DNA from: Olsenella porci
GTDB lineage: Bacteria; Actinomycetota; Coriobacteriia; Coriobacteriales; Atopobiaceae
NCBI RefSeq assembly: GCF_009695875.1
Contig: NZ_VUNC01000005.1
Coordinates: 62,001 to 126,000 of the forward strand
Reading direction: 5' to 3'
Length of the DNA: 64,000 nt
The notes beneath the pieces are model-generated. The model had not been told where the DNA came from, ran no database searches, and saw only the letters and a program-made list of their open reading frames with translations. A program made the translations under genes and the position numbers. This document shows, one piece after another, positions 1-64,000 of the stretch (positions within the stretch are counted from its first letter, which is position 1; every line of letters begins with the position of its first letter).

Positions 1-540
1 CGCGAGCGGTCCGCGCTGGGCATCCTTGTCGACGCCGTACCAGCCAATCCCCTCGTAGTTCCAACCGACCCTCACGAGGTAGTCGCTCTCGGCCTTGCTC
101 GTGGTGTAGTTGTGCGCACCGGCCTTCGCGTTTGGGTTGTACTGGCGGTACAGGGGGACGGCCTTGGAGTCGGAGCTGTACCAGCCGATGCCCTCGTCCC
201 TCCAGCCGACCTTGACGAGAGCGTCGTGCTCGCCCCTGCTCATGGTGTAGTGGTGGTCGCCCGCGTTGGGGTTGTAGAGCCGGTAGACCGGGGTGTTCGA
301 GCTCTTCGGCGCGGTCCAGCCGGTGCCTTCGGACCTCCAGCCGACCCTCACGAGGTGGTCGCGCTCGCCGCCGCTCGCAGTGTAGAAGTGCTCCCCGCTG
401 TTGGGGTTGTAGAGCCTGTACATCGGCTCGGTCTCCACCGAGTCCTTCGCCAAAGCCGCCGTCGGTCCAACGCCGACGACACCGAACCCAAGGCCTGCCG
501 CGACCGCAACAACGGCTGCCATGCTCCCGAACTGGCGCAT
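1..540 (-). CDS. DUF5648 surface protein, N-terminal part (cut by window start)
   Basis: The reverse strand is open from the ATG at 540 to base 1, giving 180 residues with no stop, so the C-terminus lies outside. A ribosome binding site (GGAAGGAGG) sits just before the ATG. Residues 1-32 look like a signal peptide ending at an ALA-K boundary. Three tandem units of about 38 residues follow (about 39-76, 84-120, 129-168), each with the pattern YR-YNPN then H-YT then VGW-EGIGW. This is the DUF5648 repeat found in secreted proteins of Actinobacteria and Firmicutes. The N-terminus is close to that of the protein at 14651-16426, so the two are paralogues on the same strand. Binding function is unknown. 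Whether the missing part carries BspA repeats like the paralogue cannot be seen. Confidence 0.85.
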   Translation of the reverse strand, partial: MRQFGSMAAVVAVAAGLGFGVVGVGPTAALAKDSVETEPMYRLYNPNSGEHFYTASGGERDHLVRVGWRSEGTGWTAPKSSNTPVYRLYNPNAGDHHYTMSRGEHDALVKVGWRDEGIGWYSSDSKAVPLYRQYNPNAKAGAHNYTTSKAESDYLVRVGWNYEGIGWYGVDKDAQRGPLA

Positions 541-1006
541 GCGCCCTCCTTCCCACGATGGCCAACCCGACTCGGCCCATCTTCAGGAAACAGGATATGG
601 GAGTGCGATGCTCGTCAGCAAACGAATCCGCAAGCGGCGTATGGGCTAGCAGTTGGACTCTGGGCTTGGGAGCACGGCCCGTAAACCCAACGTCACGCCC
701 CTGCAAGAGCATTGGCAAGAGCTCTCGTAGCGCCTTGCGTTGTCCCAGATGGGGGTACTCTTAGGGTAATTTGGAAATCAACCCTGGGCGTGAGTTTTCA
801 CGGGGTCTCTCTTGACACACGTGTAAGTAAGTTTCACGTGAGTGTTTTGCCGCTCTGAGCGCGAACGCAACAAACAAGGGTGAAGAGGCTTGCCGCTAGC
901 CATGTCACCCTGCCAATCGAACGAGCGCCGCAGCCACCGAAGTGGTGCGGCGCTCGCGCCATGGCAGGTTCAGGGGTTCGCGCCCCCCGAAGTCGCTTGG
1001 CAATCC
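541..1006. other. Intergenic region upstream of the DUF5648 gene
   Basis: No gene is supported in these 466 bases. The part near 560-760 should hold the promoter of the reverse-strand surface gene. Around 811-846 a TTGACA is followed by two CACGTG-type palindromes (ACACGTGT and CACGTG), a possible regulator site whose target is unclear. The hairpin at 923-955 is listed separately. Confidence 0.5.
923..955 (-). terminator. Hairpin after the HTH-aminotransferase gene
   Basis: Ten paired bases (923-932 with 946-955) plus four more (934-937 with 942-945) around a CGAA loop, with one bulged G. It lies about 50 bases past the stop of the reverse-strand aminotransferase gene. There is no clear T-run, so intrinsic termination is probable rather than certain. 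Confidence 0.6.
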
Positions 1007-2551
1007 TTACTGGCGGTAGTACTCCAGGAAGTCGCCGATCTTGCGGATGGCCTCGCTCAGCACGCTCACGCGCGGCAGGTACACGATGCGGAAGTGGTCT
1101 GGCTTGTCCCAGTTGAAGCCCGTCCCCTGCACGATGAGGACCTTCTTCTCCCTTAGGAGATCGAGGGCAAACTGCATGTCGTCGGTGATGTTGAACTTGT
1201 CGACGTCGAGCTTGGGGAAGCAATAGAACGCCGCATGCGGCTTGACGCAGCTGATGCCGTCGATCTTTGCGAGCTCGTCCATGACGCAGTCGCGCTGGTC
1301 GAACACGCGCCCGCCGGGGACCAGATAGTCCTTGACCGACTGGTGGCCCCACAGCGCCGTCTGCACCACGGACTGGGCGGGCACATTGGAGCACAGGCGC
1401 ATGTTGGACAGCATGTTGATGCCCAGCATGTAGTCCTTGGCGATGCGCTTGTTGCCCGAGCACACCATCCAGCCGATGCGATAGCCGGCGATCATGTGCG
1501 ACTTGGACAGGCCGCTGAACGTGACGCAGAACAGGTCGGGGGCAAGCGACGCGATGCTCGTGTGCTCCAGCCCGTCCATGATCAGGCGGTCGTAGATCTC
1601 GTCCGAGAAGATGATCAGCTGGTTCTCGCGAGCCACCTGCACGATCTCCTCGAGCACCTCGCGGGAGTACACCGCACCCGTGGGGTTGTTGGGGTTGATG
1701 ATCACGATGGCCTTGGTGTTGGGAGTGATCTTTTTGCGGATGTCGTCGACGTCGGGGAACCAGTTGGCCTCCTCGTCGCAGCGGTAGTGGACCGCCTTGC
1801 CGCCCGCCAGCGTTGCGCACGCCGTCCACAGTGGGTAGTCGGGCATGGGGATCAGGATCTCGTCTCCGGTGTCCAGGAGTGCCTGCATGCACAGGTTGAT
1901 GAGCTCGCTCACGCCGTTGCCCGTGTAAATGTCGTCCATGGTGACGTTGGGCAGACCTCGCAGCTGCGAGTACTGCATGATCGCCTTGCGCGCGCTGAAC
2001 AGGCCGCGGCTTGCCGAGTAGCCCTCGCACTCGGTGAGCTGGCTCGCCATGTCCTGCACCACCTCGTCGGGCGTGCGGAAGTCAAACGTGGCGGGGTTGC
2101 CGATGTTGAGCTTGAGGACCTGGGTGCCAGCCGCCTCCATGCGGTTGGCCTCGTCCACCACGGGACCGCGGACGTCGTACAGGACGTTGTCGAGCTTGCT
2201 GGACTTCTTGAACTCGCGCATGGCGCTTCCCTTCGGCTGTTGCCTTGACTCGTCGTCTCTCACCCTTGAGGGGCCGTCTGCGGTGGGTGCCGCCCCCTCG
2301 TCGTCCGTCTGCCCCGCCAGCCACTCCGGACTGGTCCCCAGTGCGTGGGCGAGAAAGGCGAGCATCTCGCGCCGGGGCATGGTCTTGGCGCTCAGGTACT
2401 GGCTGAGCTGGCTCTTGCCCAGCTTGTGGCCCTGCTCGCCGGCAATGCGCAGGAGGTCGACCTGCTTGAGGCCCCTCTGCTCCATCAGACGCGAGAGCCG
2501 GCTGGCAAAGGCCGCCGTGCGCTGGTCCTCCTGGGCTTCCCTCAGTTCCAC
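1007..2551 (-). CDS. Fusion of XRE-type helix-turn-helix and AlaA-like aminotransferase
   Basis: 514 residues from a GTG with GGAGG four bases upstream. Residues 12-80 form an XRE/Cro-like helix-turn-helix domain and 81-110 a charged linker. From residue 111 on it is a complete fold-type I aminotransferase of the AlaA/AlaT alanine transaminase group. It shows the INPNNPTG motif (about 285-292), SDEIYD (about 316-321) and SGLSKS with the PLP lysine at about 350. Expected reaction: pyruvate plus glutamate to alanine plus 2-oxoglutarate; substrate choice is inferred. AlaA proteins are usually about 405 residues, the length of the part after residue 110. Residue 111 is a Met with its own ribosome binding site, so a free aminotransferase may also be made. 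Repeats in the upstream region suggest self-control by the HTH part. Confidence 0.9.
   Translation of the reverse strand: MELREAQEDQRTAAFASRLSRLMEQRGLKQVDLLRIAGEQGHKLGKSQLSQYLSAKTMPRREMLAFLAHALGTSPEWLAGQTDDEGAAPTADGPSRVRDDESRQQPKGSAMREFKKSSKLDNVLYDVRGPVVDEANRMEAAGTQVLKLNIGNPATFDFRTPDEVVQDMASQLTECEGYSASRGLFSARKAIMQYSQLRGLPNVTMDDIYTGNGVSELINLCMQALLDTGDEILIPMPDYPLWTACATLAGGKAVHYRCDEEANWFPDVDDIRKKITPNTKAIVIINPNNPTGAVYSREVLEEIVQVARENQLIIFSDEIYDRLIMDGLEHTSIASLAPDLFCVTFSGLSKSHMIAGYRIGWMVCSGNKRIAKDYMLGINMLSNMRLCSNVPAQSVVQTALWGHQSVKDYLVPGGRVFDQRDCVMDELAKIDGISCVKPHAAFYCFPKLDVDKFNITDDMQFALDLLREKKVLIVQGTGFNWDKPDHFRIVYLPRVSVLSEAIRKIGDFLEYYRQ
2222..2231 (-). promoter_or_regulatory. Internal ribosome binding site before the aminotransferase domain
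   Basis: Read on the reverse strand, AAGGGAAG lies a few bases before the in-frame ATG whose first base is 2221 (Met111 of the fusion). Starting there gives a 404-residue protein, the normal size of a stand-alone AlaA aminotransferase. This suggests two products from one gene; it is an inference from sequence. Confidence 0.45.
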
Positions 2552-2561
2552 GTGGCCTCCA

Positions 2562-2621
2562 AGTTCAATTTTGGGGTGTAAGAGTTCAATTTATGAACCT
2601 CCATCCCGCTTGAATTGAACT
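2562..2621 (-). promoter_or_regulatory. Three AGTTCAATT operator-like repeats
   Basis: AGTTCAATT occurs at 2562-2570 and 2583-2591 in direct orientation, starts 21 bases apart (two helical turns). It occurs inverted as AATTGAACT at 2613-2621. The block begins 11 bases upstream of the GTG of the HTH-aminotransferase gene and is A+T-rich in a G+C-rich setting. It is the natural candidate operator for the N-terminal HTH domain. The rest of the gap to 2852 holds nothing clear. Confidence 0.6.
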
Positions 2622-2852
2622 GAGGGTAGCACCAAGGTGAGCGTTGGCAAGCGAGAAGTTCATTTTCACCCAATTGGAACGGCGGACGGCTGGCAGGTGG
2701 CGCTTCTCTCCCCCGGCATGAGAACGCCCCGGACGCGACGAGGCGCCCGAGGCGTTGAGTTTGGTGTCGGCAACCAGCGATGGGTTTGAGGAAGGGCGAT
2801 CCCGGCCGTATCACCAGTGCGAGCAGGCTGGGTGGCGCGAGAGACGACCCCC

Positions 2853-4013
2853 CTACATCGCCGCGCGGAAGATGTTGACCACGTCGTCCTTGTCGAGCGG
2901 GACGTAGGCGTTGATGGTGCGGCGGGCGGCCTTCTCGGCCATGACCTCAAAGTGCTCGTCGCTGGTGATGCCCACCGCGCGGAGGTTGGCAGGGAGCCCC
3001 ATGGTCTTGAAGAAGAACTCGGAGGTCTTGGCGATGGCGTCGTGCGCGATGGACCAGTCGTCGCTGCCCACGAGCCCCCACACGTTGCGGCCGTAGGTGG
3101 CAAAGGCGGAGACGGTCTTGACGCTGAGGACGTAGTCCATCCAGACCGGCGTGAGGATGGCCAGTCCCTCGCCGTGGGTGATGTCGTAGAAGGCCGAGAG
3201 CTCGTGCTCCATGGGGTGCACGCACCAGGGGTCGGCGCTGCCCTCGGAGACCAGGCCGTTGATCGCATGGCTGGCCGCCCACATGAGGTTGGCGCGCGCC
3301 TCGTAGTTGTCAGGCTCGGCAAGGGCGATGGGCCCGTTCTTGATCATCGTGCGCAGCAGGGCCTCGCAGAAGCGCAGCTGCACGTCGGCACCCTGCTCCT
3401 TGGTGAAGTAGTTCTCGAAGGTGTGGCTCATCATGTCGGCCGTGCCAGCCGCGGTCTGCCTGCGCGACACCGAGAAGGTGTAGGTGGGGTCGAGGACGGA
3501 CATCGTGGGCTTAAGGCACTCGGCCGCCGTACCCCACTTCTCGTTCTTGGTCATGTCAGAGATGACCGCAGCGGAGTCCATCTCGGAGCCCGTGGCCGAG
3601 AGCGTGAGCACCGAGTAGATGGGGAGGGCGTCCTTGATCTTGGTGCGGTCGAGTACCAGGTCCCAGGCATCGCCGTCGTACTTGGCACCAGCTGCCACGA
3701 CCTTGGCGCAGTCGATGGTGGAGCCACCGCCGATGGCAAGGACCATGTCGATCCCCTCGGACTTGCACATCTCGACCCCGCGGCGGACCGTCTGGATGCG
3801 CGGGTTGGGCTCCACGCCGGAAAGCTCGCTCACCTGCACGCCGGCCTCCCCCAGAATGCGCAGGGCCTCGTCGTAGATGCCGTTGCGCTTGATGGAGCCA
3901 CCGCCGTACACCAGGAGCGCCTTGGTGCCGCTCTGCCTGAGCTCGGACAGGTGCGAGATCTGGCCCTTGCCAAAGTGGATGGTGGTGGGAATGGAGAACG
4001 TGAAGTTGCGCAT
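2853..4013 (-). CDS. Iron-containing alcohol dehydrogenase (BdhA/YqhD type)
   Basis: 386 residues, full length for the family. It should reduce aldehydes to alcohols (butanal and similar) with NAD(P)H in the cytoplasm, disposing of reducing power during fermentation. The N-terminus has the typical opening with HFGKG, then GGGSTIDCAK near residue 98 for the nucleotide. Metal-site residues are in GTADMMSHTFENYF (about 206-219) and in the HPMEHELSAFYDITHGEGLAI region (about 282-302), which provides the His ligands. The start is the ATG at 4013, with AAGGGGAC upstream. It is transcribed alone; the flanking genes on the same strand are separated by gaps of over 180 bases. Exact substrate cannot be told from sequence. 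Confidence 0.93.
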   Translation of the reverse strand: MRNFTFSIPTTIHFGKGQISHLSELRQSGTKALLVYGGGSIKRNGIYDEALRILGEAGVQVSELSGVEPNPRIQTVRRGVEMCKSEGIDMVLAIGGGSTIDCAKVVAAGAKYDGDAWDLVLDRTKIKDALPIYSVLTLSATGSEMDSAAVISDMTKNEKWGTAAECLKPTMSVLDPTYTFSVSRRQTAAGTADMMSHTFENYFTKEQGADVQLRFCEALLRTMIKNGPIALAEPDNYEARANLMWAASHAINGLVSEGSADPWCVHPMEHELSAFYDITHGEGLAILTPVWMDYVLSVKTVSAFATYGRNVWGLVGSDDWSIAHDAIAKTSEFFFKTMGLPANLRAVGITSDEHFEVMAEKAARRTINAYVPLDKDDVVNIFRAAM

Positions 4014-4198
4014 GCAAGTCCCCTTTCTGGTGTGACGCTTTCAACAGTGCGCCGTCACCAGAATTGTAGGACGCTCCCGGGAAGGCCGTGCGCCGAGAGG
4101 GCGAGGCGAGACGAGCCGGCAACCTCGCGGCGTGGGCGCGTCGGCGGGTGGCGGGGCGTGCCTCTGCCGACGGGACGGGCAACCAGCGGATGCCCCGG

Positions 4199-4672
4199 CT
4201 ACTCTCGCCAGCCCTTGCAGACGTCGACCCATCCCAGCGAGTTCGCAACCTGGGGCAGGTGGTCTATGGTCACGTCCACGCCCGTGTTCTCGGAGCCCGC
4301 CGCGGGACGCACGAAGTCGTAGCGTTGGAGCGAGACGTCCAGGTAGCTTTGCACGCCCTCGCGCACGTTAAAGGGACAGACGCCTCCCATGGGGTGGCCG
4401 ACGCGCTCCTCCAGCTCGTCCGGCTTGATGAACGTGGGCTTGACGCCAAACTGGCGCTTGAACGCGGAGTTCCACACCTTTGCGTCTCCGGCGCACAGCA
4501 CCAGCACTGGGGTGCCCTTCACGTCGAAGGCCATGGTCTTGCCGATCTGGCCGGGCTCTAGCCCCGAGGCGTCAGCCGCCTGCTGAACCGTCGCCGTGGG
4601 GACGTCGTAGGTGATGATCTTGTCGTCCAGCCCAAAGCGGGCCAAGTACTCCCTCGTCGACTCGGCTGACAC
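4199..4672 (-). CDS. YbaK/EbsC-type aminoacyl-tRNA deacylase domain protein
   Basis: 157 residues, the usual size of a stand-alone YbaK domain. These proteins hydrolyse mischarged tRNAs (Cys-tRNAPro or Ala-tRNAPro in known members). Visible family features are the IGKTMAF stretch with the conserved Lys near residue 44, a hydrophobic strand VLVLCAGD, and the GGVCPFN glycine-rich turn near residues 96-102. The C-terminal NTGVDVTIDHLP matches the usual late strand. Start ATG at 4672. It is a single gene between the alcohol dehydrogenase and the glutaredoxin-like gene. Substrate specificity is not assigned. Confidence 0.88.
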   Translation of the reverse strand: MSAESTREYLARFGLDDKIITYDVPTATVQQAADASGLEPGQIGKTMAFDVKGTPVLVLCAGDAKVWNSAFKRQFGVKPTFIKPDELEERVGHPMGGVCPFNVREGVQSYLDVSLQRYDFVRPAAGSENTGVDVTIDHLPQVANSLGWVDVCKGWRE

Positions 4673-4962
4673 GGGCCGCTCCTCTCACTCGCACTGCCCT
4701 GCAGAGGGTAGCACGAGGCGAGAGGGGCGGCCCGACTTTGCCCCAAGGGGTTAACGCTGCGGGATATGCCCCAACGCGCTCGAATGGCGGATGGGGCAGG
4801 TCGCACGGGGCAGCTGGCTCGGCGTGCGGTAGCCGTTCGTGACAGGATGGCGGGAACCAGCGGCTCGCGAAGGGTGACGCGAGACGTCGCAGCGAATGCT
4901 CGCGGGCTCAGCGCGAATCCGAGCGACGCCCGAGACGCCGGCTCAGGACGAGCAGTGCGAGG

Positions 4963-5280
4963 CTACTCGCAGGTGTGCCCGCCTCCGGGAGTGAAGGTGC
5001 AGGCGCCACCGGCGGCAGCCTCCTGCGCGGGTGCCTGCGTGCCCAGGCGACCGGCAAGGTAGTCGATGATGTCGCCGCTCTCGTACAGCGGCTTGCCGTC
5101 GATCAGCAGGCAGGGGCACTGACGCTTTCCGCCAATGCGCACCAGGTCGTCGCCGTTGGTCCCCTGCGTCACGTCCAGGTGCTCGATGCTGACGTCGTTC
5201 TTGTCCAGGAACGCGTCGACCTTGGCGCAGAACGGGCAGCCTGGCAGGACGTAGAGCTTGAGGTCGTCGAAGGTGGTCAT
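4963..5280 (-). CDS. Glutaredoxin-like thiol protein with Cys-containing tail
   Basis: 105 residues from the ATG at 5280, with GGGAG nine bases upstream. Residues 7-80 are a glutaredoxin/thioredoxin fold with the redox motif CPFC at residues 15-18. A cis-Pro region around CPC (55-57) and the GDIIDYL helix that closes glutaredoxin domains follow. The tail after residue 90 is Gly-rich with two further Cys (about 94 and 104), which is not part of the standard fold and could bind a metal or form a second disulfide. Role: cytoplasmic thiol-disulfide exchange, partner unknown. It is divergent from the nitrilase gene; a GGGTATAC motif lies about 60-70 bases upstream. Confidence 0.88.
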   Translation of the reverse strand: MTTFDDLKLYVLPGCPFCAKVDAFLDKNDVSIEHLDVTQGTNGDDLVRIGGKRQCPCLLIDGKPLYESGDIIDYLAGRLGTQAPAQEAAAGGACTFTPGGGHTCE

Positions 5281-5341
5281 GTGAAGCTCCCATCGGGTTG
5301 TGTGGCAGGGATGTGCCCTGCGCCTCTCTCCAAACTGTGAT

Positions 5342-5354
5342 GTGTATACCCACA
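5342..5354 (-). promoter_or_regulatory. GGGTATAC motif upstream of the glutaredoxin-like gene
   Basis: On the reverse strand this reads TGTGGGTATACACA, a near palindrome, about 65 bases before the start codon. The same core precedes the genes at 8966-9244 and 34579-35106 at similar distances, so it may be a -10 region or an operator. No good -35 is visible. The rest of the 300-base divergent gap 5281-5580 shows nothing further. Confidence 0.4.
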
Positions 5355-5580
5355 TTTGCGCCGGAGGGTGCGCGACGGGGCAGAGTTCACGGCAACGGCA
5401 TGGGAGAGGTACGGGGCACCTCGGCCGCACGGGCCTTGGATTGGCGCGGTGGGTTGTGCGGGCCGCCTCGGTCGAGGAGGACCGACTGCCAGCGAGAGCC
5501 GCGGGAAGCCGGATTGCCGCGTCCCTCTCCCCCTCCGTTTGTGGCACCATCGTCTGGACGATTCCGACGAGGGGAGAGCC

Positions 5581-6507
5581 ATGAGGGACCTGCGAGGAAC
5601 ATGCCGCATCGCGGTGGTGCAGAGCGAGCCGGTGCTGTTTGACCGCGAGGAGGGGACGCGGCGGGTCGTGGAGCGTATTGACCGCATTGCCCGGGAGCAT
5701 CCCAGCGACCTGATCGTCTTTCCCGAGCTTCTGATTCCCGGCTATCCCCACGGCATGAACTTTGGCTTTGTGCTGGGTGCCCGCAAGCCCGAGGGTCGCG
5801 GCGACTACCTGATGTACGCGCAGAACTCCGTGGTGGTGGGCGGCCCCGAGACAACGGCGATTGGCCAGGCCGCCGCGCGCGCCAACGCATGGGTGAGCGT
5901 GGGCATCTCTGAGCGGCACCCCACCAACGGCACGCTCTATAACACCAACCTGGTGTTTGCCCCCGACGGCAGCGTCGACGCCCTGCACCGCAAGCTCAAG
6001 CCCACGGGGGCGGAGCGCCTGATCTGGGGGGACGCACAGGACCACTACTTCCCCGTGTCGCAGACCCCGTGGGGCCCCATGGGCACGCTGATCTGCTGGG
6101 AGAACTACATGCCCCTCGCCCGCGTGGCGCTGTACCAGAAGGGCGTGACCATCTACCTGGCCCCAAACACCAACGACAACCCCGAGTGGCAGGCCACGCT
6201 GCAGCACATTGCAATCGAGGGTCGCTGCTTTGTGGTCAACTGCGCGCCGTACATTCGCCGCGATGACTACCCCGAGGGACTGGCGTACCCCGAGGAGGTG
6301 GAGGCGCTGCCGCAAACCGTCTATCGCGGCGGGTCCTGCGTGCTGGGGCCGACCGGCCACTACGTGACCCAGCCCATGTGGGACCGCGAGGACGTTGCCT
6401 ACGCGGAGCTGGACATGGACGAGGTGGTGTCGTCCAAGTGGGAGTTTGACGCGGTTGGACACTACGCGCGCCCCGACGCCGTGCGACTGGAGGTCAGCGA
6501 CCTGTAG
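5581..6507 (+). CDS. Nitrilase (carbon-nitrogen hydrolase)
   Basis: 308 residues from the ATG at 5581, preceded by AGGGGAG. Longer in-frame upstream starts have no ribosome binding site and would add a non-conserved leader. The Glu-Lys-Cys triad of the superfamily is present: E49 in FPELLIPGYP, K138 in HRKLKPTGAERLIWGD, and C172 in LICWENYMP. The CWENYMP form and the RLIWGDAQ loop are typical of true nitrilases (EC 3.5.5.1) rather than amidases, so the likely reaction is nitrile to carboxylic acid plus ammonia. The substrate is unknown. A Nudix hydrolase starts 67 bases downstream on the same strand and is probably co-transcribed. Confidence 0.92.
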   Translation: MRDLRGTCRIAVVQSEPVLFDREEGTRRVVERIDRIAREHPSDLIVFPELLIPGYPHGMNFGFVLGARKPEGRGDYLMYAQNSVVVGGPETTAIGQAAARANAWVSVGISERHPTNGTLYNTNLVFAPDGSVDALHRKLKPTGAERLIWGDAQDHYFPVSQTPWGPMGTLICWENYMPLARVALYQKGVTIYLAPNTNDNPEWQATLQHIAIEGRCFVVNCAPYIRRDDYPEGLAYPEEVEALPQTVYRGGSCVLGPTGHYVTQPMWDREDVAYAELDMDEVVSSKWEFDAVGHYARPDAVRLEVSDL

Positions 6508-6574
6508 CGGCGGGGCGGCGACGGGTACGAGGGTGTGTGGAGCGAAACCTTCATTCTTGGGAGCGTGACCGACA

Positions 6575-7189
6575 ATGCGTCGTGACGGAAGCCAGCTGAG
6601 GGACAAGAACGGCCTGACCGAGGAGGAGTTCCTGGCGCAGTACACGCCCAAGAAGTACCCCCAGCCGTCGCTGACCGCGGACATCTGCGTGTTCCGCCGC
6701 AACGGGGAGGGAACCCAGCTGCTGCTGGTGCAGCGCGGGGGCCACCCCTACCTGGACTGCTGGGCCACGCCAGGCGGGTTCGCCAACCCCAACGAGACCG
6801 CGGACCAGTGCGCGGCGAGGGAGCTTGCCGAGGAGACGGGCGCGCAGGGCCTGGACCTGGAGCCCCTGCGCCTGTACAGCACGCCCGGACGCGACCCGCG
6901 CGGATGGACCGTCTCGTATGCGTTCGTAGCACTTGACCGGCAGGGCGTCACGGTCCACGCCGGCGACGACGCGGCGAGAGCAGTGTGGTTTGACGTCGTG
7001 GCGAGGTCGGAGGGCGCGAGGGAGGAGCTGACCTTGGCCCACGGGGACGACGTGCTGCACGTGTCGTTTGGCACCTCTCGCCTACCGATCTCGGGGCTTC
7101 TGCGGGCAACGGACGTGAAGGGTGACGGGCTCGCCTTTGACCACGCCAACATCATCGCGGACGCCTGGCTCCTGGTGCAGGGGCGCTAG
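6575..7189 (+). CDS. Nudix hydrolase
   Basis: 204 residues. The Nudix box GX5EX7REXXEEXG is complete from G68 to G89 (E74, R82, E83, E86, E87), so it should bind Mg2+ and cleave a nucleoside diphosphate linked to another group. The N-terminal 30 residues (TPKKYPQPSLTAD) resemble the opening of ADP-ribose/NAD-type Nudix proteins, including NrtR-like ones. I see no C-terminal winged-helix domain, so it is not NrtR. Start ATG at 6575. It probably forms an operon with the nitrilase upstream. Confidence 0.9.
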   Translation: MRRDGSQLRDKNGLTEEEFLAQYTPKKYPQPSLTADICVFRRNGEGTQLLLVQRGGHPYLDCWATPGGFANPNETADQCAARELAEETGAQGLDLEPLRLYSTPGRDPRGWTVSYAFVALDRQGVTVHAGDDAARAVWFDVVARSEGAREELTLAHGDDVLHVSFGTSRLPISGLLRATDVKGDGLAFDHANIIADAWLLVQGR

Positions 7190-7533
7190 GGAGAACTCGG
7201 GCATTGGGCGGTGCGGGGCGCTAGGGAATCCTGGGCCTTGGCGGCCGAGGGGGCACCTGGCTCCCATAGGTGCTTAAGAAACTCGACCTTTGGCAATTGG
7301 GAGGCCTCCGCCGCTGAGAATAGCGAAGCATTGGCAGAGGAAGGGCCTCCTTTGGTCCCCCTGGATTGCCAATACTCGATTGTCCTCAGCAGTTTTCGTG
7401 CGCGGATTGCCACAGGTCGCAATTCCTCAGCAGGCACCCGTCGCCCGGGGCCCCAACGGGTCTGCCGCGGGTGGGGCGGGGACTCGCGCGAAATCCCCGT
7501 CCCGCTGCCAAGCTGCGGCGCAATATGGCGAGC
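7190..7533. other. Convergent gap between Nudix and MalY genes
   Basis: These 344 bases separate two convergent genes. The only clear structure is the terminator-like hairpin at 7473-7503. No ORF with a ribosome binding site or protein-like composition is seen. Confidence 0.5.
7473..7503 (-). terminator. Hairpin after the MalY/PatB gene
   Basis: GGGGCGGGGA (7473-7482) pairs with TCCCCGTCCC (7494-7503) with one mismatch, around an 11-base loop. It lies about 30 bases past the stop of the reverse-strand gene. There is no T-run. Confidence 0.55.
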
Positions 7534-8745
7534 CTATGCGTTGAACACGTGCTCGTCCAGGCGGCGGAAGGCCTCCTCCACCCTGCTGGTGGGCAGCGCG
7601 AGGTTGATGCGGATGCTCTGCGGAGCGAGGAACGCGCCGCCGTCCTGCCAGGCAACGCCCACGTCCCAGCCCGCCTTCTCCAGCTGCGGGAGGGTCCAGC
7701 CGTGCTCGTCGAGCCACGCGGAGCAATCGATAAGCAGCATGTACGTGCCCTGCGAACGGTAGACGCTGACGCCCTCGAAGCGGTCGCGCACGTAGCCGCA
7801 TGCCAGGTCGACGTTACGGTCGATCACGGAGAGGAGCTGGCCGAGCCACTCGGCACCCTCGTCGCCATACGCACCCACGAGGGCCTCCATGCTGAGGACG
7901 TTCATCTCGTTGTAGTGCGTGGCGTCGGAGACGGAGCGCATGCGGTCGCGGAGGCGGGCATTGTAGGTGACGGAATAGCTGCCCACAAGCCCCGCGAGGT
8001 TGAAGGTCTTGCTTGGTGCGAAGAGCGAGATGGTGTTGTCGTGCGCCCAGGGAGTGACCGACTGGGGCGAGACGTACCGTACTCCGGGCAGCACGAGGTC
8101 GCTCCAGATCTCGTCCGCGATGACCACGCACTGGTAGCGCTCGAAGAGCGCCATGGCGCGCTCGAGCTCGTCGCGCTCCCACACGCGGCCGCAGGGATTG
8201 TGCGGCGAGCAGAGTATCGCGACGTGCACGTGGTGGTCGCGGAGCTTGCGCTCCATGTCGTCGTAGTCCATGCGCCAGGTGCCCTCGGCGTCCCTCACGA
8301 GCGGGCTGTGGAGGGCGTGGCGACCCATCGCGGCAAGCGTCTTGGTAAACCCCACGTAGGTGGGCGAGTTGATGAGGATCTCGTCACCAGGGGACGAGAA
8401 CGCCGAGAGCGCGCTCGCGACGCCGCCCAGGACGCCGTTCTGGTAGTCGATGTGCTCCCGCCGAATGTCCGTGACCCCCTTGCGGCGGGCGTGCCAGGAC
8501 GAGATGGCGTCGTAGTAGGCGTCGGGCGTCAGGAAGTAACCGAAGGCGGGATGCCGTGCGCGTCGGATGATTGCGTCGGTGATGCACCCGGGGGCGGAGA
8601 AGTTCATGTCCGCCACCCACATGGGAATGAGGTCCCAGCCCGGCTTGGGCGGGTCGGGGGAGAAGCCGGGGATCTTGCCCAGGCCGTCGATTGCCAGCGC
8701 GTTGGTGCCGCTCCTGTCCAGGATTGTCTCGAAGTCGTAGTGCAT
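7534..8745 (-). CDS. MalY/PatB-type cystathionine beta-lyase aminotransferase
   Basis: 403 residues from the ATG at 8745, with GGGGAG nine bases upstream; a longer upstream reading has no ribosome binding site. The family opening is present: DRSGTNALA near the N-terminus and PMWVADMNF (about 41-49), the MalY/PatB signature. It also has NSPTYVGF, CSPHNPCGRVW, ADEIWSDL and the PLP Lys in FAPSKTFNLAGL. These enzymes cleave C-S bonds of cystathionine or cysteine conjugates to pyruvate, ammonia and a thiol; E. coli MalY also modulates MalT, which cannot be judged here. Methionine or sulfur metabolism is the likely role. It is a single gene. Confidence 0.92.
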   Translation of the reverse strand: MHYDFETILDRSGTNALAIDGLGKIPGFSPDPPKPGWDLIPMWVADMNFSAPGCITDAIIRRARHPAFGYFLTPDAYYDAISSWHARRKGVTDIRREHIDYQNGVLGGVASALSAFSSPGDEILINSPTYVGFTKTLAAMGRHALHSPLVRDAEGTWRMDYDDMERKLRDHHVHVAILCSPHNPCGRVWERDELERAMALFERYQCVVIADEIWSDLVLPGVRYVSPQSVTPWAHDNTISLFAPSKTFNLAGLVGSYSVTYNARLRDRMRSVSDATHYNEMNVLSMEALVGAYGDEGAEWLGQLLSVIDRNVDLACGYVRDRFEGVSVYRSQGTYMLLIDCSAWLDEHGWTLPQLEKAGWDVGVAWQDGGAFLAPQSIRINLALPTSRVEEAFRRLDEHVFNA

Positions 8746-8837
8746 GCGGGTGTCTCCCCTCGCCTCGTGTGCCGCAACCCATGGTATCGCGACGGCAGGC
8801 GAGACGAGCCGGGGTCCGGGGGTCCGGACGGCAAAGA

Positions 8838-8873
8838 GGGGAGCCCGCGGTCCAACCAGACCACGGGCTCCCC
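8838..8873 (-). terminator. Strong hairpin after the GNAT gene
   Basis: GGGGAGCCCG-GGTC (8838-8852) pairs with its complement at 8859-8873 around a six-base loop. It lies between the stop of the reverse-strand GNAT gene and the start of malY. On the reverse strand a short CTCTTT follows. Confidence 0.65.
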
Positions 8874-8965
8874 TTGAGTCTGTCCACCCCATCAGCAGGC
8901 GGTGACAGATTGTGCCAACGGGCGGCGCGCAACCGTACGCGCGACGGACACGCCCGACCAACCCC

Positions 8966-9244
8966 CTACTCGGCGACCAGGATGTCGCTGTACTGCGGGT
9001 TCTTCTGGAACCAGCGCTGCGCGTACGAGCAGGTGGCACGCGCCTTCACGCCTGCAAAGCGCAGGTGCCGCGCGGCCTGCCCCATGAGCCTGCCGGCGAG
9101 GCCGGTTCCGCGCTCGGAGGGCTCCACGTACGTCTCGTTGAAGTTGGCGACGCCGTCGTCGTCCATGGGGAACGAGACGCGGCCCATCACGGTACCCCTA
9201 TCGTTGACAAAGACCACCTTGTCGTCTTCGGTCTGCATGTTCAT
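8966..9244 (-). CDS. YjdJ-type GNAT N-acetyltransferase
   Basis: 92 residues, the size of the short GCN5-related acetyltransferases of the YjdJ group (PF14542-like). The acetyl-CoA loop reads ETYVEPSERGTGLAGRLM, with the R-G-x-G-x-A/G pattern at about 42-50. The end is FQKNPQYSDILV, as in the family. The ATG at 9244 has GGGAGAGAG upstream; a second Met two codons later is a minor alternative. Substrate is unknown. Hairpins on both sides make it a single-gene unit, and a GGGTATACC motif lies 71 bases upstream. Confidence 0.85.
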   Translation of the reverse strand: MNMQTEDDKVVFVNDRGTVMGRVSFPMDDDGVANFNETYVEPSERGTGLAGRLMGQAARHLRFAGVKARATCSYAQRWFQKNPQYSDILVAE

Positions 9245-9269
9245 GACGCTCTCTCCCCTCTTTACGGGC

Positions 9270-9293
9270 CACGCCGCCCCGAAGGGCGGCGTG
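9270..9293 (-). terminator. Perfect 10-bp hairpin between radical SAM and GNAT genes
   Basis: CACGCCGCCC (9270-9279), CGAA loop, GGGCGGCGTG (9284-9293). On the reverse strand the loop is TTCG, a very stable tetraloop. It is in the 5' leader of the GNAT mRNA, downstream of the GGGTATACC motif, so it could be a leader structure rather than the terminator of the gene before. Confidence 0.55.
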
Positions 9294-9314
9294 GGTGTTC
9301 GTTTATGTAAAGTA

Positions 9315-9323
9315 GGTATACCC
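9315..9323 (-). promoter_or_regulatory. GGGTATACC motif upstream of the GNAT gene
   Basis: The same core as at 5342-5354 and 35164-35173, here 71 bases before the start codon. It could serve as a -10 element; TTTGTT about 17 bases upstream is a weak -35. Confidence 0.4.
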
Positions 9324-9405
9324 AAGGGGAGGCTCGAACAAACCCCAGGCGCCCTGAGCAAGGCAAACGGGACGCCAGGGGGAAGGCTCACGGCAAGGGG
9401 GCATC

Positions 9406-9439
9406 GTCCCTCTCCCCGGCAACACCAGGTGAGAGGGAC
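9406..9439 (-). terminator. Hairpin after the radical SAM gene
   Basis: GTCCCTCTC (9406-9414) pairs perfectly with GAGAGGGAC (9431-9439), 16 bases past the stop of the reverse-strand gene. No T-run. A related GAGAGGG stem occurs at several other gene ends in this window. Confidence 0.6.
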
Positions 9440-9454
9440 GCAAGCACCACGGTC

Positions 9455-10888
9455 CTAGCTGATCCAGCTGTTGGGGTCCTTGCCCTCGGCGGCGAGGCGG
9501 TCGGAGAGGCGCTTCTTGGGCGACTTCTCCCACAGCGGCTCGGACGCGACGGCCCAGCGCTCTGCGACGGCCTTGGTCTTGCTCTCGAGCTCGTCCACGT
9601 CCTCGGGGTGCGTGTAGTCGGTGGACTTGGCACCGGTCTCGTGCACCATCTCGGAGAGCCTTCCGGGGTTATCGAGCAGCGGGCACGGCCTCAGCATGTT
9701 GGTGTTGAACGGCTGGTGCGCCTGGTAGCTCTTGAACAGCGGGCTCTTATAGCACTCGAGCAGGCTCTTCTCGCGGATGTTGCTGTCGGAGTAGTGGATG
9801 AACGCGCAGGGCTCGGCGTCCCCACCGGCGTTGATGTGCAGGTAGCGACGGCCACCGGCGATGCAGCCACCGGTGTACTCGCCGTCGTTCCAGAAGTCTG
9901 CGAAGAAGATGGGCACGTTGTTGCGCCAGTTGTCGCGGACCTTGTGGTACATGCCGGAGCGCTGCTCGGCGGTGGCGAGGAGCTCGACGGGGGCGCCCAG
10001 GCCAACGGGCATGTAGGTGAAGATCCAGGCGAAGAGGACGCCCTTGTCCACCAGGAACTGGATGAACTCGTCAGAGGTGATCGAATCGTAGTTCTGGCTG
10101 GTGTAGCAGATGGAAGCGCCAAAGGGGAGCCTGCGCTCGCGCAGCAGGTCCATGGCGTGGGTGACCTTGGCGAAGGTGCCCTTGCCACGGCGGGCGTCGG
10201 TGGCCTCCTCAAAGCCCTCGATGGAGAAGGCCGGCATGAAGTTCTTGACGCGCGCGATCTCGTCGGCAAACTCCTCGTCCACCAGGGTGCCGTTGGTGAA
10301 CGCGCTGAAGTAGCAGTCGGGGTGCAGCTCGCACAGGCGGATGAGGTCGCGCTTGCGCAGCGTGGGCTCGCCGCCGGTGTAGAGGTAGACGTAGGTGCCG
10401 AGCTCCTTGCCCTGCGTGATGATGGAGTTGAGCTCGTCGAAGGTCATCGACTTCTGCTTTGAGTCGGTGTAGTTGGCCGCCCAGCAGCCGTTGCAGTGCA
10501 GGTTGCACGCCGTGGTGGGGTCCATGAGGATGGCCCAGGGGCAGTTGCAGCCCTCGCGCTCGTTGACCTGGCGCTGGATGTTGCCGCCCAGGGTGACGGA
10601 GTTGACAAAGAAGTTCTGCACAAAGGTGCGGGCGACCTCGCGGTCCACGTTGTTGATCACGTTGTCCACGAGCCTGCGCCAGTTGTTATCGGGGTCCTTC
10701 ATGTAACCCATGACCATGTTGAACAGGCGCAGCTGGGCGTCGTTGATCTTGTCGCCCGACCCGGCGAACTTGTTGACCATTGACTCGACCTTGGGAAGGT
10801 TGCCGTCGAAGTCGTCGTAGAGCATGTCGAAGCCCTTGTTCACGGCGACGGAGATTGCCTTCGCCTTGAGCGAGTTAATCGCAGACAC
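9455..10888 (-). CDS. Radical SAM/SPASM-domain protein
   Basis: 477 residues from a GTG at 10888 with AAAGGGGAA nearby; a longer start at 11008 is possible but has no ribosome binding site. The N-terminal ~110 residues are helical and not recognised. The radical SAM core starts near residue 118, with the [4Fe-4S] motif CNLHCNGC (C128, C132, C135) and YTGGEPTLR (about 161-169). A C-terminal SPASM-like region follows with Cys in GGCIAGGRRY, EPCAF and RPCPLLDNP, for extra clusters. Such proteins modify peptides or make cofactors, but no substrate peptide or maturation gene is adjacent. Function is therefore unassigned. An upstream palindrome, GGACATGTCC, lies near 10958-10967. Confidence 0.85.
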   Translation of the reverse strand: MSAINSLKAKAISVAVNKGFDMLYDDFDGNLPKVESMVNKFAGSGDKINDAQLRLFNMVMGYMKDPDNNWRRLVDNVINNVDREVARTFVQNFFVNSVTLGGNIQRQVNEREGCNCPWAILMDPTTACNLHCNGCWAANYTDSKQKSMTFDELNSIITQGKELGTYVYLYTGGEPTLRKRDLIRLCELHPDCYFSAFTNGTLVDEEFADEIARVKNFMPAFSIEGFEEATDARRGKGTFAKVTHAMDLLRERRLPFGASICYTSQNYDSITSDEFIQFLVDKGVLFAWIFTYMPVGLGAPVELLATAEQRSGMYHKVRDNWRNNVPIFFADFWNDGEYTGGCIAGGRRYLHINAGGDAEPCAFIHYSDSNIREKSLLECYKSPLFKSYQAHQPFNTNMLRPCPLLDNPGRLSEMVHETGAKSTDYTHPEDVDELESKTKAVAERWAVASEPLWEKSPKKRLSDRLAAEGKDPNSWIS

Positions 10889-11146
10889 GTGGTTCCCCTT
10901 TCCATTGCACGACCGGACTTCCGGGACAGGCCGAGACGTGTCTCGCCAGACTCGACAGGACATGTCCATGGTGTCGGATTCTGACAAGTATAGACATGAC
11001 CCGCCCACTTTTGACCAGGGGTTGGAAAGTTACCCTTAAGGGATGGGACTCGGTCACACGGTCACGAAGGAATTGGTGGAGAGGTGCCAGTCCTCGCAGT
11101 TGAGAGGGACGAGGCGTCTGCACCCCGCCGATTGAGCTGGCAGTGA

Positions 11147-11821
11147 CTAGCCCAGCCTGCCGGCGGCGATGAGGTCCCGCACCTCGTTGAGGTCGCGGCA
11201 GATGGCGACGGCATGCTCGCGAGCCGCGTCATCCGGCGCGATAAGGTCGGGGACCATGACCGGCAGAAAGCCGCCGCGCCAGCCCGCCTCGATGCCGTTG
11301 AGGCTGTCCTCGAGCACGAGCGAGCGCCCCGGTTTTGTGCCCAGGCGACGGGCCGCCTCCAGGAACACGTCGGGCGCCGGCTTGCCGTGCTCGACCTCCT
11401 CCGCGGAGACGAGCAGGTCGACCATGTCGCGGGCTCCGACGCGGCGAAGCTGCGCGTCGATCATGTCGCGGGGGCTGGACGACGCGACGGCCGAGCGGAT
11501 GCCCTCGCGGCGGAGGAACGCGAGCAGCTCCCCCAGCCCTGGCTTGGCGGGGACGCCCTCCTCGCACAGGCGGTTGAAGCAGGCGACCTGACGACGCCGG
11601 AACTCCTCGGCGGAAACCCTCCCAACACCAAGCTGCCCGTCGAGGGCACGGCGCATCTGGTCGATCCCCGCCCCGCGGCTCATGTCGATCATGACCTGGA
11701 GGGAGTCGTGGGGGACGTCGGTGACCCCCATGTCTGCCAGAACGGGAACCCAGGTCCTATCCCAGATGGGCTCGGTGTCGATCATGAGCCCATCCATGTC
11801 AAAGATTGCCGCCTGCAGCAT
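11147..11821 (-). CDS. HAD-family hydrolase, beta-phosphoglucomutase-like
   Basis: 224 residues from the ATG at 11821. HAD motif I is FDMDGLMIDTEP (D8, D10), motif II is ASSSPR, and the Lys of motif III is in EEVEHGKPAPDVFLEA. Motif IV is VLEDSLNGIEAG. The cap domain and the GKPAPD stretch are those of the beta-phosphoglucomutase/DOG phosphatase subgroup. It should be a cytoplasmic phosphatase or phosphomutase for a small sugar phosphate; substrate is not assigned. A start 33 bases further upstream lacks a ribosome binding site. Confidence 0.9.
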   Translation of the reverse strand: MLQAAIFDMDGLMIDTEPIWDRTWVPVLADMGVTDVPHDSLQVMIDMSRGAGIDQMRRALDGQLGVGRVSAEEFRRRQVACFNRLCEEGVPAKPGLGELLAFLRREGIRSAVASSSPRDMIDAQLRRVGARDMVDLLVSAEEVEHGKPAPDVFLEAARRLGTKPGRSLVLEDSLNGIEAGWRGGFLPVMVPDLIAPDDAAREHAVAICRDLNEVRDLIAAGRLG

Positions 11822-12005
11822 GGGACCCCCGGTTCCTCTCGCCTTGGTCATCGTGTGCCATGGTACGGCGAGAGGGACGCGGGCATGGGGCTCGGGGCAG
11901 ACCTCCACGGGACGAGGGGAAGTCGGGAGTCGCGGCAAGGGAGCCAGGGAGCATCCCGTTGCCCTGTGCGGCCTGGCTCGGCCGACGGACGCTCGGGCCT
12001 CTCCC

Positions 12006-12788
12006 CTACAGGCGCCTGAGCAGCTGCCAGACCCCCATGACCACCGGCGCGGGCAGCACCTTGCCCGCAATGCGCATGACGAAGGAGCTGACGGCGCAGG
12101 TGGCCACGGGGTAGTTGATGGAGTTGATGCGCCACGACCAGCGGACCACGTGATGGGGACTCAGGTTGGGGAAGGTGTGCCTGACTGTAGTCTGGCCTTC
12201 CCCGGCGGACGAGCGCGCAACCTGGTTGAACTCGGTCTTGACCCAGATGGGGCACACCGCCGTGATTCGGATGCCCCTCCCCCGCAGCTCGAGCCTGAGA
12301 CCGCGCGTGTACGACAGCACGAACGCCTTGCTCGCGGCGTACAGGTCGAGCCCGGGCAGCGGTTGGAAGGCGGCGCAGCTGGCGAGCTGCAGCACGCGGC
12401 TACCGCGTCCCAGGTAGGGAAGGCACACGCGCGTGACGTCGGCAACTGCGCGGCAGTTGAGGTCCACGAGCGCGTCGGTCTGCTCGAGCGACATGTCCTC
12501 CACGTTTGCAAACTTGCCAAACCCGGCGGCGTTGACCAGCAGGGCAACCTGGAAGTCGGGGCGGTCCGACTCCCGACGCAGCTCGTCCTCGAGCCTGGTG
12601 ACGCTGCCCCTCTCGGCAAGGTCGAGCGAGAGCCACCGGGACTCGGTGGAGAGGGACGTGGCCAGCTCGCGCAGGCGCCCCTCCCGACGGGCCACGAGCC
12701 AGATCTGGTCGTAGCCCTGGGTGTCGGACCAGAGCGCGTACTCGCGCCCCAGGCCGCTCGACGCGCCCGTGATGATCGCCACTCTCAC
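12006..12788 (-). CDS. Short-chain dehydrogenase/reductase
   Basis: 260 residues from the GTG at 12788 (a second GTG two codons later is also possible). Classical SDR features are TGASSGLG near the N-terminus for NAD(P), LVNAAG at about 85-90, a Ser in QLASCAAF, and the catalytic YAASK. The C-terminal ~60 residues include hydrophobic stretches (YPVATCAVSSFVMRIAG), so it may associate with the membrane. The stop of the upstream COG0523 GTPase is 55 bases away on the same strand, so the two may be co-transcribed. Substrate is unknown. Confidence 0.88.
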   Translation of the reverse strand: MRVAIITGASSGLGREYALWSDTQGYDQIWLVARREGRLRELATSLSTESRWLSLDLAERGSVTRLEDELRRESDRPDFQVALLVNAAGFGKFANVEDMSLEQTDALVDLNCRAVADVTRVCLPYLGRGSRVLQLASCAAFQPLPGLDLYAASKAFVLSYTRGLRLELRGRGIRITAVCPIWVKTEFNQVARSSAGEGQTTVRHTFPNLSPHHVVRWSWRINSINYPVATCAVSSFVMRIAGKVLPAPVVMGVWQLLRRL

Positions 12789-12843
12789 CTGCCTGCACCG
12801 CCCCTTTCCATCGTCGCGCCGCCGTGTGCCCGAGGGCAGGCAG

Positions 12844-13998
12844 CTACTCCTGCGGAAGCTCGTCCTCGATGGGATCCCAGTCGGTAAGGCAGTCGTCGAG
12901 CCCCGCCACGATGGCATCCTTGTCCAGGTTGCGCCCGATGAAGCAGAGCTTGGTCATGCGGTCGCCGCACACGGGGTCCCAGTCGTCCATGACCTGGGGG
13001 TTCTCGGCGATGATCCGCTTGCGCTCGTCCTCGGGGGCGGAGGCCACGAACAGGCCGTTCTCGCTGAGAGTGACCTGCTGGCCGGCCTGCTCAAACACGT
13101 AGCACATGTCGGGGTCCTGCGAGGCCCAGACCATGCCCTTGGTGCGGATGATGTCATCGGGCCAGGTGGTCACGTAGTCGGACAGGCGGTCGATGTCGAA
13201 GGGCTGGCGCCGCTCGTACACAAACGTGGAGATGCCGTACTCCAGCACCTCGGGGTCCTCGTGCTCCTCGGGGTGGTCCATGGCGTCGAGCCAGGCGGCA
13301 GAGTTGTAGGCGCGGTCAAAGTCAAAGCGGTTGGTGTCGAGCACCTCGGAGAGCGGGACGTTGCCCTGAGTCGCCTCGACGATCTTGGCATCCTTCTGCA
13401 GGCTGCGGACGATTGCCTTGAGCTCGCTTATCTGCTCGGGAGTCACCTTGTCGGTCTTGTTGAGGACCACGGTGGTGCAGAACTCCAGCTGCTGGATGAG
13501 GAGGGACTCGATGTCGTCCTCGTCGATGTTGTCGGCGAGCAGGTCCTTGCCGCCGTGGAACTCGTCGAACATGCGGGCGCAGTCCACCACCGCAACGATG
13601 TTGTCCAGGTCGAGAGGGGCCTTGCCACCGTTCTTGCTCTGGTCGCAGAAGGCCGAGATGGTGTAGGCGATGGGGATGGGCTCGCAGATGCCCGAGGCCT
13701 CGATGATGATGTAGTCAAAGTCGCCGGACTGCGCGATGCTGCCCAGTTGCTTGGCCAGGTCGTCCGAGAGGGTGCAGCAGATGCAGCCGTTGGTCATGGG
13801 AATGAGGTCGTCGGTCTTGGACAGGCCCCCGTCGCGGATGAGGCTCGCATCGACGTTGACCTCGCCGATGTCGTTGACGATAACCGCCGCGCGAATGCCC
13901 TCGTCGTTGGACAGGATGTGGTTGAGGAGGGTCGTCTTGCCCGCTCCCAGGTAGCCGGTGAGAAGGACGATCTTCACGGGCTTGTCGCTCTTTGGCAT
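12844..13998 (-). CDS. COG0523/CobW-family GTPase, metal chaperone type
   Basis: 384 residues. Walker A is GYLGAGKTT (15-23). The metal-binding CXCC motif is GCICCTL (C72, C74, C75). The Walker B/Mg region is IIIEASGICEP, and the guanine motif is NKTD near residue 200. The CobW C-terminal domain follows, with VYERRQPFDIDRL and the FIGRNLD ending. Members deliver or insert metals (Zn, Co) into partner enzymes. No zinc regulator or B12 gene is adjacent, so the metal is not assigned. It is an ordinary full-length member; start ATG at 13998. Confidence 0.92.
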   Translation of the reverse strand: MPKSDKPVKIVLLTGYLGAGKTTLLNHILSNDEGIRAAVIVNDIGEVNVDASLIRDGGLSKTDDLIPMTNGCICCTLSDDLAKQLGSIAQSGDFDYIIIEASGICEPIPIAYTISAFCDQSKNGGKAPLDLDNIVAVVDCARMFDEFHGGKDLLADNIDEDDIESLLIQQLEFCTTVVLNKTDKVTPEQISELKAIVRSLQKDAKIVEATQGNVPLSEVLDTNRFDFDRAYNSAAWLDAMDHPEEHEDPEVLEYGISTFVYERRQPFDIDRLSDYVTTWPDDIIRTKGMVWASQDPDMCYVFEQAGQQVTLSENGLFVASAPEDERKRIIAENPQVMDDWDPVCGDRMTKLCFIGRNLDKDAIVAGLDDCLTDWDPIEDELPQE

Positions 13999-14131
13999 GT
14001 GATGCCCACGCTTTCTGCTAGAGGTTGTTCAGCACCTGCATCCTACCCACCGCGAAGGGCAGGCATCGCCCCGGCACGGGTGCGCACCCAAAATCCCTCA
14101 CGCCTGGGCGGGGCGGCATCGAGCCGTGACG

Positions 14132-14359
14132 CTAGCGGATTCCCAGGACGGCGAGCACGACGAGGAGAATCACGCCGACGACCACCGAAATGACCGAACT
14201 GCGCATCTTTCGCCGGACCAGAGCCTGGCGCTCCTCGTCGGTAAGCCCGTCGGAGCCGATGACGCCCGGCGTTGCCCGGCCCTTTCCCTTGACGGGCCTG
14301 CTCTCTGCCGGCTTGCCCGTCATTGCGTGGCCGTGGGCCGTCTTGAACCCCTTTGCCAT
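14132..14359 (-). CDS. Small tail-anchored membrane protein
   Basis: 75 residues from the ATG at 14359, with GGGAGGG as ribosome binding site. The N-terminal 50 residues are polar and basic, with a stretch GLTDEERQALVRRK. The C-terminus is one hydrophobic segment (about 53-74, VISVVVGVILLVVLAVLGI) ending in R. It looks like a single-pass protein with most of it in the cytoplasm. I do not recognise a family. The clean start and membrane segment make it a probable real gene. Confidence 0.7.
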   Translation of the reverse strand: MAKGFKTAHGHAMTGKPAESRPVKGKGRATPGVIGSDGLTDEERQALVRRKMRSSVISVVVGVILLVVLAVLGIR

Positions 14360-14650
14360 GGACCCTCCCTACCGCCTGCCATGGTTTGCCGTGCGGGGTT
14401 TGCCCCTGCCCGTCTCCCCCGTGGCTCCTTGTTCCCCAAAGGCCCATTATCCAACTTTGCGAAACAAGGCTCGAGGGGGGCACGGGGGGAGCCCCGCCGA
14501 CACCCGCTACGCGCAGCCTGATACCGACCGGTCGGGCTGTGGGAGGGACGGCGAGACGGGGACGTCGATTCGCCTCTCCCACCATGGCTATGGCGCGGCC
14601 GGGGCCCCCGCCCCGACCGCGCCGCAGAGTAGGCCGTGTCGGCTAACGCG

Positions 14651-16426
14651 TTAGCCCTCGTGGTACCAGGAGGGCGTCTTTATCCCTTCGGCACATCCAT
14701 CAAACATGTCCGCGGTGACGACGGAAGAGCTTAGGGTCCAGGAGTTCAACGGGGTCGCGTCCGAGAGTGAGCTGCAAGAATAGAACATACCCCCCATCTC
14801 CGTGACGCCGGAGACGTCCCACGAGGCGAGGGGCGAGAGGTCGCTGAGGGCACAGTGAAAGAACATACTCGACATATGCGTGACGCCGGAGACGTCCCAC
14901 GAGGCGAGGGGCGAGAGATCGCTGGCATCGCAGCCACCGAACATACCAGACATGTTCGTGACGCCGGAGACGTCCCACGAGGCGAGGGGCGAGAGATCTC
15001 TGAGGGACTCGCAGCCACCGAACATAGCCTCCATGTCCGTGACGCCGGAGACGTCCCACGAGGCGAGGGGCGAGAGATCGCTGAGGGCTGTGCAGCTCTG
15101 GAACATGTACGACATGTCCGTGACGCCGGAGACGTCCCACGAGGCGAGGGGCGAGAGATCGCTGAGGGCCTCGCAGCCAGAGAACATGAACGCCATGTCC
15201 CTGACGCCGGAGACGTCCCACTTCTCAATCCCGGCGAGGTCCTTGAGAGTGCAGCGGGAAAACATGTTGTACATGCTAGTCACGTTGGAGACGTCCCACG
15301 AGGCGAGGGGCGAGAGATCGCTGAGGGCTGCGCAGACCCCGAACATACCAGACATGTCCATGACGCCGGAGACGTCCCACGAGGCGAGGGGCGAGAGATC
15401 CCTGAGGGCATCGCAGCCAGAGAACATGTCCGACATGTCCGTGACGCCGGAGACGTCCCACGAGGCGAGGGGCGAGAGGTCGCTGGCATCGCAGCCAGAG
15501 AACATGTCCGACATGTCCGTGACGCCGGAGACGTCCCACGAGGCGAGGGGCGAGAGATCGCTGAGGGCCTCGCAGCCCCTGAACATACCCGACATGTTCG
15601 TGACGCCGGAGACGTCGAGGTTGGAGGCGTCTATGCTCTCGAGGGGCACGCGGAAGTAGAAAGGATCGACGTCCCGGAGGGCGAACAGCGAAGACGAGTC
15701 CGCAGGTGCCTTGACGCCCCTGTCGATGACGATGGAGGTCGTCCTCAGCACCTCCTCCTTGTCCAAGACGCCAGGCAACGCGGCCATCGTCCCCGACTTC
15801 CCGTCCGTGGGGGAGATCTCCAGCTTGCCGTCGTCGTAGAGCCTCCAGGTGCAGCCCTCGCCGAACTGGCCCTCGGCGACGAGCTCGGGGGCGGGGGCCG
15901 GCTTGGCGCTCGCATCGACGCCATACCAGCCGATGCCCTCGGCCCTCCAGCCCAGCTTCACCAGGTGGTCGTTCTCCCCCTTGCTCGTCGTGTAGTTGTG
16001 GGAGCCAGCCCTCGCGTTGGGGTTGTACTGGCGGTACAGGGGAACCTTCTCCTCATCCGAGCTGTACCAGCCGATGCCCTCGTAGTTCCAGCCGACCTTG
16101 ACGAGCGAGTCGCGCTCGTAGGCGCTCATGGTGTAGTGGTGGTCTCCGGCGTTGGGGTTGTAGAGCCGGTAGACCGGGGTGTCCGACTTAGTGGGCGCCG
16201 TCCAGCCGGTGCCCTCTGACCTCCAGCCCACCCTGACGAGCGAGTCGCGCTCGTGGGAGTTGCCCGTGTAGAAGTGCTCCCCGCTGTTGGGGTTGTACAG
16301 GCGGTACATCGGCTGCGTGCCGCCCGAGTCCGCGGCCAGGGCGGGCGTCACGGGGAGGCACAGCGCCCCCGCGCCGAGACCCGCCGCGACCGCCAGCGCC
16401 GCCAGCCCCCTGCCGAACTCCCTCAT
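14651..16426 (-). CDS. Secreted BspA-type repeat protein with DUF5648 repeats
   Basis: 591 residues from the ATG at 16426, with GGGAGGGGG upstream. Residues 1-32 are a signal peptide. Residues about 35-170 hold three DUF5648 units (YNPN and VGW-EGIGW patterns), as in the protein at 1-540. A linker follows, with GEGCTWRLYDDGKLEISP, which often precedes BspA repeats. Residues about 270-570 hold eleven DUF285/BspA leucine-rich-like units of 25-27 residues, pattern WDVSGVT-M--MF--C. It ends in YHEG with no sorting motif or membrane anchor, so it is probably secreted or held non-covalently. BspA proteins bind host matrix proteins and promote adhesion; that role is inferred here. Confidence 0.9.
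   Translation of the reverse strand: MREFGRGLAALAVAAGLGAGALCLPVTPALAADSGGTQPMYRLYNPNSGEHFYTGNSHERDSLVRVGWRSEGTGWTAPTKSDTPVYRLYNPNAGDHHYTMSAYERDSLVKVGWNYEGIGWYSSDEEKVPLYRQYNPNARAGSHNYTTSKGENDHLVKLGWRAEGIGWYGVDASAKPAPAPELVAEGQFGEGCTWRLYDDGKLEISPTDGKSGTMAALPGVLDKEEVLRTTSIVIDRGVKAPADSSSLFALRDVDPFYFRVPLESIDASNLDVSGVTNMSGMFRGCEALSDLSPLASWDVSGVTDMSDMFSGCDASDLSPLASWDVSGVTDMSDMFSGCDALRDLSPLASWDVSGVMDMSGMFGVCAALSDLSPLASWDVSNVTSMYNMFSRCTLKDLAGIEKWDVSGVRDMAFMFSGCEALSDLSPLASWDVSGVTDMSYMFQSCTALSDLSPLASWDVSGVTDMEAMFGGCESLRDLSPLASWDVSGVTNMSGMFGGCDASDLSPLASWDVSGVTHMSSMFFHCALSDLSPLASWDVSGVTEMGGMFYSCSSLSDATPLNSWTLSSSVVTADMFDGCAEGIKTPSWYHEG
14720..15640 (-). repeat. Array of eleven near-identical 75-81-base coding repeats
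   Basis: In-frame tandem repeats inside the BspA gene. Each encodes one WDVSGVT-M--MF--C unit. Most copies share a block of over 35 identical bases (starting GTGACGCCGGAGACGTC on the + strand). Variation is concentrated in the codons around MF--C. Some units are one or two codons shorter, as expected from slippage or recombination between units. Confidence 0.9.
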
Positions 16427-16666
16427 GCCGTCCCCCTCCCACGCCGGGCCACCCGACCGGGCCCGTTTAAGGCTACGGTAAGGGAGCCAAGGCGCGCGGG
16501 GCCCCGGAGTAGGCGAAAGCGGGCCCCTCCGGACGCCCTTGTCCGTGATGGAACAGATGGTGTCCCGGGGGCCGTGGACCCGGCCGGACGAAGCCCGTTA
16601 CCCACGCATTCGCCAACAACGCGTGGCATTAGAGCGGAGGCGCGTGCCGGACTGCGTGGCGCTGGC

Positions 16667-18145
16667 TCAGCCCGCCCCCACCGACCGCACAGCCCACGCC
16701 AGCACCTCGACGACCTGGGGAATGCGATCTGCCTTCAGCCCGTCGTACTGCATCACGAACCTGCACAGCCCGTCACTTCGCGAGGCATTGCGACGGTCGT
16801 GTGCGTAGCCGCAGAGCGGGGCGAGCCGGACTCCGCGCCCGAGCGCCGCCCGCGCAACGGCGCGCTCGGCATCCGGGCCGCCGTCCCCCGCCGGGAGGGC
16901 CAGCACGAAGTGGAGGCCGGAGTCCCTCTCCTCCGCATGCGCAATCCCCGCAAGCGACGACTCCCCCATCGCGCGGACAAGCCCGTCGCGGACCGCACGC
17001 TGCTGGGAGCGGTACCTGCTGACGTGCCGCTCGTAGTCCCCGGACTCGAGCAGACGGGCAAGGGCGACCTGGTCAACCACGCTCACGGTGCACGAGAGGA
17101 ACGAGAGGTCCCTCTCCCATGCCTGGGCCAGCCCAACCGGCAGCACCATGTAGGCCAGACGCAGGGCGGAGCTGAGGCTCTTGGAGAAGGTGTTGACGTA
17201 GATGACGCTATCGGAGGAGTCGGACGCGAGGAGAGGGGGGATGGGTCGACCGGACATGCGGAACTCGCAGTCGTAGTCGTCCTCCACCACGTAGCGGGCG
17301 GGCCCTTTGCCCACCTCGCGACCCTCGGCAGCCCAGCCAAGAAGCCGGTAGCGGCGAGACGCGCTGGTGACGCAGCCCGTGGGAAACTGGTGAGAGGGCA
17401 TGACGTGGACGAGGGTCGACCCGGTGCGGGATAGCTCCCCCACGCGCATGCCCTCCCGGTCCGTGGGGACAAACGCCACGTGGAGCCCGCAGGCCGCATA
17501 GGTCTGCCACACGCGCGGGTAGCCTGGGTCCTCCACGGCAACGGTTCCTCCCAACCCCACCAGGCGGGCAATCATGGCATAGATGGCCTGCGCCCCCGCA
17601 GCGACCACGATGCGGGAGGGATCCACGTCGACGCCGCGACTCCCACGCAGGTAGCGTGCAATCGCACGGCGAAGGCGAAGCGTGCCCTGGGGCGGCTGGG
17701 CGGCAAACAGCTCCTCCCGCGGCTCCTGGGACAGCGTCTGCCTCAGGGCGCGCTCCCACAGGTTTGCGGCGGAGGAGTCGGCGAGGGTGGCGGGCGACGA
17801 GAAGTCCGCAAGCAGCCTGGGTCCTTCCCCGTCATCCGTAGGGTCAGGCGAGACGAACGTGGCGACGCACGGCCGCACGCCATGAGGCACGGGCAGCTCG
17901 TTGGCGTAGTACCCCCTGCGCTCGAGCGCGGTCACGTACCCCTCGGCGACAAGCTGCGCATAGGCGTTCTCGACCGTGACGAGGCTGACGCCCAGCGCGT
18001 CCGCAAGCCCGCGCTTTGAGGGGAGCCTGTCTCCTGCGGCGATGGCACCAGAGAGGATGTCGTCCCGCATCCGCCGATAGAGATACTCGTAGCGGCTGAG
18101 GCTGCCGCGTTGCGACATGTCGTACGAGAGCATGGGGCCGCCCAT
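16667..18145 (-). CDS. pdxR: PdxR-type MocR/GntR regulator of PLP synthesis
   Basis: 492 residues. Residues about 15-80 are a GntR winged helix (YRRMRDDILSGAIAAGDRLPSKRGLA, then VTVENAYAQLVAEGYV). The rest is a fold-type I aminotransferase-like domain with NTFSKSLSSALRLAYMVLP, containing the PLP-binding Lys. This is the MocR architecture. It is divergent from pdxST, the typical place of PdxR, which senses PLP and activates pyridoxal phosphate synthesis when PLP is low. Three direct repeats lie in the promoter region between them. The start at 18145 is the longest; Met5 or Met10 are alternatives. Confidence 0.88.
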   Translation of the reverse strand: MGGPMLSYDMSQRGSLSRYEYLYRRMRDDILSGAIAAGDRLPSKRGLADALGVSLVTVENAYAQLVAEGYVTALERRGYYANELPVPHGVRPCVATFVSPDPTDDGEGPRLLADFSSPATLADSSAANLWERALRQTLSQEPREELFAAQPPQGTLRLRRAIARYLRGSRGVDVDPSRIVVAAGAQAIYAMIARLVGLGGTVAVEDPGYPRVWQTYAACGLHVAFVPTDREGMRVGELSRTGSTLVHVMPSHQFPTGCVTSASRRYRLLGWAAEGREVGKGPARYVVEDDYDCEFRMSGRPIPPLLASDSSDSVIYVNTFSKSLSSALRLAYMVLPVGLAQAWERDLSFLSCTVSVVDQVALARLLESGDYERHVSRYRSQQRAVRDGLVRAMGESSLAGIAHAEERDSGLHFVLALPAGDGGPDAERAVARAALGRGVRLAPLCGYAHDRRNASRSDGLCRFVMQYDGLKADRIPQVVEVLAWAVRSVGAG

Positions 18146-18219
18146 CTGGTCTTATCGAGCTTGTTAAACTGGTCCTATTCTGGCCTTACATACTAGTCAT
18201 GTATTGGTTATTTTGACCA
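18146..18219 (+). promoter_or_regulatory. pdxR-pdxS control region with three direct repeats
   Basis: CTGGTCTTAT (18146-18155), CTGGTCCTAT (18169-18178) and CTGGCCTTAC (18180-18189) are direct repeats, starts 23 and 11 bases apart. TGGT-7-ACCA at 18205-18219 is an inverted repeat. Their position between the divergent regulator and pdxST fits PdxR binding sites, which in other bacteria are also tandem repeats. The exact promoters are not clear; TTGTTA at 18161 could be a -35 for pdxS. Confidence 0.65.
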
Positions 18220-18283
18220 TTCCAGTTTGTCCTTAGCATCTGCCTTGCGCAATTTCGCAGCCAACGACGCAAGGGAGACGAGC

Positions 18284-19180
18284 ATGGCAAAGCAGACCGA
18301 CACCACGCCCCAGGAGCGGGCAAAGCTCAACCGAGAGCTGGCACAGATGCTGAAGGGCGGGGTCATCATGGACGTGACCACGCCGGAGCAGGCGCGCATA
18401 GCCGAGGAGGCGGGGGCGGCAGCGGTCATGGCGCTGGAGCGCATCCCCGCCGACATCCGGGCGGCGGGCGGGGTCAGCCGCATGAGCGACCCCAAGATGA
18501 TCAAGGGGATCCAGCAGACGGTCTCGATCCCCGTGATGGCCAAGTGCAGGATCGGCCACTTTGCGGAGGCGCAGGTACTCCAAGCCATCCAGATTGACTA
18601 CATCGACGAGTCGGAGGTCCTCTCCCCCGCCGACGACGTGTACCACATCGACAAGACCCGGTTCCAGGTCCCGTTTGTGTGCGGGGCACGCGACCTGGGC
18701 GAGGCCCTGCGCCGCATCGCGGAGGGCGCCAGCATGATCCGCACCAAGGGCGAGCCCGGCACGGGCGACGTGGTGCAGGCCGTGCGGCACATGCGGCTAA
18801 TCAACTCGCAGATCCGCCACGTGGCGAGCCTGCGTGACGACGAGCTGTTTGAGGAGGCCAAGCGCCTGGAGGTTCCCGTGTCCCTCGTGCGCTCCGTGCA
18901 CGACGAGGGCAGGCTCCCAGTGGTCAACTTTGCCGCCGGCGGCGTGGCGACGCCCGCGGACGCGGCCCTGATGATGCAGCTTGGGGCGGAGGGCGTGTTC
19001 GTTGGCTCCGGCATCTTCAAGAGTGGTGACCCGGCCAAGCGTGCCCGCGCCATCGTGGGGGCAGTCACCAACTTCGACGACCCGGAGCGCATCGCGGCCC
19101 TGTCCGAGGACCTCGGCGAGGCGATGGTCGGCATCAACGAGGACGAGATCAAGACCCTCATGGCAGAGAGGGGCAAGTGA
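18284..19180 (+). CDS. pdxS: Pyridoxal 5'-phosphate synthase subunit PdxS
   Basis: 298 residues from the ATG at 18284, with AAGGGAGA upstream. PdxS makes PLP from ribose 5-phosphate, glyceraldehyde 3-phosphate and ammonia. It is a nearly invariant family and the sequence fits along its length: [37 protein letters not shown], then the DEVLSPADD-type stretch (here [10 protein letters not shown]), and [32 protein letters not shown] with the phosphate-binding glycines. It needs PdxT for ammonia, and pdxT overlaps its stop codon. Expression is probably controlled by the divergent PdxR. Confidence 0.97.
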
Positions 19181-19770
19181 TGGCGACCGCGGTTCTCGCC
19201 TTACAGGGGGCCTTTGCCGAGCACGAGGCGATGCTCGATCGCTTGGGAGAACCCTGGTTTGAGCTGCGGGAGGCGCGGGACCTTGACCGCCCCTTTGACC
19301 GGCTGGTGCTGCCGGGGGGCGAGTCGACGGTCCAGGGCCGGCTGCTGCGCGAGGAGGGCATGCTGGTCCCCCTGCGCGAGCGCATCCTCGCCGGCATGCC
19401 GGTCCTGGGGACCTGCGCCGGCCTGATCCTCCTGGCGGCGCAGGTGAGCGGCGACGCCTCCCGCCAGGACGAGCCCAGTCCGGACCAGGTGGGACCGTGG
19501 CTCGGCACGCTCGACGTGACCGTTGAGCGCAACGCCTACGGCCGCCAGCTGGGGAGCTTTCACGCGCGAGCCGAGTTCGACGAGGTTGGAGAGGTGCCCA
19601 TGAGCTTCATCCGTGCCCCCTACGTGGCGGGCGTGGGTCCCCGTGCGACCGAGCTCGCGCGCGTGGACGGCCGGGTCGTGGCGGTGCGGCAGGGCAACCA
19701 GATCGGCGTGGCCTTCCATCCCGAGCTGGACGGGGACACGCGCGTCCACGAGATGTTCCTGGAGCTGTGA
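19180..19770 (+). CDS. pdxT: Pyridoxal 5'-phosphate synthase glutaminase PdxT
   Basis: 196 residues from the ATG at 19180, which overlaps the pdxS stop (TGATG). Translational coupling is likely. The class I glutaminase triad is visible: C79 in GTCAGLILLA and the His/Glu pair in FHPELDGD near the C-terminus. GGESTVQ (47-53) binds glutamine. It supplies ammonia from glutamine to PdxS in a 12+12 complex. Full length for the family. Confidence 0.97.
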   Translation: MATAVLALQGAFAEHEAMLDRLGEPWFELREARDLDRPFDRLVLPGGESTVQGRLLREEGMLVPLRERILAGMPVLGTCAGLILLAAQVSGDASRQDEPSPDQVGPWLGTLDVTVERNAYGRQLGSFHARAEFDEVGEVPMSFIRAPYVAGVGPRATELARVDGRVVAVRQGNQIGVAFHPELDGDTRVHEMFLEL

Positions 19771-19817
19771 GGGCGGTGATTCTCACCTAGCGAGAACCCC
19801 AACCCTGCCCGTGGCTC

Positions 19818-21740
19818 CTAGCGGGTGGGGAGCGCCTCGCCCTCGGGCGGCACCGGGCGCTCCGGGGGTTCGTCCTCTCCCTCGGTAGGCCTCACGGGGG
19901 CGAACGCCAACCCAACGAGAAATGGCGCCACGTAGATGGTGGGAAGCGCGTATCGCGCGGTGAAGATGGGCGTGAGGAGGCAGGTCGCGATGCTCAGGAG
20001 CACCGGCAGCATGACGAGGGCGCCGGTGCCCCTGCGGCGCACCAGGTAGCACAGCACGGCGAGCGGGATCCAGCAGGAGTACAGCCCCACCCTGAACAGC
20101 AGGCACAGCGGCACGCTGCTGTCGAGCAGGTCGTTGTAGATGGAGTGGACCGTGAGGCGGTAGCCCGTGAGCGCCATGGGGTGCCACACGTACTTTGCCC
20201 CCTCCGGGTCTATGTCGCCCGTGTGCCACTGTATGGACACGATGCCGTGGGCGTTGAAGAACAGGTTCGCCGTGCCCACGATCTGGTCAAAGTACACCTC
20301 GGGGTGCTTGAGCCCCATCTGGAACCACACGCGGATGTAGCGGAGGAGGTCCGCCCTGGTTGCCGTCTGGTAGCGGTACCAGGCCTTGACCGTGTCGGCG
20401 TCGTCGTACTGGTAGTTGATCACCAGCGCCTCGTAGGGCAGGACGGCGTCGATGGCCTCCCTCTCCTCGTCGGTAACCTCGTCACCGTGATACATCACGT
20501 AGCGGGCGGTCTGCTGGAACAGCGTGTTGAGCGGCTCCTGCACCCCACCGGGGATGATGTTGAACAGCGGGAAGATTATATGCGGCAGAATCACCCACAT
20601 GATGACCGCGACGGTCGCAGCCTGCGCCACGAACTGCCTCCACACCCCACGGAAGGCGACCGCGCACACCAGGCAGGTTGGAATCACGATGTAGGCGCCG
20701 GACTTCTTGGTGAGCGCCTGCAGCACGCCAAGGAGCAGGAAGCACACGGCAACCCAGCGGTGACGGTACAGCACCTCTCCCCTGGAGCGTACCACCTCGC
20801 ACAAAAACACTAGGTAGGTAACAAACACCAGGCTGTAGGTGGAGTCCTTGACCATGGTGAAGGCGTACATGCCATAGAAGGGGAGAATCGCGATGAAGAG
20901 GAAGGCGCCCAGCCTGAGGGGTGCGGGGACGCCAAGCCGGCGCAGGTAGGCAATGGCGAGCGAGAAGGTCGCGGCGGTCACGAGCCCCTGCAACACCACG
21001 AAGGCGAACACGCCCGCGTTCCAGCTGCCCGTGAGGTCGAGGCTCGTCTTGGTGAAGAGGCCGTAGAGGACCGTGTCGAACACCGGGTGATGGTCGGAGA
21101 GCCATGCGCCCTCCACGATGCTGTGGGTCTCGAGCCAGGGAATCTGGTACACGGGATAGGTGCGCTGGTACATCGAGACCTGGTAGAACGCATCCCAGTT
21201 CATGGAGCCCGGGAAGGCTGCCAGCAGATAGGGGATCCACAGCGCAAACAGCACGATGGCAAACACGATGATCGAGCGGGGCGTCAGGCGCGGGGTCAGG
21301 CGGTCAACGACCTGGAGGGCATGATGCCGGCGGGAGGCGCCGCGACCCAAAGACGCCGCGTCACTCTCCCCCTCACCTGCCTTGGGGATGAGACCGATGG
21401 GGAGGCCGGACATGGGGTCCCAGCGTCGACGCCTGCCCATGCGGTCCGTGACGCACACGACGATCTCGCACACCGCGAAGAGGAAGATCGAGATGATTGC
21501 CGTGAGGGAGAGGAACTCCCGGGTGGCCTCCGTTCGGTCGAGGATGTAGCCCGACTCGAACATGTACTCGCCGTAGGTGAACGAGACCGACGCGAAGGCG
21601 GCGCACGCCACCACGCACAGCACGTAGCCCAACCTGGGCAGCCTGCCCCTGAGCGCGTGGATGGTGACCACCTCCGGAAGAATGCCTAAGGTTGCAAAAG
21701 GAAAGAAGACGAGACCTGACCATATTCCCTTCCCCCACAA
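19818..21740 (-). CDS. Large polytopic membrane protein, DUF6020-like
   Basis: Up to 640 residues, with about 12-14 hydrophobic segments. An N-terminal pair spans residues 5-100, a cytoplasmic charged loop covers about 105-155, and a long membrane part with extracellular loops follows. The loop PGSMNWDAFYQVSMYQRTYP and the DHHPVFDTVLYG motif (about 228-239) are typical of the DUF6020 family, which resembles GT-C glycosyltransferases that use lipid-linked sugars. Function is unproven. The start is uncertain: the frame opens with TTG at 21740, without a clear ribosome binding site, and later starts would cut the first membrane segment. Single gene, convergent with pdxST. Confidence 0.75.
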   Translation of the reverse strand: MWGKGIWSGLVFFPFATLGILPEVVTIHALRGRLPRLGYVLCVVACAAFASVSFTYGEYMFESGYILDRTEATREFLSLTAIISIFLFAVCEIVVCVTDRMGRRRRWDPMSGLPIGLIPKAGEGESDAASLGRGASRRHHALQVVDRLTPRLTPRSIIVFAIVLFALWIPYLLAAFPGSMNWDAFYQVSMYQRTYPVYQIPWLETHSIVEGAWLSDHHPVFDTVLYGLFTKTSLDLTGSWNAGVFAFVVLQGLVTAATFSLAIAYLRRLGVPAPLRLGAFLFIAILPFYGMYAFTMVKDSTYSLVFVTYLVFLCEVVRSRGEVLYRHRWVAVCFLLLGVLQALTKKSGAYIVIPTCLVCAVAFRGVWRQFVAQAATVAVIMWVILPHIIFPLFNIIPGGVQEPLNTLFQQTARYVMYHGDEVTDEEREAIDAVLPYEALVINYQYDDADTVKAWYRYQTATRADLLRYIRVWFQMGLKHPEVYFDQIVGTANLFFNAHGIVSIQWHTGDIDPEGAKYVWHPMALTGYRLTVHSIYNDLLDSSVPLCLLFRVGLYSCWIPLAVLCYLVRRRGTGALVMLPVLLSIATCLLTPIFTARYALPTIYVAPFLVGLAFAPVRPTEGEDEPPERPVPPEGEALPTR

Positions 21741-21915
21741 ACGTGCAGGAAGGTGGCCCGTCTCGACAATTCTCCCTCACACCTTAGGGGAGCCCAAGGA
21801 GGAGGGAGGCGAGACGCGCGGCAGGCGCGTGGAACGGGCAGCCCGCGCCGGCGTCGGGGCAAGGGATGACGCGTTCTCCCCGGCACCCCGTACGGAGCAT
21901 GCCCGGATGCCGGTG

Positions 21916-22335
21916 CTAGACCAGCTTGCCGCGGCAGTGGTCGCACATGTGCTGGATCATCTGCGCGGTCCAGCCGGTGAAGTCGCGCGTGTGCTGGACC
22001 AGCTGGCCGTCCACCAGCTCCTCGTAACGAACCTTGACCTTTGCGTAGCGGGTGGCCTTGACGGGCTCGTCGTGCGAGAGGCAGCTCTCGGTCACGCGCG
22101 CCGCCTGCAGCCCCATCATGACGTGGGGGTTGTACATGACGTGTGCCTCTCCCTCGTCGTCCAGGTAGGCGACGACGGACTTGGCGACGCCAATCTGGTT
22201 TGCCGCCAGGCAGGTGCAGTCCTCGACCGACCGCATGGTGTCGACGACGTCCTGCGCCACATCCGCGTCCTCGGCGGTTGCCCTCGCGCACTTCTTGCCC
22301 AGAACCTCGTCGTCCTTGCAGATCTCCTTGACCAT
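21916..22335 (-). CDS. Short peptide-deformylase-like protein lacking the catalytic Glu
   Basis: 139 residues from the ATG at 22335, with GAGGGAG upstream. Deformylase motif 1 is CLAANQIGV (42-50), motif 2 is ESCLS with metal-ligand Cys85, and motif 3 is QHMCDH (128-133). Motif 3 in active deformylases is HEXXDH. Here both metal-ligand His (H129, H133) remain but the catalytic Glu is Met130; the codons read CAC ATG TGC GAC CAC. The protein is also shorter than housekeeping Def (about 150-190). It probably still binds metal, but deformylation of fMet peptides is doubtful. It may be a second, divergent paralogue. Confidence 0.85.
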   Translation of the reverse strand: MVKEICKDDEVLGKKCARATAEDADVAQDVVDTMRSVEDCTCLAANQIGVAKSVVAYLDDEGEAHVMYNPHVMMGLQAARVTESCLSHDEPVKATRYAKVKVRYEELVDGQLVQHTRDFTGWTAQMIQHMCDHCRGKLV

Positions 22336-22554
22336 GCTCACTCCCTCGTGGGTGCCCGCGCCGGGCGCGGGACGGTTTGCCATCAGCCTACGTATCATAC
22401 GTTATCCGCCGTGCGCCACCGGGATGCGACGCGGGCGGATGGCGCGTTTTCCCATGCAGCGGACGCCGCGCGACGCCCGCGCTTCCGTTTGTTGGGACGT
22501 TGCCACTCCGGTGGGTATCATCTCCCCACGGGCAAACCGATTGAGGGAGGGCGC

Positions 22555-23100
22555 ATGCCGCAGAGAAGGGACGTCGACTACCGGGAGTACGCGGGGCAAA
22601 TCGTGAGCGCGATTCCCAAGGGGGTGCTCCTCACCACCAAGGCGGAGGGACGCGTGAACACCATGACCATTGGCTGGGGCATGCTGGGGACCAACTGGTC
22701 GTCCCCCGTGTTCGAGGCGTTCATCCGCCTGCACCGCCACACGGTGTCGCTTCTGGACAAGAACCCCGAGTTCACGGTCAACGTCCCACTGGGAGACTTC
22801 GACCGTAAGATTGTCGGGTTCTGCGGGAGTCACCATGGGGACGAGATGGACAAGGTAAGCGAGCTGGGGCTCACGCTAGTGGACTCGCGCGAGGTGGACG
22901 TTCCCGGCATAGCCCAGCTGCCGCTGACACTGGAGTGCAAGGTCGTCTACCGTCAGCCCCAGGAGCTTGACCTGTACACGCTTGACGTGCGCGAGAGGTT
23001 CTATCCCCAGGACGTGGACGGAAGGGCGGTGGGCGCCAACCGTGACCCGCACATCATGGTCTTCGGCCAGATCGTCAACGCCTACGTGATCGAGGGGTAG
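22555..23100 (+). CDS. Flavin reductase-like FMN-binding protein
   Basis: 181 residues from the ATG at 22555, with TTGAGGGAGG upstream. It is of the flavoredoxin/flavin reductase-like group: a split-barrel FMN domain with TIGWGMLGTNWSSPVFEAFIRLHRHT in the flavin-binding position, then NPEFTVNVP and FCGSHHGDEMDK. Role: electron transfer or flavin reduction in the cytoplasm; partner unknown. Divergent from the deformylase-like gene, with a 219-base gap. A very clear terminator follows. Confidence 0.85.
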   Translation: MPQRRDVDYREYAGQIVSAIPKGVLLTTKAEGRVNTMTIGWGMLGTNWSSPVFEAFIRLHRHTVSLLDKNPEFTVNVPLGDFDRKIVGFCGSHHGDEMDKVSELGLTLVDSREVDVPGIAQLPLTLECKVVYRQPQELDLYTLDVRERFYPQDVDGRAVGANRDPHIMVFGQIVNAYVIEG

Positions 23101-23594
23101 TCGCGCACGGGAGGACAGGCAACGTTGCCGCGCCCTCTCCCCTACCTCGGGGTTATGCGTGGCAGTAGCGATACCACCCAATTCGTCTAAGAAGGCATCG
23201 GACGTGCGTCAACCTCGGGCCAAGGCTCTCCGCCTTGGCCCGTTTGTGACAGCTCCCCCATGCCGGGCGGGGCACACGCCTTCCGGACAAGCCGGCTTCC
23301 TCCGTATGTGATGGGTCGCAACGCCCCCTCTTAGGACTCTTTTCTGCAAGCGAGAGCATTGCTGCGGCTCAGACGCATCCCACGGCGAGCCCACTGGCAA
23401 AGGACTCCCGAAATGTGCACTTTCTCGTGGCTTCGGCTGCCGCGTCAGCGATCGGCATCGCGTTTCCCCAGTTGGATTTCCATCAGGAATGCATCCATGG
23501 CAGCAGCAACATGGGCCCTTCGCCGCGGCAACAAGAGCAGTTGAGGATGGAGCACAAAAGAGGACCGACGCCGAGCGGATGAGTCCTGACGACC
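23101..23594. other. 494-base gap between convergent genes
   Basis: Besides the terminator at 23216-23248 I find no gene, repeat or RNA here. Composition is still G+C-rich and no reading frame has both a ribosome binding site and a plausible protein. Confidence 0.5.
23216..23248 (+). terminator. Intrinsic terminator after the flavin reductase gene
   Basis: A perfect 11-base stem, CGGGCCAAGGC (23216-23226) with GCCTTGGCCCG (23232-23242), a five-base loop, then TTTGTG. It is 116 bases past the stop codon. Confidence 0.85.
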
Positions 23595-24509
23595 CTAGCG
23601 ATGCTCCCGGCGATCAGAACGGTCGTCCCTCTCGCCCGCCTCGCGCTCGATTCGCTCCTCCGCCCCGTGCAGGCCATGCTCCACGCGCTCGCCGGCCTCC
23701 TGGGCGTCACGCTCCAGCCTCTCCCCCGCCTTGTGGGCCTCCCGCTCAGCCATGCCCAGAGCTCGACGGAGTCGCTGGGCAGCGGCGTTCCTGCGCTCGC
23801 TGGTGAAGTTGGTTACGGTGCGAAGCGCGCGGCGCTGCAGCCCAGACATGCCGGCGGCGATGCGCTTGGTGCTCTGCGAGACGTCCTCGCCGAGCGGCGG
23901 ACGACCCGAAGCGATGTCCGTGACGGCCACGTTCATGACGGCGTCAAACGCGGACTGGGCGGACTCGATGCGCTTGCCAAGGTCGGTGAGCGCCGAGACC
24001 GTAAGCCCCAGGTCGGCGCACATGAGCCCAACGATGACGAGGGCCAAGACCTCCCACGTCATGAGCGAAACGCCCGAGGACACGGACGCGATGGGGATGG
24101 CCAGGTAGTAGTACCCCAGCGTCCCGGCGAGGCCAAAGCAGAGTGCGAACGGCAGGCAGATGCGCCCGTTGAGGTTGAGGGGAATCTTGCTGTAGTCCCA
24201 CCATCTCGCGTGGAAGAACCGCTCCAGAAGGTAGGACGTAAGGTATTCGAGCACCGCACTCCCAACGGAGCAGAACACGAACACCTCCCACCAGGGCATG
24301 CTCGTCGAGGCCACGGAGAGGACCCTGGGAAGCCAAGTCAGCAGGAGCAAGACGGCAACGCCCGCAAAACCGTATATGGGACACACGGGACCAAACAGGA
24401 AACCCCTGTTGTCCCAGCGTCGGTTCTTTATTGCGCAGAAGGTGCACTCGTACACCCACCCGCCCAGGCTGAAGACGCCAAACCAGGTGACGTAGCAGCA
24501 TATGTCCAT
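23595..24509 (-). CDS. CmpB-like membrane protein (PF06541) with charged coiled-coil tail
   Basis: 304 residues from the ATG at 24509, with GAGAGGG upstream. The first ~175 residues have five or six hydrophobic segments. They contain the family features GGWVYECTFCAIKNRRWDNRGFLFGP and LEYLTSYLLERFFHARWWDYS, which identify the 'putative ABC transporter permease' family PF06541. No ATPase partner is adjacent, so a transport role is unproven. Residues about 185-304 are Arg/Glu-rich and helical (repeated ERxxxEAGER patterns), probably a cytoplasmic coiled coil. Confidence 0.82.
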   Translation of the reverse strand: MDICCYVTWFGVFSLGGWVYECTFCAIKNRRWDNRGFLFGPVCPIYGFAGVAVLLLLTWLPRVLSVASTSMPWWEVFVFCSVGSAVLEYLTSYLLERFFHARWWDYSKIPLNLNGRICLPFALCFGLAGTLGYYYLAIPIASVSSGVSLMTWEVLALVIVGLMCADLGLTVSALTDLGKRIESAQSAFDAVMNVAVTDIASGRPPLGEDVSQSTKRIAAGMSGLQRRALRTVTNFTSERRNAAAQRLRRALGMAEREAHKAGERLERDAQEAGERVEHGLHGAEERIEREAGERDDRSDRREHR

Positions 24510-24640
24510 GCTGGCCCTCTCAAATAGTTGCGATGCTAGTCCCACTAGGCTAGCGCGGGAGCCCTGGGCGCGCATCGCGGATTGGGCGAGAGGAGCCGGG
24601 AACCGTGCCCGCCACCAGCTTCCACCGGCGGGTGGGACGC

Positions 24641-26455
<1,815 letters not shown>

Positions 26456-26720
26456 GCGTCCCTCCCCTGCGGCGAACTGCCAGGCATGCCCGACGCGACG
26501 CCGCCTCAATCCCAAACGTGAGAAGCCTGAAGAAAAGCTATCGGTACATAGTCCCACTTTGATCGGCTTCCTATACATGGGGAGAGAAGATGCGTCCACG
26601 GCTCGCAGCCCCATCCGTTGGCAGCCAGGACTGGACTGGTCGCGGGGCATGCGACGTAGGAGGGGCCTCCCCAGCGGGCACATCGCCTTGCACCGTAACA
26701 AAGCGTTTACGCAATGTGGG
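26456..26720. other. Divergent gap between ABC exporter and Trp leader promoter
   Basis: This region should hold the reverse-strand promoter of the ABC exporter (candidate A+T-rich stretch 26537-26580). A small palindrome GCGTTTACGC at 26703-26712 sits just upstream of the leader promoter and could be a regulator site. No gene is seen. Confidence 0.45.
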
Positions 26721-26750
26721 TTGCATCTGCACTTGGGGGCGACGTATAGT
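26721..26750 (+). promoter_or_regulatory. Promoter of the Trp-leader/ECF operon
   Basis: TTGCAT (-35, 26721-26726), an 18-base spacer and TATAGT (-10, 26745-26750). Transcription would start near 26757, about 50 bases before the leader ORF. Confidence 0.7.
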
Positions 26751-26807
26751 TCCACACAACCGACACACGCCGCACACAGCGGCCGGGTTTTGAGAGGAGC
26801 GCCACAG

Positions 26808-26885
26808 ATGAACTGCATCGCAGCCAACGCATGCACGTCCAACAACTGGTGGTGGCGCGATTCGAACCCGGTCGGTCGATCGTGA
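26808..26885 (+). CDS. Tryptophan-rich leader peptide
   Basis: 25 codons plus stop. The ATG at 26808 follows a good ribosome binding site, GAGAGGAG at 26792-26799. Codons 14-16 are three consecutive TGG (26847-26855), in the context NNWWWRDSNP. Three adjacent Trp codons are very rare by chance and are the mark of trp attenuation leader peptides. A strong intrinsic terminator begins 30 bases after the stop, and an ECF transporter operon follows. Expected mechanism: when charged tRNA-Trp is scarce the ribosome stalls at the TGG run and terminator formation is prevented. The peptide itself probably has no other role. Confidence 0.85.
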   Translation: MNCIAANACTSNNWWWRDSNPVGRS

Positions 26886-26947
26886 GTCTCTTGCGCCATA
26901 CATCCTGCGTACAGAGGGGGCTCCGGTTTGGCCGGGGCCCCCTTTTT
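26853..26947 (+). promoter_or_regulatory. Transcription attenuator (terminator 26916-26947) of the ECF operon
   Basis: Terminator: GGGGGCTCCGG (26916-26926) pairs with CCGGGGCCCCC (26932-26942) over 11 bases with one G-U, loop TTTGG, then TTTTTGTG. Two alternative pairings can be drawn by hand. GTGGCGCGA (26852-26860, covering the last Trp codon) pairs with TTGCGCCAT (26891-26899). CGAACCCGG (26863-26871) pairs with CCGGTTTG (26923-26930, inside the terminator stem) with one bulge. The second would act as antiterminator. Confidence 0.8.
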
Positions 26948-27024
26948 GTGTGAGCGCAACCATCTGACCGCCACGAGAGCATGCAAAGCAACCAACACGA
27001 AGGCACGAGCGAAAGGAACCCATC

Positions 27025-27591
27025 ATGTCCCAGAACAACCAGCAGGCACGCACCGTCACCTCCGCAGACCACGGCAAGCTCGACGTGAGGGCGCTCGTCC
27101 TCCTCGCCGTCCTCCTGGCGGCGGGCTTCATCCTCAACTTCACCGTGGGCAAGGCAATCTCGGGAGCCACGGGCGGCCTCATCAGCCCGGAGTTCATCAT
27201 CTCGGCCTTCTGCCTGACCATCCTGGTCGTGCGCCCCAACGTGGGCCAGGCCCTGGTGATCGGCCTCATCTCCGCCGCCGTGATCCAGATCACCACCACC
27301 TCCCCGTTCATCGACTTCGCCGCCGAGGGAGTCGCCGCCATGCTCATGGCCGTCATCGTGAACTCCCTCATGGGCAGCAAGGCAGGCAAGGTCGTGCCCC
27401 TAGTGGGAACCTTCGTGACCACCGTGGTCTCGGGCATCATCTTCATGCTCATCAAGATCGCCATGATCGGCGCCGCCCAGCAGCTCGTGGCCGCCATGCT
27501 CCCCGTGGTCGTGCTCACCGGCGTGTTCAACGCCATCCTGGTGCAGGCGCTCTACCTCCCCATCCGCAAGGCGCTCAAGATCAACGACTAG
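27025..27591 (+). CDS. ECF transporter S component, probably for tryptophan
   Basis: 188 residues, with AAAGGAA before the ATG. About five or six hydrophobic segments start at residue 24 (VRALVLLAVLLAAGFILNFTVG). The loop GQALVIGLISAAVIQITTTSPF resembles the TrpP-like group of small S components. S components bind the substrate in the membrane and dock on the shared energy-coupling module. Here the module genes follow directly: the fused ATPase and then EcfT. Tryptophan as substrate is inferred mainly from the WWW attenuator, with the family resemblance as support. Confidence 0.8.
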   Translation: MSQNNQQARTVTSADHGKLDVRALVLLAVLLAAGFILNFTVGKAISGATGGLISPEFIISAFCLTILVVRPNVGQALVIGLISAAVIQITTTSPFIDFAAEGVAAMLMAVIVNSLMGSKAGKVVPLVGTFVTTVVSGIIFMLIKIAMIGAAQQLVAAMLPVVVLTGVFNAILVQALYLPIRKALKIND

Positions 27592-27652
27592 CGTCGGTCC
27601 CACGTCGACGCCGCCAACCAGCGGGCGGCAGGGCCCATAGGTCGGCTACCAT

Positions 27653-27688
27653 GAATGGGCCGTTCGGCACGAGCCGGGCGGCCCATTC
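27653..27688 (+). promoter_or_regulatory. Perfect 10-bp hairpin between S component and ATPase genes
   Basis: GAATGGGCCG (27653-27662) pairs with CGGCCCATTC (27679-27688) around a 16-base loop. It is not followed by a T-run, so it is more likely an mRNA-stability or processing structure that sets unequal levels of the ECF subunits. Confidence 0.5.
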
Positions 27689-27726
27689 TCTCAACCAAGG
27701 CACGTTCGAGCCATCGAGGGGTTTCA

Positions 27727-29514
27727 ATGCCATCAAGCGCAGACTCACCAATCATCGAGCTCCGGGACGTCTCGTTCTCGTACGAGGGCGGCCCCGACCA
27801 GGACGAGGAGATGGCCCTGAGCCACGTCTCGCTCAAGGTGGGAAGGGGCGAGTTCGTGGGGGTGATCGGCCCCTCCGGCGCGGGGAAGTCGACTCTTGCC
27901 TCGGTCATGTCGGGCGCCATCCCCCATCACTATCGCGGCGCGCTCTACGGCGCGACGATCGTGGACGGCAACGATACCTGCGAGGTCACCCTCACCGACA
28001 TCTCGCGCGTGGTCGGTAGCGTGCTGCAGGACATCGACACGCAGATGGTCGCCTCGGTCGTCGAGGACGAGATGCTCTTTGGCCTCGAGAACTTTGGCGT
28101 GCCGCACGACCAGATTGAGGCGCGGCTGGAGCAGACACTCAGGACCGTGGGGATAGAGGACCTCCGCGACCGCGAGATCGCAACCCTCTCGGGCGGACAG
28201 AAGCAGAAGGTGGCCATCGCCGCCATCCTCGCCCTTCAGCCACGCGTCCTGCTGCTGGACGAGCCCACTGCGGCCCTTGACCCCGCGTCGTCCACGCTCG
28301 TGTTCGACACCCTGCGCAAGGTCAACCGCGAGTCGGGCATCACGGTCGTGGTCATCGAGCAGAAGGTGGCGCTTCTCTCCCGCTACTGCGACCGCCTGCT
28401 AGTGATGAGCCACGGCTCGCTCGCTCTGGACGGCACGCCGCGCCAGGTGTTCGCCCACGCGGAGGAGCTGCGCAAGATTGGCGTGGACAGCCCCCGCGTC
28501 GCGCGCGTGTACAACAGCCTGGCACGTCGCGGCCTGGTGAGGCGCGGCGACCCCTGTCTCACGGTCGACGAGGCCGAGCGGCTCATCGCCGGACTCGTTG
28601 GCCCACATCCCGCGCAGGTAGCGGAGGTGCCCGAGGCGCGCGCCGGCTCGCGCCACGTTCCGCCGCAGCGTCCGCACTCCCAGGGCGCCCAACCCGTCGT
28701 GGAGCTGAGCAAGGTCTGCTTTGGCTACCCCAACGGCGGGGCCACGGTGGACGACCTCGACATGTGCGTGTACCCCGGGGAGGTCGTGGGCATCGTCGGG
28801 CAGAACGGGGCCGGAAAGACCACGCTCACCAAGCTGCTCAACGGGCTGCTGCGTCCCTCGTCCGGCACCGTGAGGATCGCCGGCATCGACACCGCCGACG
28901 TCCCGACCAGCAAGATCGCGGCGCACTGCTCCACCCTGTTCCAGAACCCGGACAACCAGCTGTGCAAGGACACGGTGCTGGACGAGATCGCCTTTGGCCT
29001 GGAGCTTCAGGGCGTGGACGCCGACGAGGCGCGCAGGCGCGCGCGGGTGGTCATCGACCGCTTCGGCCTTCCCGCGGACGAAGCGCCCTTCTCGCTCTCG
29101 CGCGGGCAGCGCCAGATGGTCGCCCTTGCCTCGGTGGTGGTCATGGAGCCCGACGTGGTGCTTCTCGACGAGCCCACGAGCGGCCTCGACTACCGCGAGT
29201 GCATGACCGTCATGGAGACTGTCACGCAGATGGCGGAGCGCGGCTGCGCGGTGATCATGGTGTGCCACGACATGGAGGTCGTCTCCGACTTCGCGGAGAG
29301 GATCGTGGTCATGGCCGACGGCCGCATCCTCGGACGGGGGGAGACCACGCAGATGTTCTCGGACGCCGACCTGATGCGGCGGGCCTACGTGGAGGCGCCC
29401 CAGGTGATCGAGCTCTCGCAGGCGCTGGCGCGCGACGTCTCGCCGGAGTTCGCGGGAATCAGCCAGGTCTCTGGAATCGTCGACCTCACGGAGGGGATGG
29501 TCACCCGTGCTTAA
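27727..29514 (+). CDS. ECF transporter fused ATPase (two nucleotide-binding domains)
   Basis: 595 residues from the ATG at 27727, with GAGGGG upstream. The first ATPase domain (about 10-270) has GPSGAGKST, LSGGQKQKVAIA and LLLDEPTAALDP. The second (about 330-570) has GQNGAGKTT, the variant signature LSRGQRQMVALAS and VVLLDEPTSGLDY. It is thus EcfA1 and EcfA2 in one chain, powering uptake by the S and T components. The linker near 310-345 is Pro/Arg-rich. It overlaps ecfT by 8 bases. The LSRGQ change in the second signature keeps the Gly-Gln pair and should be functional. Confidence 0.93.
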   Translation: MPSSADSPIIELRDVSFSYEGGPDQDEEMALSHVSLKVGRGEFVGVIGPSGAGKSTLASVMSGAIPHHYRGALYGATIVDGNDTCEVTLTDISRVVGSVLQDIDTQMVASVVEDEMLFGLENFGVPHDQIEARLEQTLRTVGIEDLRDREIATLSGGQKQKVAIAAILALQPRVLLLDEPTAALDPASSTLVFDTLRKVNRESGITVVVIEQKVALLSRYCDRLLVMSHGSLALDGTPRQVFAHAEELRKIGVDSPRVARVYNSLARRGLVRRGDPCLTVDEAERLIAGLVGPHPAQVAEVPEARAGSRHVPPQRPHSQGAQPVVELSKVCFGYPNGGATVDDLDMCVYPGEVVGIVGQNGAGKTTLTKLLNGLLRPSSGTVRIAGIDTADVPTSKIAAHCSTLFQNPDNQLCKDTVLDEIAFGLELQGVDADEARRRARVVIDRFGLPADEAPFSLSRGQRQMVALASVVVMEPDVVLLDEPTSGLDYRECMTVMETVTQMAERGCAVIMVCHDMEVVSDFAERIVVMADGRILGRGETTQMFSDADLMRRAYVEAPQVIELSQALARDVSPEFAGISQVSGIVDLTEGMVTRA

Positions 29515-30253
29515 CGCCATCGACTACGTTCCCGGCAACACGCTGCTCCACCGGCTCAACCCGGTGACCAAGCTCGCCTTGGCGGCCGCCATTATCATCG
29601 CGACCTTCCTGGCCAACACCTACGCGATGCTGCTGGGGCTGCTCGCCCTGACCTTCGCCCTGGGCGTCTACGCGCACTCCGCCTCGCGCCTCGTCTCGCT
29701 GCTCAAGCTGCTGGTGCCGCTCGCCGTGGTCATGCTCCTGCTGCAGACCGCCTTCGTGCGCGGCGGCAGCGTCGTCTTTGCCTGGATGACCACCGAGGGG
29801 CTCACGACCGGCAGCAAGGCCTGCCTGCGCCTGCTGGGCGTGGCGCTGCCCCTCATCCTCATGCTCACGGTGACCAAGCTGGTGGACCTCTCCAACGCCT
29901 GCGTCGAGGTGCTCCACATCCCCTATCGCTACGCCTTCACCTTCACCACCGCGCTGCGCTTCGTGCCCGTGTTCTCCCAGCAGATGAACGCCATCATGGA
30001 GGCCCAGTGCGCCCGTGGCGTTGAGTACGACACCAAGAACCCCCTGCGCAAGCTCCAGCTGATGCTCCCACTGTGTGTGCCCCTGCTGGTGAGCTCCGTG
30101 GGCAAGACCGACGCCACGGCCCTTGCCGCCGAGGAGCGCGGCTTCTACCTGCGCACGCGCCAGAGCTCCTACAAGCGCTACCCCCTCACGGGCCGCGACT
30201 ACGTCGTGCTCGCCGCCTGCGTCGCCCTCGTGGTCCTAGGCGTTCTGGCATAG
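29507..30253 (+). CDS. ECF transporter transmembrane component (EcfT)
   Basis: 248 residues from a GTG at 29507 that overlaps the ATPase stop by 8 bases. It has four or five hydrophobic segments. Two short cytoplasmic motifs couple to the ATPases: AQCARGVEY (about 165-173) and AAEERGFYL (about 206-214), the variant of the usual Ala-Arg-Gly motifs in EcfT. Together with the two preceding genes it forms a dedicated (group I-like) ECF transporter under the Trp attenuator. Confidence 0.9.
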   Translation: MLNAIDYVPGNTLLHRLNPVTKLALAAAIIIATFLANTYAMLLGLLALTFALGVYAHSASRLVSLLKLLVPLAVVMLLLQTAFVRGGSVVFAWMTTEGLTTGSKACLRLLGVALPLILMLTVTKLVDLSNACVEVLHIPYRYAFTFTTALRFVPVFSQQMNAIMEAQCARGVEYDTKNPLRKLQLMLPLCVPLLVSSVGKTDATALAAEERGFYLRTRQSSYKRYPLTGRDYVVLAACVALVVLGVLA

Positions 30254-30259
30254 CGCGGC

Positions 30260-30330
30260 GAGAGGGGCCACGCGACCGACCGCACCCAAGGCCGGTGGGT
30301 GGGGGCACGTGCGGATGCCGCGCCCCTCTC
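30260..30330. terminator. Hairpin between convergent ecfT and SGNH genes
   Basis: GAGAGGGGC (30260-30268) and GCCCCTCTC (30322-30330) pair perfectly, closing a G+C-rich loop. The position between two convergent stop codons suits a bidirectional terminator; there is no T-run. Confidence 0.5.
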
Positions 30331-30345
30331 CCCCGCTCGTGGCCG

Positions 30346-31788
30346 CTAGCGCAGGAACGTCTTCTGCACGTAGGTTCCCGTTGGATCGGCGCCCGGAATG
30401 CGTGCCCTCACGCGCACCTCAATCGCACCGTGGGCGGGAGGGGTCCAGGTCACGCTGGTGGCGCTCCCCCAGTCGCGCAGCACCACCCACGAGCCGCCGA
30501 CCTTTGCCTCGAAGCGCAGCTGCGCTCGCCTGGGACGTCCCGTGCGAACCGTCGCGGCAACGGTGACGGAGCCGTCACCTCTCACGGTCGCCTCGGCCGA
30601 GACCCCGGCCACGTAGTCCACCGAATCCAGGTAGGAGTCCCAGTCGTCGTAGCCATAGAAGCTCTTCGAGACATCCTGGCCCCTCTCGGCACGGTACAGA
30701 ATCCCGGCGAGCTCGCTCGTGAACGTGCGGGCACCCGCATGGCGCAGGTGGTCGAAGTCGGAGAAGTCATCCTTTCCCAGGCGACGCCCACCCTTATATA
30801 GATTGAAGTCATAGAACTTGGCCCCGTGGCGCTCCACCGCACGCTGGAGCCTCCCCATGCTCCTGGGGTAGTAGCTCCCATAGGCCAGGATGTCGAAGGT
30901 GGGGTGCGGCGTGGCCACGACCACGCACTCGACCCCATGCTCGCGGCACAGGTCACAGATGCGCAGGAGCGCATCCACGCGCGCGGCAAGGAAGGGGCGG
31001 TTGCCGTAGCGGCTGGTTGACGTGGCGTCGTTGCGCGTGGGGTGAAACTGCACCTCGAAGGTCCCGTATCCCTTGCCGTGATAGCTCCAGTGCTTAGTCT
31101 GCTCCTCTGCGCTGGAGAGCGTCGTCGTGTCGTCGAGCTTTCCTTCCAGATTGGTCACGACGCGCTGGGGCGAGGGCGTGAAGTCGTACGCCCAGGGAAA
31201 GAGCAGGTTGAGCGAGTTGCACGTGCCAACGTACTGGGGGTCGGTCATGCGGCCCAGATACACCTCGGCGGCCTCCGACAGCGTGGTTCCCTGGAGCATT
31301 CCCTGCAGGTAGGGCACCTCGGACCTAAGGCCCCAGGTGGAGAACATCGACTCGCAGCCGATGCCCACGATGACGCGCCTCACGTGCCTGCGCGAGAGGA
31401 CGCTCTTCACGGCAAGGTAGCTATCGTCCAGCGGCTGGGCAGGAGACCCCAGGTTGATGGTGGAGCTGCCCAGGCACGAGTCGAGCTCATCGGGGTCGAT
31501 GCCACGCTGCGCATAGGAGGCGCCCACCACCACGGTGTCGACGTCGCTCGCCTGCCTGAACGCCTCCCAGGCGACGCCGCCCAGGGTGCCCTCGCTCTCC
31601 AGGAGGAACGAGCCGATCAAGTTCGTCGTCACCAGCACCGCCAAGGCCAGCATGAGCTTGCCCGCCACGCGACGCGCGAGGGCACGGCGAGAGAGGCGCG
31701 CGCCTTTCTCCTCCCGACCTTCACCTCTGGCTTCCATGGGGCCCTCGCCTCCTTGCCTTGCCTGGACCTGCCCGCTAGAAGTTGGCAT
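30346..31788 (-). CDS. Membrane-anchored SGNH-like protein paired with MBOAT
   Basis: 480 residues from the ATG at 31788, which overlaps the MBOAT end by 14 bases and has GGAGGGGG eight bases upstream. A start at 31737 with AGGAGG is also possible. One N-terminal membrane segment (about residues 42-63) anchors it. The outer part has an SGNH-type nucleophile motif VVVGASYAQRG (about 88-98) and a late D-x-x-H pair in DFDHLRHAGA. This is the DltD/AlgX-like arrangement, in which such a protein works with an MBOAT to put acyl groups on a cell-surface polymer. The last ~100 residues form a beta-rich domain. The polymer is unknown. Confidence 0.8.
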   Translation of the reverse strand: MPTSSGQVQARQGGEGPMEARGEGREEKGARLSRRALARRVAGKLMLALAVLVTTNLIGSFLLESEGTLGGVAWEAFRQASDVDTVVVGASYAQRGIDPDELDSCLGSSTINLGSPAQPLDDSYLAVKSVLSRRHVRRVIVGIGCESMFSTWGLRSEVPYLQGMLQGTTLSEAAEVYLGRMTDPQYVGTCNSLNLLFPWAYDFTPSPQRVVTNLEGKLDDTTTLSSAEEQTKHWSYHGKGYGTFEVQFHPTRNDATSTSRYGNRPFLAARVDALLRICDLCREHGVECVVVATPHPTFDILAYGSYYPRSMGRLQRAVERHGAKFYDFNLYKGGRRLGKDDFSDFDHLRHAGARTFTSELAGILYRAERGQDVSKSFYGYDDWDSYLDSVDYVAGVSAEATVRGDGSVTVAATVRTGRPRRAQLRFEAKVGGSWVVLRDWGSATSVTWTPPAHGAIEVRVRARIPGADPTGTYVQKTFLR

Positions 31789-33355
31789 ACATGAAGCCCC
31801 CTCCGCTTCCCAGGGCCATGGCCATCGCCAGCATCAGGCACACCGCGGTGTAGAGGAACCAGCGGGTCACCACGTTGCTGGACAGGACGGCCGCACGCAC
31901 GTCGTGGCCCGCCTCCTCGTAGAGGCTCACCACGAGCACGAACGCGCAGGCAACGCCCGCTATCCATAGGCCCCACCCGCCCGCAGAGGTGAGACCCGCG
32001 GCATCGAGGAACGGGACCAAGGCCTGGGGCTTAAAGTGCATGAACGTGTTGCGCAGGCACAGCAGGCTGTCGCCAAAGTCGTAGATTCGGTCAAAGTACC
32101 AGCCCAGGTTCACGACCAGGAACGTGCGCACCACTTGGAAGGCGTGGTATCCGCCGGACTCCCGGCGAACGCGCAGGGCATGGGCAAGAGCGTCCGTCGC
32201 CGGACGGAGCAGGTCCGCCATCGCGATGACGATGCCGTTATACAGACCCCACGCCAGGTAGTGAGCCTGGGGACCATGCCACACGCCCACGATTACGAAG
32301 ACGACGATGTTGGCGATGCAGGCGGGCAGCGTCCTCCCAACATGGCGTCCCAGGTGCGCCTCGCCCCACTTGCCCAGGGTGCGCATGGGCCGGGTGAGCG
32401 CGAGCGGGAAGAACACGTAGTCGCGCATCCACCTTCCGAGCGAGATGTGCCAGCGCCGCCAGAAGTCGGCGAGCGAAACCGAAAGGTACGGACGGCGGAA
32501 GTTGGGTGCCATGCGAATGCCGTACAGCTCCGAGACGGCCTCGACCATGTCGATGCCGCCCGAGAAGTCGCCGTATTGCTGGGCAGAGTAGAGGAGGATG
32601 CCAAACACCACTGCCGAGCCCGGAATTGCCGGAGTCACGTGGGAGAAGATCTTGGCGATAACGCTCACGGTGAGGTTGGCGATGGCGTACTTCTTTATGA
32701 GTCCGTAGCCAAACAGGAGAATCGAACGGTCCACCTGGTCAGCGGCGGGAGTCTGCGGGTCCAGGAGCTGGGGGGCAAGCTCGTCGTAGCGGTTGATGGG
32801 CCCCTGTAGAATCTGCGGGAACCACGAGACGAAGAGCAGGTGCTTGGCAAAGTTGCGCTGCGGCTCGAACTTTCCCTGATAGGCATCGATGAGATAGCTC
32901 ACGGACTGGAAGGTGTAGAACGAGATGCCCAATGGGAGCAGCAGCCCCAGGCTTGTGGGAGAGGTCGCGGCACCCACTTGGTACAGCAGGGCGTTCCAAT
33001 ACTTGAGGTAGGCGAGGACGCCAAAGCAGGCGAGAAGTGCCAGCACGAGCACGAGCCTCTTCGCACGGGCAAAGCGCACCTTGACCGCCTTGCGCTGGGC
33101 CCGGTCCGCGGCCTGCGAGCGCAGGCACCTGCAACGCTCGTCCAGCCTCTGGAACCCAAGCGGCGCAGCCCAGGTGACGAGGGCGCAACCCACCAGATAC
33201 AGAAGGGTGCTGCCACCGCCCTCAAGGCAATAGAACACAAGGCTCGATGCCAGGAGCGCCACCCACTGCCAGCGAGGCGCCAGCCTTCTCAGGGCATACG
33301 TCGCCACCAGGGATGACCCCAGGAATATCGCAAACTGCAGCGAATAGAGCTCCAC
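31775..33355 (-). CDS. MBOAT-family O-acyltransferase (AlgI/DltB-like)
   Basis: 526 residues, with about 11-12 hydrophobic segments. The family core is present: LLPLGISFYTFQSVSYLIDAY (about 145-165), FFPQILQGPINRYDELAPQ-like FPQILQGPI, then FWRRWHISLGRWMRDYVFFPL and the catalytic His region VGVWHGPQAHYLAWGLYNG (about 363-381). These enzymes move acyl groups across the membrane for transfer to surface sugars or teichoic acids. It is translationally coupled to the SGNH-like gene that follows. No other dlt genes are adjacent, so a polysaccharide O-acetylation role is as likely as D-alanylation. Confidence 0.9.
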   Translation of the reverse strand: MELYSLQFAIFLGSSLVATYALRRLAPRWQWVALLASSLVFYCLEGGGSTLLYLVGCALVTWAAPLGFQRLDERCRCLRSQAADRAQRKAVKVRFARAKRLVLVLALLACFGVLAYLKYWNALLYQVGAATSPTSLGLLLPLGISFYTFQSVSYLIDAYQGKFEPQRNFAKHLLFVSWFPQILQGPINRYDELAPQLLDPQTPAADQVDRSILLFGYGLIKKYAIANLTVSVIAKIFSHVTPAIPGSAVVFGILLYSAQQYGDFSGGIDMVEAVSELYGIRMAPNFRRPYLSVSLADFWRRWHISLGRWMRDYVFFPLALTRPMRTLGKWGEAHLGRHVGRTLPACIANIVVFVIVGVWHGPQAHYLAWGLYNGIVIAMADLLRPATDALAHALRVRRESGGYHAFQVVRTFLVVNLGWYFDRIYDFGDSLLCLRNTFMHFKPQALVPFLDAAGLTSAGGWGLWIAGVACAFVLVVSLYEEAGHDVRAAVLSSNVVTRWFLYTAVCLMLAMAMALGSGGGFMYANF

Positions 33356-33553
33356 ACCTGCACCGTTCCCACGAGCCGTTCCGCTTTGGCGGGGCGGCGC
33401 AAACTAACTGCCCTAGGGATACTAGTACGATTAATACAGTTAGTACAGCGAGAACCAAAGGTGCTCAGGAAGCGCACCGAGACGAGAGAGGGCGACTGGC
33501 GAGCTTGCGCGACCCCCCTGGTGGTGCGCCACGGAAGGGCGACGCGTCCTGCC
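33356..33553 (-). promoter_or_regulatory. MBOAT upstream region with TACTA repeats
   Basis: An A+T-rich patch at 33415-33455 reads, on the reverse strand, GTACTAACTG, GTATTAATC, GTACTAGTAT. These are short imperfect repeats that fit a promoter and possible operator of the MBOAT-SGNH operon. No precise -35/-10 pair can be fixed. Confidence 0.35.
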
Positions 33554-34411
33554 CTAGAGGAGGTTGTCCTGCCAGGCGAAGTTTTTCTCCCCCGCCCCCA
33601 GCTCAAAGTGCAGGCGGGCGATACCTGCGTCAATCTTGGCGCACGGGCCTCCGCCGGGCTGGATCTGAACGATGTCGCGGCTCTGCAGGTCGCGCCTTCC
33701 CGTGAGAGTGATCCAGAACCCCTGCTGGTTCATCGCCGTGGGGGCGAGAAGCGCCGCCTCAACGCCACGGGTGAACCACGCCGGAACGTTGATGGCCGGC
33801 TTGGAGACCTGCGGCACGCTCTTGCACGGGTGCATCTTTCCCTCCGTGGTGCCATGGCCCAGCGCGACCACGATCACCAGACGGTCCCCCTTGGGAAGGC
33901 TCGCGCGCACCAGGCGCCGCTTGTAGCTCATGGCGACCCAACAGCTGTTGAGGCCAAGCTGCTGGGCGAGAAGAACGACCCTCTCGCCAAAGTACCCCGC
34001 GCGGGCCTCGAGCCCCTTGTCCGCGGGACCGGCGATGACCAGGTAGTTGTGCACGCCCGAGAAGTTTCCGTAGTGGGCGAGCCTGCTGTCGAAGGCCTCG
34101 GGTTCGTCCCAGGCCAGGCACATGTGGAGCCGGCCCGCCTCGTTGCCGCGCCTGACCTCGCGCTGCAGTGCCTCGCGGGTCTGCTGGTCTATGGGCTCGT
34201 CGGTGAAGCTCCGCACCGCATGGCGGGACAGCATGAGCGACATCGCGGTCTCGGGGTCCTCATCCCACGGGACGGAACCTGGCTTTGGCACGGCATGGCG
34301 CGGGCGCGCCGCCTCCTGGGACTCGTCCCTCTCACCCTGGTCCTGCGGCTTAGCCTGGGATGCCTGTTCCTGTTCCTCCACGGGAGCGTCTCCCTTCCCA
34401 CACATGTTCAT
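33554..34411 (-). CDS. TM1586-type nitroreductase-fold protein
   Basis: 285 residues. Residues about 55-285 match the putative nitroreductase group PF14512 (TM1586 type): SRHAVRSFTDEPID at the start of the domain, HYGNFSGVHNYLVIAG, then LGLNSCWVAMSY and the second half LLAPTAMNQQGFWITL. FMN-dependent reduction is the expected chemistry; the substrate is unknown. The first 55 residues are Gln/Glu/Pro-rich and not conserved, and the ATG at 34411 has no ribosome binding site. The real start may be later (for example Met57 or a GTG before it). Confidence 0.78.
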   Translation of the reverse strand: MNMCGKGDAPVEEQEQASQAKPQDQGERDESQEAARPRHAVPKPGSVPWDEDPETAMSLMLSRHAVRSFTDEPIDQQTREALQREVRRGNEAGRLHMCLAWDEPEAFDSRLAHYGNFSGVHNYLVIAGPADKGLEARAGYFGERVVLLAQQLGLNSCWVAMSYKRRLVRASLPKGDRLVIVVALGHGTTEGKMHPCKSVPQVSKPAINVPAWFTRGVEAALLAPTAMNQQGFWITLTGRRDLQSRDIVQIQPGGGPCAKIDAGIARLHFELGAGEKNFAWQDNLL

Positions 34412-34578
34412 AACCAGTCAATTATGGACGGAATCGAAGCCATCCGTCCCAGTTTTGGGACGGACGGCAAGATGGCCCCTCATCCGCACACTCCTTGGGC
34501 ATAGCTGACGCGCGCCGCACGCGGCCGGACGCAACGTGCCCGACCTCGCGCGACGCCGTCTGTTCCGTCTGTTAGCGC

Positions 34579-35106
34579 CTACTCCGCCCAGAAGACCCTG
34601 TTTGGCCTGCGCGGCGCCGGCGCCTTTGGCTCGTCGGCGGCGTAGCCCAGGATCACGTGACCGATGCCCTCGTAGTCGCCTGTCACGCCGAGTTCGCCCA
34701 GGAGAGCCTTGAACTCACCCTCCTCAAACTCCTCGCGCGCACGATGAATCCAGCAGCTGCCCAGACCGAGCGAGTGCGCCGCGTTGAGCATGTTGCCAAT
34801 GGCGAGCGAGCCGTCGTACACGTGTGTGGGACGCGCCTTGTCGGCGAGGACCACCAGCACGACCGGAGCGCCGTAGAACGGGTCCGCTCCCTCGGGGGCA
34901 CCCATGATCCTGCGGTTTGCCTCGGCGAGACGGTCGCGCAGCTCGGGGTTGGTGACCGCCACGACGATGGGAGACTGCTGGCCCATGCCGCTCGGGGCCC
35001 ACAGCCCCGCCTGAATCACCTGCTCCACGAGCTCGCGCGAAACGGGACGCGAGCTGTAGCTCCTAACACTACGGCGGTCCATCATGTTCTGGATGACTTC
35101 GTTCAT
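34579..35106 (-). CDS. Nitroreductase family protein
   Basis: 175 residues from the ATG at 35106, with GGAGGGGG upstream. A standard small FMN nitroreductase: MMDRRSVRSYSSRPVSRELVEQVIQAGLWAPSG at the N-terminus binds FMN, GLGSCWIHRA is the central strand, and GHVILGYAADEPKAPAPRRP is the typical ending. Uses NAD(P)H to reduce nitro, quinone or flavin substrates. It is a separate gene from the TM1586-type protein downstream. A GGGGTATACC motif lies 58 bases before the start. Confidence 0.92.
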   Translation of the reverse strand: MNEVIQNMMDRRSVRSYSSRPVSRELVEQVIQAGLWAPSGMGQQSPIVVAVTNPELRDRLAEANRRIMGAPEGADPFYGAPVVLVVLADKARPTHVYDGSLAIGNMLNAAHSLGLGSCWIHRAREEFEEGEFKALLGELGVTGDYEGIGHVILGYAADEPKAPAPRRPNRVFWAE

Positions 35107-35163
35107 CGGTTCCCCCTCCGTTGGTGGGACAGGTGGCAACGGTAAATCTGGCGCGTAAACGTT

Positions 35164-35173
35164 GGTATACCCC
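35164..35173 (-). promoter_or_regulatory. GGGGTATACC motif upstream of the nitroreductase gene
   Basis: Third copy of the GGGTATAC core, 58 bases before the start codon, fitting a -10 region or an 8-base palindromic operator (GGTATACC). Confidence 0.4.
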
Positions 35174-35609
35174 TGGAGTCCGTGGGATGTCGCGGGGGAG
35201 AGGGACGATGCCCCTCGGTTCGAGACCCATCCCACCGGCTGGCGGAGGACTTATGAGGGAGCTGGCTAGTCCGGGCGAGAGACGGCCCGCTCCATTCTTT
35301 GCCTACTGGTCCCCCGTAGGGATCATCGTGGTTCAGAACCTCGCCGGCTGAGTGCGAGGGAAGATTGCCCCCACGCCGGGAGTCGCGTTCCGACTTTACA
35401 TGTGAGACGGTTTTTCCGTCGTGATTTGGTTCCTGATGCGTTGAGCCAAGACGAGATCTTCAGAGCGCATCGGGGATCACCCGGGACGCTCCCCTCAGCT
35501 TGCCCGCTAAGGAGGAGATGGCCTCGTACCGCCGTTGATATGGGCCTCCCCTTCCTAGGCTCCATCGCCCCTCTCGCCCAAGGACGCCAACGGGGAACGA
35601 AGCAAGCTA

Positions 35610-35653
35610 TAAAAACGAAATCGGCCAGCCCCAGGCGAACCGGGACTGGCCGA
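35610..35653 (-). terminator. Intrinsic terminator of the PTS-gatZ-transketolase operon
   Basis: TCGGCCAG (35621-35628) pairs with CTGGCCGA (35646-35653), extended inside by CCC/GGG. On the reverse strand it is followed by TTTCGTTTTT. It lies 31 bases past the stop of the last gene. Confidence 0.85.
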
Positions 35654-35683
35654 CTGAACCCTCGTGGGGAGAGGCGCCGCTCG

Positions 35684-36619
35684 CTAGAAGCTCAGGGCAG
35701 CCTTCTCGATGCCAGCGGCATCCAGGCCATACTTGTGGAGAAGCTCCACGGCGGGGCCGGACTCGCCGAAGGTGTCCTGCACGCCAACGCGGCGGACGGG
35801 GACGGGGTGACGCTCGGAGAGGGCCTCGCAGACGGCGCCGCCCAGACCGCCTAGGATGGAGTGCTCCTCCGCCGTGACCACGCGGCCGGTCCTCTCGGCG
35901 GACGCGCAGATCGTGTCCGCGTCGAGCGGCTTGACCGTGTGGGCATTGATGACCTCGGCGTCCACGCCCTGCTTGGCGAGGGACTCCGCCGCCTCGAGTG
36001 CGGCACCGACCATGAGGCCGCAGGCAACGATGGTGACGTCGGAGCCCTTGCGCAGGGTGACGGCCTTGCCCAGCTCGAAGTGGTAGTCGGGCGTGTCGTT
36101 GAAGACGGGCGTGGCAAGGCGGGCGAACCTCATGTACACGGGGCCCTCGTGCTCGTAGGCGGCCTTCACGACGGCGCGCGCCTCCACGTCGTCCGACGGG
36201 ACGACCACGGTCATGCCCGGGATGGTGCGCATGAGCGCGATGTCCTCGCAGCACTGGTGCGTGGCTCCGTCCTCGCCCACCGAGATGCCGGCGTGAGTGG
36301 CGCCGATCTTCACGTTGAGGTGGGGATAGCCGATGGAGTTGCGCACCTGCTCAAACGCGCGGCCCGCGGCGAACATGGCGAAGGTGCTCGCAAAGGCGAC
36401 GCGACCCGTGGTCGCGATGCCCGCGGCGATGCCCATCATGTCAGACTCCGCGATGCCGCAGTCGAAGAAGCGGTCGGGATAGGCCGCCTTGAAGATGCCG
36501 GTCTTGGTTGCCGCCGCGAGGTCGGCGTCGAGCACCACGAAGTCGTCGTGGTCCTTGGCGAGGTCTACCAGGGCATGCCCGTAGCTCTCGCGCGTTGCGA
36601 TCTTCTTGACGTCTGCCAT
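35684..36619 (-). CDS. Transketolase, C-terminal subunit
   Basis: 311 residues, the size of the second half of a split transketolase. It carries the pyrimidine-binding domain, with CGIAESDMMGIAAGIATTGRVAFASTFAMFAAGRAFEQVR including the Glu that activates thiamine diphosphate (GIAES, about residue 58), followed by THAGISVGEDGATHQ and the C-terminal transketolase domain. It starts 3 bases after the N-terminal subunit stop and the two make one enzyme. The reaction moves two-carbon units between sugar phosphates in the pentose phosphate pathway. Its place behind PTS genes suggests the imported sugar enters that pathway. Confidence 0.94.
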   Translation of the reverse strand: MADVKKIATRESYGHALVDLAKDHDDFVVLDADLAAATKTGIFKAAYPDRFFDCGIAESDMMGIAAGIATTGRVAFASTFAMFAAGRAFEQVRNSIGYPHLNVKIGATHAGISVGEDGATHQCCEDIALMRTIPGMTVVVPSDDVEARAVVKAAYEHEGPVYMRFARLATPVFNDTPDYHFELGKAVTLRKGSDVTIVACGLMVGAALEAAESLAKQGVDAEVINAHTVKPLDADTICASAERTGRVVTAEEHSILGGLGGAVCEALSERHPVPVRRVGVQDTFGESGPAVELLHKYGLDAAGIEKAALSF

Positions 36620-36622
36620 TGC

Positions 36623-37465
36623 CTACTCCCCCTTCTTGAGCTCGGCCATGGCCTGCTCGAACTGCTCGTCGTTGGGGGCCTTGCCGTGCCAGCCCACCTG
36701 GTTCTCCATGAACGAGACGCCCTTGCCCTTCACGGTCTTGGCAACGATGCACGTGGGTGCGCCCTTGGTGGCGCGGGCCTCGGCGAAGGCGGGACGCAGC
36801 TGGGCGAAGTCGTTACCGTCCTCGACCTCGATGACATGCCACTTGAAGGCGCGGAACTTCTCGGCGATGGGCGTTGCGGGGTTCACTTCTTCAATGGTGC
36901 CGTCGATCTGGAGCCCATTCCAGTCAACGACGGCACAGAGGTTGTCGAGGCCATGGTTGCCCGCGAACATGGCGGCTTCCCACACCTGGCCCTCCTCGAG
37001 CTCACCATCGCCCAGGATCGCGTAGGTGCGCCAGGTCTCGCCCCAGTGCTTGGCGGCAAGCGCCATGCCCACGGCGGCGGAGATGCCCTGGCCCAGCGAG
37101 CCCGTGCTCATGTCGACGCCCGGGGTGTCGTTCATGTTGGGGTGGCCCTGCAGCCTGGAGTCGACGTGACGAAGCGTCTCGAGCTCCTTGGGGGGGAAAT
37201 AGCCTCGCTCCGCGAGGACGGAGTACAGCCCAGGCGCCGCGTGGCCCTTGGAGAGCACGAGACGATCGCGCTTGGGGTCGTTGGGGTTCTGCGGATCGAC
37301 GTCCATCTCCTCGAAGTAGAGGTAGGTGAGGATGTCCGCCGCGGACAGCGACCCGCCGGGGTGACCCGACTTGGCTGCGTGCGTGCCGACGATGACGCCC
37401 TGGCGAACGCGAGCGGCGATCTTCTCGAGCTCGGCGTCGGTGTGCTGAGACCTGGTTTCGGCCAT
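36623..37465 (-). CDS. Transketolase, N-terminal subunit
   Basis: 280 residues; the thiamine-diphosphate-binding half. GTHAAKSGHPGGSLSAADILTYLYF at about 28-52 and the GDGELEEGQVWEAAMFAGNHGLDNL motif (about 154-178) hold the diphosphate- and Mg-binding residues. It forms an operon with the C-terminal subunit. An intrinsic terminator-like hairpin lies just upstream, between it and the transaldolase gene, so its level may be set by read-through. Confidence 0.94.
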   Translation of the reverse strand: MAETRSQHTDAELEKIAARVRQGVIVGTHAAKSGHPGGSLSAADILTYLYFEEMDVDPQNPNDPKRDRLVLSKGHAAPGLYSVLAERGYFPPKELETLRHVDSRLQGHPNMNDTPGVDMSTGSLGQGISAAVGMALAAKHWGETWRTYAILGDGELEEGQVWEAAMFAGNHGLDNLCAVVDWNGLQIDGTIEEVNPATPIAEKFRAFKWHVIEVEDGNDFAQLRPAFAEARATKGAPTCIVAKTVKGKGVSFMENQVGWHGKAPNDEQFEQAMAELKKGE

Positions 37466-37485
37466 GGTGCCCTTCTCCTTTCTAG

Positions 37486-37521
37486 AAAAACGAGCCGGAA
37501 GGCCAGCTAGCCCCCGGCTCG
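37486..37521 (-). terminator. Intercistronic terminator between transaldolase and transketolase
   Basis: CGAGCCGG (37491-37498) pairs with CCGGCTCG (37514-37521). On the reverse strand TTTTT follows directly. It stands inside the operon, 20 bases before the next start codon. Confidence 0.75.
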
Positions 37522-37538
37522 CTTCAGTCTATCGCACC

Positions 37539-38222
37539 CTACGCCCCGGCGGAGACCTTCTCCCAGTCGGCGTCGAACTTCGCCCTGCCCTCGGCGGTGA
37601 GCGGGTGCCTCACGCACTTCCTGAGCGCCGCGAAGGGCACGGTGGCGATGTCGGCGCCCATGAGGGCGGCCTGGGTCACGTGGTTGGGGGTGCGCACGGA
37701 GGCGGTGATGATCTCGGGGCCGCCCTCCCCGTCCCAGTAGCCGTAGGAGTAGTTCTTGACCGCGCGGACCACGGTCTCGAGCTGGGCGAGGCCGTCGTCG
37801 CCGATGTCGTCGAAGCGGCCGACGAAGGGGCTCACGTAGCGCGCGCCGGCGCGGGCGGCCAGCAGCGCCTGCGGGGCGGAGAACACCAGCGTCATGTTGA
37901 CGCGGATGCCCTCGGAGGCCAGCTGGTGGGTCGCCGGCAGGCTCTCCTCGCAGATGGGCAGCTTCACGACGACGTTGGGGGCCAGCGCCGCGAGCCTCCT
38001 GGCGTCCTCCACCATGCCCTCGGTGGTCTTGGCCTGCGACTCGGCGGAGACGGGCAGGCCCTCGCAGACGCGGCAGATCTCGGCCATGTGGGCCTCGAAG
38101 TCGGCGAGCTTGCCGCCCGTCCTGGCGTACAGCGACGGGTTGGTGGTCACGCCCGAGAGCACGCCCCAGCTCATGGCCTCCCTGATCTCGTCGAGGTCGG
38201 CGGTGTCGATGAAGAACTTCAT
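37539..38222 (-). CDS. Fructose-6-phosphate aldolase/transaldolase-like protein
   Basis: 227 residues, the length of the short FSA/TalC group rather than full transaldolase. MKFFIDTADLDEIREA opens the family, TTNPSL (26-31) follows, and the Schiff-base Lys is K87 in NVVVKLPI. It continues with NMTLVFSAPQALLAARAGARYVSPFVGRFDD. FSA cleaves fructose 6-phosphate to dihydroxyacetone and glyceraldehyde 3-phosphate, while TalC acts as transaldolase; sequence alone does not decide. With transketolase next to it, a transaldolase-like role in pentose or tagatose breakdown is plausible. ATG at 38222, with GAGGGGGAC upstream. Confidence 0.9.
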   Translation of the reverse strand: MKFFIDTADLDEIREAMSWGVLSGVTTNPSLYARTGGKLADFEAHMAEICRVCEGLPVSAESQAKTTEGMVEDARRLAALAPNVVVKLPICEESLPATHQLASEGIRVNMTLVFSAPQALLAARAGARYVSPFVGRFDDIGDDGLAQLETVVRAVKNYSYGYWDGEGGPEIITASVRTPNHVTQAALMGADIATVPFAALRKCVRHPLTAEGRAKFDADWEKVSAGA

Positions 38223-38264
38223 GTGTCCCCCTCTTCCTTGTTGCGCATTGACTGGCTGTGGAAA

Positions 38265-38295
38265 GAGGGGAGACGGGCTCGTTCCGTCTCTCCTC
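38265..38295 (-). terminator. Intercistronic hairpin between gatZ-like and transaldolase genes
   Basis: GAGGGGAGACGG (38265-38276) pairs with CCGTCTCTCCTC (38284-38295) with one mismatch; CTCTTTCC follows on the reverse strand. A partial terminator or processing site. Confidence 0.6.
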
Positions 38296-38312
38296 TCCCC
38301 TAAATGTGACGC

Positions 38313-39593
38313 TTACTCGGCGAGTGCGTTCTTGATGCGGGTGGTCACGCCCTTAAGGTTGAGGCCGACCACGTACTGGCGCAGCGGGCGCTTGATGTGC
38401 TCGACGACGAACCGCTGGCCATCGATGTCCTGGGCGGAGAGGTTCTTGTACAGCTTGGCGACCTGCTCCTTGACCTCGGGGTCGTTGAAGGCGTAGTGAC
38501 CGGAGATGTCAAGGATCTGGGACGAGAGCTCGGGGTCCTTGAGGATGTCGTCGACCTGGAGGTTAACGTCGTCGCCGGTCATCCACTTGCGCCAACGCTC
38601 GGTCTTGATGGCCTTGACCAGGAGGGTGTTGTAGAGGTCGGACGGGTCGTCGCACAGGCCGTTGTCAACGAGCAGCTGCTCGACCTTGCAGAGCTTGAGG
38701 TATGCGCGCGTCTCCTCGGTGCCGTACTGCGGCGCCACGTTGGAGGCGGTCACGTGAGCGGGAATGTGCTCGAGGAGCGTAACGTCATCCAGATAGTCCG
38801 CGTTGTGCTCCTTGAGGCCAACGCCATACCCCTTTGCCATGTCGGCAAGCTCGCGGGCGTTCTTGTAGTTGTAGTGGCCGACCTGCTCGGTGAGACGGGT
38901 GAGCGTGCCAGTCTGGCCGACGATGAAGGTGGGCATGGGGCAGCCACGCTTCTCCAGCTCGGGCTGGAGCTTGGAGATGAACTCCTCGTACTTGTCCGTG
39001 GTGGTGAGGCCACCGTTGGTCTCCTCGGTACCAACCTCGTAGGCGACCTCGGGCAGGTTGTGCTCGCGACGATACTGCTCAAGGTAGTCGATGAGGTCGA
39101 TGGTGCGACGGAGGACGGTCTCGAGGGGAATGACCTTGCCGATCTGATAGGGATCCTTGGTCGGGTCGACCATCAGAAGGTCAAAGCCGGCCTCCATGTC
39201 TGCCACGAAGGAGCGACGGGCGAGCTCCATTGCCTCGTCCTCGGGAAGGTGGGCGTTGCGCTCCTCGTCACGCTGCCAGGGACCACCATGGTCGCGGCAA
39301 AGGTAGTACGGGCCGGTGTAGCCAACCTCGTCAGCGACCTTCTTGATGTCCGCGGCAAAGCGAACCTGGTCCCAGCCATTCACGTATCCGGCGCCAAACT
39401 CGTCCTTGTCGACCTGGTTGCGCGAGGCAATGAACATGAGGGGGAAGTCCTCCTCCTTGGCGAGCTCGAAGGCCGCCTGGAGCAGGTTGGGCGACATCGG
39501 CCCAATGCCAACGAGGGTGGCGTGGTCTCCGGTGTCCTGAAGCTTGAGAAGCCCCTTGACGGCATCATGGATGGGAAGCTCTGTGTACGGCAT
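38313..39593 (-). CDS. GatZ/KbaZ-type tagatose-bisphosphate aldolase subunit
   Basis: 426 residues from the ATG at 39593, with AAGGAGAGAG upstream. It matches the class II D-tagatose-1,6-bisphosphate aldolase non-catalytic subunit family: FIASRNQVD, then CRDHGGPWQRDEERNAHLP, DLLMVDPTKDP, AYEVGTEETNGGL, and LKEHNADYLDD. GatZ/KbaZ stabilises the catalytic GatY/KbaY. No gatY is in this operon, but a GatY-like gene lies 6 kb away in the next PTS operon. The partner or an independent function is therefore an open question. Confidence 0.9.
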   Translation of the reverse strand: MPYTELPIHDAVKGLLKLQDTGDHATLVGIGPMSPNLLQAAFELAKEEDFPLMFIASRNQVDKDEFGAGYVNGWDQVRFAADIKKVADEVGYTGPYYLCRDHGGPWQRDEERNAHLPEDEAMELARRSFVADMEAGFDLLMVDPTKDPYQIGKVIPLETVLRRTIDLIDYLEQYRREHNLPEVAYEVGTEETNGGLTTTDKYEEFISKLQPELEKRGCPMPTFIVGQTGTLTRLTEQVGHYNYKNARELADMAKGYGVGLKEHNADYLDDVTLLEHIPAHVTASNVAPQYGTEETRAYLKLCKVEQLLVDNGLCDDPSDLYNTLLVKAIKTERWRKWMTGDDVNLQVDDILKDPELSSQILDISGHYAFNDPEVKEQVAKLYKNLSAQDIDGQRFVVEHIKRPLRQYVVGLNLKGVTTRIKNALAE

Positions 39594-39623
39594 TTCTCTC
39601 TCCTTCGTTAGGAAAATCGGCAT

Positions 39624-39661
39624 AAAAAGCGCCCCACGCGGTCTCCCGGCCACGTGGGGCG
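39624..39661 (-). terminator. Intercistronic terminator between PTS IIC and gatZ-like gene
   Basis: CGCCCCACG (39630-39638) pairs with CGTGGGGCG (39653-39661), extended outside by AAATCGG/CCGATTT (39614-39620, 39664-39670). On the reverse strand CTTTTTATG follows the inner stem. It should reduce transcription past the PTS genes. Confidence 0.8.
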
Positions 39662-39728
39662 ACCCGATTTGTAGCAAGCAATGGATGCGGTTGTCTTCGC
39701 GCCTTTGCGGTCTACTCGTCGGAGGTCT

Positions 39729-40814
39729 TTACTTCTTCGCCTCGAGCTTTGGCTTCATCGCAACGAGGATGGCGGCCGCGACGAGGGAGCCGATGACGAT
39801 ATCAAGGCAGTACAGACCGATGTTGTTGGTAGCCATGGCGACGATGAAGCCTCCGTGGGGGACGTAGCACTCGATGCCCTGGGCGGCAGCGAGGGCGGCA
39901 CCGACGGCAGAGCCGATGCAGATTCCCGGGAGCGTATGGCCAAGGTCCTTGACCGCGAAGGGAATGGCACCCTCGGTGATGCCGATGCAGCCCATGAAGA
40001 TCGCGGAGATGCCCATCTGACGGTCGGCGTCGTCAAACTTGTTCTTGGCGATGAAGCTTGCGAGGCCACAGGCGATGGGGGGCACGGCGACGGCGACGCG
40101 GAACATGCCGTTGGGGGCATACACGCCAGCAGTCATGAGCGCCATGGTGAAGGTGGAGGCGGTCTTGTTGACGGGGCCGCCCATGTCGAACGCGGTCATG
40201 ACACCGATTACGAGACCGAGGACTATGGCAGACCCACCCTGCAGGCTGCCAAGCACATTGGTGAGCCAGTTCATGACGAGGCTCAGGGGGAACGCGAGCA
40301 CGTAGATGTAGAACAGCCCCAGGACAAGCGTGCTGAAGATGGGGATGATCAGGACCGGCATGATGGTGCGAATGGTGTCGTTGACCTTCCAGGTCTTCAT
40401 CCACTTGACCCAGTAGCCGACGAAGACCGCCATGATCATTGCGCCGAGGAATCCCGTGGAAACGTTGGTTTCGCCAACGGGAACGGGGTTGTTAACCAGG
40501 TATCCGAGAACGAAGCCAGGTGCCAGGCCAGGCTTGCCCGCAAGGGAGTAGGCGATGTAGGCGGCAAGCACGGGGATCATCATGTTGATACCCGCCATGC
40601 CGATGAGGTTCAGGTTCTGCATGAAGGGGTTGGTGACCTCCATGCCGTTTGCCCCTGCCTTTCCGGAGGCAAGCGAGAACGCCAGGAACACACCGCCGAT
40701 TACGACAACGGGAATGAAGTACGAGACGCCGGTGTTAAAGGCCTTGAGCAGGTCCTTGCCAAAGTTCGAGAACAGCCCCTTCTTCTTTGGAGCGCTCGCT
40801 GTTGTCTCTGCCAT
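39729..40814 (-). CDS. PTS fructose-family IIC permease
   Basis: 361 residues, with about nine or ten hydrophobic segments. Fructose-family IIC features are GVSYFIPVVVIGGVFLAFS near the N-terminus, DMGGPVNKTA (about 217-226) and GITEGAIPFAVKD (about 285-297), which line the sugar site. It carries the sugar across the membrane and passes it to IIB for phosphorylation. No IIA domain is fused or nearby, so IIA must come from elsewhere. The operon context (GatZ, transaldolase, transketolase) argues for a sugar other than plain fructose. Confidence 0.92.
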   Translation of the reverse strand: MAETTASAPKKKGLFSNFGKDLLKAFNTGVSYFIPVVVIGGVFLAFSLASGKAGANGMEVTNPFMQNLNLIGMAGINMMIPVLAAYIAYSLAGKPGLAPGFVLGYLVNNPVPVGETNVSTGFLGAMIMAVFVGYWVKWMKTWKVNDTIRTIMPVLIIPIFSTLVLGLFYIYVLAFPLSLVMNWLTNVLGSLQGGSAIVLGLVIGVMTAFDMGGPVNKTASTFTMALMTAGVYAPNGMFRVAVAVPPIACGLASFIAKNKFDDADRQMGISAIFMGCIGITEGAIPFAVKDLGHTLPGICIGSAVGAALAAAQGIECYVPHGGFIVAMATNNIGLYCLDIVIGSLVAAAILVAMKPKLEAKK

Positions 40815-40836
40815 TACCCATCACTCCTCTCTGTGA

Positions 40837-41157
40837 TTACAGGGCGATCAGCTCGTCAATTACCTTCTTGGCATCCGCGATGACGTCGGCGGAACCGACG
40901 GTGAGGCACTTGCCCTCGTCGCGCTTGTCATCAAAGCGCTCGTCCCCCTCGATTCCCACGTCAATGGCAAGGAGCGCGTAGTCGGCATCTGCGATCTCGT
41001 CCTCGTCCAACTCGTTATCGATGCCCATGCCACCCTGGGTCTCGACCTTGTAGTCGAACCCACGACGGGCGCACTCCTCCTCGATTGCCTTCTGGGCCAT
41101 GTACGTGTGGGCAATACCCACCGTGCAGGCGCACACCGCCACTACCTTCACTGCCAT
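40837..41157 (-). CDS. PTS fructose-family IIB protein
   Basis: 106 residues, a stand-alone IIB. The phosphorylated Cys is C11 in CACTVGIAHTYMAQKAIEEE. The family usually has CPTGIAHT; here CTVG replaces CPTG, which keeps the Cys and the GIAHT helix start. A 22-base gap separates it from IIC. It is the first gene of the operon and faces the LacI regulator across a 336-base A+T-rich gap. Confidence 0.92.
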   Translation of the reverse strand: MAVKVVAVCACTVGIAHTYMAQKAIEEECARRGFDYKVETQGGMGIDNELDEDEIADADYALLAIDVGIEGDERFDDKRDEGKCLTVGSADVIADAKKVIDELIAL

Positions 41158-41493
41158 CTCTCCTCTCGCGTTGCTTCAATCGCTCTTTCGGAGGACCTTC
41201 GACCGCTCGCGGTTGGTCGCTCCCTTTCCCTGGAACCCATTATTCTCAGGACGAGGGAAACTGCATCCTCATTTCGGCGAAGTGGCAGGTAGAGGTATGT
41301 TTTTAACTAATTTTAACTTGATTTGTTAATTAGTTAACTTCAAAGGTTTCGTGCTGCTCTACGGCAGTTTCGAGTTGTCAAGAACAATTTTTCCTATTCG
41401 GTAGACTGCGTTCACCGCACGCCGACAACTCCCTGCAACACCATTTGACGCGAACGTACCATGGAGTCAGACAAGGCGAGAGGAGCAGGACCG
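41158..41493. promoter_or_regulatory. Divergent control region between PTS operon and LacI gene
   Basis: 336 bases, A+T-rich from about 41290 to 41430. Besides the dyad at 41303-41337, TTGAAG on the reverse strand (41346-41341) could be a -35 of the PTS operon. No gene is present. Confidence 0.55.
41303..41337 (-). promoter_or_regulatory. Inverted-repeat operator candidate for the LacI regulator
   Basis: TTAACTAATT (41303-41312) and AATTAGTTAA (41328-41337) are perfect inverted repeats with a 15-base spacer that itself contains TTAAC and GTT. The site is upstream of the PTS operon and divergent lacI-type gene, where an autoregulated LacI repressor would bind. Confidence 0.6.
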
Positions 41494-42498
41494 ATGGCGA
41501 AGCGAGTCAACATAACGGACGTCGCCAAACTCGCCGGCGTCTCGACCGCAACAATCTCGTACTACCTCAACGGACGCTACGAGAAGATGAGCGAGGCCAC
41601 CCGCAAGCGCATCGCGAAGACAATAGCCGAGACGGGCTACGTCCCTAACGCCCAGGCAAGGGTTCTGGGCAACAAGGCAACTGGCGTCATCGCCGTCATC
41701 ATCTGCAACATCGCAAACAATTGGGCCGGCGAGGTCCTGCGTGGCATGGAGTCGGTTGCCACGGAGCATGGGTACCAGACCATTGTGTGCGACACCGTGT
41801 TTGACCCTAAGTCCGAGCGCCTCTGCATCGAGAAGATGCTCTCGCTGGGGGTGGACGGCTTTGTGATCCAACCAACGGGCCAGGTGAGAGGTATCAGGGA
41901 TAGGCTCTCGAAGGCGGGAAAGCCGGTTGTGTTCTACGACTACAGCCCCTTCGACATGAGCGGACACTGGGTGAAGACCAACCTGTATGACGCCTTCTAC
42001 AGTTCCGTGACGGAATGCGCCGACCGAGGCTACGAGGAGTTTGTCATCCTTGCCGCAGACGCCTCTGGTGCGAGAACGAGACTTGAGCGCCTCCAGGGGA
42101 TAGAGGATGCCCTGTCTGCGAGGAACCTTCCCTACGGCGTCGTTCCCATCTCACACGATGGCCCAAGCGTCGAGGAGCTGTCCCACTACTTCCAGTACAA
42201 CCTCAACCCGGCACGCCGGACCCTTCTCGTCTGCCCCCACCAGTGGGCACTCAACAGGATCTACGAGGCGATGAAGCCCTTCATGCATCTTGTTCCCCAG
42301 AGGATTGGAATCTTGGGCATCGACAACGCAAGTTGGACGACGCTGGTAACGCCGAGCGTCACGACCATCACCGAGCCCGTATGGGAGGAGGGGGCACTGG
42401 CGTTTAGGATGCTCGTCTCCCAACTTGAGGGAAAGGCAGACGTCCCCGCCCAGAAGGTCATGGAGTGCACCACGCACTGGCTTGGATCGACCCTGTAG
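41494..42498 (+). CDS. LacI-family transcription regulator
   Basis: 334 residues from the ATG at 41494, with GAGAGGAG upstream; an earlier ATG at 41461 has no such site. The HTH is NITDVAKLAGVSTATISYYLNG (about 5-26), followed by the hinge region with ARVLGNKATGVIAV. The rest is a periplasmic-binding-protein-like sugar domain ending in GILGIDNASWTTLVTPSVTTITEP. It probably represses the divergent PTS-gatZ-transketolase operon and responds to its sugar or sugar phosphate. Confidence 0.92.
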   Translation: MAKRVNITDVAKLAGVSTATISYYLNGRYEKMSEATRKRIAKTIAETGYVPNAQARVLGNKATGVIAVIICNIANNWAGEVLRGMESVATEHGYQTIVCDTVFDPKSERLCIEKMLSLGVDGFVIQPTGQVRGIRDRLSKAGKPVVFYDYSPFDMSGHWVKTNLYDAFYSSVTECADRGYEEFVILAADASGARTRLERLQGIEDALSARNLPYGVVPISHDGPSVEELSHYFQYNLNPARRTLLVCPHQWALNRIYEAMKPFMHLVPQRIGILGIDNASWTTLVTPSVTTITEPVWEEGALAFRMLVSQLEGKADVPAQKVMECTTHWLGSTL

Positions 42499-42872
42499 CA
42501 CCTGCCGCCGTTCGGCTTGCGGAGCGCCCGCCAAGGTGTCGGGAGGCAGGGGCGCCGGCTTGGTCGCTCGCATAGCTCATCGCGGGGTCGTGTGCGGCGG
42601 CGAGCCAATATCGCGGGACAAGCCCCGCTCGACCAGCCCGATCGCCGATCGTTTCCGCACGCATCCCGCCGCTCGTACGCGCCCAACCCGCGGGTGGACA
42701 TTGCTCGGGGGACAAGCGAGGTGGGAGTCAGGGAGGTGGGCTGGTCTCGTAGGCATCCCCTCTCCCCCATGCCAGCTGCCATGCGTGCCGCACTCTCACG
42801 ACGCAACACCACGGCGAGGGCCCCAGTTGAACTGAGACCCTCGCCGTCGGGGAAGCAAATTATGGACGTTAC
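42499..42872. other. Convergent gap between LacI and PTS IID genes
   Basis: 374 bases with no supported gene. It contains the IID-side hairpin at 42811-42847 and a CCCCTCTCCCCC tract near 42754-42765 that recurs at other gene ends. Confidence 0.5.
42811..42847 (-). terminator. Terminator hairpin of the mannose-family PTS operon
   Basis: ACGGCGAGGG (42811-42820) pairs perfectly with CCCTCGCCGT (42838-42847), 25 bases past the IID stop. GGTGTTG follows on the reverse strand, not a strong T-run. Confidence 0.65.
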
Positions 42873-43772
42873 CTAGCAGATTCCCAGGAAGCCCAGCGCC
42901 AGGCCGATGACCATGGTTCCAACGATGAGCCACGTCACGTTGACGTTCTTCTTGAGGAGCTTGACGCACCCAAGGGTGTACAGGATGGGGACGAGACCCT
43001 TGAAGATGGTGTCGAGGTAGGTCTGGACCTTGACGGGGTCACCACTGCCGGCGGGAATCGTGATTGCGCAGTTGAACTTGACGAACGAGGCGGTCATGGC
43101 ACCGATCATGATCAGGCCGAGAACACCGGCGAGCTTGGTGATGAGGTCCATGAGGCCGCCCTCCTCGAGCTTCGTGATGAAGTTCGAGCCCACGCGATAA
43201 CCGAGGACGGTGAGGCACCAACGGCAGAGGATGGACGGCACGTTGTAGATGATCAGGAAGACGAGGGGTCCGAGGATGGTGCCCGTTTGGGCACACAGCG
43301 CCATGCCGACGGCGGCAGCGATGACGCGCAGCACGCCCCAGAAGATGGCGTCGCCGATGCCGGACATGGGGCCCATGAGCGAGGCCTTGATTGCGTCGAT
43401 GGACTGCGTGTCGAAGTCGGGGTGCTGGGAGTTCTCGCGCTCCATCGCGGCAACCAGGCCCATGCAGAAGGTTCCGACGTTTGACGTGATGTTGTACCAG
43501 CTGGAGTGGCGCACCATGGCGTCGGTCCTGCGCTCCTTGTCGGGATAGAAGCGCTCGAACGCCGGGGCGAGGGCCCACAGGAATCCGGAGGCGCCTGCCT
43601 TTGCGCCGCCGCCGTACATGGCGAAGATGTTGAAGGAGTGGAGGAAGATGCCCTTGAGCATCTTGCGGTCCTCGTGGGAGAGGTCCTTGGTCGAGACGCT
43701 GATCTTCTCGGAAGCGGCGTCCTCGGTGGTGTCAGCCCCCTGCTGGGTGACGTTCTCGTTTTCTGCACTCAT
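42873..43772 (-). CDS. PTS mannose-family IID
   Basis: 299 residues. The IID signature is SWYNITSNVGTFCMGLVAAME (about 90-110), preceded by MLKGIFLHSFNIFAMYGG and followed by IKASLMGPMSGIGDAIFWGVLR. The C-terminus has two or three membrane segments. IIC and IID together form the membrane channel. Its ATG overlaps the IIC stop (ATGA), and its ribosome binding site GAGGAGG is inside the last codons of IIC. Confidence 0.93.
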   Translation of the reverse strand: MSAENENVTQQGADTTEDAASEKISVSTKDLSHEDRKMLKGIFLHSFNIFAMYGGGAKAGASGFLWALAPAFERFYPDKERRTDAMVRHSSWYNITSNVGTFCMGLVAAMERENSQHPDFDTQSIDAIKASLMGPMSGIGDAIFWGVLRVIAAAVGMALCAQTGTILGPLVFLIIYNVPSILCRWCLTVLGYRVGSNFITKLEEGGLMDLITKLAGVLGLIMIGAMTASFVKFNCAITIPAGSGDPVKVQTYLDTIFKGLVPILYTLGCVKLLKKNVNVTWLIVGTMVIGLALGFLGIC

Positions 43773-44596
43773 GCGAAGAAATCCTCCTCTTCAATCTGGT
43801 CCTGGGTCTCCGCCTGCACGGCACCGCCACCCGCACGCAGCGCCTGGAGCTTCTTCTTCACGTCGAGCAGGTCAAGCTGGTTGAAGGCCTCCACCACCAC
43901 GATCACGGCTGCGAGCGCGGCAACGCCGACCATGGGCAGACCCAGGTACGAGACGCAGATGAAGCCGAGAAGGAAGTAGATGGCGATCTTGGAGTTCCAG
44001 AGCATCCTCACGAGGAGCGCCATGCCGACCGCGGGGAGAAGCCCGGCCGCGGCGTTGAAGCCGTTCGTGACGGCAGCAGGGATGACGTTGACCAGGTTCG
44101 CGACGGGCTCTGCGCCAAAGTAGACGCCCAGGAAGGTCGGGATTGCCATCGCGGCGTTCATGACGAGGGCACCGCCAAAGTGAACGATGAAGACGTTCTT
44201 GGTCTCGCCGGTATGGGCGGCCCAGTCGATGAGGGGCGACCAGAACGACATGAGGACGTTGAAGATGAGCGAATAGATGATGTTTGCGAAGATGGCAACG
44301 GCGGTTGCGAGGGTGATTGCGGCACCCTGTGCCATGCCCATCTGAGTCACGAAGCAGATTGCCATGACCGTACCGGTGACGGGCTCTGCCGACGTCGCGC
44401 CACCAACGTTGACGTTGCCGATGAAGATTGCCTCCATCGCAGCGCCGATGATGATGCCGGTAGTGACGTCACCAAAGATGAGTCCGGCGACCATTCCAAC
44501 GCAGATTGGTTGGTCGATCATCGGCTGGCCAAACGTCCACTGCACAAAGTAGCAGATGAACGATGCCAGGAAGGCCATCAAAGCCAATTGCAGCAT
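43769..44596 (-). CDS. PTS mannose-family IIC with EDFFA tail
   Basis: 275 residues from the ATG at 44596, with GGGAGGAG upstream. It is an IIC of the sorbose/mannose group, with QPMIDQPICVGMVAGLIFGDVTTGIIIGAAMEAIFIGNVNVGG near the N-terminus and several membrane segments. The C-terminal cytoplasmic tail is acidic and ends in EEEDFFA, the same last five residues as the IIA protein of this operon. The codons of the tail also carry the ribosome binding site of IID. Confidence 0.93.
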   Translation of the reverse strand: MLQLALMAFLASFICYFVQWTFGQPMIDQPICVGMVAGLIFGDVTTGIIIGAAMEAIFIGNVNVGGATSAEPVTGTVMAICFVTQMGMAQGAAITLATAVAIFANIIYSLIFNVLMSFWSPLIDWAAHTGETKNVFIVHFGGALVMNAAMAIPTFLGVYFGAEPVANLVNVIPAAVTNGFNAAAGLLPAVGMALLVRMLWNSKIAIYFLLGFICVSYLGLPMVGVAALAAVIVVVEAFNQLDLLDVKKKLQALRAGGGAVQAETQDQIEEEDFFA

Positions 44597-44659
44597 GCTC
44601 TTCTCCTCCCACGGAACGCACTTCTTGTATCGGTTGCCCCTGTCGGGGCTTTTGCGCGG

Positions 44660-45160
44660 CTAGCCGAGCTTGGCAAGAAGGTCGGCAACCTTGGTCTTTG
44701 CATCGGTGGTGCCGACTTGGTGAATTACGGGGATTCCCAGCTCGCAAAGCTTGCGCGCCGCCTCGAGGTCCTCGGGGTTGAGGTTCACGCCCGTGGTGAG
44801 GAGCTTCTTCTTGGCGTCGTCGGAGCGGTCGAAGCGCCCTACGTTTGCGATGTTGACCGCCTGCACGTTGCCCTTGCAGTTGGAGGCAACCTCATAAGCA
44901 TCGGCAACGGTCTGCGTGAGCATGAAGATGCGCATATCCTTGCCACGAGGGTCGTTTGCCACGCCAATGGCATCCTTGACCGAGCGGATGAGGAGACGCT
45001 GCCCCTGCGGGCACGCCATCTTGAGCGTTGCCGCCTGCGTCTTGTCCTGTGCTGCGTGGTCGTTAGCGACCACGATTCCCTTGGTGTTGAGCTCCTTGCC
45101 CCAGAGCAACGCCACCTGACCATGAATGAGTCGATCGTCTACGCGAATCTGAACAATCAT
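44660..45160 (-). CDS. PTS mannose-family IIB
   Basis: 166 residues from the ATG at 45160, with AAGGGGGAA upstream; longer readings start before the IIA stop without a site. The phosphorylated His is H13 in RVDDRLIHGQVALLWGKEL, the standard IIB motif. ANDHAAQD and NIANVGRFDRSDDAKK follow as usual. It takes phosphate from IIA and gives it to the sugar in IIC-IID. Confidence 0.93.
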   Translation of the reverse strand: MIVQIRVDDRLIHGQVALLWGKELNTKGIVVANDHAAQDKTQAATLKMACPQGQRLLIRSVKDAIGVANDPRGKDMRIFMLTQTVADAYEVASNCKGNVQAVNIANVGRFDRSDDAKKKLLTTGVNLNPEDLEAARKLCELGIPVIHQVGTTDAKTKVADLLAKLG

Positions 45161-45228
45161 GGTTCCCCCTTCCTTGAGGACATCATTTCCACCGGCATCG
45201 TGTGCCGGACATTTCTCAAAGAACGCAG

Positions 45229-45657
45229 CTATGCGAAGAAGTCCTCGTCGGACTCGTCGCCCTTCTCCTCGCCCTCGTCTGCCGAGACGCGCTGGATGAG
45301 GGACGCCCCCGTCTTCACAATCTCGTCCACCGATCCCGCATTGAGCGGCTCGTCCGAGAGGAGACATCCCATGACGGTGATGAGGTTCACGCCGGTGACG
45401 TGCAGGATCCCATGCTTCTCGGGCTCGAGCTGCATCACCTTGTTGCAGACGCTGCCACCCAGAAGGTCGGTGAAGATAACGGCCTCGTCATCCGGACCCA
45501 CCGAGTCGATGAACTCCTGGATCCTGGGCGTGAAGTCGGATTCGTCCAGGTAGCAGTCGACCGCGGTGATTGCCGAGTCATCATGCGTGAGGATCTTGAC
45601 GGCACTCTTGATGCCGCTGGCCACGGTCCCGTGAGAGGCGATCAGAAACTTTCTCAT
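45229..45657 (-). CDS. PTS mannose-family IIA with EDFFA tail
   Basis: 142 residues. The phosphorylated His is H9 in IASHGTVASGIKSA, and FTDLLGGSVCNKVMQL (about 64-79) is the usual second motif. It takes phosphate from HPr and passes it to IIB. The core ends near residue 125; the last ~17 residues are an acidic tail ending in DEDFFA, identical in the final five to the IIC tail. The aldolase gene is 15 bases upstream. Confidence 0.93.
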   Translation of the reverse strand: MRKFLIASHGTVASGIKSAVKILTHDDSAITAVDCYLDESDFTPRIQEFIDSVGPDDEAVIFTDLLGGSVCNKVMQLEPEKHGILHVTGVNLITVMGCLLSDEPLNAGSVDEIVKTGASLIQRVSADEGEEKGDESDEDFFA

Positions 45658-45672
45658 ATCCAGCCCCCTCCC

Positions 45673-46563
45673 CTAGATCACGAAGGGGTCTGCACCGTTG
45701 GCGAACACCGTCACCACGTGCTCGAACGTCTTAACGAGGCTCTCGTGAGCGGTGGTGGTCATGTCGTGCCAGTAGATGTTGACGTTGGGATCGGCGGCGA
45801 CCTTCTCGTCGATCATCTTGCGCACTGCCTCGCCCGCATACTTGACACCGTAGGTGTAGTAGTTGATCTTGCGCACGCCGGCGTCGATGGACTTGTGGTA
45901 CTGCTCGTCCGAGAGGCCGGAGCCGCCGTGCATCACCAGGGGGACCTTCACGCGGTCGCGGATGTCGGTCAGAACCTGGTAGTTGAGCTTCGGCTCACCC
46001 CTGTACAGGCCGTGGACGGTGCCGAACGAGCAGGCGAGAATGTCGAGCCCGGTCCTTGTGACAAAGTCCTTTGCCTGGTCGGGGTCGGTGTAAATGGCAC
46101 CGGCCTCGTCAGCGGTGCCGCCCTCGTCCTTCTCGCCCGCCTCGCGAGAGCCCATGGAGCCAAGCTCGCACTCGAGTCCCGCTCCATACTCGGAGCACAT
46201 GTCCGCCGCATAGCTGGAGAGCTCGACGTTGCGCTCGTAGGGAAGGGCGGAGCCGTCAAACATCACACCGGTGAACCCAAGGTCAAGGGCGTGGCGTGCA
46301 TAGGACAGGTCCTCGCAGTGGTCGAGGTTGAAGCAAATCTGCGCACTCGAGCGCTCGGCGAGCTCGGCGACGATGGGCCCCACGTACTTGAGGGGGACAA
46401 GCGACTCGTGCGCCTGCGCGTGCTGGATGATGATGGGATAGTGGGTCTCCTCGGCCACCTCGATGGCCGCGCGGATCGCCTCCAGACTCGCGGAATTCAC
46501 GGCTGCGACCGCCATGTTCTTCTGCTCCGCAATCTGACAGACGTCTCGAAGGCTAACAAGCAT
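45673..46563 (-). CDS. GatY/KbaY-like class II aldolase
   Basis: 296 residues from the ATG at 46563, with AAGGAAGGAAG upstream. It belongs to the class II fructose/tagatose-bisphosphate aldolase family. Zn-ligand His are in NLDHCED (about 80), SFGTVHGLYRG (about 193) and VMHGGSGLS (about 223), with the phosphate loop GGSG and NYYTYG. A long acidic loop (EAGEKDEGGTADEAGA, about 144-159) fits the tagatose/GatY side of the family. It leads the mannose-family PTS operon, so it probably cleaves the bisphosphate made from the imported sugar. Its usual partner GatZ is in the neighbouring operon. Confidence 0.9.
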   Translation of the reverse strand: MLVSLRDVCQIAEQKNMAVAAVNSASLEAIRAAIEVAEETHYPIIIQHAQAHESLVPLKYVGPIVAELAERSSAQICFNLDHCEDLSYARHALDLGFTGVMFDGSALPYERNVELSSYAADMCSEYGAGLECELGSMGSREAGEKDEGGTADEAGAIYTDPDQAKDFVTRTGLDILACSFGTVHGLYRGEPKLNYQVLTDIRDRVKVPLVMHGGSGLSDEQYHKSIDAGVRKINYYTYGVKYAGEAVRKMIDEKVAADPNVNIYWHDMTTTAHESLVKTFEHVVTVFANGADPFVI

Positions 46564-46867
46564 CGCGTCTTCCTTCCTTCCCTGGCGGACGTTTGCCCGC
46601 CAACCTTCGTGCCTCAACTCCCAAATGGGAGAAGAGCGGGCATGCGTACCCCTTGCGTAATCGCTTGCTCGCGTTTCACAAACCGAATCTAATCATTTGT
46701 AAGCATATTCATTCGTTTTATTTCGCTGAATGGTACCAATTCAGGTTTAAGCGTGCATTCATATTCGTTTGCTTTCGTTTTGGTAGTACAGTCATTGCTA
46801 ACGGCAGCAGTATGGGAAGCCCCGCTGGGGCCAAGGCAGCGATTCGTACCGCAGGAATCGAGGAGAC
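46564..46867. promoter_or_regulatory. Divergent control region between aldolase-PTS operon and DeoR gene
   Basis: 304 bases, A+T-rich from 46670 to 46800. It contains the two operator-like repeats at 46711-46777. The DeoR GTG start at 46868 has AGGAG only two bases away, with a better-spaced AGGAA at 46853, so the start is slightly uncertain. No gene is present. Confidence 0.6.
46711..46777 (+). promoter_or_regulatory. Paired TTCGTTT repeats, DeoR-type operators
   Basis: ATTCGTTTTATTTCG (46711-46725) and ATTCGTTTGCTTTCG (46763-46777) agree in 13 of 15 bases; starts are 52 bases apart (five helical turns). TTTCGTTTT-rich direct repeats are typical sites of AgaR/GlpR-type DeoR regulators. Confidence 0.65.
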
Positions 46868-47665
46868 GTGAGCACGCAGAGCCCAAGCCAGCCCCTCTTT
46901 CTGGAGGAGCGACAGCAGAGGATCCAGGAGATGGTGGAGGAGTCCTCGACCATCACCATCGCCCAGATCGTGGACGCGTTTGGGGTTTCGGCAGCCACCG
47001 CGCGCAAGGACCTGCGCGAGCTGGAGTCCCAGGGGAAGGTGAGGCGCACGCACGGTGGCGCGATGAGCATAGAGTCCAACGAGCGCGAGCTGCGGGCGGC
47101 GACCTCGGTCTCGGTGGCACACGAGGAGAAGGTGCGGGTTGCCCATGCCGCGGCGAAGCTCGTCAAGGACGGCGACACCTTCATAGTCCAGGCCGGAACG
47201 ACCAACCTGGAGTTCGTGCGCGCACTCAGGGGGAAGCACAACCTCACGATCATCACCAACGACACGATGATCTCGACCGAGGCGGATGCCCTTCTCCCCG
47301 ACAGCTCGGTCATCCAGCTTGGCGGGCGCATCCGCGAGGGCTTCCACTACACGGAGGGGGTCGTGCCCACGCGAGAGGTCGATCAGCTCATGGTGCCCAC
47401 GGTGTACCTCTGCACCAACGCGTTCTCGTTTGAGCAGGGCTTCAGCGCGCACCGCCTGGAGCAGGCGGCGTGGCTCGCCCAGCTGATGGAGCACTCCCGA
47501 CGCCACGTGATATTGCTCGACTCCACCAAGATGGGGGTGAGCGCCGCGGTGCACCACAACGACCTCTCGGACTTTGATGTCCTGGTAACTGACACCGGGG
47601 TGAGCGAGGAGTATCGGGCTAGGTTTGCGAGCGAGGCACCCAACCTCAAGGTCATCTACGCGTAG
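46868..47665 (+). CDS. DeoR-family transcription regulator
   Basis: 265 residues. The N-terminal HTH is FLEERQQRIQEMVEESSTITIAQIVDAFGVSAATARKDLRELE, then RRTHGGA, the usual DeoR hinge. The effector domain has the NagB-like features VQAGTTNLEFVRAL and LDSTKMG, which bind a sugar phosphate. It faces the aldolase-PTS operon and probably represses it until the sugar phosphate is present. The substrate class (galactosamine, tagatose or similar) is only suggested by the GatY-like enzyme. Confidence 0.92.
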   Translation: MSTQSPSQPLFLEERQQRIQEMVEESSTITIAQIVDAFGVSAATARKDLRELESQGKVRRTHGGAMSIESNERELRAATSVSVAHEEKVRVAHAAAKLVKDGDTFIVQAGTTNLEFVRALRGKHNLTIITNDTMISTEADALLPDSSVIQLGGRIREGFHYTEGVVPTREVDQLMVPTVYLCTNAFSFEQGFSAHRLEQAAWLAQLMEHSRRHVILLDSTKMGVSAAVHHNDLSDFDVLVTDTGVSEEYRARFASEAPNLKVIYA

Positions 47666-47978
47666 GTGCGCTCCTCCGGGACGATTGCGAGGGAAGCTGA
47701 CTCTGGCCGCGGCAGAAAAGCCACGTCGCAAGTACTAGCATCCCGTCTTTTCTGACATTGACGTTGTCGTCACAACACATTGCGAGACAAGGTGTCAGAA
47801 ATCAACGGGTGCGAGTACTCGCGACCTTTGATTTCTAACATGGACACGCCGACGCTCTAAGGGGAGGAGAAGTGCCGCCGCCTCGCTCGCTGGTTTGGGC
47901 AACTACTGGCTCGCACGCCCCTCTCCCCCATGCCATGAGCTAGGCATGCGGCAGGCGGCCCCCGTCCTTGGCTCGGAG
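47666..47978. other. Convergent gap with palindromic repeats
   Basis: 313 bases between convergent DeoR and HD-domain genes. It holds the repeats at 47727-47840 and a CCCCTCTCCCCC tract near 47919-47930. No gene is supported. Confidence 0.55.
47727..47840. repeat. 48-base near-perfect palindrome with a third inverted copy
   Basis: 47793-47840 is a 48-base palindrome centred on GCGAGTACTCGC; outer arms are TGTCAGAAATCAA and TTGATTTCTAACA. A third half-unit in related sequence lies at 47727-47757, CGCAAGTACTAGCA to TTCTGACA, inverted to 47793-47823. Most bases of the half-units agree. It could be a terminator of deoR, a REP-like element or a non-autonomous mobile remnant. Confidence 0.7.
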
Positions 47979-48500
47979 CTACGCCATGAACTGGTCGTGC
48001 AGAAGCTGGCGCCCAGCCCTGGTGCGGAACACGCGCTCGTCGACTGACTCCGCCACGCGACGGCGCGCCTCGGGGTCGTCGGGATGGTCCTCGAAGATGT
48101 TCACCAGGAAGTCCGCCTCCACGAGTACCTGCAGGTCGATGTCGTGGATGTCGTTGTAGCTGTGATGGTGACCCACCAGCCAGCACGCACGGTCAATGAC
48201 CTGCGTCTCATAGCCCAGGCGCGCCATCATCGGGCGCGCAATGCCAGGCCCCAGCTCCTCCTGGTGCTTGCCGGACGTGTCGCCGTACCGGCGCTCGGAC
48301 TCGTGGATTCCCACGTCGTGCACGAGGGCGGCAGCCTCCAGAACATAGAGGTCCCGCTGGTCCAGCCCCTCCAAAAGAGCGATGGTCCGGGCCAGCGCGC
48401 GCACCTTCACGAAGTGCTGGATGCGCCTTGGGTCGCCCGCGTCGTACTGGAACATCGCAAGCTCAAGCCCAACGTGGTCCCGAGGCGGAGTCTGATCCAT
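47979..48500 (-). CDS. HD-domain phosphohydrolase-like protein
   Basis: 173 residues. The HD metal site is visible: His in RIQHFVKVRALA (about residue 29), HD in ALVHDVGIHES (about 60-61), and further His/Asp in WLVGHHHSYNDIHDIDLQVLVEADFL (about 108-130). Stand-alone HD proteins of this size are phosphohydrolases of nucleotides or remain uncharacterised. Substrate is not assigned. It is transcribed alone, divergent from the LpdD-like gene. Confidence 0.85.
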   Translation of the reverse strand: MDQTPPRDHVGLELAMFQYDAGDPRRIQHFVKVRALARTIALLEGLDQRDLYVLEAAALVHDVGIHESERRYGDTSGKHQEELGPGIARPMMARLGYETQVIDRACWLVGHHHSYNDIHDIDLQVLVEADFLVNIFEDHPDDPEARRRVAESVDERVFRTRAGRQLLHDQFMA

Positions 48501-48641
48501 GGTTGTCCCCCAAAAAATGGTTTTGACGGCGATCCTGCGGTCGGGGGAAGTAGTCGCTCCCCGTCGACGCCTCGCAATGCTACGCTGACGATCTCATTGG
48601 GGCAAAGGTGGGCACCGATGGGTTACGCGCCGTTCATCTGT

Positions 48642-48678
48642 TTGCACCTCCCTCTCGCTTGACTGTATAGCCGCTATA
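48642..48678 (+). promoter_or_regulatory. Promoter with overlapping TATAGC-C-GCTATA dyad
   Basis: TTGCAC (48642-48647), an 18-base spacer and TATAGC (48666-48671). The -10 is the left arm of a perfect 13-base dyad (48666-48678), so a regulator could bind over it. It is 50 bases upstream of the LpdD-like gene. Confidence 0.5.
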
Positions 48679-48728
48679 GGGTGGAACCTGGGCTTGGATA
48701 GCTTTGGGCAAACCGGGGGGAGAGACTC

Positions 48729-49157
48729 ATGGGCATGCAGCTTGGAACGGTTGCCGCCGGCGAGGGGCGCTTTAGGTTGGAGGCGGCAGTCGTCGTGACG
48801 CCGCGCGGCATCACGGTGACGGCATGCTCGCCCCGCTACGCGCACCTGGGGGCGACGGCACAGGCGATTCCCCGCCCCGAGCCAGGGCGCACCGCCACCG
48901 TGAGCATCCTCTCGGTGCCCTGTCATCGCGACGAGATTCCCGCACACGACATAGCGGCCAAGCTCGCGACGCGCTTTCACATGCCGGTCGCCGCGAGCAC
49001 CGGCCTTCACGTGGACGGTGCCACCGACGAGGACCTGCGCACGTTCCTCGGAGTAGTGAGCGAGCTCACGGAGGGAATTGCCGACTACGTGGCAAAAGCC
49101 CTTCCCGCCGCCAGCGAGGACGAGCTGGATCCCGCCCCGGCGAGGCCCCGGGCTTGA
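48729..49157 (+). CDS. Small LpdD-like (prenylated-flavin chaperone-like) protein
   Basis: 142 residues; GGGGGGAGAG precedes the ATG. Features: a beta-rich start (GRFRLEAAVVVTPRGITVTACS), a strand ending in HLGATAQAIP, TVSILSVPCHRDE and a late segment VAASTGLHVDGATDEDLRTFLGVVSEL. This pattern resembles the LpdD/UbiD-associated small protein family that helps mature prenyl-FMN decarboxylases, but no UbiD or UbiX gene is in the window. I rate the family call as tentative. Cytoplasmic; no signal peptide. Confidence 0.55.
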   Translation: MGMQLGTVAAGEGRFRLEAAVVVTPRGITVTACSPRYAHLGATAQAIPRPEPGRTATVSILSVPCHRDEIPAHDIAAKLATRFHMPVAASTGLHVDGATDEDLRTFLGVVSELTEGIADYVAKALPAASEDELDPAPARPRA

Positions 49158-49372
49158 GGCGTGGCGCCTCTTAACCAACCCTTTTCGAGCGACGCTACGC
49201 CTTGCTGGGACGTTGGACCCCACCGGCGCCGATTGGCACAGGGCAAAAACTGCCCCGGCACGTCATGGTCTTGGCAACGTGTCCCCGCCCAAGACACGAG
49301 CGCCCTTGGAAAGGTCGGCTCCCGTCGGCCTTGGGCACACGACGCGCCCAACAAAAGCACCCGCTCGTTCCC

Positions 49373-50125
49373 CTACGCAAAGGGTGGGACGATGACGTCG
49401 TAGCGAATGGCCTTTCCCTCAACGGTGTAGCTTGGCTTTGACCCGGCAAGCCACGGCCCCTTTGCAGGACGCTTGATGACGACCTTACGGGGATGCGCCC
49501 CAAGCGCGGCGGAGAGGAGCGACGCCTCATCCTCGCAGGGCCGCTCCAGCCGCTGGATCATCTGTAGCTTCTTCTTCACCGAGGCGCTCTTGCGCCGCTC
49601 GGGAAACATCGGGTCCAACAGAACGACGTCCGGTGCAGCATCCAGCTCGCCCAAGGCGGACACGCTGTCCCCACGTCGCGCCTTCATGCGCCCGACTGCC
49701 TCCGCAAGCCCCGGCACGGCGGCAGCTCGGCGCAGGCCATCAGCGAGCAGCTCGTACACCACCGGGTCGCGCTCGTAGAGCGTGACCTCAAAACCCGCCG
49801 CCGCCAGCAGGAGGGAGTCCTCGCCAAGGCCTGCCGTGGCGTCAAATGCCGTGCGCGGCCCGTCTCCCCTGATTCTGGCGGCCCGCACCAGCAGCTCGCG
49901 GGAGAGATTCGAGCGCCGCAGCCGCGGAAGCATTCTCGTGAGGTCGGCAGAGAGCGACATGTTCCCGCGACGCAGGCACAGCCCGTCGGCCGACACCACA
50001 AGTGAGAGGCACTCGTCACTGGTAGGAACTGCGTCGACCACGGGGGCACCGAGCCTCTCCCCCAGCCCCTGCGCCTCACCAACGAGGGAAGGGTCCCCCG
50101 CACGCACCACAAGCCCGTCCGGCAT
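49373..50125 (-). CDS. rsmJ: RsmJ-like 16S rRNA guanine-N2 methyltransferase
   Basis: 250 residues if started at the ATG at 50125, which has GGGAGG just upstream; a GTG/ATG pair at 50140 is the longer alternative. The SAM motif is FDATAGLGEDSLLLAAAGFEV, the methyltransferase motif is VVLLDPMFPERRKSASVKKKLQMIQRL, and VIKRPAKGPWL follows. These are hallmarks of RsmJ (methylates G1516 of 16S rRNA in E. coli). The ABC ATPase gene upstream ends 33 bases from it on the same strand, so co-transcription is likely. Confidence 0.9.
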   Translation of the reverse strand: MPDGLVVRAGDPSLVGEAQGLGERLGAPVVDAVPTSDECLSLVVSADGLCLRRGNMSLSADLTRMLPRLRRSNLSRELLVRAARIRGDGPRTAFDATAGLGEDSLLLAAAGFEVTLYERDPVVYELLADGLRRAAAVPGLAEAVGRMKARRGDSVSALGELDAAPDVVLLDPMFPERRKSASVKKKLQMIQRLERPCEDEASLLSAALGAHPRKVVIKRPAKGPWLAGSKPSYTVEGKAIRYDVIVPPFA

Positions 50126-50158
50126 CCGACCTCCCATCACGCGCCCAAACCCGACTCG

Positions 50159-50974
50159 CTAATCCCCGTAGGCCCCGCGCAGCGAATACCAGCCCTCGTG
50201 GACGTCCACCACCAGAGGGACACCAAAGAGGTCGGAGAGCACCTCCCCGCGCAGCATCTGCTCCTTGGGACCATCGGCGTACACCTCTGCGTTGCGGATG
50301 AGAAGAACGCGGCCGATTGCGGGAACGATGTCCTCGGGGTAGTGCGTGACCAGGATGATCGACACCCCCTCGGCTGCCAGGGTACTCATCGACTCGCGCA
50401 CGTGGTACATGCCCTCCGGGTCAAGACCCGTGCAGGGTTCGTCGAAGACCAGCACCTTTGGATTACGCACGAGCTCGCGGGCGATAAGGACGCGGCGGGC
50501 CTGGCCCGTGGAGAGGGTCCTGATGTCCTGGTGGGCAACCCCCGCGATGCCCAGGCGATCGAGTGCCTCGAGCGCCCGTTGGTAGTCATGCTCCGTGACC
50601 TCGTATTGCATGGGGAGCCCGAGCGTGCCATAGATACCACCCACGACGATGTCGATGGAGGGGGCATGCACGCGAATCTGCTCGTGCATGGTCGAGCTCA
50701 CGATGCCCAGGATCCGACGAATCTCAGCCAGCTGGGGGCGCTCCTGCCCACGAAAGAGCACGGGCGGCTCGTCACGATACACGGGGAACACCTCGCGCGT
50801 GAGCAGCTGGATGAAGGTTGACTTGCCTGCGCCGTTAGGCCCCAGCAACGCGACGTGCTCGCCCTCGCGCAGCGCGAAGTCGCGCACGTGCAGGATGGTC
50901 TTCCCCGACCTTACGACGCTCGCATCGTGAATCCTGAACAGCTCCGAGCCCAGAGCCCCCGCTCCTCGTGCCAT
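50159..50974 (-). CDS. ModF-like stand-alone ABC ATPase
   Basis: 271 residues from the ATG at 50974, with GAGGGG upstream. One ATPase domain: Walker A LGPNGAGKSTFIQLL, signature LSTGQARRVLIAREL (STGQ instead of SGGQ), Walker B VLVFDEPCTGLDPEG and switch His in LVTHYPEDI. Similar to the ModF/YlmA group (COG1119), which often lack an adjacent membrane subunit; none is present here. Its role is unknown. Probably transcribed with rsmJ. Confidence 0.85.
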   Translation of the reverse strand: MARGAGALGSELFRIHDASVVRSGKTILHVRDFALREGEHVALLGPNGAGKSTFIQLLTREVFPVYRDEPPVLFRGQERPQLAEIRRILGIVSSTMHEQIRVHAPSIDIVVGGIYGTLGLPMQYEVTEHDYQRALEALDRLGIAGVAHQDIRTLSTGQARRVLIARELVRNPKVLVFDEPCTGLDPEGMYHVRESMSTLAAEGVSIILVTHYPEDIVPAIGRVLLIRNAEVYADGPKEQMLRGEVLSDLFGVPLVVDVHEGWYSLRGAYGD

Positions 50975-51160
50975 GAAGTGACCCCTCTGGTTGCGCGCAG
51001 GGCATGGGCCCCCGCATCCACACATTTCTCGCCCCGCCAATAACCCAGGGCGCGTGAAGACCTACTATATGCAAAATCAGGTAGGCAAAGGTAACTTTGC
51101 CCAAGCCCGAAACATCGCACGCACATGCAGGACAGGCAACAAGATTTGGGGGACCCTCTA

Positions 51161-52381
51161 ATGGCAGACATGCTCACCCTCGAGGCGTTTGAGGAGGCAT
51201 CGGAGAAGGTCAAGGAGGTCACGCTCGAGACCAAGCTCGTCGAGAGCCCGTATTTCTCCGAGGCCTCGGGCAACCGCGTCTGGCTCAAGCCCGAAAACAT
51301 GCAGCGCACGGGCGCGTACAAGCTGCGCGGAGCCTACTACAAGATCTCGACGATGAGCCGCGAGGAGCTGGACCGCGGCGTCATCACCGCCAGCGCCGGC
51401 AACCACGCCCAGGGTGTCGCCTATGCCGCCACCCACGCGGGTGCCCGCTCCATCGTCGTGATGCCCACCACCACCCCGCTCATCAAGGTCGAGCGCACCA
51501 AGGGCTACGGTGCCGAGGTCATCCTGTACGGCGACGTCTTTGACGATGCCAAGGAGCGTGCCGTCGAGCTTGCCGAGCAGGAGGGTTACACCTACATTCC
51601 GCCCTTCAACGACACCACGGTCGCAACTGGGCAGGGCACCATCGCCATGGAGATCGTGCAGGAGCTTCCCCTGGTGGACACCATCCTGGTGCCCGTGGGC
51701 GGCGGCGGACTCGCCTGTGGCGTCTCGACCTTCGCCAAGCTGTACAACCCCAAGATTCGCGTGATTGGCGTGGAGCCCAAGGGCGCCGCAAGCCTCACTG
51801 CTGCCCTCGAGGCGGGTCACGTGACCAAGCTGCCCTCCGCCAACACCATCGCCGATGGTACCGCCGTCCTTGAGGTGGGCGACAAGGTCTTCCCCTACCT
51901 GCAGCAGAACCTGGATGACGTCCTGACCATCGACGACGACGAGCTGGTCGCCGCCTTCCTGGACATGGTCGAGAACCACAAGATGGTCGTGGAGAACTCC
52001 GGCCTGCTCACCGTTGCCGCCCTACACCACCTGCCCGCCGAGGGCAAGCGCGTGGTCGCCATCCTCTCGGGCGGAAACATGGACGTGATCACCATGTCCA
52101 GCGTCGTGCAGCATGGCCTGATCCAGCGCGGCCGCATCTTCACCGTGTCGGTGCTGCTGCCCGACCGCCCCGGCATGCTGGTGCGCGTCGCAAGCGTGAT
52201 CGCAGAGCAGAACGGCAACGTGATCAAGCTGGAGCACAACCAGTTCGTCTCGACCAACCGCAATGCCGCCGTCGAGCTGCGCACCACGATCGAGGCGTAC
52301 GGCGAGGACCACAAGAACCAGATCGTGGAGGCCCTGCGCCAGGCAGGCTTCAAGCCCACCGTGGTACAGACCTCCCTGTAA
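51161..52381 (+). CDS. ilvA: Threonine ammonia-lyase with one ACT domain
   Basis: 406 residues from the ATG at 51161. It converts threonine to 2-oxobutanoate, the first step to isoleucine, which fits the ilvDBNC operon 700 bases downstream. The PLP Lys is in the RTGAYKLRGA motif (about residue 52), ASAGNHAQGVAYAA binds substrate, and VPVGGGGLACG holds the PLP phosphate. Residues about 325-406 are one ACT domain (VLLPDRPGMLVRVASVIAE). The ~400-residue, single-ACT form is common in Actinobacteria and Firmicutes, and may be either biosynthetic or catabolic. Confidence 0.93.
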   Translation: MADMLTLEAFEEASEKVKEVTLETKLVESPYFSEASGNRVWLKPENMQRTGAYKLRGAYYKISTMSREELDRGVITASAGNHAQGVAYAATHAGARSIVVMPTTTPLIKVERTKGYGAEVILYGDVFDDAKERAVELAEQEGYTYIPPFNDTTVATGQGTIAMEIVQELPLVDTILVPVGGGGLACGVSTFAKLYNPKIRVIGVEPKGAASLTAALEAGHVTKLPSANTIADGTAVLEVGDKVFPYLQQNLDDVLTIDDDELVAAFLDMVENHKMVVENSGLLTVAALHHLPAEGKRVVAILSGGNMDVITMSSVVQHGLIQRGRIFTVSVLLPDRPGMLVRVASVIAEQNGNVIKLEHNQFVSTNRNAAVELRTTIEAYGEDHKNQIVEALRQAGFKPTVVQTSL

Positions 52382-53089
52382 GGACGCGGGGAGGGTGGCA
52401 GGCACCCACCCATCCCAGGCACAAAAGGGGCCGTCGTGGCGCATCGGGCGTCGCGGCGGCCCCGCTTGCGTGGCTCCGTCAGGCATGGGCGAGAAGAGCC
52501 CGCCACGCCGCCGCCATCCATCCCAGCGGCATTGGCAGCAACCCTACCGCCGCGCCTCTCTCACCCGCAGGACGAACCAGCTTTCGCCGCCATGGCATCA
52601 TGGCGGCATCCCCTTCAGGAAACGTATCGAATAATTCTGCCTGGGCGTTCATACATGTTAGGAACACGAGTCGCAGTAATACCACCGGTACGCAGGTGCA
52701 ACTTCGCTCACAGATATTCACGTAAAAAAGTTTTCCAAGATTGCCTGAATACCTTTTATGAGCCCTGATGGTGAATTAATACCGCCGTAACAGAGAACGG
52801 TTTCGCAAGGCGTATATTTCGTCGCACAGACTTGAGAACGGCGATGACGGGGCGAGTACGGGCCGCATCCATCACACAGCAAGCGGGCGAATCTGAGAAC
52901 CCGCGGTGGACGGCCAAGAACACCCCCTGAGCCGCTCGGACGAGAGCCTTGGAGGGCATCGGGCGATCCCCGGTTGCCAGGCGAGGCGAAACCGGGCCGG
53001 GACCCACCGTTACGGGCATCGAGGAGGCGCTGGGCGCCCGTCTCGCTATTCTCACGCCAGCAAGCGTAGGGGGGAAGCGAGAGGTGACC
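52382..53089. other. 708-base region between ilvA and ilvD
   Basis: A weak hairpin GGGGCCG/CGGCCCC (52427-52433 with 52457-52463) may end the ilvA mRNA. From about 52612 to 52830 the DNA is A+T-rich and probably holds the ilvD promoter. A hairpin CCCGGTT/AACCGGG lies near 52972-52996 in the expected ilvD leader. A leader like this before branched-chain genes could be regulatory, but I see no convincing leader peptide, T-box or riboswitch. Confidence 0.45.
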
Positions 53090-54754
53090 ATGCAACTTCG
53101 AAGCGATGCCATAAAGCAGGGTCTGGCCAGGGCTCCTCACAGGAGCCTCCTTAAGGCAGACGGATTGACCGACGAGGAGCTCGAGCGCCCGCTCGTGGCT
53201 GTTGTCTCGTCCCAGAACGAGGTAATCCCGGGCCACATCCACCTGGACAAGATCGCCGAGGCCGTCAAGGCCGGTGTCCGCATGGCAGGCGGCACCCCAC
53301 TGCAGGTCAACACCATCGGCGTGTGCGACGGCATCGCCATGAACCACGAGGGCATGCGCTTCTCGCTCACCAGCCGCGAGGTCATCGCCGACTCCGTGGA
53401 ATGCGCCATCCAAGGCCACCAGTTTGACGCCATGGTCCTGATTCCCAGCTGCGACAAGATCGTCCCTGGCATGCTCATCGCCGCGTGCCGCCTGGACATC
53501 CCCACCGTGCTGGTCTCGGGTGGCCCTATGCTCGCCGGCCGTGGCCGTCACGGGGAGGAGACCGACCTCAACAGTCTGTTTGACGCCGCCGGCCAGGTAA
53601 CCGCAGGCACCATGACCGAGGACGAGATGCACTGGCTCGAGAACACCGCCTGCCCCACCTGCGGAAGCTGCTCGGGCATGTTCACCGCAAACTCCATCTG
53701 CTGCCTGGCAGAGGCGCTTGGCATCGCGCTCCCCGGCAACGGGACCATCCCCGCCGTGTACTCCGCGCGCATCCGCCTGGCGAAGCACGCCGGCATGAAG
53801 GTCATGGAGCTCCTCGAGAAGGGCATCACCGCCCGTCAGATCATCGACGCCCGTGCCGTGCGTAACGGCATGGCACTTGACCAGGCCTTCGGGGGTTCCA
53901 CCAACACCATGCTGCATCTGACCGCCATCGCCCACGCGGCGGGATGCCCCGTCACCATGGACGACTGGGACAAGGCCTGCTCCGCCACGCCCAACATCGT
54001 GCGCCTGGCGCCCGCCGGCCCGCTCCACATCCAGGACCTCAACGACGTTGGCGGCGTCTCCGTCATCATCGGCGAGCTTGGCCGCAACGGCCTGCTGGAC
54101 CTCACCGCCAACACCTGCCACGGTACCGTAGGCGACTGGGTCAAGCAGTGCCCGCCCGTGGACGGCAAGGTCGTTCGCCCGGTAAGCGACCCCTACTCCC
54201 CCGACGGTGGCCTCAAGGTCATGCGCGGGAGCCTCGCGCCAGACTGCGGAGTGGTCAAGAAGAGCGCCGTGGACCCCAGCATGTACCAGCACACCGGCCC
54301 CGCTCGCGTGTTTGACTCGGAGGAGAGCGCCTGCGACGCCATCTTTGGAGGCAAGATCAAGCCGGGCGACGTCGTGGTCATTCGCTACGAGGGCCCGGCG
54401 GGTGGCCCCGGCATGCGCGAGATGCTGACCCCAACCTCTGCCATCTGCGGCATGGGCCTGGCAAAGTCCGTCGCACTCATCACCGACGGTCGCTTCTCTG
54501 GTGCCAGCAAGGGCCCGTGCGTTGGACACGTGAGCCCCGAGGCTGCAGCCGGTGGTCCCATCGCGCTGGTTCACGAGGGTGACGAGATCGCCATCGACAT
54601 CGAGGCCGGCACCATCGACCTCCTGGTGGACGAGGACGAGCTCGAGCGCCGCCGCGCCGCATGGGAGCCGCCCGCGCCCAAGTACACCACCGGAGTTCTT
54701 TCCCGTTACGCAAAGCTCGTGACCAGCGCAGACAAGGGGGCCTACCTCTCATGA
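53090..54754 (+). CDS. ilvD: Dihydroxy-acid dehydratase
   Basis: 554 residues from the ATG at 53090, with GAGAGG upstream; this is the normal IlvD length, and longer upstream readings are not conserved. It dehydrates 2,3-dihydroxy-isovalerate and -methylvalerate to the keto acids of valine and isoleucine. Cluster cysteines are in [21 protein letters not shown] and [30 protein letters not shown] and [21 protein letters not shown] are the typical later motifs. The stop overlaps the ilvB start (ATGA). Confidence 0.96.
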
Positions 54755-56661
54755 CGACTCACGCAAGCAGCCTCGAGGAGAAGCTCGCCCGCAAGGAGAC
54801 CGCACTGGAGGGCAAGCCCTTTGGCCCTGGCAGCCACACGGAGCACGAGGGCAAGACCATGACCGGCGCCCAGGCGATCATCGCCTCCCTGGAGGCCGAG
54901 GGCGTCGACACGATCTTTGGCTACCCCGGAGGGCAGGCCATCAAGATCTACGACGCGCTGTACGACTCCAAGAAGATCCACCACGTGCTTGCGCGCCACG
55001 AGCAGGGTGCCACGCACATGGCAGACGGTTACGCCCGTGCCACCGGCAAGGTGGGCGTTGTGCTGGTGACCAGCGGTCCCGGCGCAACCAACACCGTTAC
55101 CGGCATCATGACGGCCTACATGGACTCCGTGCCCCTGGTGGTCATCACGGGCCAGGTCACCCGCGGCGTCATTGGCACCGACTCGTTCCAGGAGTCCGAC
55201 ATCGTGGGCATCACCATGCCCGTGGTCAAGCACTCCTTCCTCCTGCAGTCCACCAAGGATCTCACGCGAACCTTCCGCGAGGCCTTCTACATCGCCTCCA
55301 CCGGGCGTCCCGGCCCCGTGCTGATCGACGTGCCGAGCGACATCTCGGGCGAGAAGATGGTGTTCCATTACCCGGACTCCATCAGCATCCCCAGCTACAA
55401 GCCCACCTACCGTGGCAACGCCAAGCAGGTGAAGCAGGCGGCAAGCCTGATCACCAAGGCCAAGCGCCCCCTCCTCTACGCCGGAGGTGGCATCGTGACC
55501 AGCCACGCCTGCCAGGAGCTGATCGCGCTCGCCGAGCGCATGCAGATCCCCGTGGTGACCTCGCTCATGGGCAAGGGCGCCATGCCCTGCTCCAACCCGC
55601 TCAACCTCGGCCCCGTGGGCATGCACGGCTCCAAGTACGCAAACATGGCCGTGACGGAGTGTGACCTGCTCATCGCCGTGGGGGCTCGCTTCTCCGACCG
55701 CGTGACCGGCAAGGTCTCGGAGTTTGCCCCACATGCCAAGATCATTCACATCGACATCGACCCAGCGGAGATTGGCAAGATCATCAACCCCGTGGTCCCG
55801 ATCGTAGGTGACGCACGCGTGGTGCTTGCCTCCATCAACGAGAGGCTCGAGAAGCAGGACGCCAAACCCAACGACGAGCAGTGGGTGAAGGACGTGTTCT
55901 CCTGGCGCGAGCGCTGGCCGTTCTACACCAAGGACTTTGACGACTTCCCCAACGCGATCGCTCCCGAGGTCGTGCTCTCCAAGCTCTCCGACAAGCTCGA
56001 CCCCGAGGCCTCCATCGTCACCACCGAGGTGGGTCAGCACCAGATGTGGGCACACCAGAACATCCACCGCGAGCACGCGCGCACGTTCCTCTCGTCCGGT
56101 GGAGCGGGCACCATGGGCTTTGGCTTCCCCGCCGCCATCGGTGCAAAGATTGGCTGCCCCGATGACGAGGTGGTGTGCGTAGCGGGAGACGGCTCCCTGC
56201 AGATGAACATCCAGGAGATGGCCACCGCACGCGCGGAGAACTGCCCCGTCAAGGTCCTGCTCATCGACAACCACACGCTGGGCATGGTCTATCAGTGGCA
56301 GTCGCTGTTCTATAACAGGCGCTTCTCGTTTACCCAGCTGCCCACCGACGACCCCGACTTCGTCAAGCTAGCCGAGGCCTACGGATGGAAGGCGGCTCGC
56401 ATCTCGCGCCCCGAGGAGGTCGACGCCGCCCTGGACCAGATGCTCGCATCCGACCAGCCCTACCTGTTGGATGTGGTCATCCCCAAGGACCAGACCGTGT
56501 ACCCCATGGTCGCCCCGGGAGCACCCATCGACGACATCATCGGCGCGCTGGACGTCACGCTTGGCGGCGTCCGAGTGACCGAGAAGGGCTTTGGCAAGGG
56601 CGTAAAGCCAAAGTCGCTGGAAGATGCTCTGGACGAAGAGGAGAGGGAGGGTGACGAGTGA
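54751..56661 (+). CDS. ilvB: Acetolactate synthase large subunit
   Basis: 636 residues. Joins two pyruvates, or pyruvate and 2-oxobutanoate, using thiamine diphosphate. The catalytic Glu is in [31 protein letters not shown] follows, and the diphosphate/Mg site is [15 protein letters not shown] with NNHTLGM-type [12 protein letters not shown]. About 38 residues precede the usual [25 protein letters not shown] start, so the true start could be the later Met, although the ATGA overlap with ilvD supports the longer one. Works with IlvN, whose gene overlaps its stop. Confidence 0.95.
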
Positions 56662-57143
56662 TGAAGCACATATTGTCTGTGCTCGTCGAGAACAAGCCCG
56701 GCGTGCTGTCCCGCGTGACGGGCATGATCTCGCGTCGCGGCTTCAACATCGGGTCGCTCACCGTGGCCCCCACCGAGGACGAGACCCTCTCGCGCATGAC
56801 CATCATCGTCGAGGCTGACGAAGTGGGATTTGAGCAGATCACCAAGCAGCTTCACAAGCTGGTCTCCGTGTTCAAGATCTCGGACCTGACCGAGGACGAC
56901 GCCATCGAGCGCGAGCTTGTCCTGTTCAAGGTCCAGTGCGCTCCCGAGCGCCGCCACGAGATCATCGAGATCGCCAACGTGTTTCGCGCCAACGTCGTGG
57001 ACGTGGGCAGGAACACCCTCACGGTCGAGGCAACGGGTACCGAGAGCAAGCTCGATGCCATGGAGAACCTCTTCCGCGCCTACGGAATCCGCCAGCTCAC
57101 GCGCACCGGCAAGATCGCGATGTCACGCGGGCACGACCAGTAG
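56661..57143 (+). CDS. ilvN: Acetolactate synthase small (regulatory) subunit
   Basis: 160 residues from the ATG at 56661 that shares its A with the ilvB stop; GGGAGGGTGA precedes it. The N-terminal ACT domain, HILSVLVENKPGVLSRVTGMISRRGFNIGSLTV, binds valine for feedback inhibition. The C-terminal half (LVLFKVQCAPERRHEIIEIANVFRANVVDVG) is the usual IlvN extension. Normal length. Confidence 0.95.
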   Translation: MKHILSVLVENKPGVLSRVTGMISRRGFNIGSLTVAPTEDETLSRMTIIVEADEVGFEQITKQLHKLVSVFKISDLTEDDAIERELVLFKVQCAPERRHEIIEIANVFRANVVDVGRNTLTVEATGTESKLDAMENLFRAYGIRQLTRTGKIAMSRGHDQ

Positions 57144-57283
57144 GCCACGACACCACGCGCGGGGAACGCCATGAGTGAAAGGAAGACGAGACCCGCACGC
57201 TTTTCTCACTTGGCTTTACCCGCCCACCCGGGGCGGAGAGAGCATAGTTCTGCAAGCAGGAACGAAAGAAAGGAAGCACCAGC

Positions 57284-58288
57284 ATGGCCGTTACCATCTA
57301 CTACGAGAAGGATTGCGATCCCTCCATCATCCAGGGGAAGAAGGTCGCCATCATCGGGTACGGCTCCCAGGGTCACGCCCATGCTCAGAACCTCAGGGAT
57401 TCTGGCGTGGACGTCCGTGTTGGCCTGCGCGAGGGCTCCAAGTCTGCCGAGAAGGCCCGCGAGGCTGGCCTCAAGGTGACCGACATGGCGACCGCCACCA
57501 AGGAGGCCGACGTCGTCATGGTCCTGACGCCTGACGAGACCCAGCCCGCCGTGTACAAGGAGTTCATCGAGCCCAACCTGGAGCCCGGCAACACCCTGGC
57601 CTTCGCCCATGGCTTCAACATCCACTACGGCTACATCAAGGCTCCCGAGGGCGTCAACGTGATCATGGTCGCCCCCAAGGGCCCGGGCCACATCGTGCGC
57701 CGTCAGTACGTCGAGGGCTCTGGCGTGCCCGATCTGGTTTGCGTTGAGAAGGACGCCACCGGCGACGCCATGGACCTGGCCATGTCCTACGCATGGGCAC
57801 TTGGTGGAGCCCGCGCCGGCCTCATCAAGGCGACCTTTGCCGAGGAGACCGAGGAGGACCTCTTTGGCGAGCAGGCAGTCCTGTGCGGCGGCCTCGTCGA
57901 GCTGGTCAAGGCCGGCTTCGAGACCCTGACCGAGGCTGGCTACCCCGAGGAGCTCGCGTACTTTGAGTGCTATCACGAGATGAAGATGATCGTGGACCTG
58001 ATGTACGAGAAGGGCATCCACTTCATGAACTACTCCATCTCCAACACCGCCGAGTACGGCGAGTACTACGCTGGTCCGCTCGTGATCAACGACAAGTCGC
58101 GTGAGGCCATGAAGTACATCCTCAAGCGCATCCAGGACGGCTCCTTCGCACAGGAGTTCGTGGACGACTGCAACAACGGCCACAAGAAGCTCCTCGAGCA
58201 GCGCGAGAAGATCAACACTCACCCCATCGAGACCACCGGCGCCCGCGTGCGCTCCATGTTCTCCTGGCTCAGCAAGGACGAGGACTAG
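57284..58288 (+). CDS. ilvC: Ketol-acid reductoisomerase
   Basis: 334 residues, the short class I form, from the ATG at 57284 with AAAGGAAG upstream. It turns acetolactate into dihydroxy-isovalerate with NAD(P)H and Mg2+. The Rossmann motif is [15 protein letters not shown], and the Mg site is in [29 protein letters not shown] and later YFECYHEMK. It follows ilvN after 140 bases and is closed by a perfect terminator. The gap has no terminator, so it belongs to the same operon, perhaps with an extra promoter. Confidence 0.96.
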
Positions 58289-58322
58289 TTTCAGTCATCG
58301 CCTCAGCGGGATGGTAGGCAGG

Positions 58323-58356
58323 GGGGTCGACCCGGCAATGGGTCGACCCCTTTCTT
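58323..58356 (+). terminator. Intrinsic terminator of the ilv operon
   Basis: A perfect 11-base stem, GGGGTCGACCC (58323-58333) with GGGTCGACCCC (58340-58350), loop GGCAAT, then TTTCTT. It lies 35 bases past the ilvC stop. Confidence 0.92.
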
Positions 58357-58466
58357 GTGGGTTTGGACGAGGTGAAGACAGGTTTGGACAGGGGGAGGCC
58401 AACGGGTTCCCGCCACGCCTGCCCGCCGGAACGGCACCTCTCCCCCACACCAGCCCCAGCAGAGCA

Positions 58467-58523
58467 GTCTCATAAGACTTGATGCGTTTAAGAGGGTCCT
58501 AACCGCGTCAAGTCTTACGACAC
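58467..58523. promoter_or_regulatory. 57-base inverted repeat before the YdjM-like gene
   Basis: Arms of 20 bases (58467-58486 and 58504-58523) agree in 17 positions; core TAAGACTTGA...TCAAGTCTTA. It is separated from the ilv terminator and sits 120 bases before the next start codon, so it may be an operator. The remaining gap 58289-58644 shows nothing else. Confidence 0.5.
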
Positions 58524-58644
58524 AGGGAGAGTGACATTTCAAACGGGCGGGGTGTGCGCTATCCCGTTGGCATAAGCTGGGATGCCGGGGAGGGGATGAG
58601 CAAGGGGTCCGGCTCCCTCCGGCAGCAAGAACGGTGGAGGCTCG

Positions 58645-59250
58645 ATGACCGGGAAAACCCACATAGCCGTTGGGGCAGCGTCCGCCCTGGCACTCACACG
58701 AGTTGGGTTCGCCGACCCCGCCCCAGCACTTGCATGCTTGGCGGCAGGGGCGGTGGGAGGTTTGCTGCCCGATGCAGACGTGGGTTCGAGCGAGGCATCC
58801 CGTCAGCTCAGACGGGCATGGGCGTTCCTCGCCGTGGTGGTCGCCGCGGCTGCGGTGGCGGACGGGACCCTGGGGCTTGCCCTTCTCCCCCAGTTGGCCC
58901 TTGCCATCGCCTCGCTGGGGATGCCTCAGATTGCCGGCGTCGCCATACTGGTTGCTGTCTGCGCATGCGGCAGAGCCTCTGGTCACAGGGGGTTCTCGCA
59001 TTCCCTGCTGGCGCTGGGTACCACATTTGCCGCCATGCGTCTCGCGCTGCCCTCGGTCGCCCTCTCCCTTACTGCGGGATACGCATCGCACATAGCGTTG
59101 GACTTCCTGAACAAGAAGCCGGAGCGCCTGCTCTGGCCCCTGGCGAGCGGACAGCGCCTGGGCCTCCTCAAGTCGGGCGGGCTGGCAGACGCGCTGCTCT
59201 TTGTGGCGGGGATCGGTGCCGTGGCGGTCTTGCTCGCGGGGCCGCGGTAG
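58645..59250 (+). CDS. YdjM-like membrane-bound metal-dependent hydrolase
   Basis: 201 residues. The family pattern (DUF457/YdjM) is present: His in GKTHIAVGAAS (about residue 6), Asp pair in GGLLPDADVGSS (about 41-44), GHRGFSHSLLALG (about 112-124) and GYASHIALDFLNKKPERLLWP (about 144-164). These His/Asp residues lie between four or five membrane segments. YdjM-like proteins are membrane-embedded putative metal hydrolases, possibly acting on lipids; the function is unproven. It is transcribed alone. Confidence 0.85.
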   Translation: MTGKTHIAVGAASALALTRVGFADPAPALACLAAGAVGGLLPDADVGSSEASRQLRRAWAFLAVVVAAAAVADGTLGLALLPQLALAIASLGMPQIAGVAILVAVCACGRASGHRGFSHSLLALGTTFAAMRLALPSVALSLTAGYASHIALDFLNKKPERLLWPLASGQRLGLLKSGGLADALLFVAGIGAVAVLLAGPR

Positions 59251-59507
59251 AGGAGCGAGGCCATCGGGGCGGCATGTCGGTGACTGGCGAGCGCATAAAG
59301 GCCAGGTCGCACCGCTCCGCGGATCGGGGGAGGCAGAGCGGGCGCGCCTCGAGCAGTGAGCAGGCTGCCGCAGGCCAGACCTCCATACCCGGAGCGCCCC
59401 TGGCGCAGGCCCCGCGGGCAAAAGCCGACTCCTCCGCACCCCAAACGGGGCGCCCCGGACTTCATCCGAGACGCCCCCAACGGGATGTGCCTCATGCGAG
59501 ACGGGCC

Positions 59508-60230
59508 TTATACCTCTCCCCCATCGCCGCGGCAGCGACGCAGCACCATGCCAACGGCGATCGCCGCGAGCGCGAGGAGGCCGATTCCCACCCAAGCGCT
59601 GGACGAGGCGTCACCCGTCTTCGGCAGCCGGAGGGACGAGACCACGGAGCTGACACCGGTCTTGGGCGTTGTCTTTGACGTGGGCTTGGATGGTGTTTCG
59701 CCACTTGGAACGGGCCTCGACGGGGCGTCGTAGGCATTGGAGAACACGCAGCCATCAGACTTGAGGCGCTGGGAGTCCTCCACGACCACCGTGGCCCTTA
59801 GCGCTTGCGCCGCGTCGTCCCACATTGCGTAGACGCGCACCTCAAATACCTGCGTGTCGTACGTCCAACCCGAGGCATCGGCAGAGACCTGCTTCACTGT
59901 GTAGGTGTGCAGGCCCACCCCGTCGAGGGTGAGGTCAAAGTACGCCGTCCCCGCACCCGTGATGCTCACGGTAGACTGTGCGGGGGCAAGGACCTCGTCC
60001 TCCGTCGGACTCATCACGAAGGCGAAGGTCTGGGCAGGGGCGGGCTGGTCACCCGTGACGGTGACCGAGACGGGCACCCTCACGTTGACCTGGATCCCCT
60101 CGGCGAGGGCTGCCGACGGCATGGCGAGCGCCAGGACACAGAGCAGGGAGAGGGCGGACCCGAGTGCCACCAGAATCCTCCCGGCAACACCTCCCCGTCC
60201 CGCATGTGCGTGTGATGCGTGCTTGAACAT
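59508..60230 (-). CDS. LPKTG-anchored FctA-type pilin/surface protein
   Basis: 240 residues from the ATG at 60230. Residues 1-43 are a signal peptide ending in ALAEG. Residues about 45-170 are one FctA/Spy0128-like pilin domain (TYTVKQVSADASGWTYDTQVFEVRVYAMWDD), in which a Lys-Asn isopeptide bond is expected. A Ser/Thr/Pro/Lys-rich linker follows. The C-terminus has LPKTG (202-206), a hydrophobic segment and an RRCRGDGG tail: a sortase substrate anchored to the wall. A second similar motif, TPKTG, lies at 188-192. The other pilins of the operon carry PDTG motifs instead, so this one may be handled by a different sortase. Confidence 0.88.
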   Translation of the reverse strand: MFKHASHAHAGRGGVAGRILVALGSALSLLCVLALAMPSAALAEGIQVNVRVPVSVTVTGDQPAPAQTFAFVMSPTEDEVLAPAQSTVSITGAGTAYFDLTLDGVGLHTYTVKQVSADASGWTYDTQVFEVRVYAMWDDAAQALRATVVVEDSQRLKSDGCVFSNAYDAPSRPVPSGETPSKPTSKTTPKTGVSSVVSSLRLPKTGDASSSAWVGIGLLALAAIAVGMVLRRCRGDGGEV

Positions 60231-60280
60231 GTCTGACTTCCCTCTTCCGTACTCTGGCCTGCGGCCCAAAGGCCGCCTGG

Positions 60281-61054
60281 CTACGCGTTGTCTGCCTGCT
60301 GGCGACCCGTGACCTTGCAGATGACGACGGTCCTCTCGTTGGTGCCTTCGGAGGAGCACGTGGACAGCGCGATGAGACGATCGCTCCCCACCAGGCTTCC
60401 CTCCCTCAGGTAGGTTGCCTCCGCCTCCAGCTTCTGGATGACCTGCGGCACCCTCGTGGAGTCCGCCGGCGTGGAAAACAGCACGCCGTCGTAGGCATCG
60501 GCCTTGATCACCGCACACACCTGGAGGCTGAGCGTCTCGCTGGGAAGGTACAGGATCGCGCGCTGGTTTGCGTTGAAGAAACCCTCGTCCAGGAACTTGT
60601 CCAGATCGCCGAACATCTTGCCCGCCTGCATGTGGTGTCCGTAAAGGACCTCGTACGTCTCCTCAAAGTCGGGATCGCACTCGGAATCAAGGAGAATGCT
60701 TCCTGACGCCCCGTCATTCCCCTTTGCATCCTTGTCCAGGTACTCGAAGTTGTCCTCTCCCTGCACCACCGGATGGTCGATCCCGGTGTTGTCGACGGTG
60801 ATCCATGCCACGACGTCGGGGTTGAGCTTCCTCAGGTCCGCAAAGCCAAGGCCCGGCTCGTACTGGGAGTAGTCCGTTCCCTTAAGGACCTGGTTGGCAT
60901 CCCACAGGGCATAGCCCGCCAGTGCCGCCATAAGGAGGAGGACGACCGCGATGACCCAGGCGATCACGTGGTCGACCGCCCGGGCCGCCCGCTGCGAGGG
61001 TGCGAGCGACCCGTTGCGGCCATAGTCGCCGAAGCCGTCAGCGACCGAAGCCAT
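60281..61054 (-). CDS. Class B sortase (pilus type)
   Basis: 257 residues. One membrane segment (about 29-50) anchors the enzyme; the catalytic domain is outside. Catalytic His is H140 in YGHHMQAGKMF, Cys is C233 in LSTCSSEGTNERTVV, and Arg is R241. WITVDNTGIDHPVVQGEDNFEYL is the class B opening. It lies directly after the major pilin gene (5-base gap). FctA-type pili of streptococci are polymerised by a class B sortase (SrtC1), so this is the probable pilus polymerase, acting on the PDTG motifs. Confidence 0.92.
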   Translation of the reverse strand: MASVADGFGDYGRNGSLAPSQRAARAVDHVIAWVIAVVLLLMAALAGYALWDANQVLKGTDYSQYEPGLGFADLRKLNPDVVAWITVDNTGIDHPVVQGEDNFEYLDKDAKGNDGASGSILLDSECDPDFEETYEVLYGHHMQAGKMFGDLDKFLDEGFFNANQRAILYLPSETLSLQVCAVIKADAYDGVLFSTPADSTRVPQVIQKLEAEATYLREGSLVGSDRLIALSTCSSEGTNERTVVICKVTGRQQADNA

Positions 61055-61059
61055 ACCCG

Positions 61060-62115
61060 CTAGAAGTCCTCGCCGGAGCTGCGGCGACGACGCGAGATCA
61101 CGAGGGTGGCACCGCCCACGGCGGCAACGATGCCCACGGTAACGAAGGGCAGGGTGTTCATCGTGATGCCGGTGTCAGGGGCAAAGCCCCTCTCGTTCTT
61201 GAAGGCGACGTTGTTGGTGGCGGCGATGGTGCCCGAGGCGACGTGGCCATCGGTAGAGGCGACGTCATTGACCGTGTTGGTCTCGTCGTACTCGGTATCT
61301 GCCTCGGTCACGGTGTACGTGGCACCCTTGGGAAGGTTCTTGATCTCGATGGCTTGTCCGTGCTTGAGCTTGAAGGTCTGGCCGCTGGAGATCTCGCCCG
61401 TGGAGACGGAGGTGCTGCCGCTCTTGATCTCGTAGGCGTAGTTGCCCTGGACGCCCCCAAGGTCAAGGGTGTAGGTGAAAGTATCGCCCGTATTGGCTGC
61501 AGTGCCGGCGACGGTCTTGGAGACGTTCAGCGACTCGTTCTCGGACTCGGTGTTCTCGAACGTGGCGGTGTCACCCACCTTGTTGCCCGCGGAGTCGTAT
61601 ACCTTGATGGAACGGATGACGGTCTGGGTGCCGGCGGGGTAGTCATCGGGCATGGAGACATTCACCTTGACCTTGTACACAACGCCGCTGTAGGTGATGT
61701 TGGGGTTTGAGCCCGCGATCTCCCTGACCGTGAAGGTGTAGATGCCCGGGTTATAGAAGTTGGTGTTGCCAAAGAGCTGACGGGCGGTGAGGCTCGCGGA
61801 TGCCGACGTCCCACCATTTGCCAGGGTCGCCCAGTCCGCGGTGAGGTCCACCGTCTTGGTCTGGAAGTTGAGGGTCGCAACGTCCCAGGTGCCCACCTGC
61901 TCCGCTCCGTCGTAGGAAATCTGGAAGGTGAAGGTCTCGTCGTTGTTGAGCTGGGAGGGGGATGCCGCGTCCCACTGCTTGGTAACGAGGGTCTGGTCAC
62001 CAACGTACGTGGGGTTGTTGGCGACTGCAAGTGCGGAGACGGGCGCCATCGCCATGGTTCCCGCGAAGACCGCGGCGGCCGCGATACCCTTGAGGTTGGT
62101 CTTGGTGAGCTTCAT
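61060..62115 (-). CDS. Major FctA-type pilin with APDTG sorting motif
   Basis: 351 residues from the ATG at 62115, with AAGGGAC upstream. Signal peptide 1-30. Residues about 38-190 are a Spy0128/FctA pilin domain (QWDAASPSQLNNDETFTFQISYDG, then GIYTFTVREIAGSNPNITYSGVVYKVKVNV). Residues about 195-308 are a second pilin domain (LNVSKTVAGTAANTGDTFTYTLDL, LKHGQAIEIKNLPKGATYTVTEAD with the isopeptide Glu). The end is APDTG (312-316), a hydrophobic segment and RRRR. It should be the shaft subunit, covalently joined by the neighbouring class B sortase. Confidence 0.92.
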   Translation of the reverse strand: MKLTKTNLKGIAAAAVFAGTMAMAPVSALAVANNPTYVGDQTLVTKQWDAASPSQLNNDETFTFQISYDGAEQVGTWDVATLNFQTKTVDLTADWATLANGGTSASASLTARQLFGNTNFYNPGIYTFTVREIAGSNPNITYSGVVYKVKVNVSMPDDYPAGTQTVIRSIKVYDSAGNKVGDTATFENTESENESLNVSKTVAGTAANTGDTFTYTLDLGGVQGNYAYEIKSGSTSVSTGEISSGQTFKLKHGQAIEIKNLPKGATYTVTEADTEYDETNTVNDVASTDGHVASGTIAATNNVAFKNERGFAPDTGITMNTLPFVTVGIVAAVGGATLVISRRRRSSGEDF

Positions 62116-62149
62116 GTCATGTCCCTTCTCTTGTCTGATGTAGGTGTGC

Positions 62150-62740
62150 TCATATCCCCCGAAGCCTGAGGAGCGCGACCACCTTGCCCTCGACCTCGCT
62201 GATACCAATCGGTCCGTACGTGCGGGAGTCTCTCGCCGACCCCCTTCCATCTGCCAGGACGTAGAACTCGCCCGCCCCCAGCGTCAGCGGATATGAGGGT
62301 CCGCTCGGCTGTGGAAACGTCTTGAGCCCGTACTCCAAAGGCTGCAACCCCCCGTTGATCTTGATCTCGCCATCCTGCGTCACCTCCACCGTGTCTCCCG
62401 GCTGCGCGATCACACGCCCCACGGTCTGTTCGCCATCCACCTGGTAGACCACCACGTCGTCCGCCTGTAGGCTCTGAACGACCCTGCTCGTGAGGGCCAG
62501 GTCGCCATCCCCCGCAGTGGGCTCCATGCCGCTTCCCGTGATTCGGAAGAGTCCGAAGGCCCAGGTGAAGAGAACCCCGATGGCGAGCGCGAAGACCAGG
62601 AGCTTTGCGATGGCACCCGTGAGGGTCGACCTCGCGTCCCGTCGCGCCTTCCTCCTGGCGATTGCCTTTGCAGTTGGGGCGAGGTTGACGCTCTCCGCAA
62701 ACTCACTCAGCCAGACCTCGTCCCATTCCGTCGCCGCCAT
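62150..62740 (-). CDS. SipA-like signal-peptidase homologue of the pilus operon
   Basis: 196 residues from the ATG at 62740. Type I signal peptidase fold: a membrane segment at about 45-65, box B GSGMEPT with the Ser at position 70, GDTVEV after the dyad region, and box E VLADGRGSARDSR (about 161-173). The Lys general base of active enzymes, in the (I/V)KRVIGxPGD motif, is replaced: here the line reads TVGRVIAQPGD with Gly108 at the Lys site. In streptococcal FCT pilus loci the SipA/LepA protein also has Gly there and acts as a non-peptidase assembly factor. That role is inferred here, together with the flanking FctA pilin and class B sortase. Confidence 0.88.
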   Translation of the reverse strand: MAATEWDEVWLSEFAESVNLAPTAKAIARRKARRDARSTLTGAIAKLLVFALAIGVLFTWAFGLFRITGSGMEPTAGDGDLALTSRVVQSLQADDVVVYQVDGEQTVGRVIAQPGDTVEVTQDGEIKINGGLQPLEYGLKTFPQPSGPSYPLTLGAGEFYVLADGRGSARDSRTYGPIGISEVEGKVVALLRLRGI

Positions 62741-62742
62741 GG

Positions 62743-63033
62743 CTACTTCCCATCCCGCGAGCCACGCGCCTCTCGCTCCGCTCGCTCGAGCAGGGCCTGG
62801 TACCGAATCTCCTGCTCGCGGAACAGCTGCCGGTACATCTGGTCCAGCCGCTCGATCACGTGCCATACCTGCCGCTCGTCAACCCCCATGGGCTTGTGCC
62901 GCCACTTGAGTCTCTCGAGCTTGGACGCGATCAGCTCCAGCGATACCTCCTGGTCCCCCGTGGCGTCGGTCGATGCCGGGACGCCTTGCCCCTTGGAGGG
63001 CTTTTGAGGAGAGTCAGAGTCCCTATTCCTCAT
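62743..63033 (-). CDS. Small coiled-coil protein in the pilus operon
   Basis: 96 residues from the ATG at 63033, with GGAGGAGG seven bases upstream. The start overlaps the end of the large pilin gene by 11 bases, and the stop is two bases before the SipA-like start, so it is translated as part of the operon. No signal peptide or membrane segment. Residues about 28-92 are helical and charged (LELIASKLERLKWRHKP, then ERLDQMYRQLFREQEIRYQALLERAERE), a probable coiled coil. I do not recognise a family. It may be a cytoplasmic adaptor. Confidence 0.75.
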   Translation of the reverse strand: MRNRDSDSPQKPSKGQGVPASTDATGDQEVSLELIASKLERLKWRHKPMGVDERQVWHVIERLDQMYRQLFREQEIRYQALLERAEREARGSRDGK

Positions 63034-64000
63034 CTCGACACCTCCTCCGCACCGTCTCGGCTGCCAGTGCCACTCCGCCCATGACAGAGGTGGCGAGGAG
63101 ACCGACCATCGGGGTCGTGTTTACGGTCACCCCCGTATCGGGGACGGCTTCGGCGACGTTGTTGACCTCAACCATGGTGGTCTTGCCCTCGGTGATTGCC
63201 GCCTGCACCTGATCCGTTGAGGTCGAGGTGCTGCCCTCGGACTTGATCGTGGTCTGGGCACCACCGTCGACGCGGGCGGTCGCGGACGTCTTTGCCTGGA
63301 CCCTAAGATTGACCTCTCGTATGTCAACCGTTATGCCGGCGGGAAGGTTCTGGAGCGTGACGCTCTGCCCGTGCTTGAGCGTCACGGTGGCAACGCCGCT
63401 GGCGTTAAAGGCGACACCGGATATGGACTTGTTGGCAAGGCTGACGCACGAGAGCTCGAAGGTGAAAGTGTCGTTCACGTTGGCGGCGCTGCCGCTCACG
63501 GTCTTGGAGATGGTGAGGTTGCCGAGCTCTGGCACGTAGCGGCCGTAGTAGATGGTGTTTGCGGTGACCGAACCGGCGAACGTCGCCTTGGTCGTGCAGG
63601 TCTCGTCGGTGTACCAGCCGTCGAAGCGGTACGTCACTCCGTCCTTGGCGATCGTCTCCCTGAACTCGTCCGGCGTACCGTACGAGGGCTTGGTCAGGCT
63701 GGACTCTGCCGTACCGTGCTCCACGCGCTTGGCGTACTCGCCCAGGGAGGAGAAGCCCGTCTCGCCCGGATACCTTACGGCAAACTGCACGGTGTAGAAG
63801 TTCTTCTCGTTGAGGACGATGGTATTGTCGATGTGATAGGTGTGCGTGCTGTGCGCCACCACGGGGTTGTAGTTGTTGTTGCCGGCGTTGGCACCGTTTG
63901 CGACGCGGGTGCGCATGTGCGAGATGGTGTAGTACCCCTGCTTGCTGGCGTTTGCACTACCCGCCTCGGCGTACTTGTACGTGGCGCCGTCCCAGGTGAG
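63023..64000 (-). CDS. Large pilin/adhesin with VPDTG motif, C-terminal part (cut by window end)
   Basis: The reverse-strand frame is open from base 64000 to the stop at 63023, giving 325 visible residues; the start is outside. The first part has repeats like LTWDGATYKYAEAG and a unit with YRFDGWYTDETCTTKATF, similar to bacterial Flg_new/InlB-type repeats. Then comes an FctA/DUF7601 pilin domain (LTISKTVSGSAANVNDTFTFELS, LKHGQSVTLQNLPAGITVDIRE). The end is VPDTG, a hydrophobic segment and RRRCRDEE. It probably is the tip or adhesive subunit and the first gene of the operon seen here. Confidence 0.85.
   Translation of the reverse strand, partial: LTWDGATYKYAEAGSANASKQGYYTISHMRTRVANGANAGNNNYNPVVAHSTHTYHIDNTIVLNEKNFYTVQFAVRYPGETGFSSLGEYAKRVEHGTAESSLTKPSYGTPDEFRETIAKDGVTYRFDGWYTDETCTTKATFAGSVTANTIYYGRYVPELGNLTISKTVSGSAANVNDTFTFELSCVSLANKSISGVAFNASGVATVTLKHGQSVTLQNLPAGITVDIREVNLRVQAKTSATARVDGGAQTTIKSEGSTSTSTDQVQAAITEGKTTMVEVNNVAEAVPDTGVTVNTTPMVGLLATSVMGGVALAAETVRRRCRDEE

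Follow-up and report, generated by a model that had tools for sequence, protein, structure and literature searches.

Leader ORF in front of an ECF transporter operon

Does the short open reading frame (ORF) with three tandem tryptophan codons, found in front of an ECF transporter operon in the 64-kb stretch of DNA analysed here (the window), control that operon, and what would the transporter then import? Our comparative and folding analyses make it very probable that the leader works by ribosome-mediated tryptophan attenuation and that the ECF operon under its control encodes a dedicated importer of tryptophan. The promoter, ribosome binding site (RBS), 25-codon leader ORF and TGG run that the initial annotation had described are all present by direct reading (Table 1). 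The leader ORF starts with the ATG at 26808, ends with the TGA at 26883-26885 and encodes the 25-codon peptide MNCIAANACTSNNWWWRDSNPVGRS. It is the only short RBS-preceded ORF with an in-frame Trp-Trp-Trp (WWW) run on either strand of the window, and the chance expectation for such an ORF is 0.0 per 64 kb (first-order Markov model, none found in 60 simulated windows). Most relatives have a TATAGT-type -10 element about as far from the leader ATG, with a mean best score of 7.7 versus 6.1 in shuffled sequences.

Table 1. Features of the leader and the ECF operon (window coordinates)
Feature	Position	Strand	Basis and remarks
Promoter TTGCAT-18-TATAGT	26721-26750	+	Direct reading; TTGCAT 26721-26726, TATAGT 26745-26750
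RBS GAGAGGAG and leader ORF	26791-26885	+	Direct reading; leader kept in 63/65 orthologous loci
Three tandem TGG codons (sensor)	26847-26855	+	Direct reading, alignment of 40 leaders
Segment 1 UGGCGCGA	26853-26860	+	Directly after the Trp codons; pairs with segment 2
Antiterminator 5' side CGGUCGAUCG (last leader codons) and UGAGUCUC; segment 2 UUGCGCCA (26891-26898)	26873-26898	+	
Antiterminator 3' side GGGGCUCCGGUUUGGCCG	26917-26934	+	Terminator 5' arm, loop and start of 3' arm
Intrinsic terminator with T5	26915-26947	+	Direct reading, folding; GC-rich stem, T5 ending at 26947
ECF S component, TrpP-like, 188 aa	27025-27591	+	Pfam, AlphaFold
Fused EcfA-EcfA' ATPase	27655-29514	+	TIGR04520 and TIGR04521 above cut-off
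EcfT	29507-30253	+	Pfam CbiQ family

Conservation of the leader

S-gene orthologues were gathered from genome contigs, 65 loci were read and the leader was sought within 500 nt upstream of the S gene. An RBS-preceded ORF with a Trp run was found at 63 loci (62 with WWW and one, L061, with WW), and the two loci without a Trp-run leader were a contig fragment (L068) and a sequence from Eggerthellaceae (L074). Most of the more divergent orthologues, from Atopobiaceae and Coriobacteriaceae with S proteins 42-60% identical, also carry the leader; among them, one leader has WAW (L142) and L136 has no recognisable leader. The search for the TGG run and the terminator upstream of orthologues, which the initial annotation had suggested as a possible refutation, found both kept, and the refutation failed.

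Pattern searches of the window's own genome for further TGG-run leaders were too unspecific, and a covariance model of the element was used instead. Its one match in this genome was the leader locus itself (103.6 bits). Strong matches were found throughout the order and only weak ones in the rest of the phylum. Six weak matches (L214, L216, L217, L218, L219 and L224) were rejected; they have no WWW leader and resemble unrelated terminators. No Rfam family, including the Trp leader RF00513, matched in the window at gathering thresholds, and a plasmid similarity search gave no match.

A short ORF next to a terminator might also be a chance arrangement or the end of another transcript, and a simple consensus scan of the window for promoters and terminators detected neither element, the promoter scoring below the consensus threshold. 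The gene upstream of the leader, however, is on the opposite strand, and both possibilities are refuted by the comparative data, in which leader, spacing, antiterminator and terminator are conserved across families. We give this explanation practically no weight.

In the window, the spacer between RBS and ATG (26800-26807) is complementary to the Trp-codon region at 26851-26858 (GCGCCAC:GUGGCGC). The RBS spacer and Trp codons of Collinsella are also complementary, with another sequence (GCCACCA:UGGUGGC). This pairing could tune translation of the leader.

Terminator, 1:2 helix and antiterminator

For the structure analysis, 40 distinct leaders were aligned. RNAalifold gave 13 consensus pairs, nine of them in the terminator, and two-sided changes were seen in seven of the 13. 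The terminator that had been noticed before the S gene is present, and its stem covaries among relatives.

The initial annotation had drawn two pairings that would disrupt the terminator. The first (26852-26860 with 26891-26899) is conserved in slightly shorter form, as a helix between segment 1 and segment 2, which lies behind the stop codon (26853-26860 with 26891-26898, the 1:2 helix). It covaries, with two-sided changes in five of eight pairs and a covariation score of 0.250 compared with at most 0.175 for slid versions. Helices of cognate segments are also more stable than those of segments exchanged among species (0 of 5000 permutations, relatedness not being controlled). The second (26863-26871 with 26923-26930) lacks conservation, and its place is taken by a conserved antiterminator between about 26873-26890 and 26917-26934. 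In this structure, CGGUCRA in the codons just before the stop pairs with UUGACCG, which lies in the loop and 3' arm of the terminator, and UGAGUC pairs with the 5' arm.

The five outer antiterminator pairs are standard in all 40 distinct leaders, and pairing over the antiterminator reaches 93.5% in the aligned leaders versus at most 55% for slid versions. When the segment was isolated, it folded as the antiterminator with P of about 1 in 38 of 40 leaders, the other two being wrongly anchored segments. The leader bases GGUC are nearly invariant in the alignment. Covariation of the outer antiterminator is weak in the main family because most outer pairs hardly vary. Divergent WWW leaders, from trpB2-like genes and some Eggerthellaceae, have CGGAUUA:UAAUCCG, CGGGUUA:UAAUCCG or CGGAUCA:UGAUCCG at the equivalent place, and the first two are compensatory changes. 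Comparative support for the predicted antiterminator comes from its conservation and, as stronger evidence than the covariation, from these divergent leaders. The leader peptide ends with Gly-Arg or Gly-Gln, probably because the constraint is on the RNA and not on the peptide.

Predicted switching

To represent the ribosome in folding, the RNA was masked to 13 nt past the A site. With a ribosome stalled at the first or third Trp codon, the computed fold leaves the antiterminator free and its inner part has formed by the time the 3' end reaches 26923. In these stalled states the inner antiterminator has P of 1.0 up to a 3' end of 26938 and persists to 26938-26940, whereas the outer helix disappears once the 3' end has passed 26934. 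When the ribosome sits on the stop codon, formation of the antiterminator is blocked and the terminator appears at a 3' end of 26934-26936. For the window sequence, the completed terminator is the favoured structure at equilibrium whatever the ribosome state, and therefore read-through would have to be kinetic, as in other attenuators. By sequence and computation the locus has a tandem-Trp ORF, an intrinsic terminator and an antiterminator exclusive of it, as expected for an attenuator.

In the mechanism that we propose, a ribosome translates the leader at the same time as RNA polymerase is transcribing it. When tryptophan is available, the ribosome would pass WWW, reach the stop codon and cover CGGUCGA...UGAGUC, so that the terminator forms and transcription ends without reaching the S gene. 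Under a shortage of charged tRNA-Trp, the ribosome would stall on UGGUGGUGG, mask segment 1 and leave CGGUCGAUCGUGAGUCUC free to pair with the terminator 5' arm, the loop and the first bases of the 3' arm. This is the antiterminator, and once it has formed the S, AA' and T genes would be transcribed and tryptophan imported. Ribosome stalling and read-through are what we infer from the sequences.

In untranslated RNA, the computed alternatives are pairing of the Trp-codon region with the RBS spacer or with segment 2. If the Trp-codon region pairs with the spacer (GCGCCAC:GUGGCGC), segment 2 would be free, the default would be read-through, and a ribosome at the stop codon would be needed for termination; this proposal departs from the attenuator described above solely in the untranslated state. 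The two main families both have a spacer that is complementary to the Trp region (mean -12.7 kcal/mol versus -8.4 for shuffled spacers). The ensemble of the full leader lacks the 1:2 helix, and in it the inner antiterminator forms before the terminator is complete. On the other hand, a fold begun 20 nt before the leader ATG contains the 1:2 helix, which is also better supported by covariation. A read-through default is therefore rather unlikely in our judgement, though it deserves serious consideration.

The ECF transporter and its S component

EcfAA' was found near the S gene in 63 of 66 loci and EcfT in 62 of 66. At the sequence level, the compared loci establish the leader, the terminator, the 1:2 helix, the antiterminator, their linkage to the operon and the association with Trp genes. 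The placement of a Trp leader-peptide attenuator before an ECF transporter, as the initial annotation had proposed, is supported by this comparative evidence.

The AlphaFold model of the S protein has a pLDDT of 87, and its best PDB matches are the ECF S components ThiT, PanT and RibU (probability 0.9-1.0, with weak E-values). The AXXXA motif in helix 1, a motif that contacts EcfT (PMC11109136), is represented by A28 and A32, which are invariant in the family. By its predicted fold, this motif and the adjoining EcfA, A' and T genes, the protein is an ECF S component. It matches Pfam PF17099 (TrpP) over its full length with an E-value of 5e-4 and 20.2 bits, below the cut-off of 27.2, and 30 of 38 members of the S family match TrpP (E up to 0.1, best 7.9e-13). 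By this weak homology the protein is a distant relative of TrpP. The S component had been called poorly typed; with its weak TrpP homology it is not wholly untyped.

A second S gene, about 50% identical to the first, directly follows it in a number of relatives (G072, G112, G136, G154, G187, G205, G238, G279, G291 and others). The second protein possibly takes another aromatic substrate.

T-boxes on orthologous operons and the transported substrate

T-box sequences were found at 26 of the 31 S loci of Eggerthellaceae, and in each one whose specifier region was located by a simple pattern the specifier reads UGG. Scores for the Rfam T-box (RF00230) were obtained for four of these loci. WWW was found upstream in four Eggerthellaceae S loci, the start codons of three being uncertain. 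The T-boxes on relatives and on the own trp operon appear only with an E-value threshold and are missed at the Rfam gathering score. No T-box was detected in the window at gathering thresholds, which can miss this T-box group, and none was seen by eye in the leader region.

In the window's own genome, a T-box of 73.7 bits (below the Rfam cut-off) with a UGG specifier precedes trpEGDCFBA (contig C1, L147, 4693-4948). With a T-box on trpEGDCFBA and a WWW leader on the ECF operon, this genome would therefore have two tRNA-Trp sensors, one for synthesis and one for uptake.

The assignment of tryptophan to the S component, made earlier from the leader, is supported by the similarity to TrpP, by the UGG T-boxes on orthologous operons and on the genome's own trp operon, and by WWW leaders that precede trpB2-like genes and an NSS transporter. 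From regulation and homology together, we infer that tryptophan is the transported substrate. The leader might instead control the operon as proposed while the cargo is a tryptophan-related compound such as indole, kynurenine or another aromatic. The specificity of the S component is not readable from this sequence, the TrpP match is weak, and several relatives have a second adjoining S gene (about 50% identical) whose specificity may differ. Against this, two unrelated tRNA-Trp sensors, the WWW leader and the UGG T-box, are found on orthologous operons, and the S family is similar to TrpP. A related compound is thus an improbable cargo compared with tryptophan itself.

Comparison with known systems

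Trp attenuators of Corynebacterium and Streptomyces have been studied experimentally in C. glutamicum and S. venezuelae and by comparison (PMC1262725), and their targets are biosynthesis operons and trpS. Like them, the element described here has an actinobacterial leader ORF, two to three tandem UGG codons, a GC-rich terminator with a T run and a competing antiterminator. It differs in its target, an ECF uptake operon, and in its conserved antiterminator, which involves the final codons of the leader and extends through the terminator loop to the 3' arm. The Trp T-box (RF00230) of the TrpP-like ECF operons in Eggerthellaceae resembles it in acting on an orthologous operon with tRNA-Trp charging as the expected signal, but is an unrelated RNA that reads the tRNA directly, without a leader peptide.

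On his genes, a transporter gene among them, histidine leader peptides and T-boxes replace each other (PMC9413887, PMC2965389). There, too, genes of one kind have a leader peptide in place of a T-box, and the targets include transport genes; that case concerns histidine, Firmicutes and an ABC transporter. Since actinobacterial Trp attenuators and histidine leader/T-box swaps are known, the mechanism proposed here is of a known kind. Our literature search, most subscription journals being outside it, found no description of this attenuator, its lineage, its ECF target, its antiterminator geometry or an interchange of Trp leader and T-box. Classical ribosome-mediated Trp attenuation acting on uptake, a known mechanism with a new lineage and target, is well supported by the comparative data, and the swap of leader and T-box on orthologous operons is apparent from the loci compared.

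In B. subtilis, trpP is under TRAP control. The S component here is by Pfam a distant homologue of Bacillus TrpP (PF17099). The attenuator suggests a concrete substrate for a poorly typed S component of common gut and oral Actinobacteria (Olsenella and Collinsella relatives). Trp attenuation would be extended from biosynthesis to uptake, and a natural experiment is provided by orthologous operons that some families place under a leader peptide and another mostly under a T-box. Tryptophan uptake by the Collinsella group may bear on tryptophan availability in the gut, which is speculation.

Other WWW leaders and a post-terminator helix

WWW leaders with the same GGUCGA and terminator layout are found before a gene for a 445-aa NSS/SNF sodium symporter (L205, second match; L206-L209; L222; Eggerthellaceae genus g61). 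The symporter is probably a tryptophan transporter. WWW leaders with their own antiterminator sequence precede stand-alone genes for TrpB2-like tryptophan synthase beta (L211, L212, L213, L215 and L220), and these enzymes match TIGR01415 above cut-off.

We tentatively suggest, as a possibility that we do not yet favour, a new attenuator family in Coriobacteriia, in which WWW leaders with a shared antiterminator architecture would govern Trp uptake (ECF, NSS) and trpB2-like genes and interchange with UGG T-boxes on orthologous operons, and in which a long helix beyond the terminator in Coriobacteriaceae would add a second control step after read-through.

No complement of the leader was found beyond the terminator in the window's own family. 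Most Coriobacteriaceae (for example L034 at 3926-4000, L057, L060 and L062) have a stretch such as CCCGAUCGCGUUCGCAUCACGCGCC between the terminator and the S gene. About 20 bases of it are complementary to the part of the leader that directly follows the Trp codons; the pairing energy is mostly -31 to -40 kcal/mol, z goes as low as -7, and compensatory changes are seen (GUGAUG/CAUCAC, GUGGUG/CACCAC).
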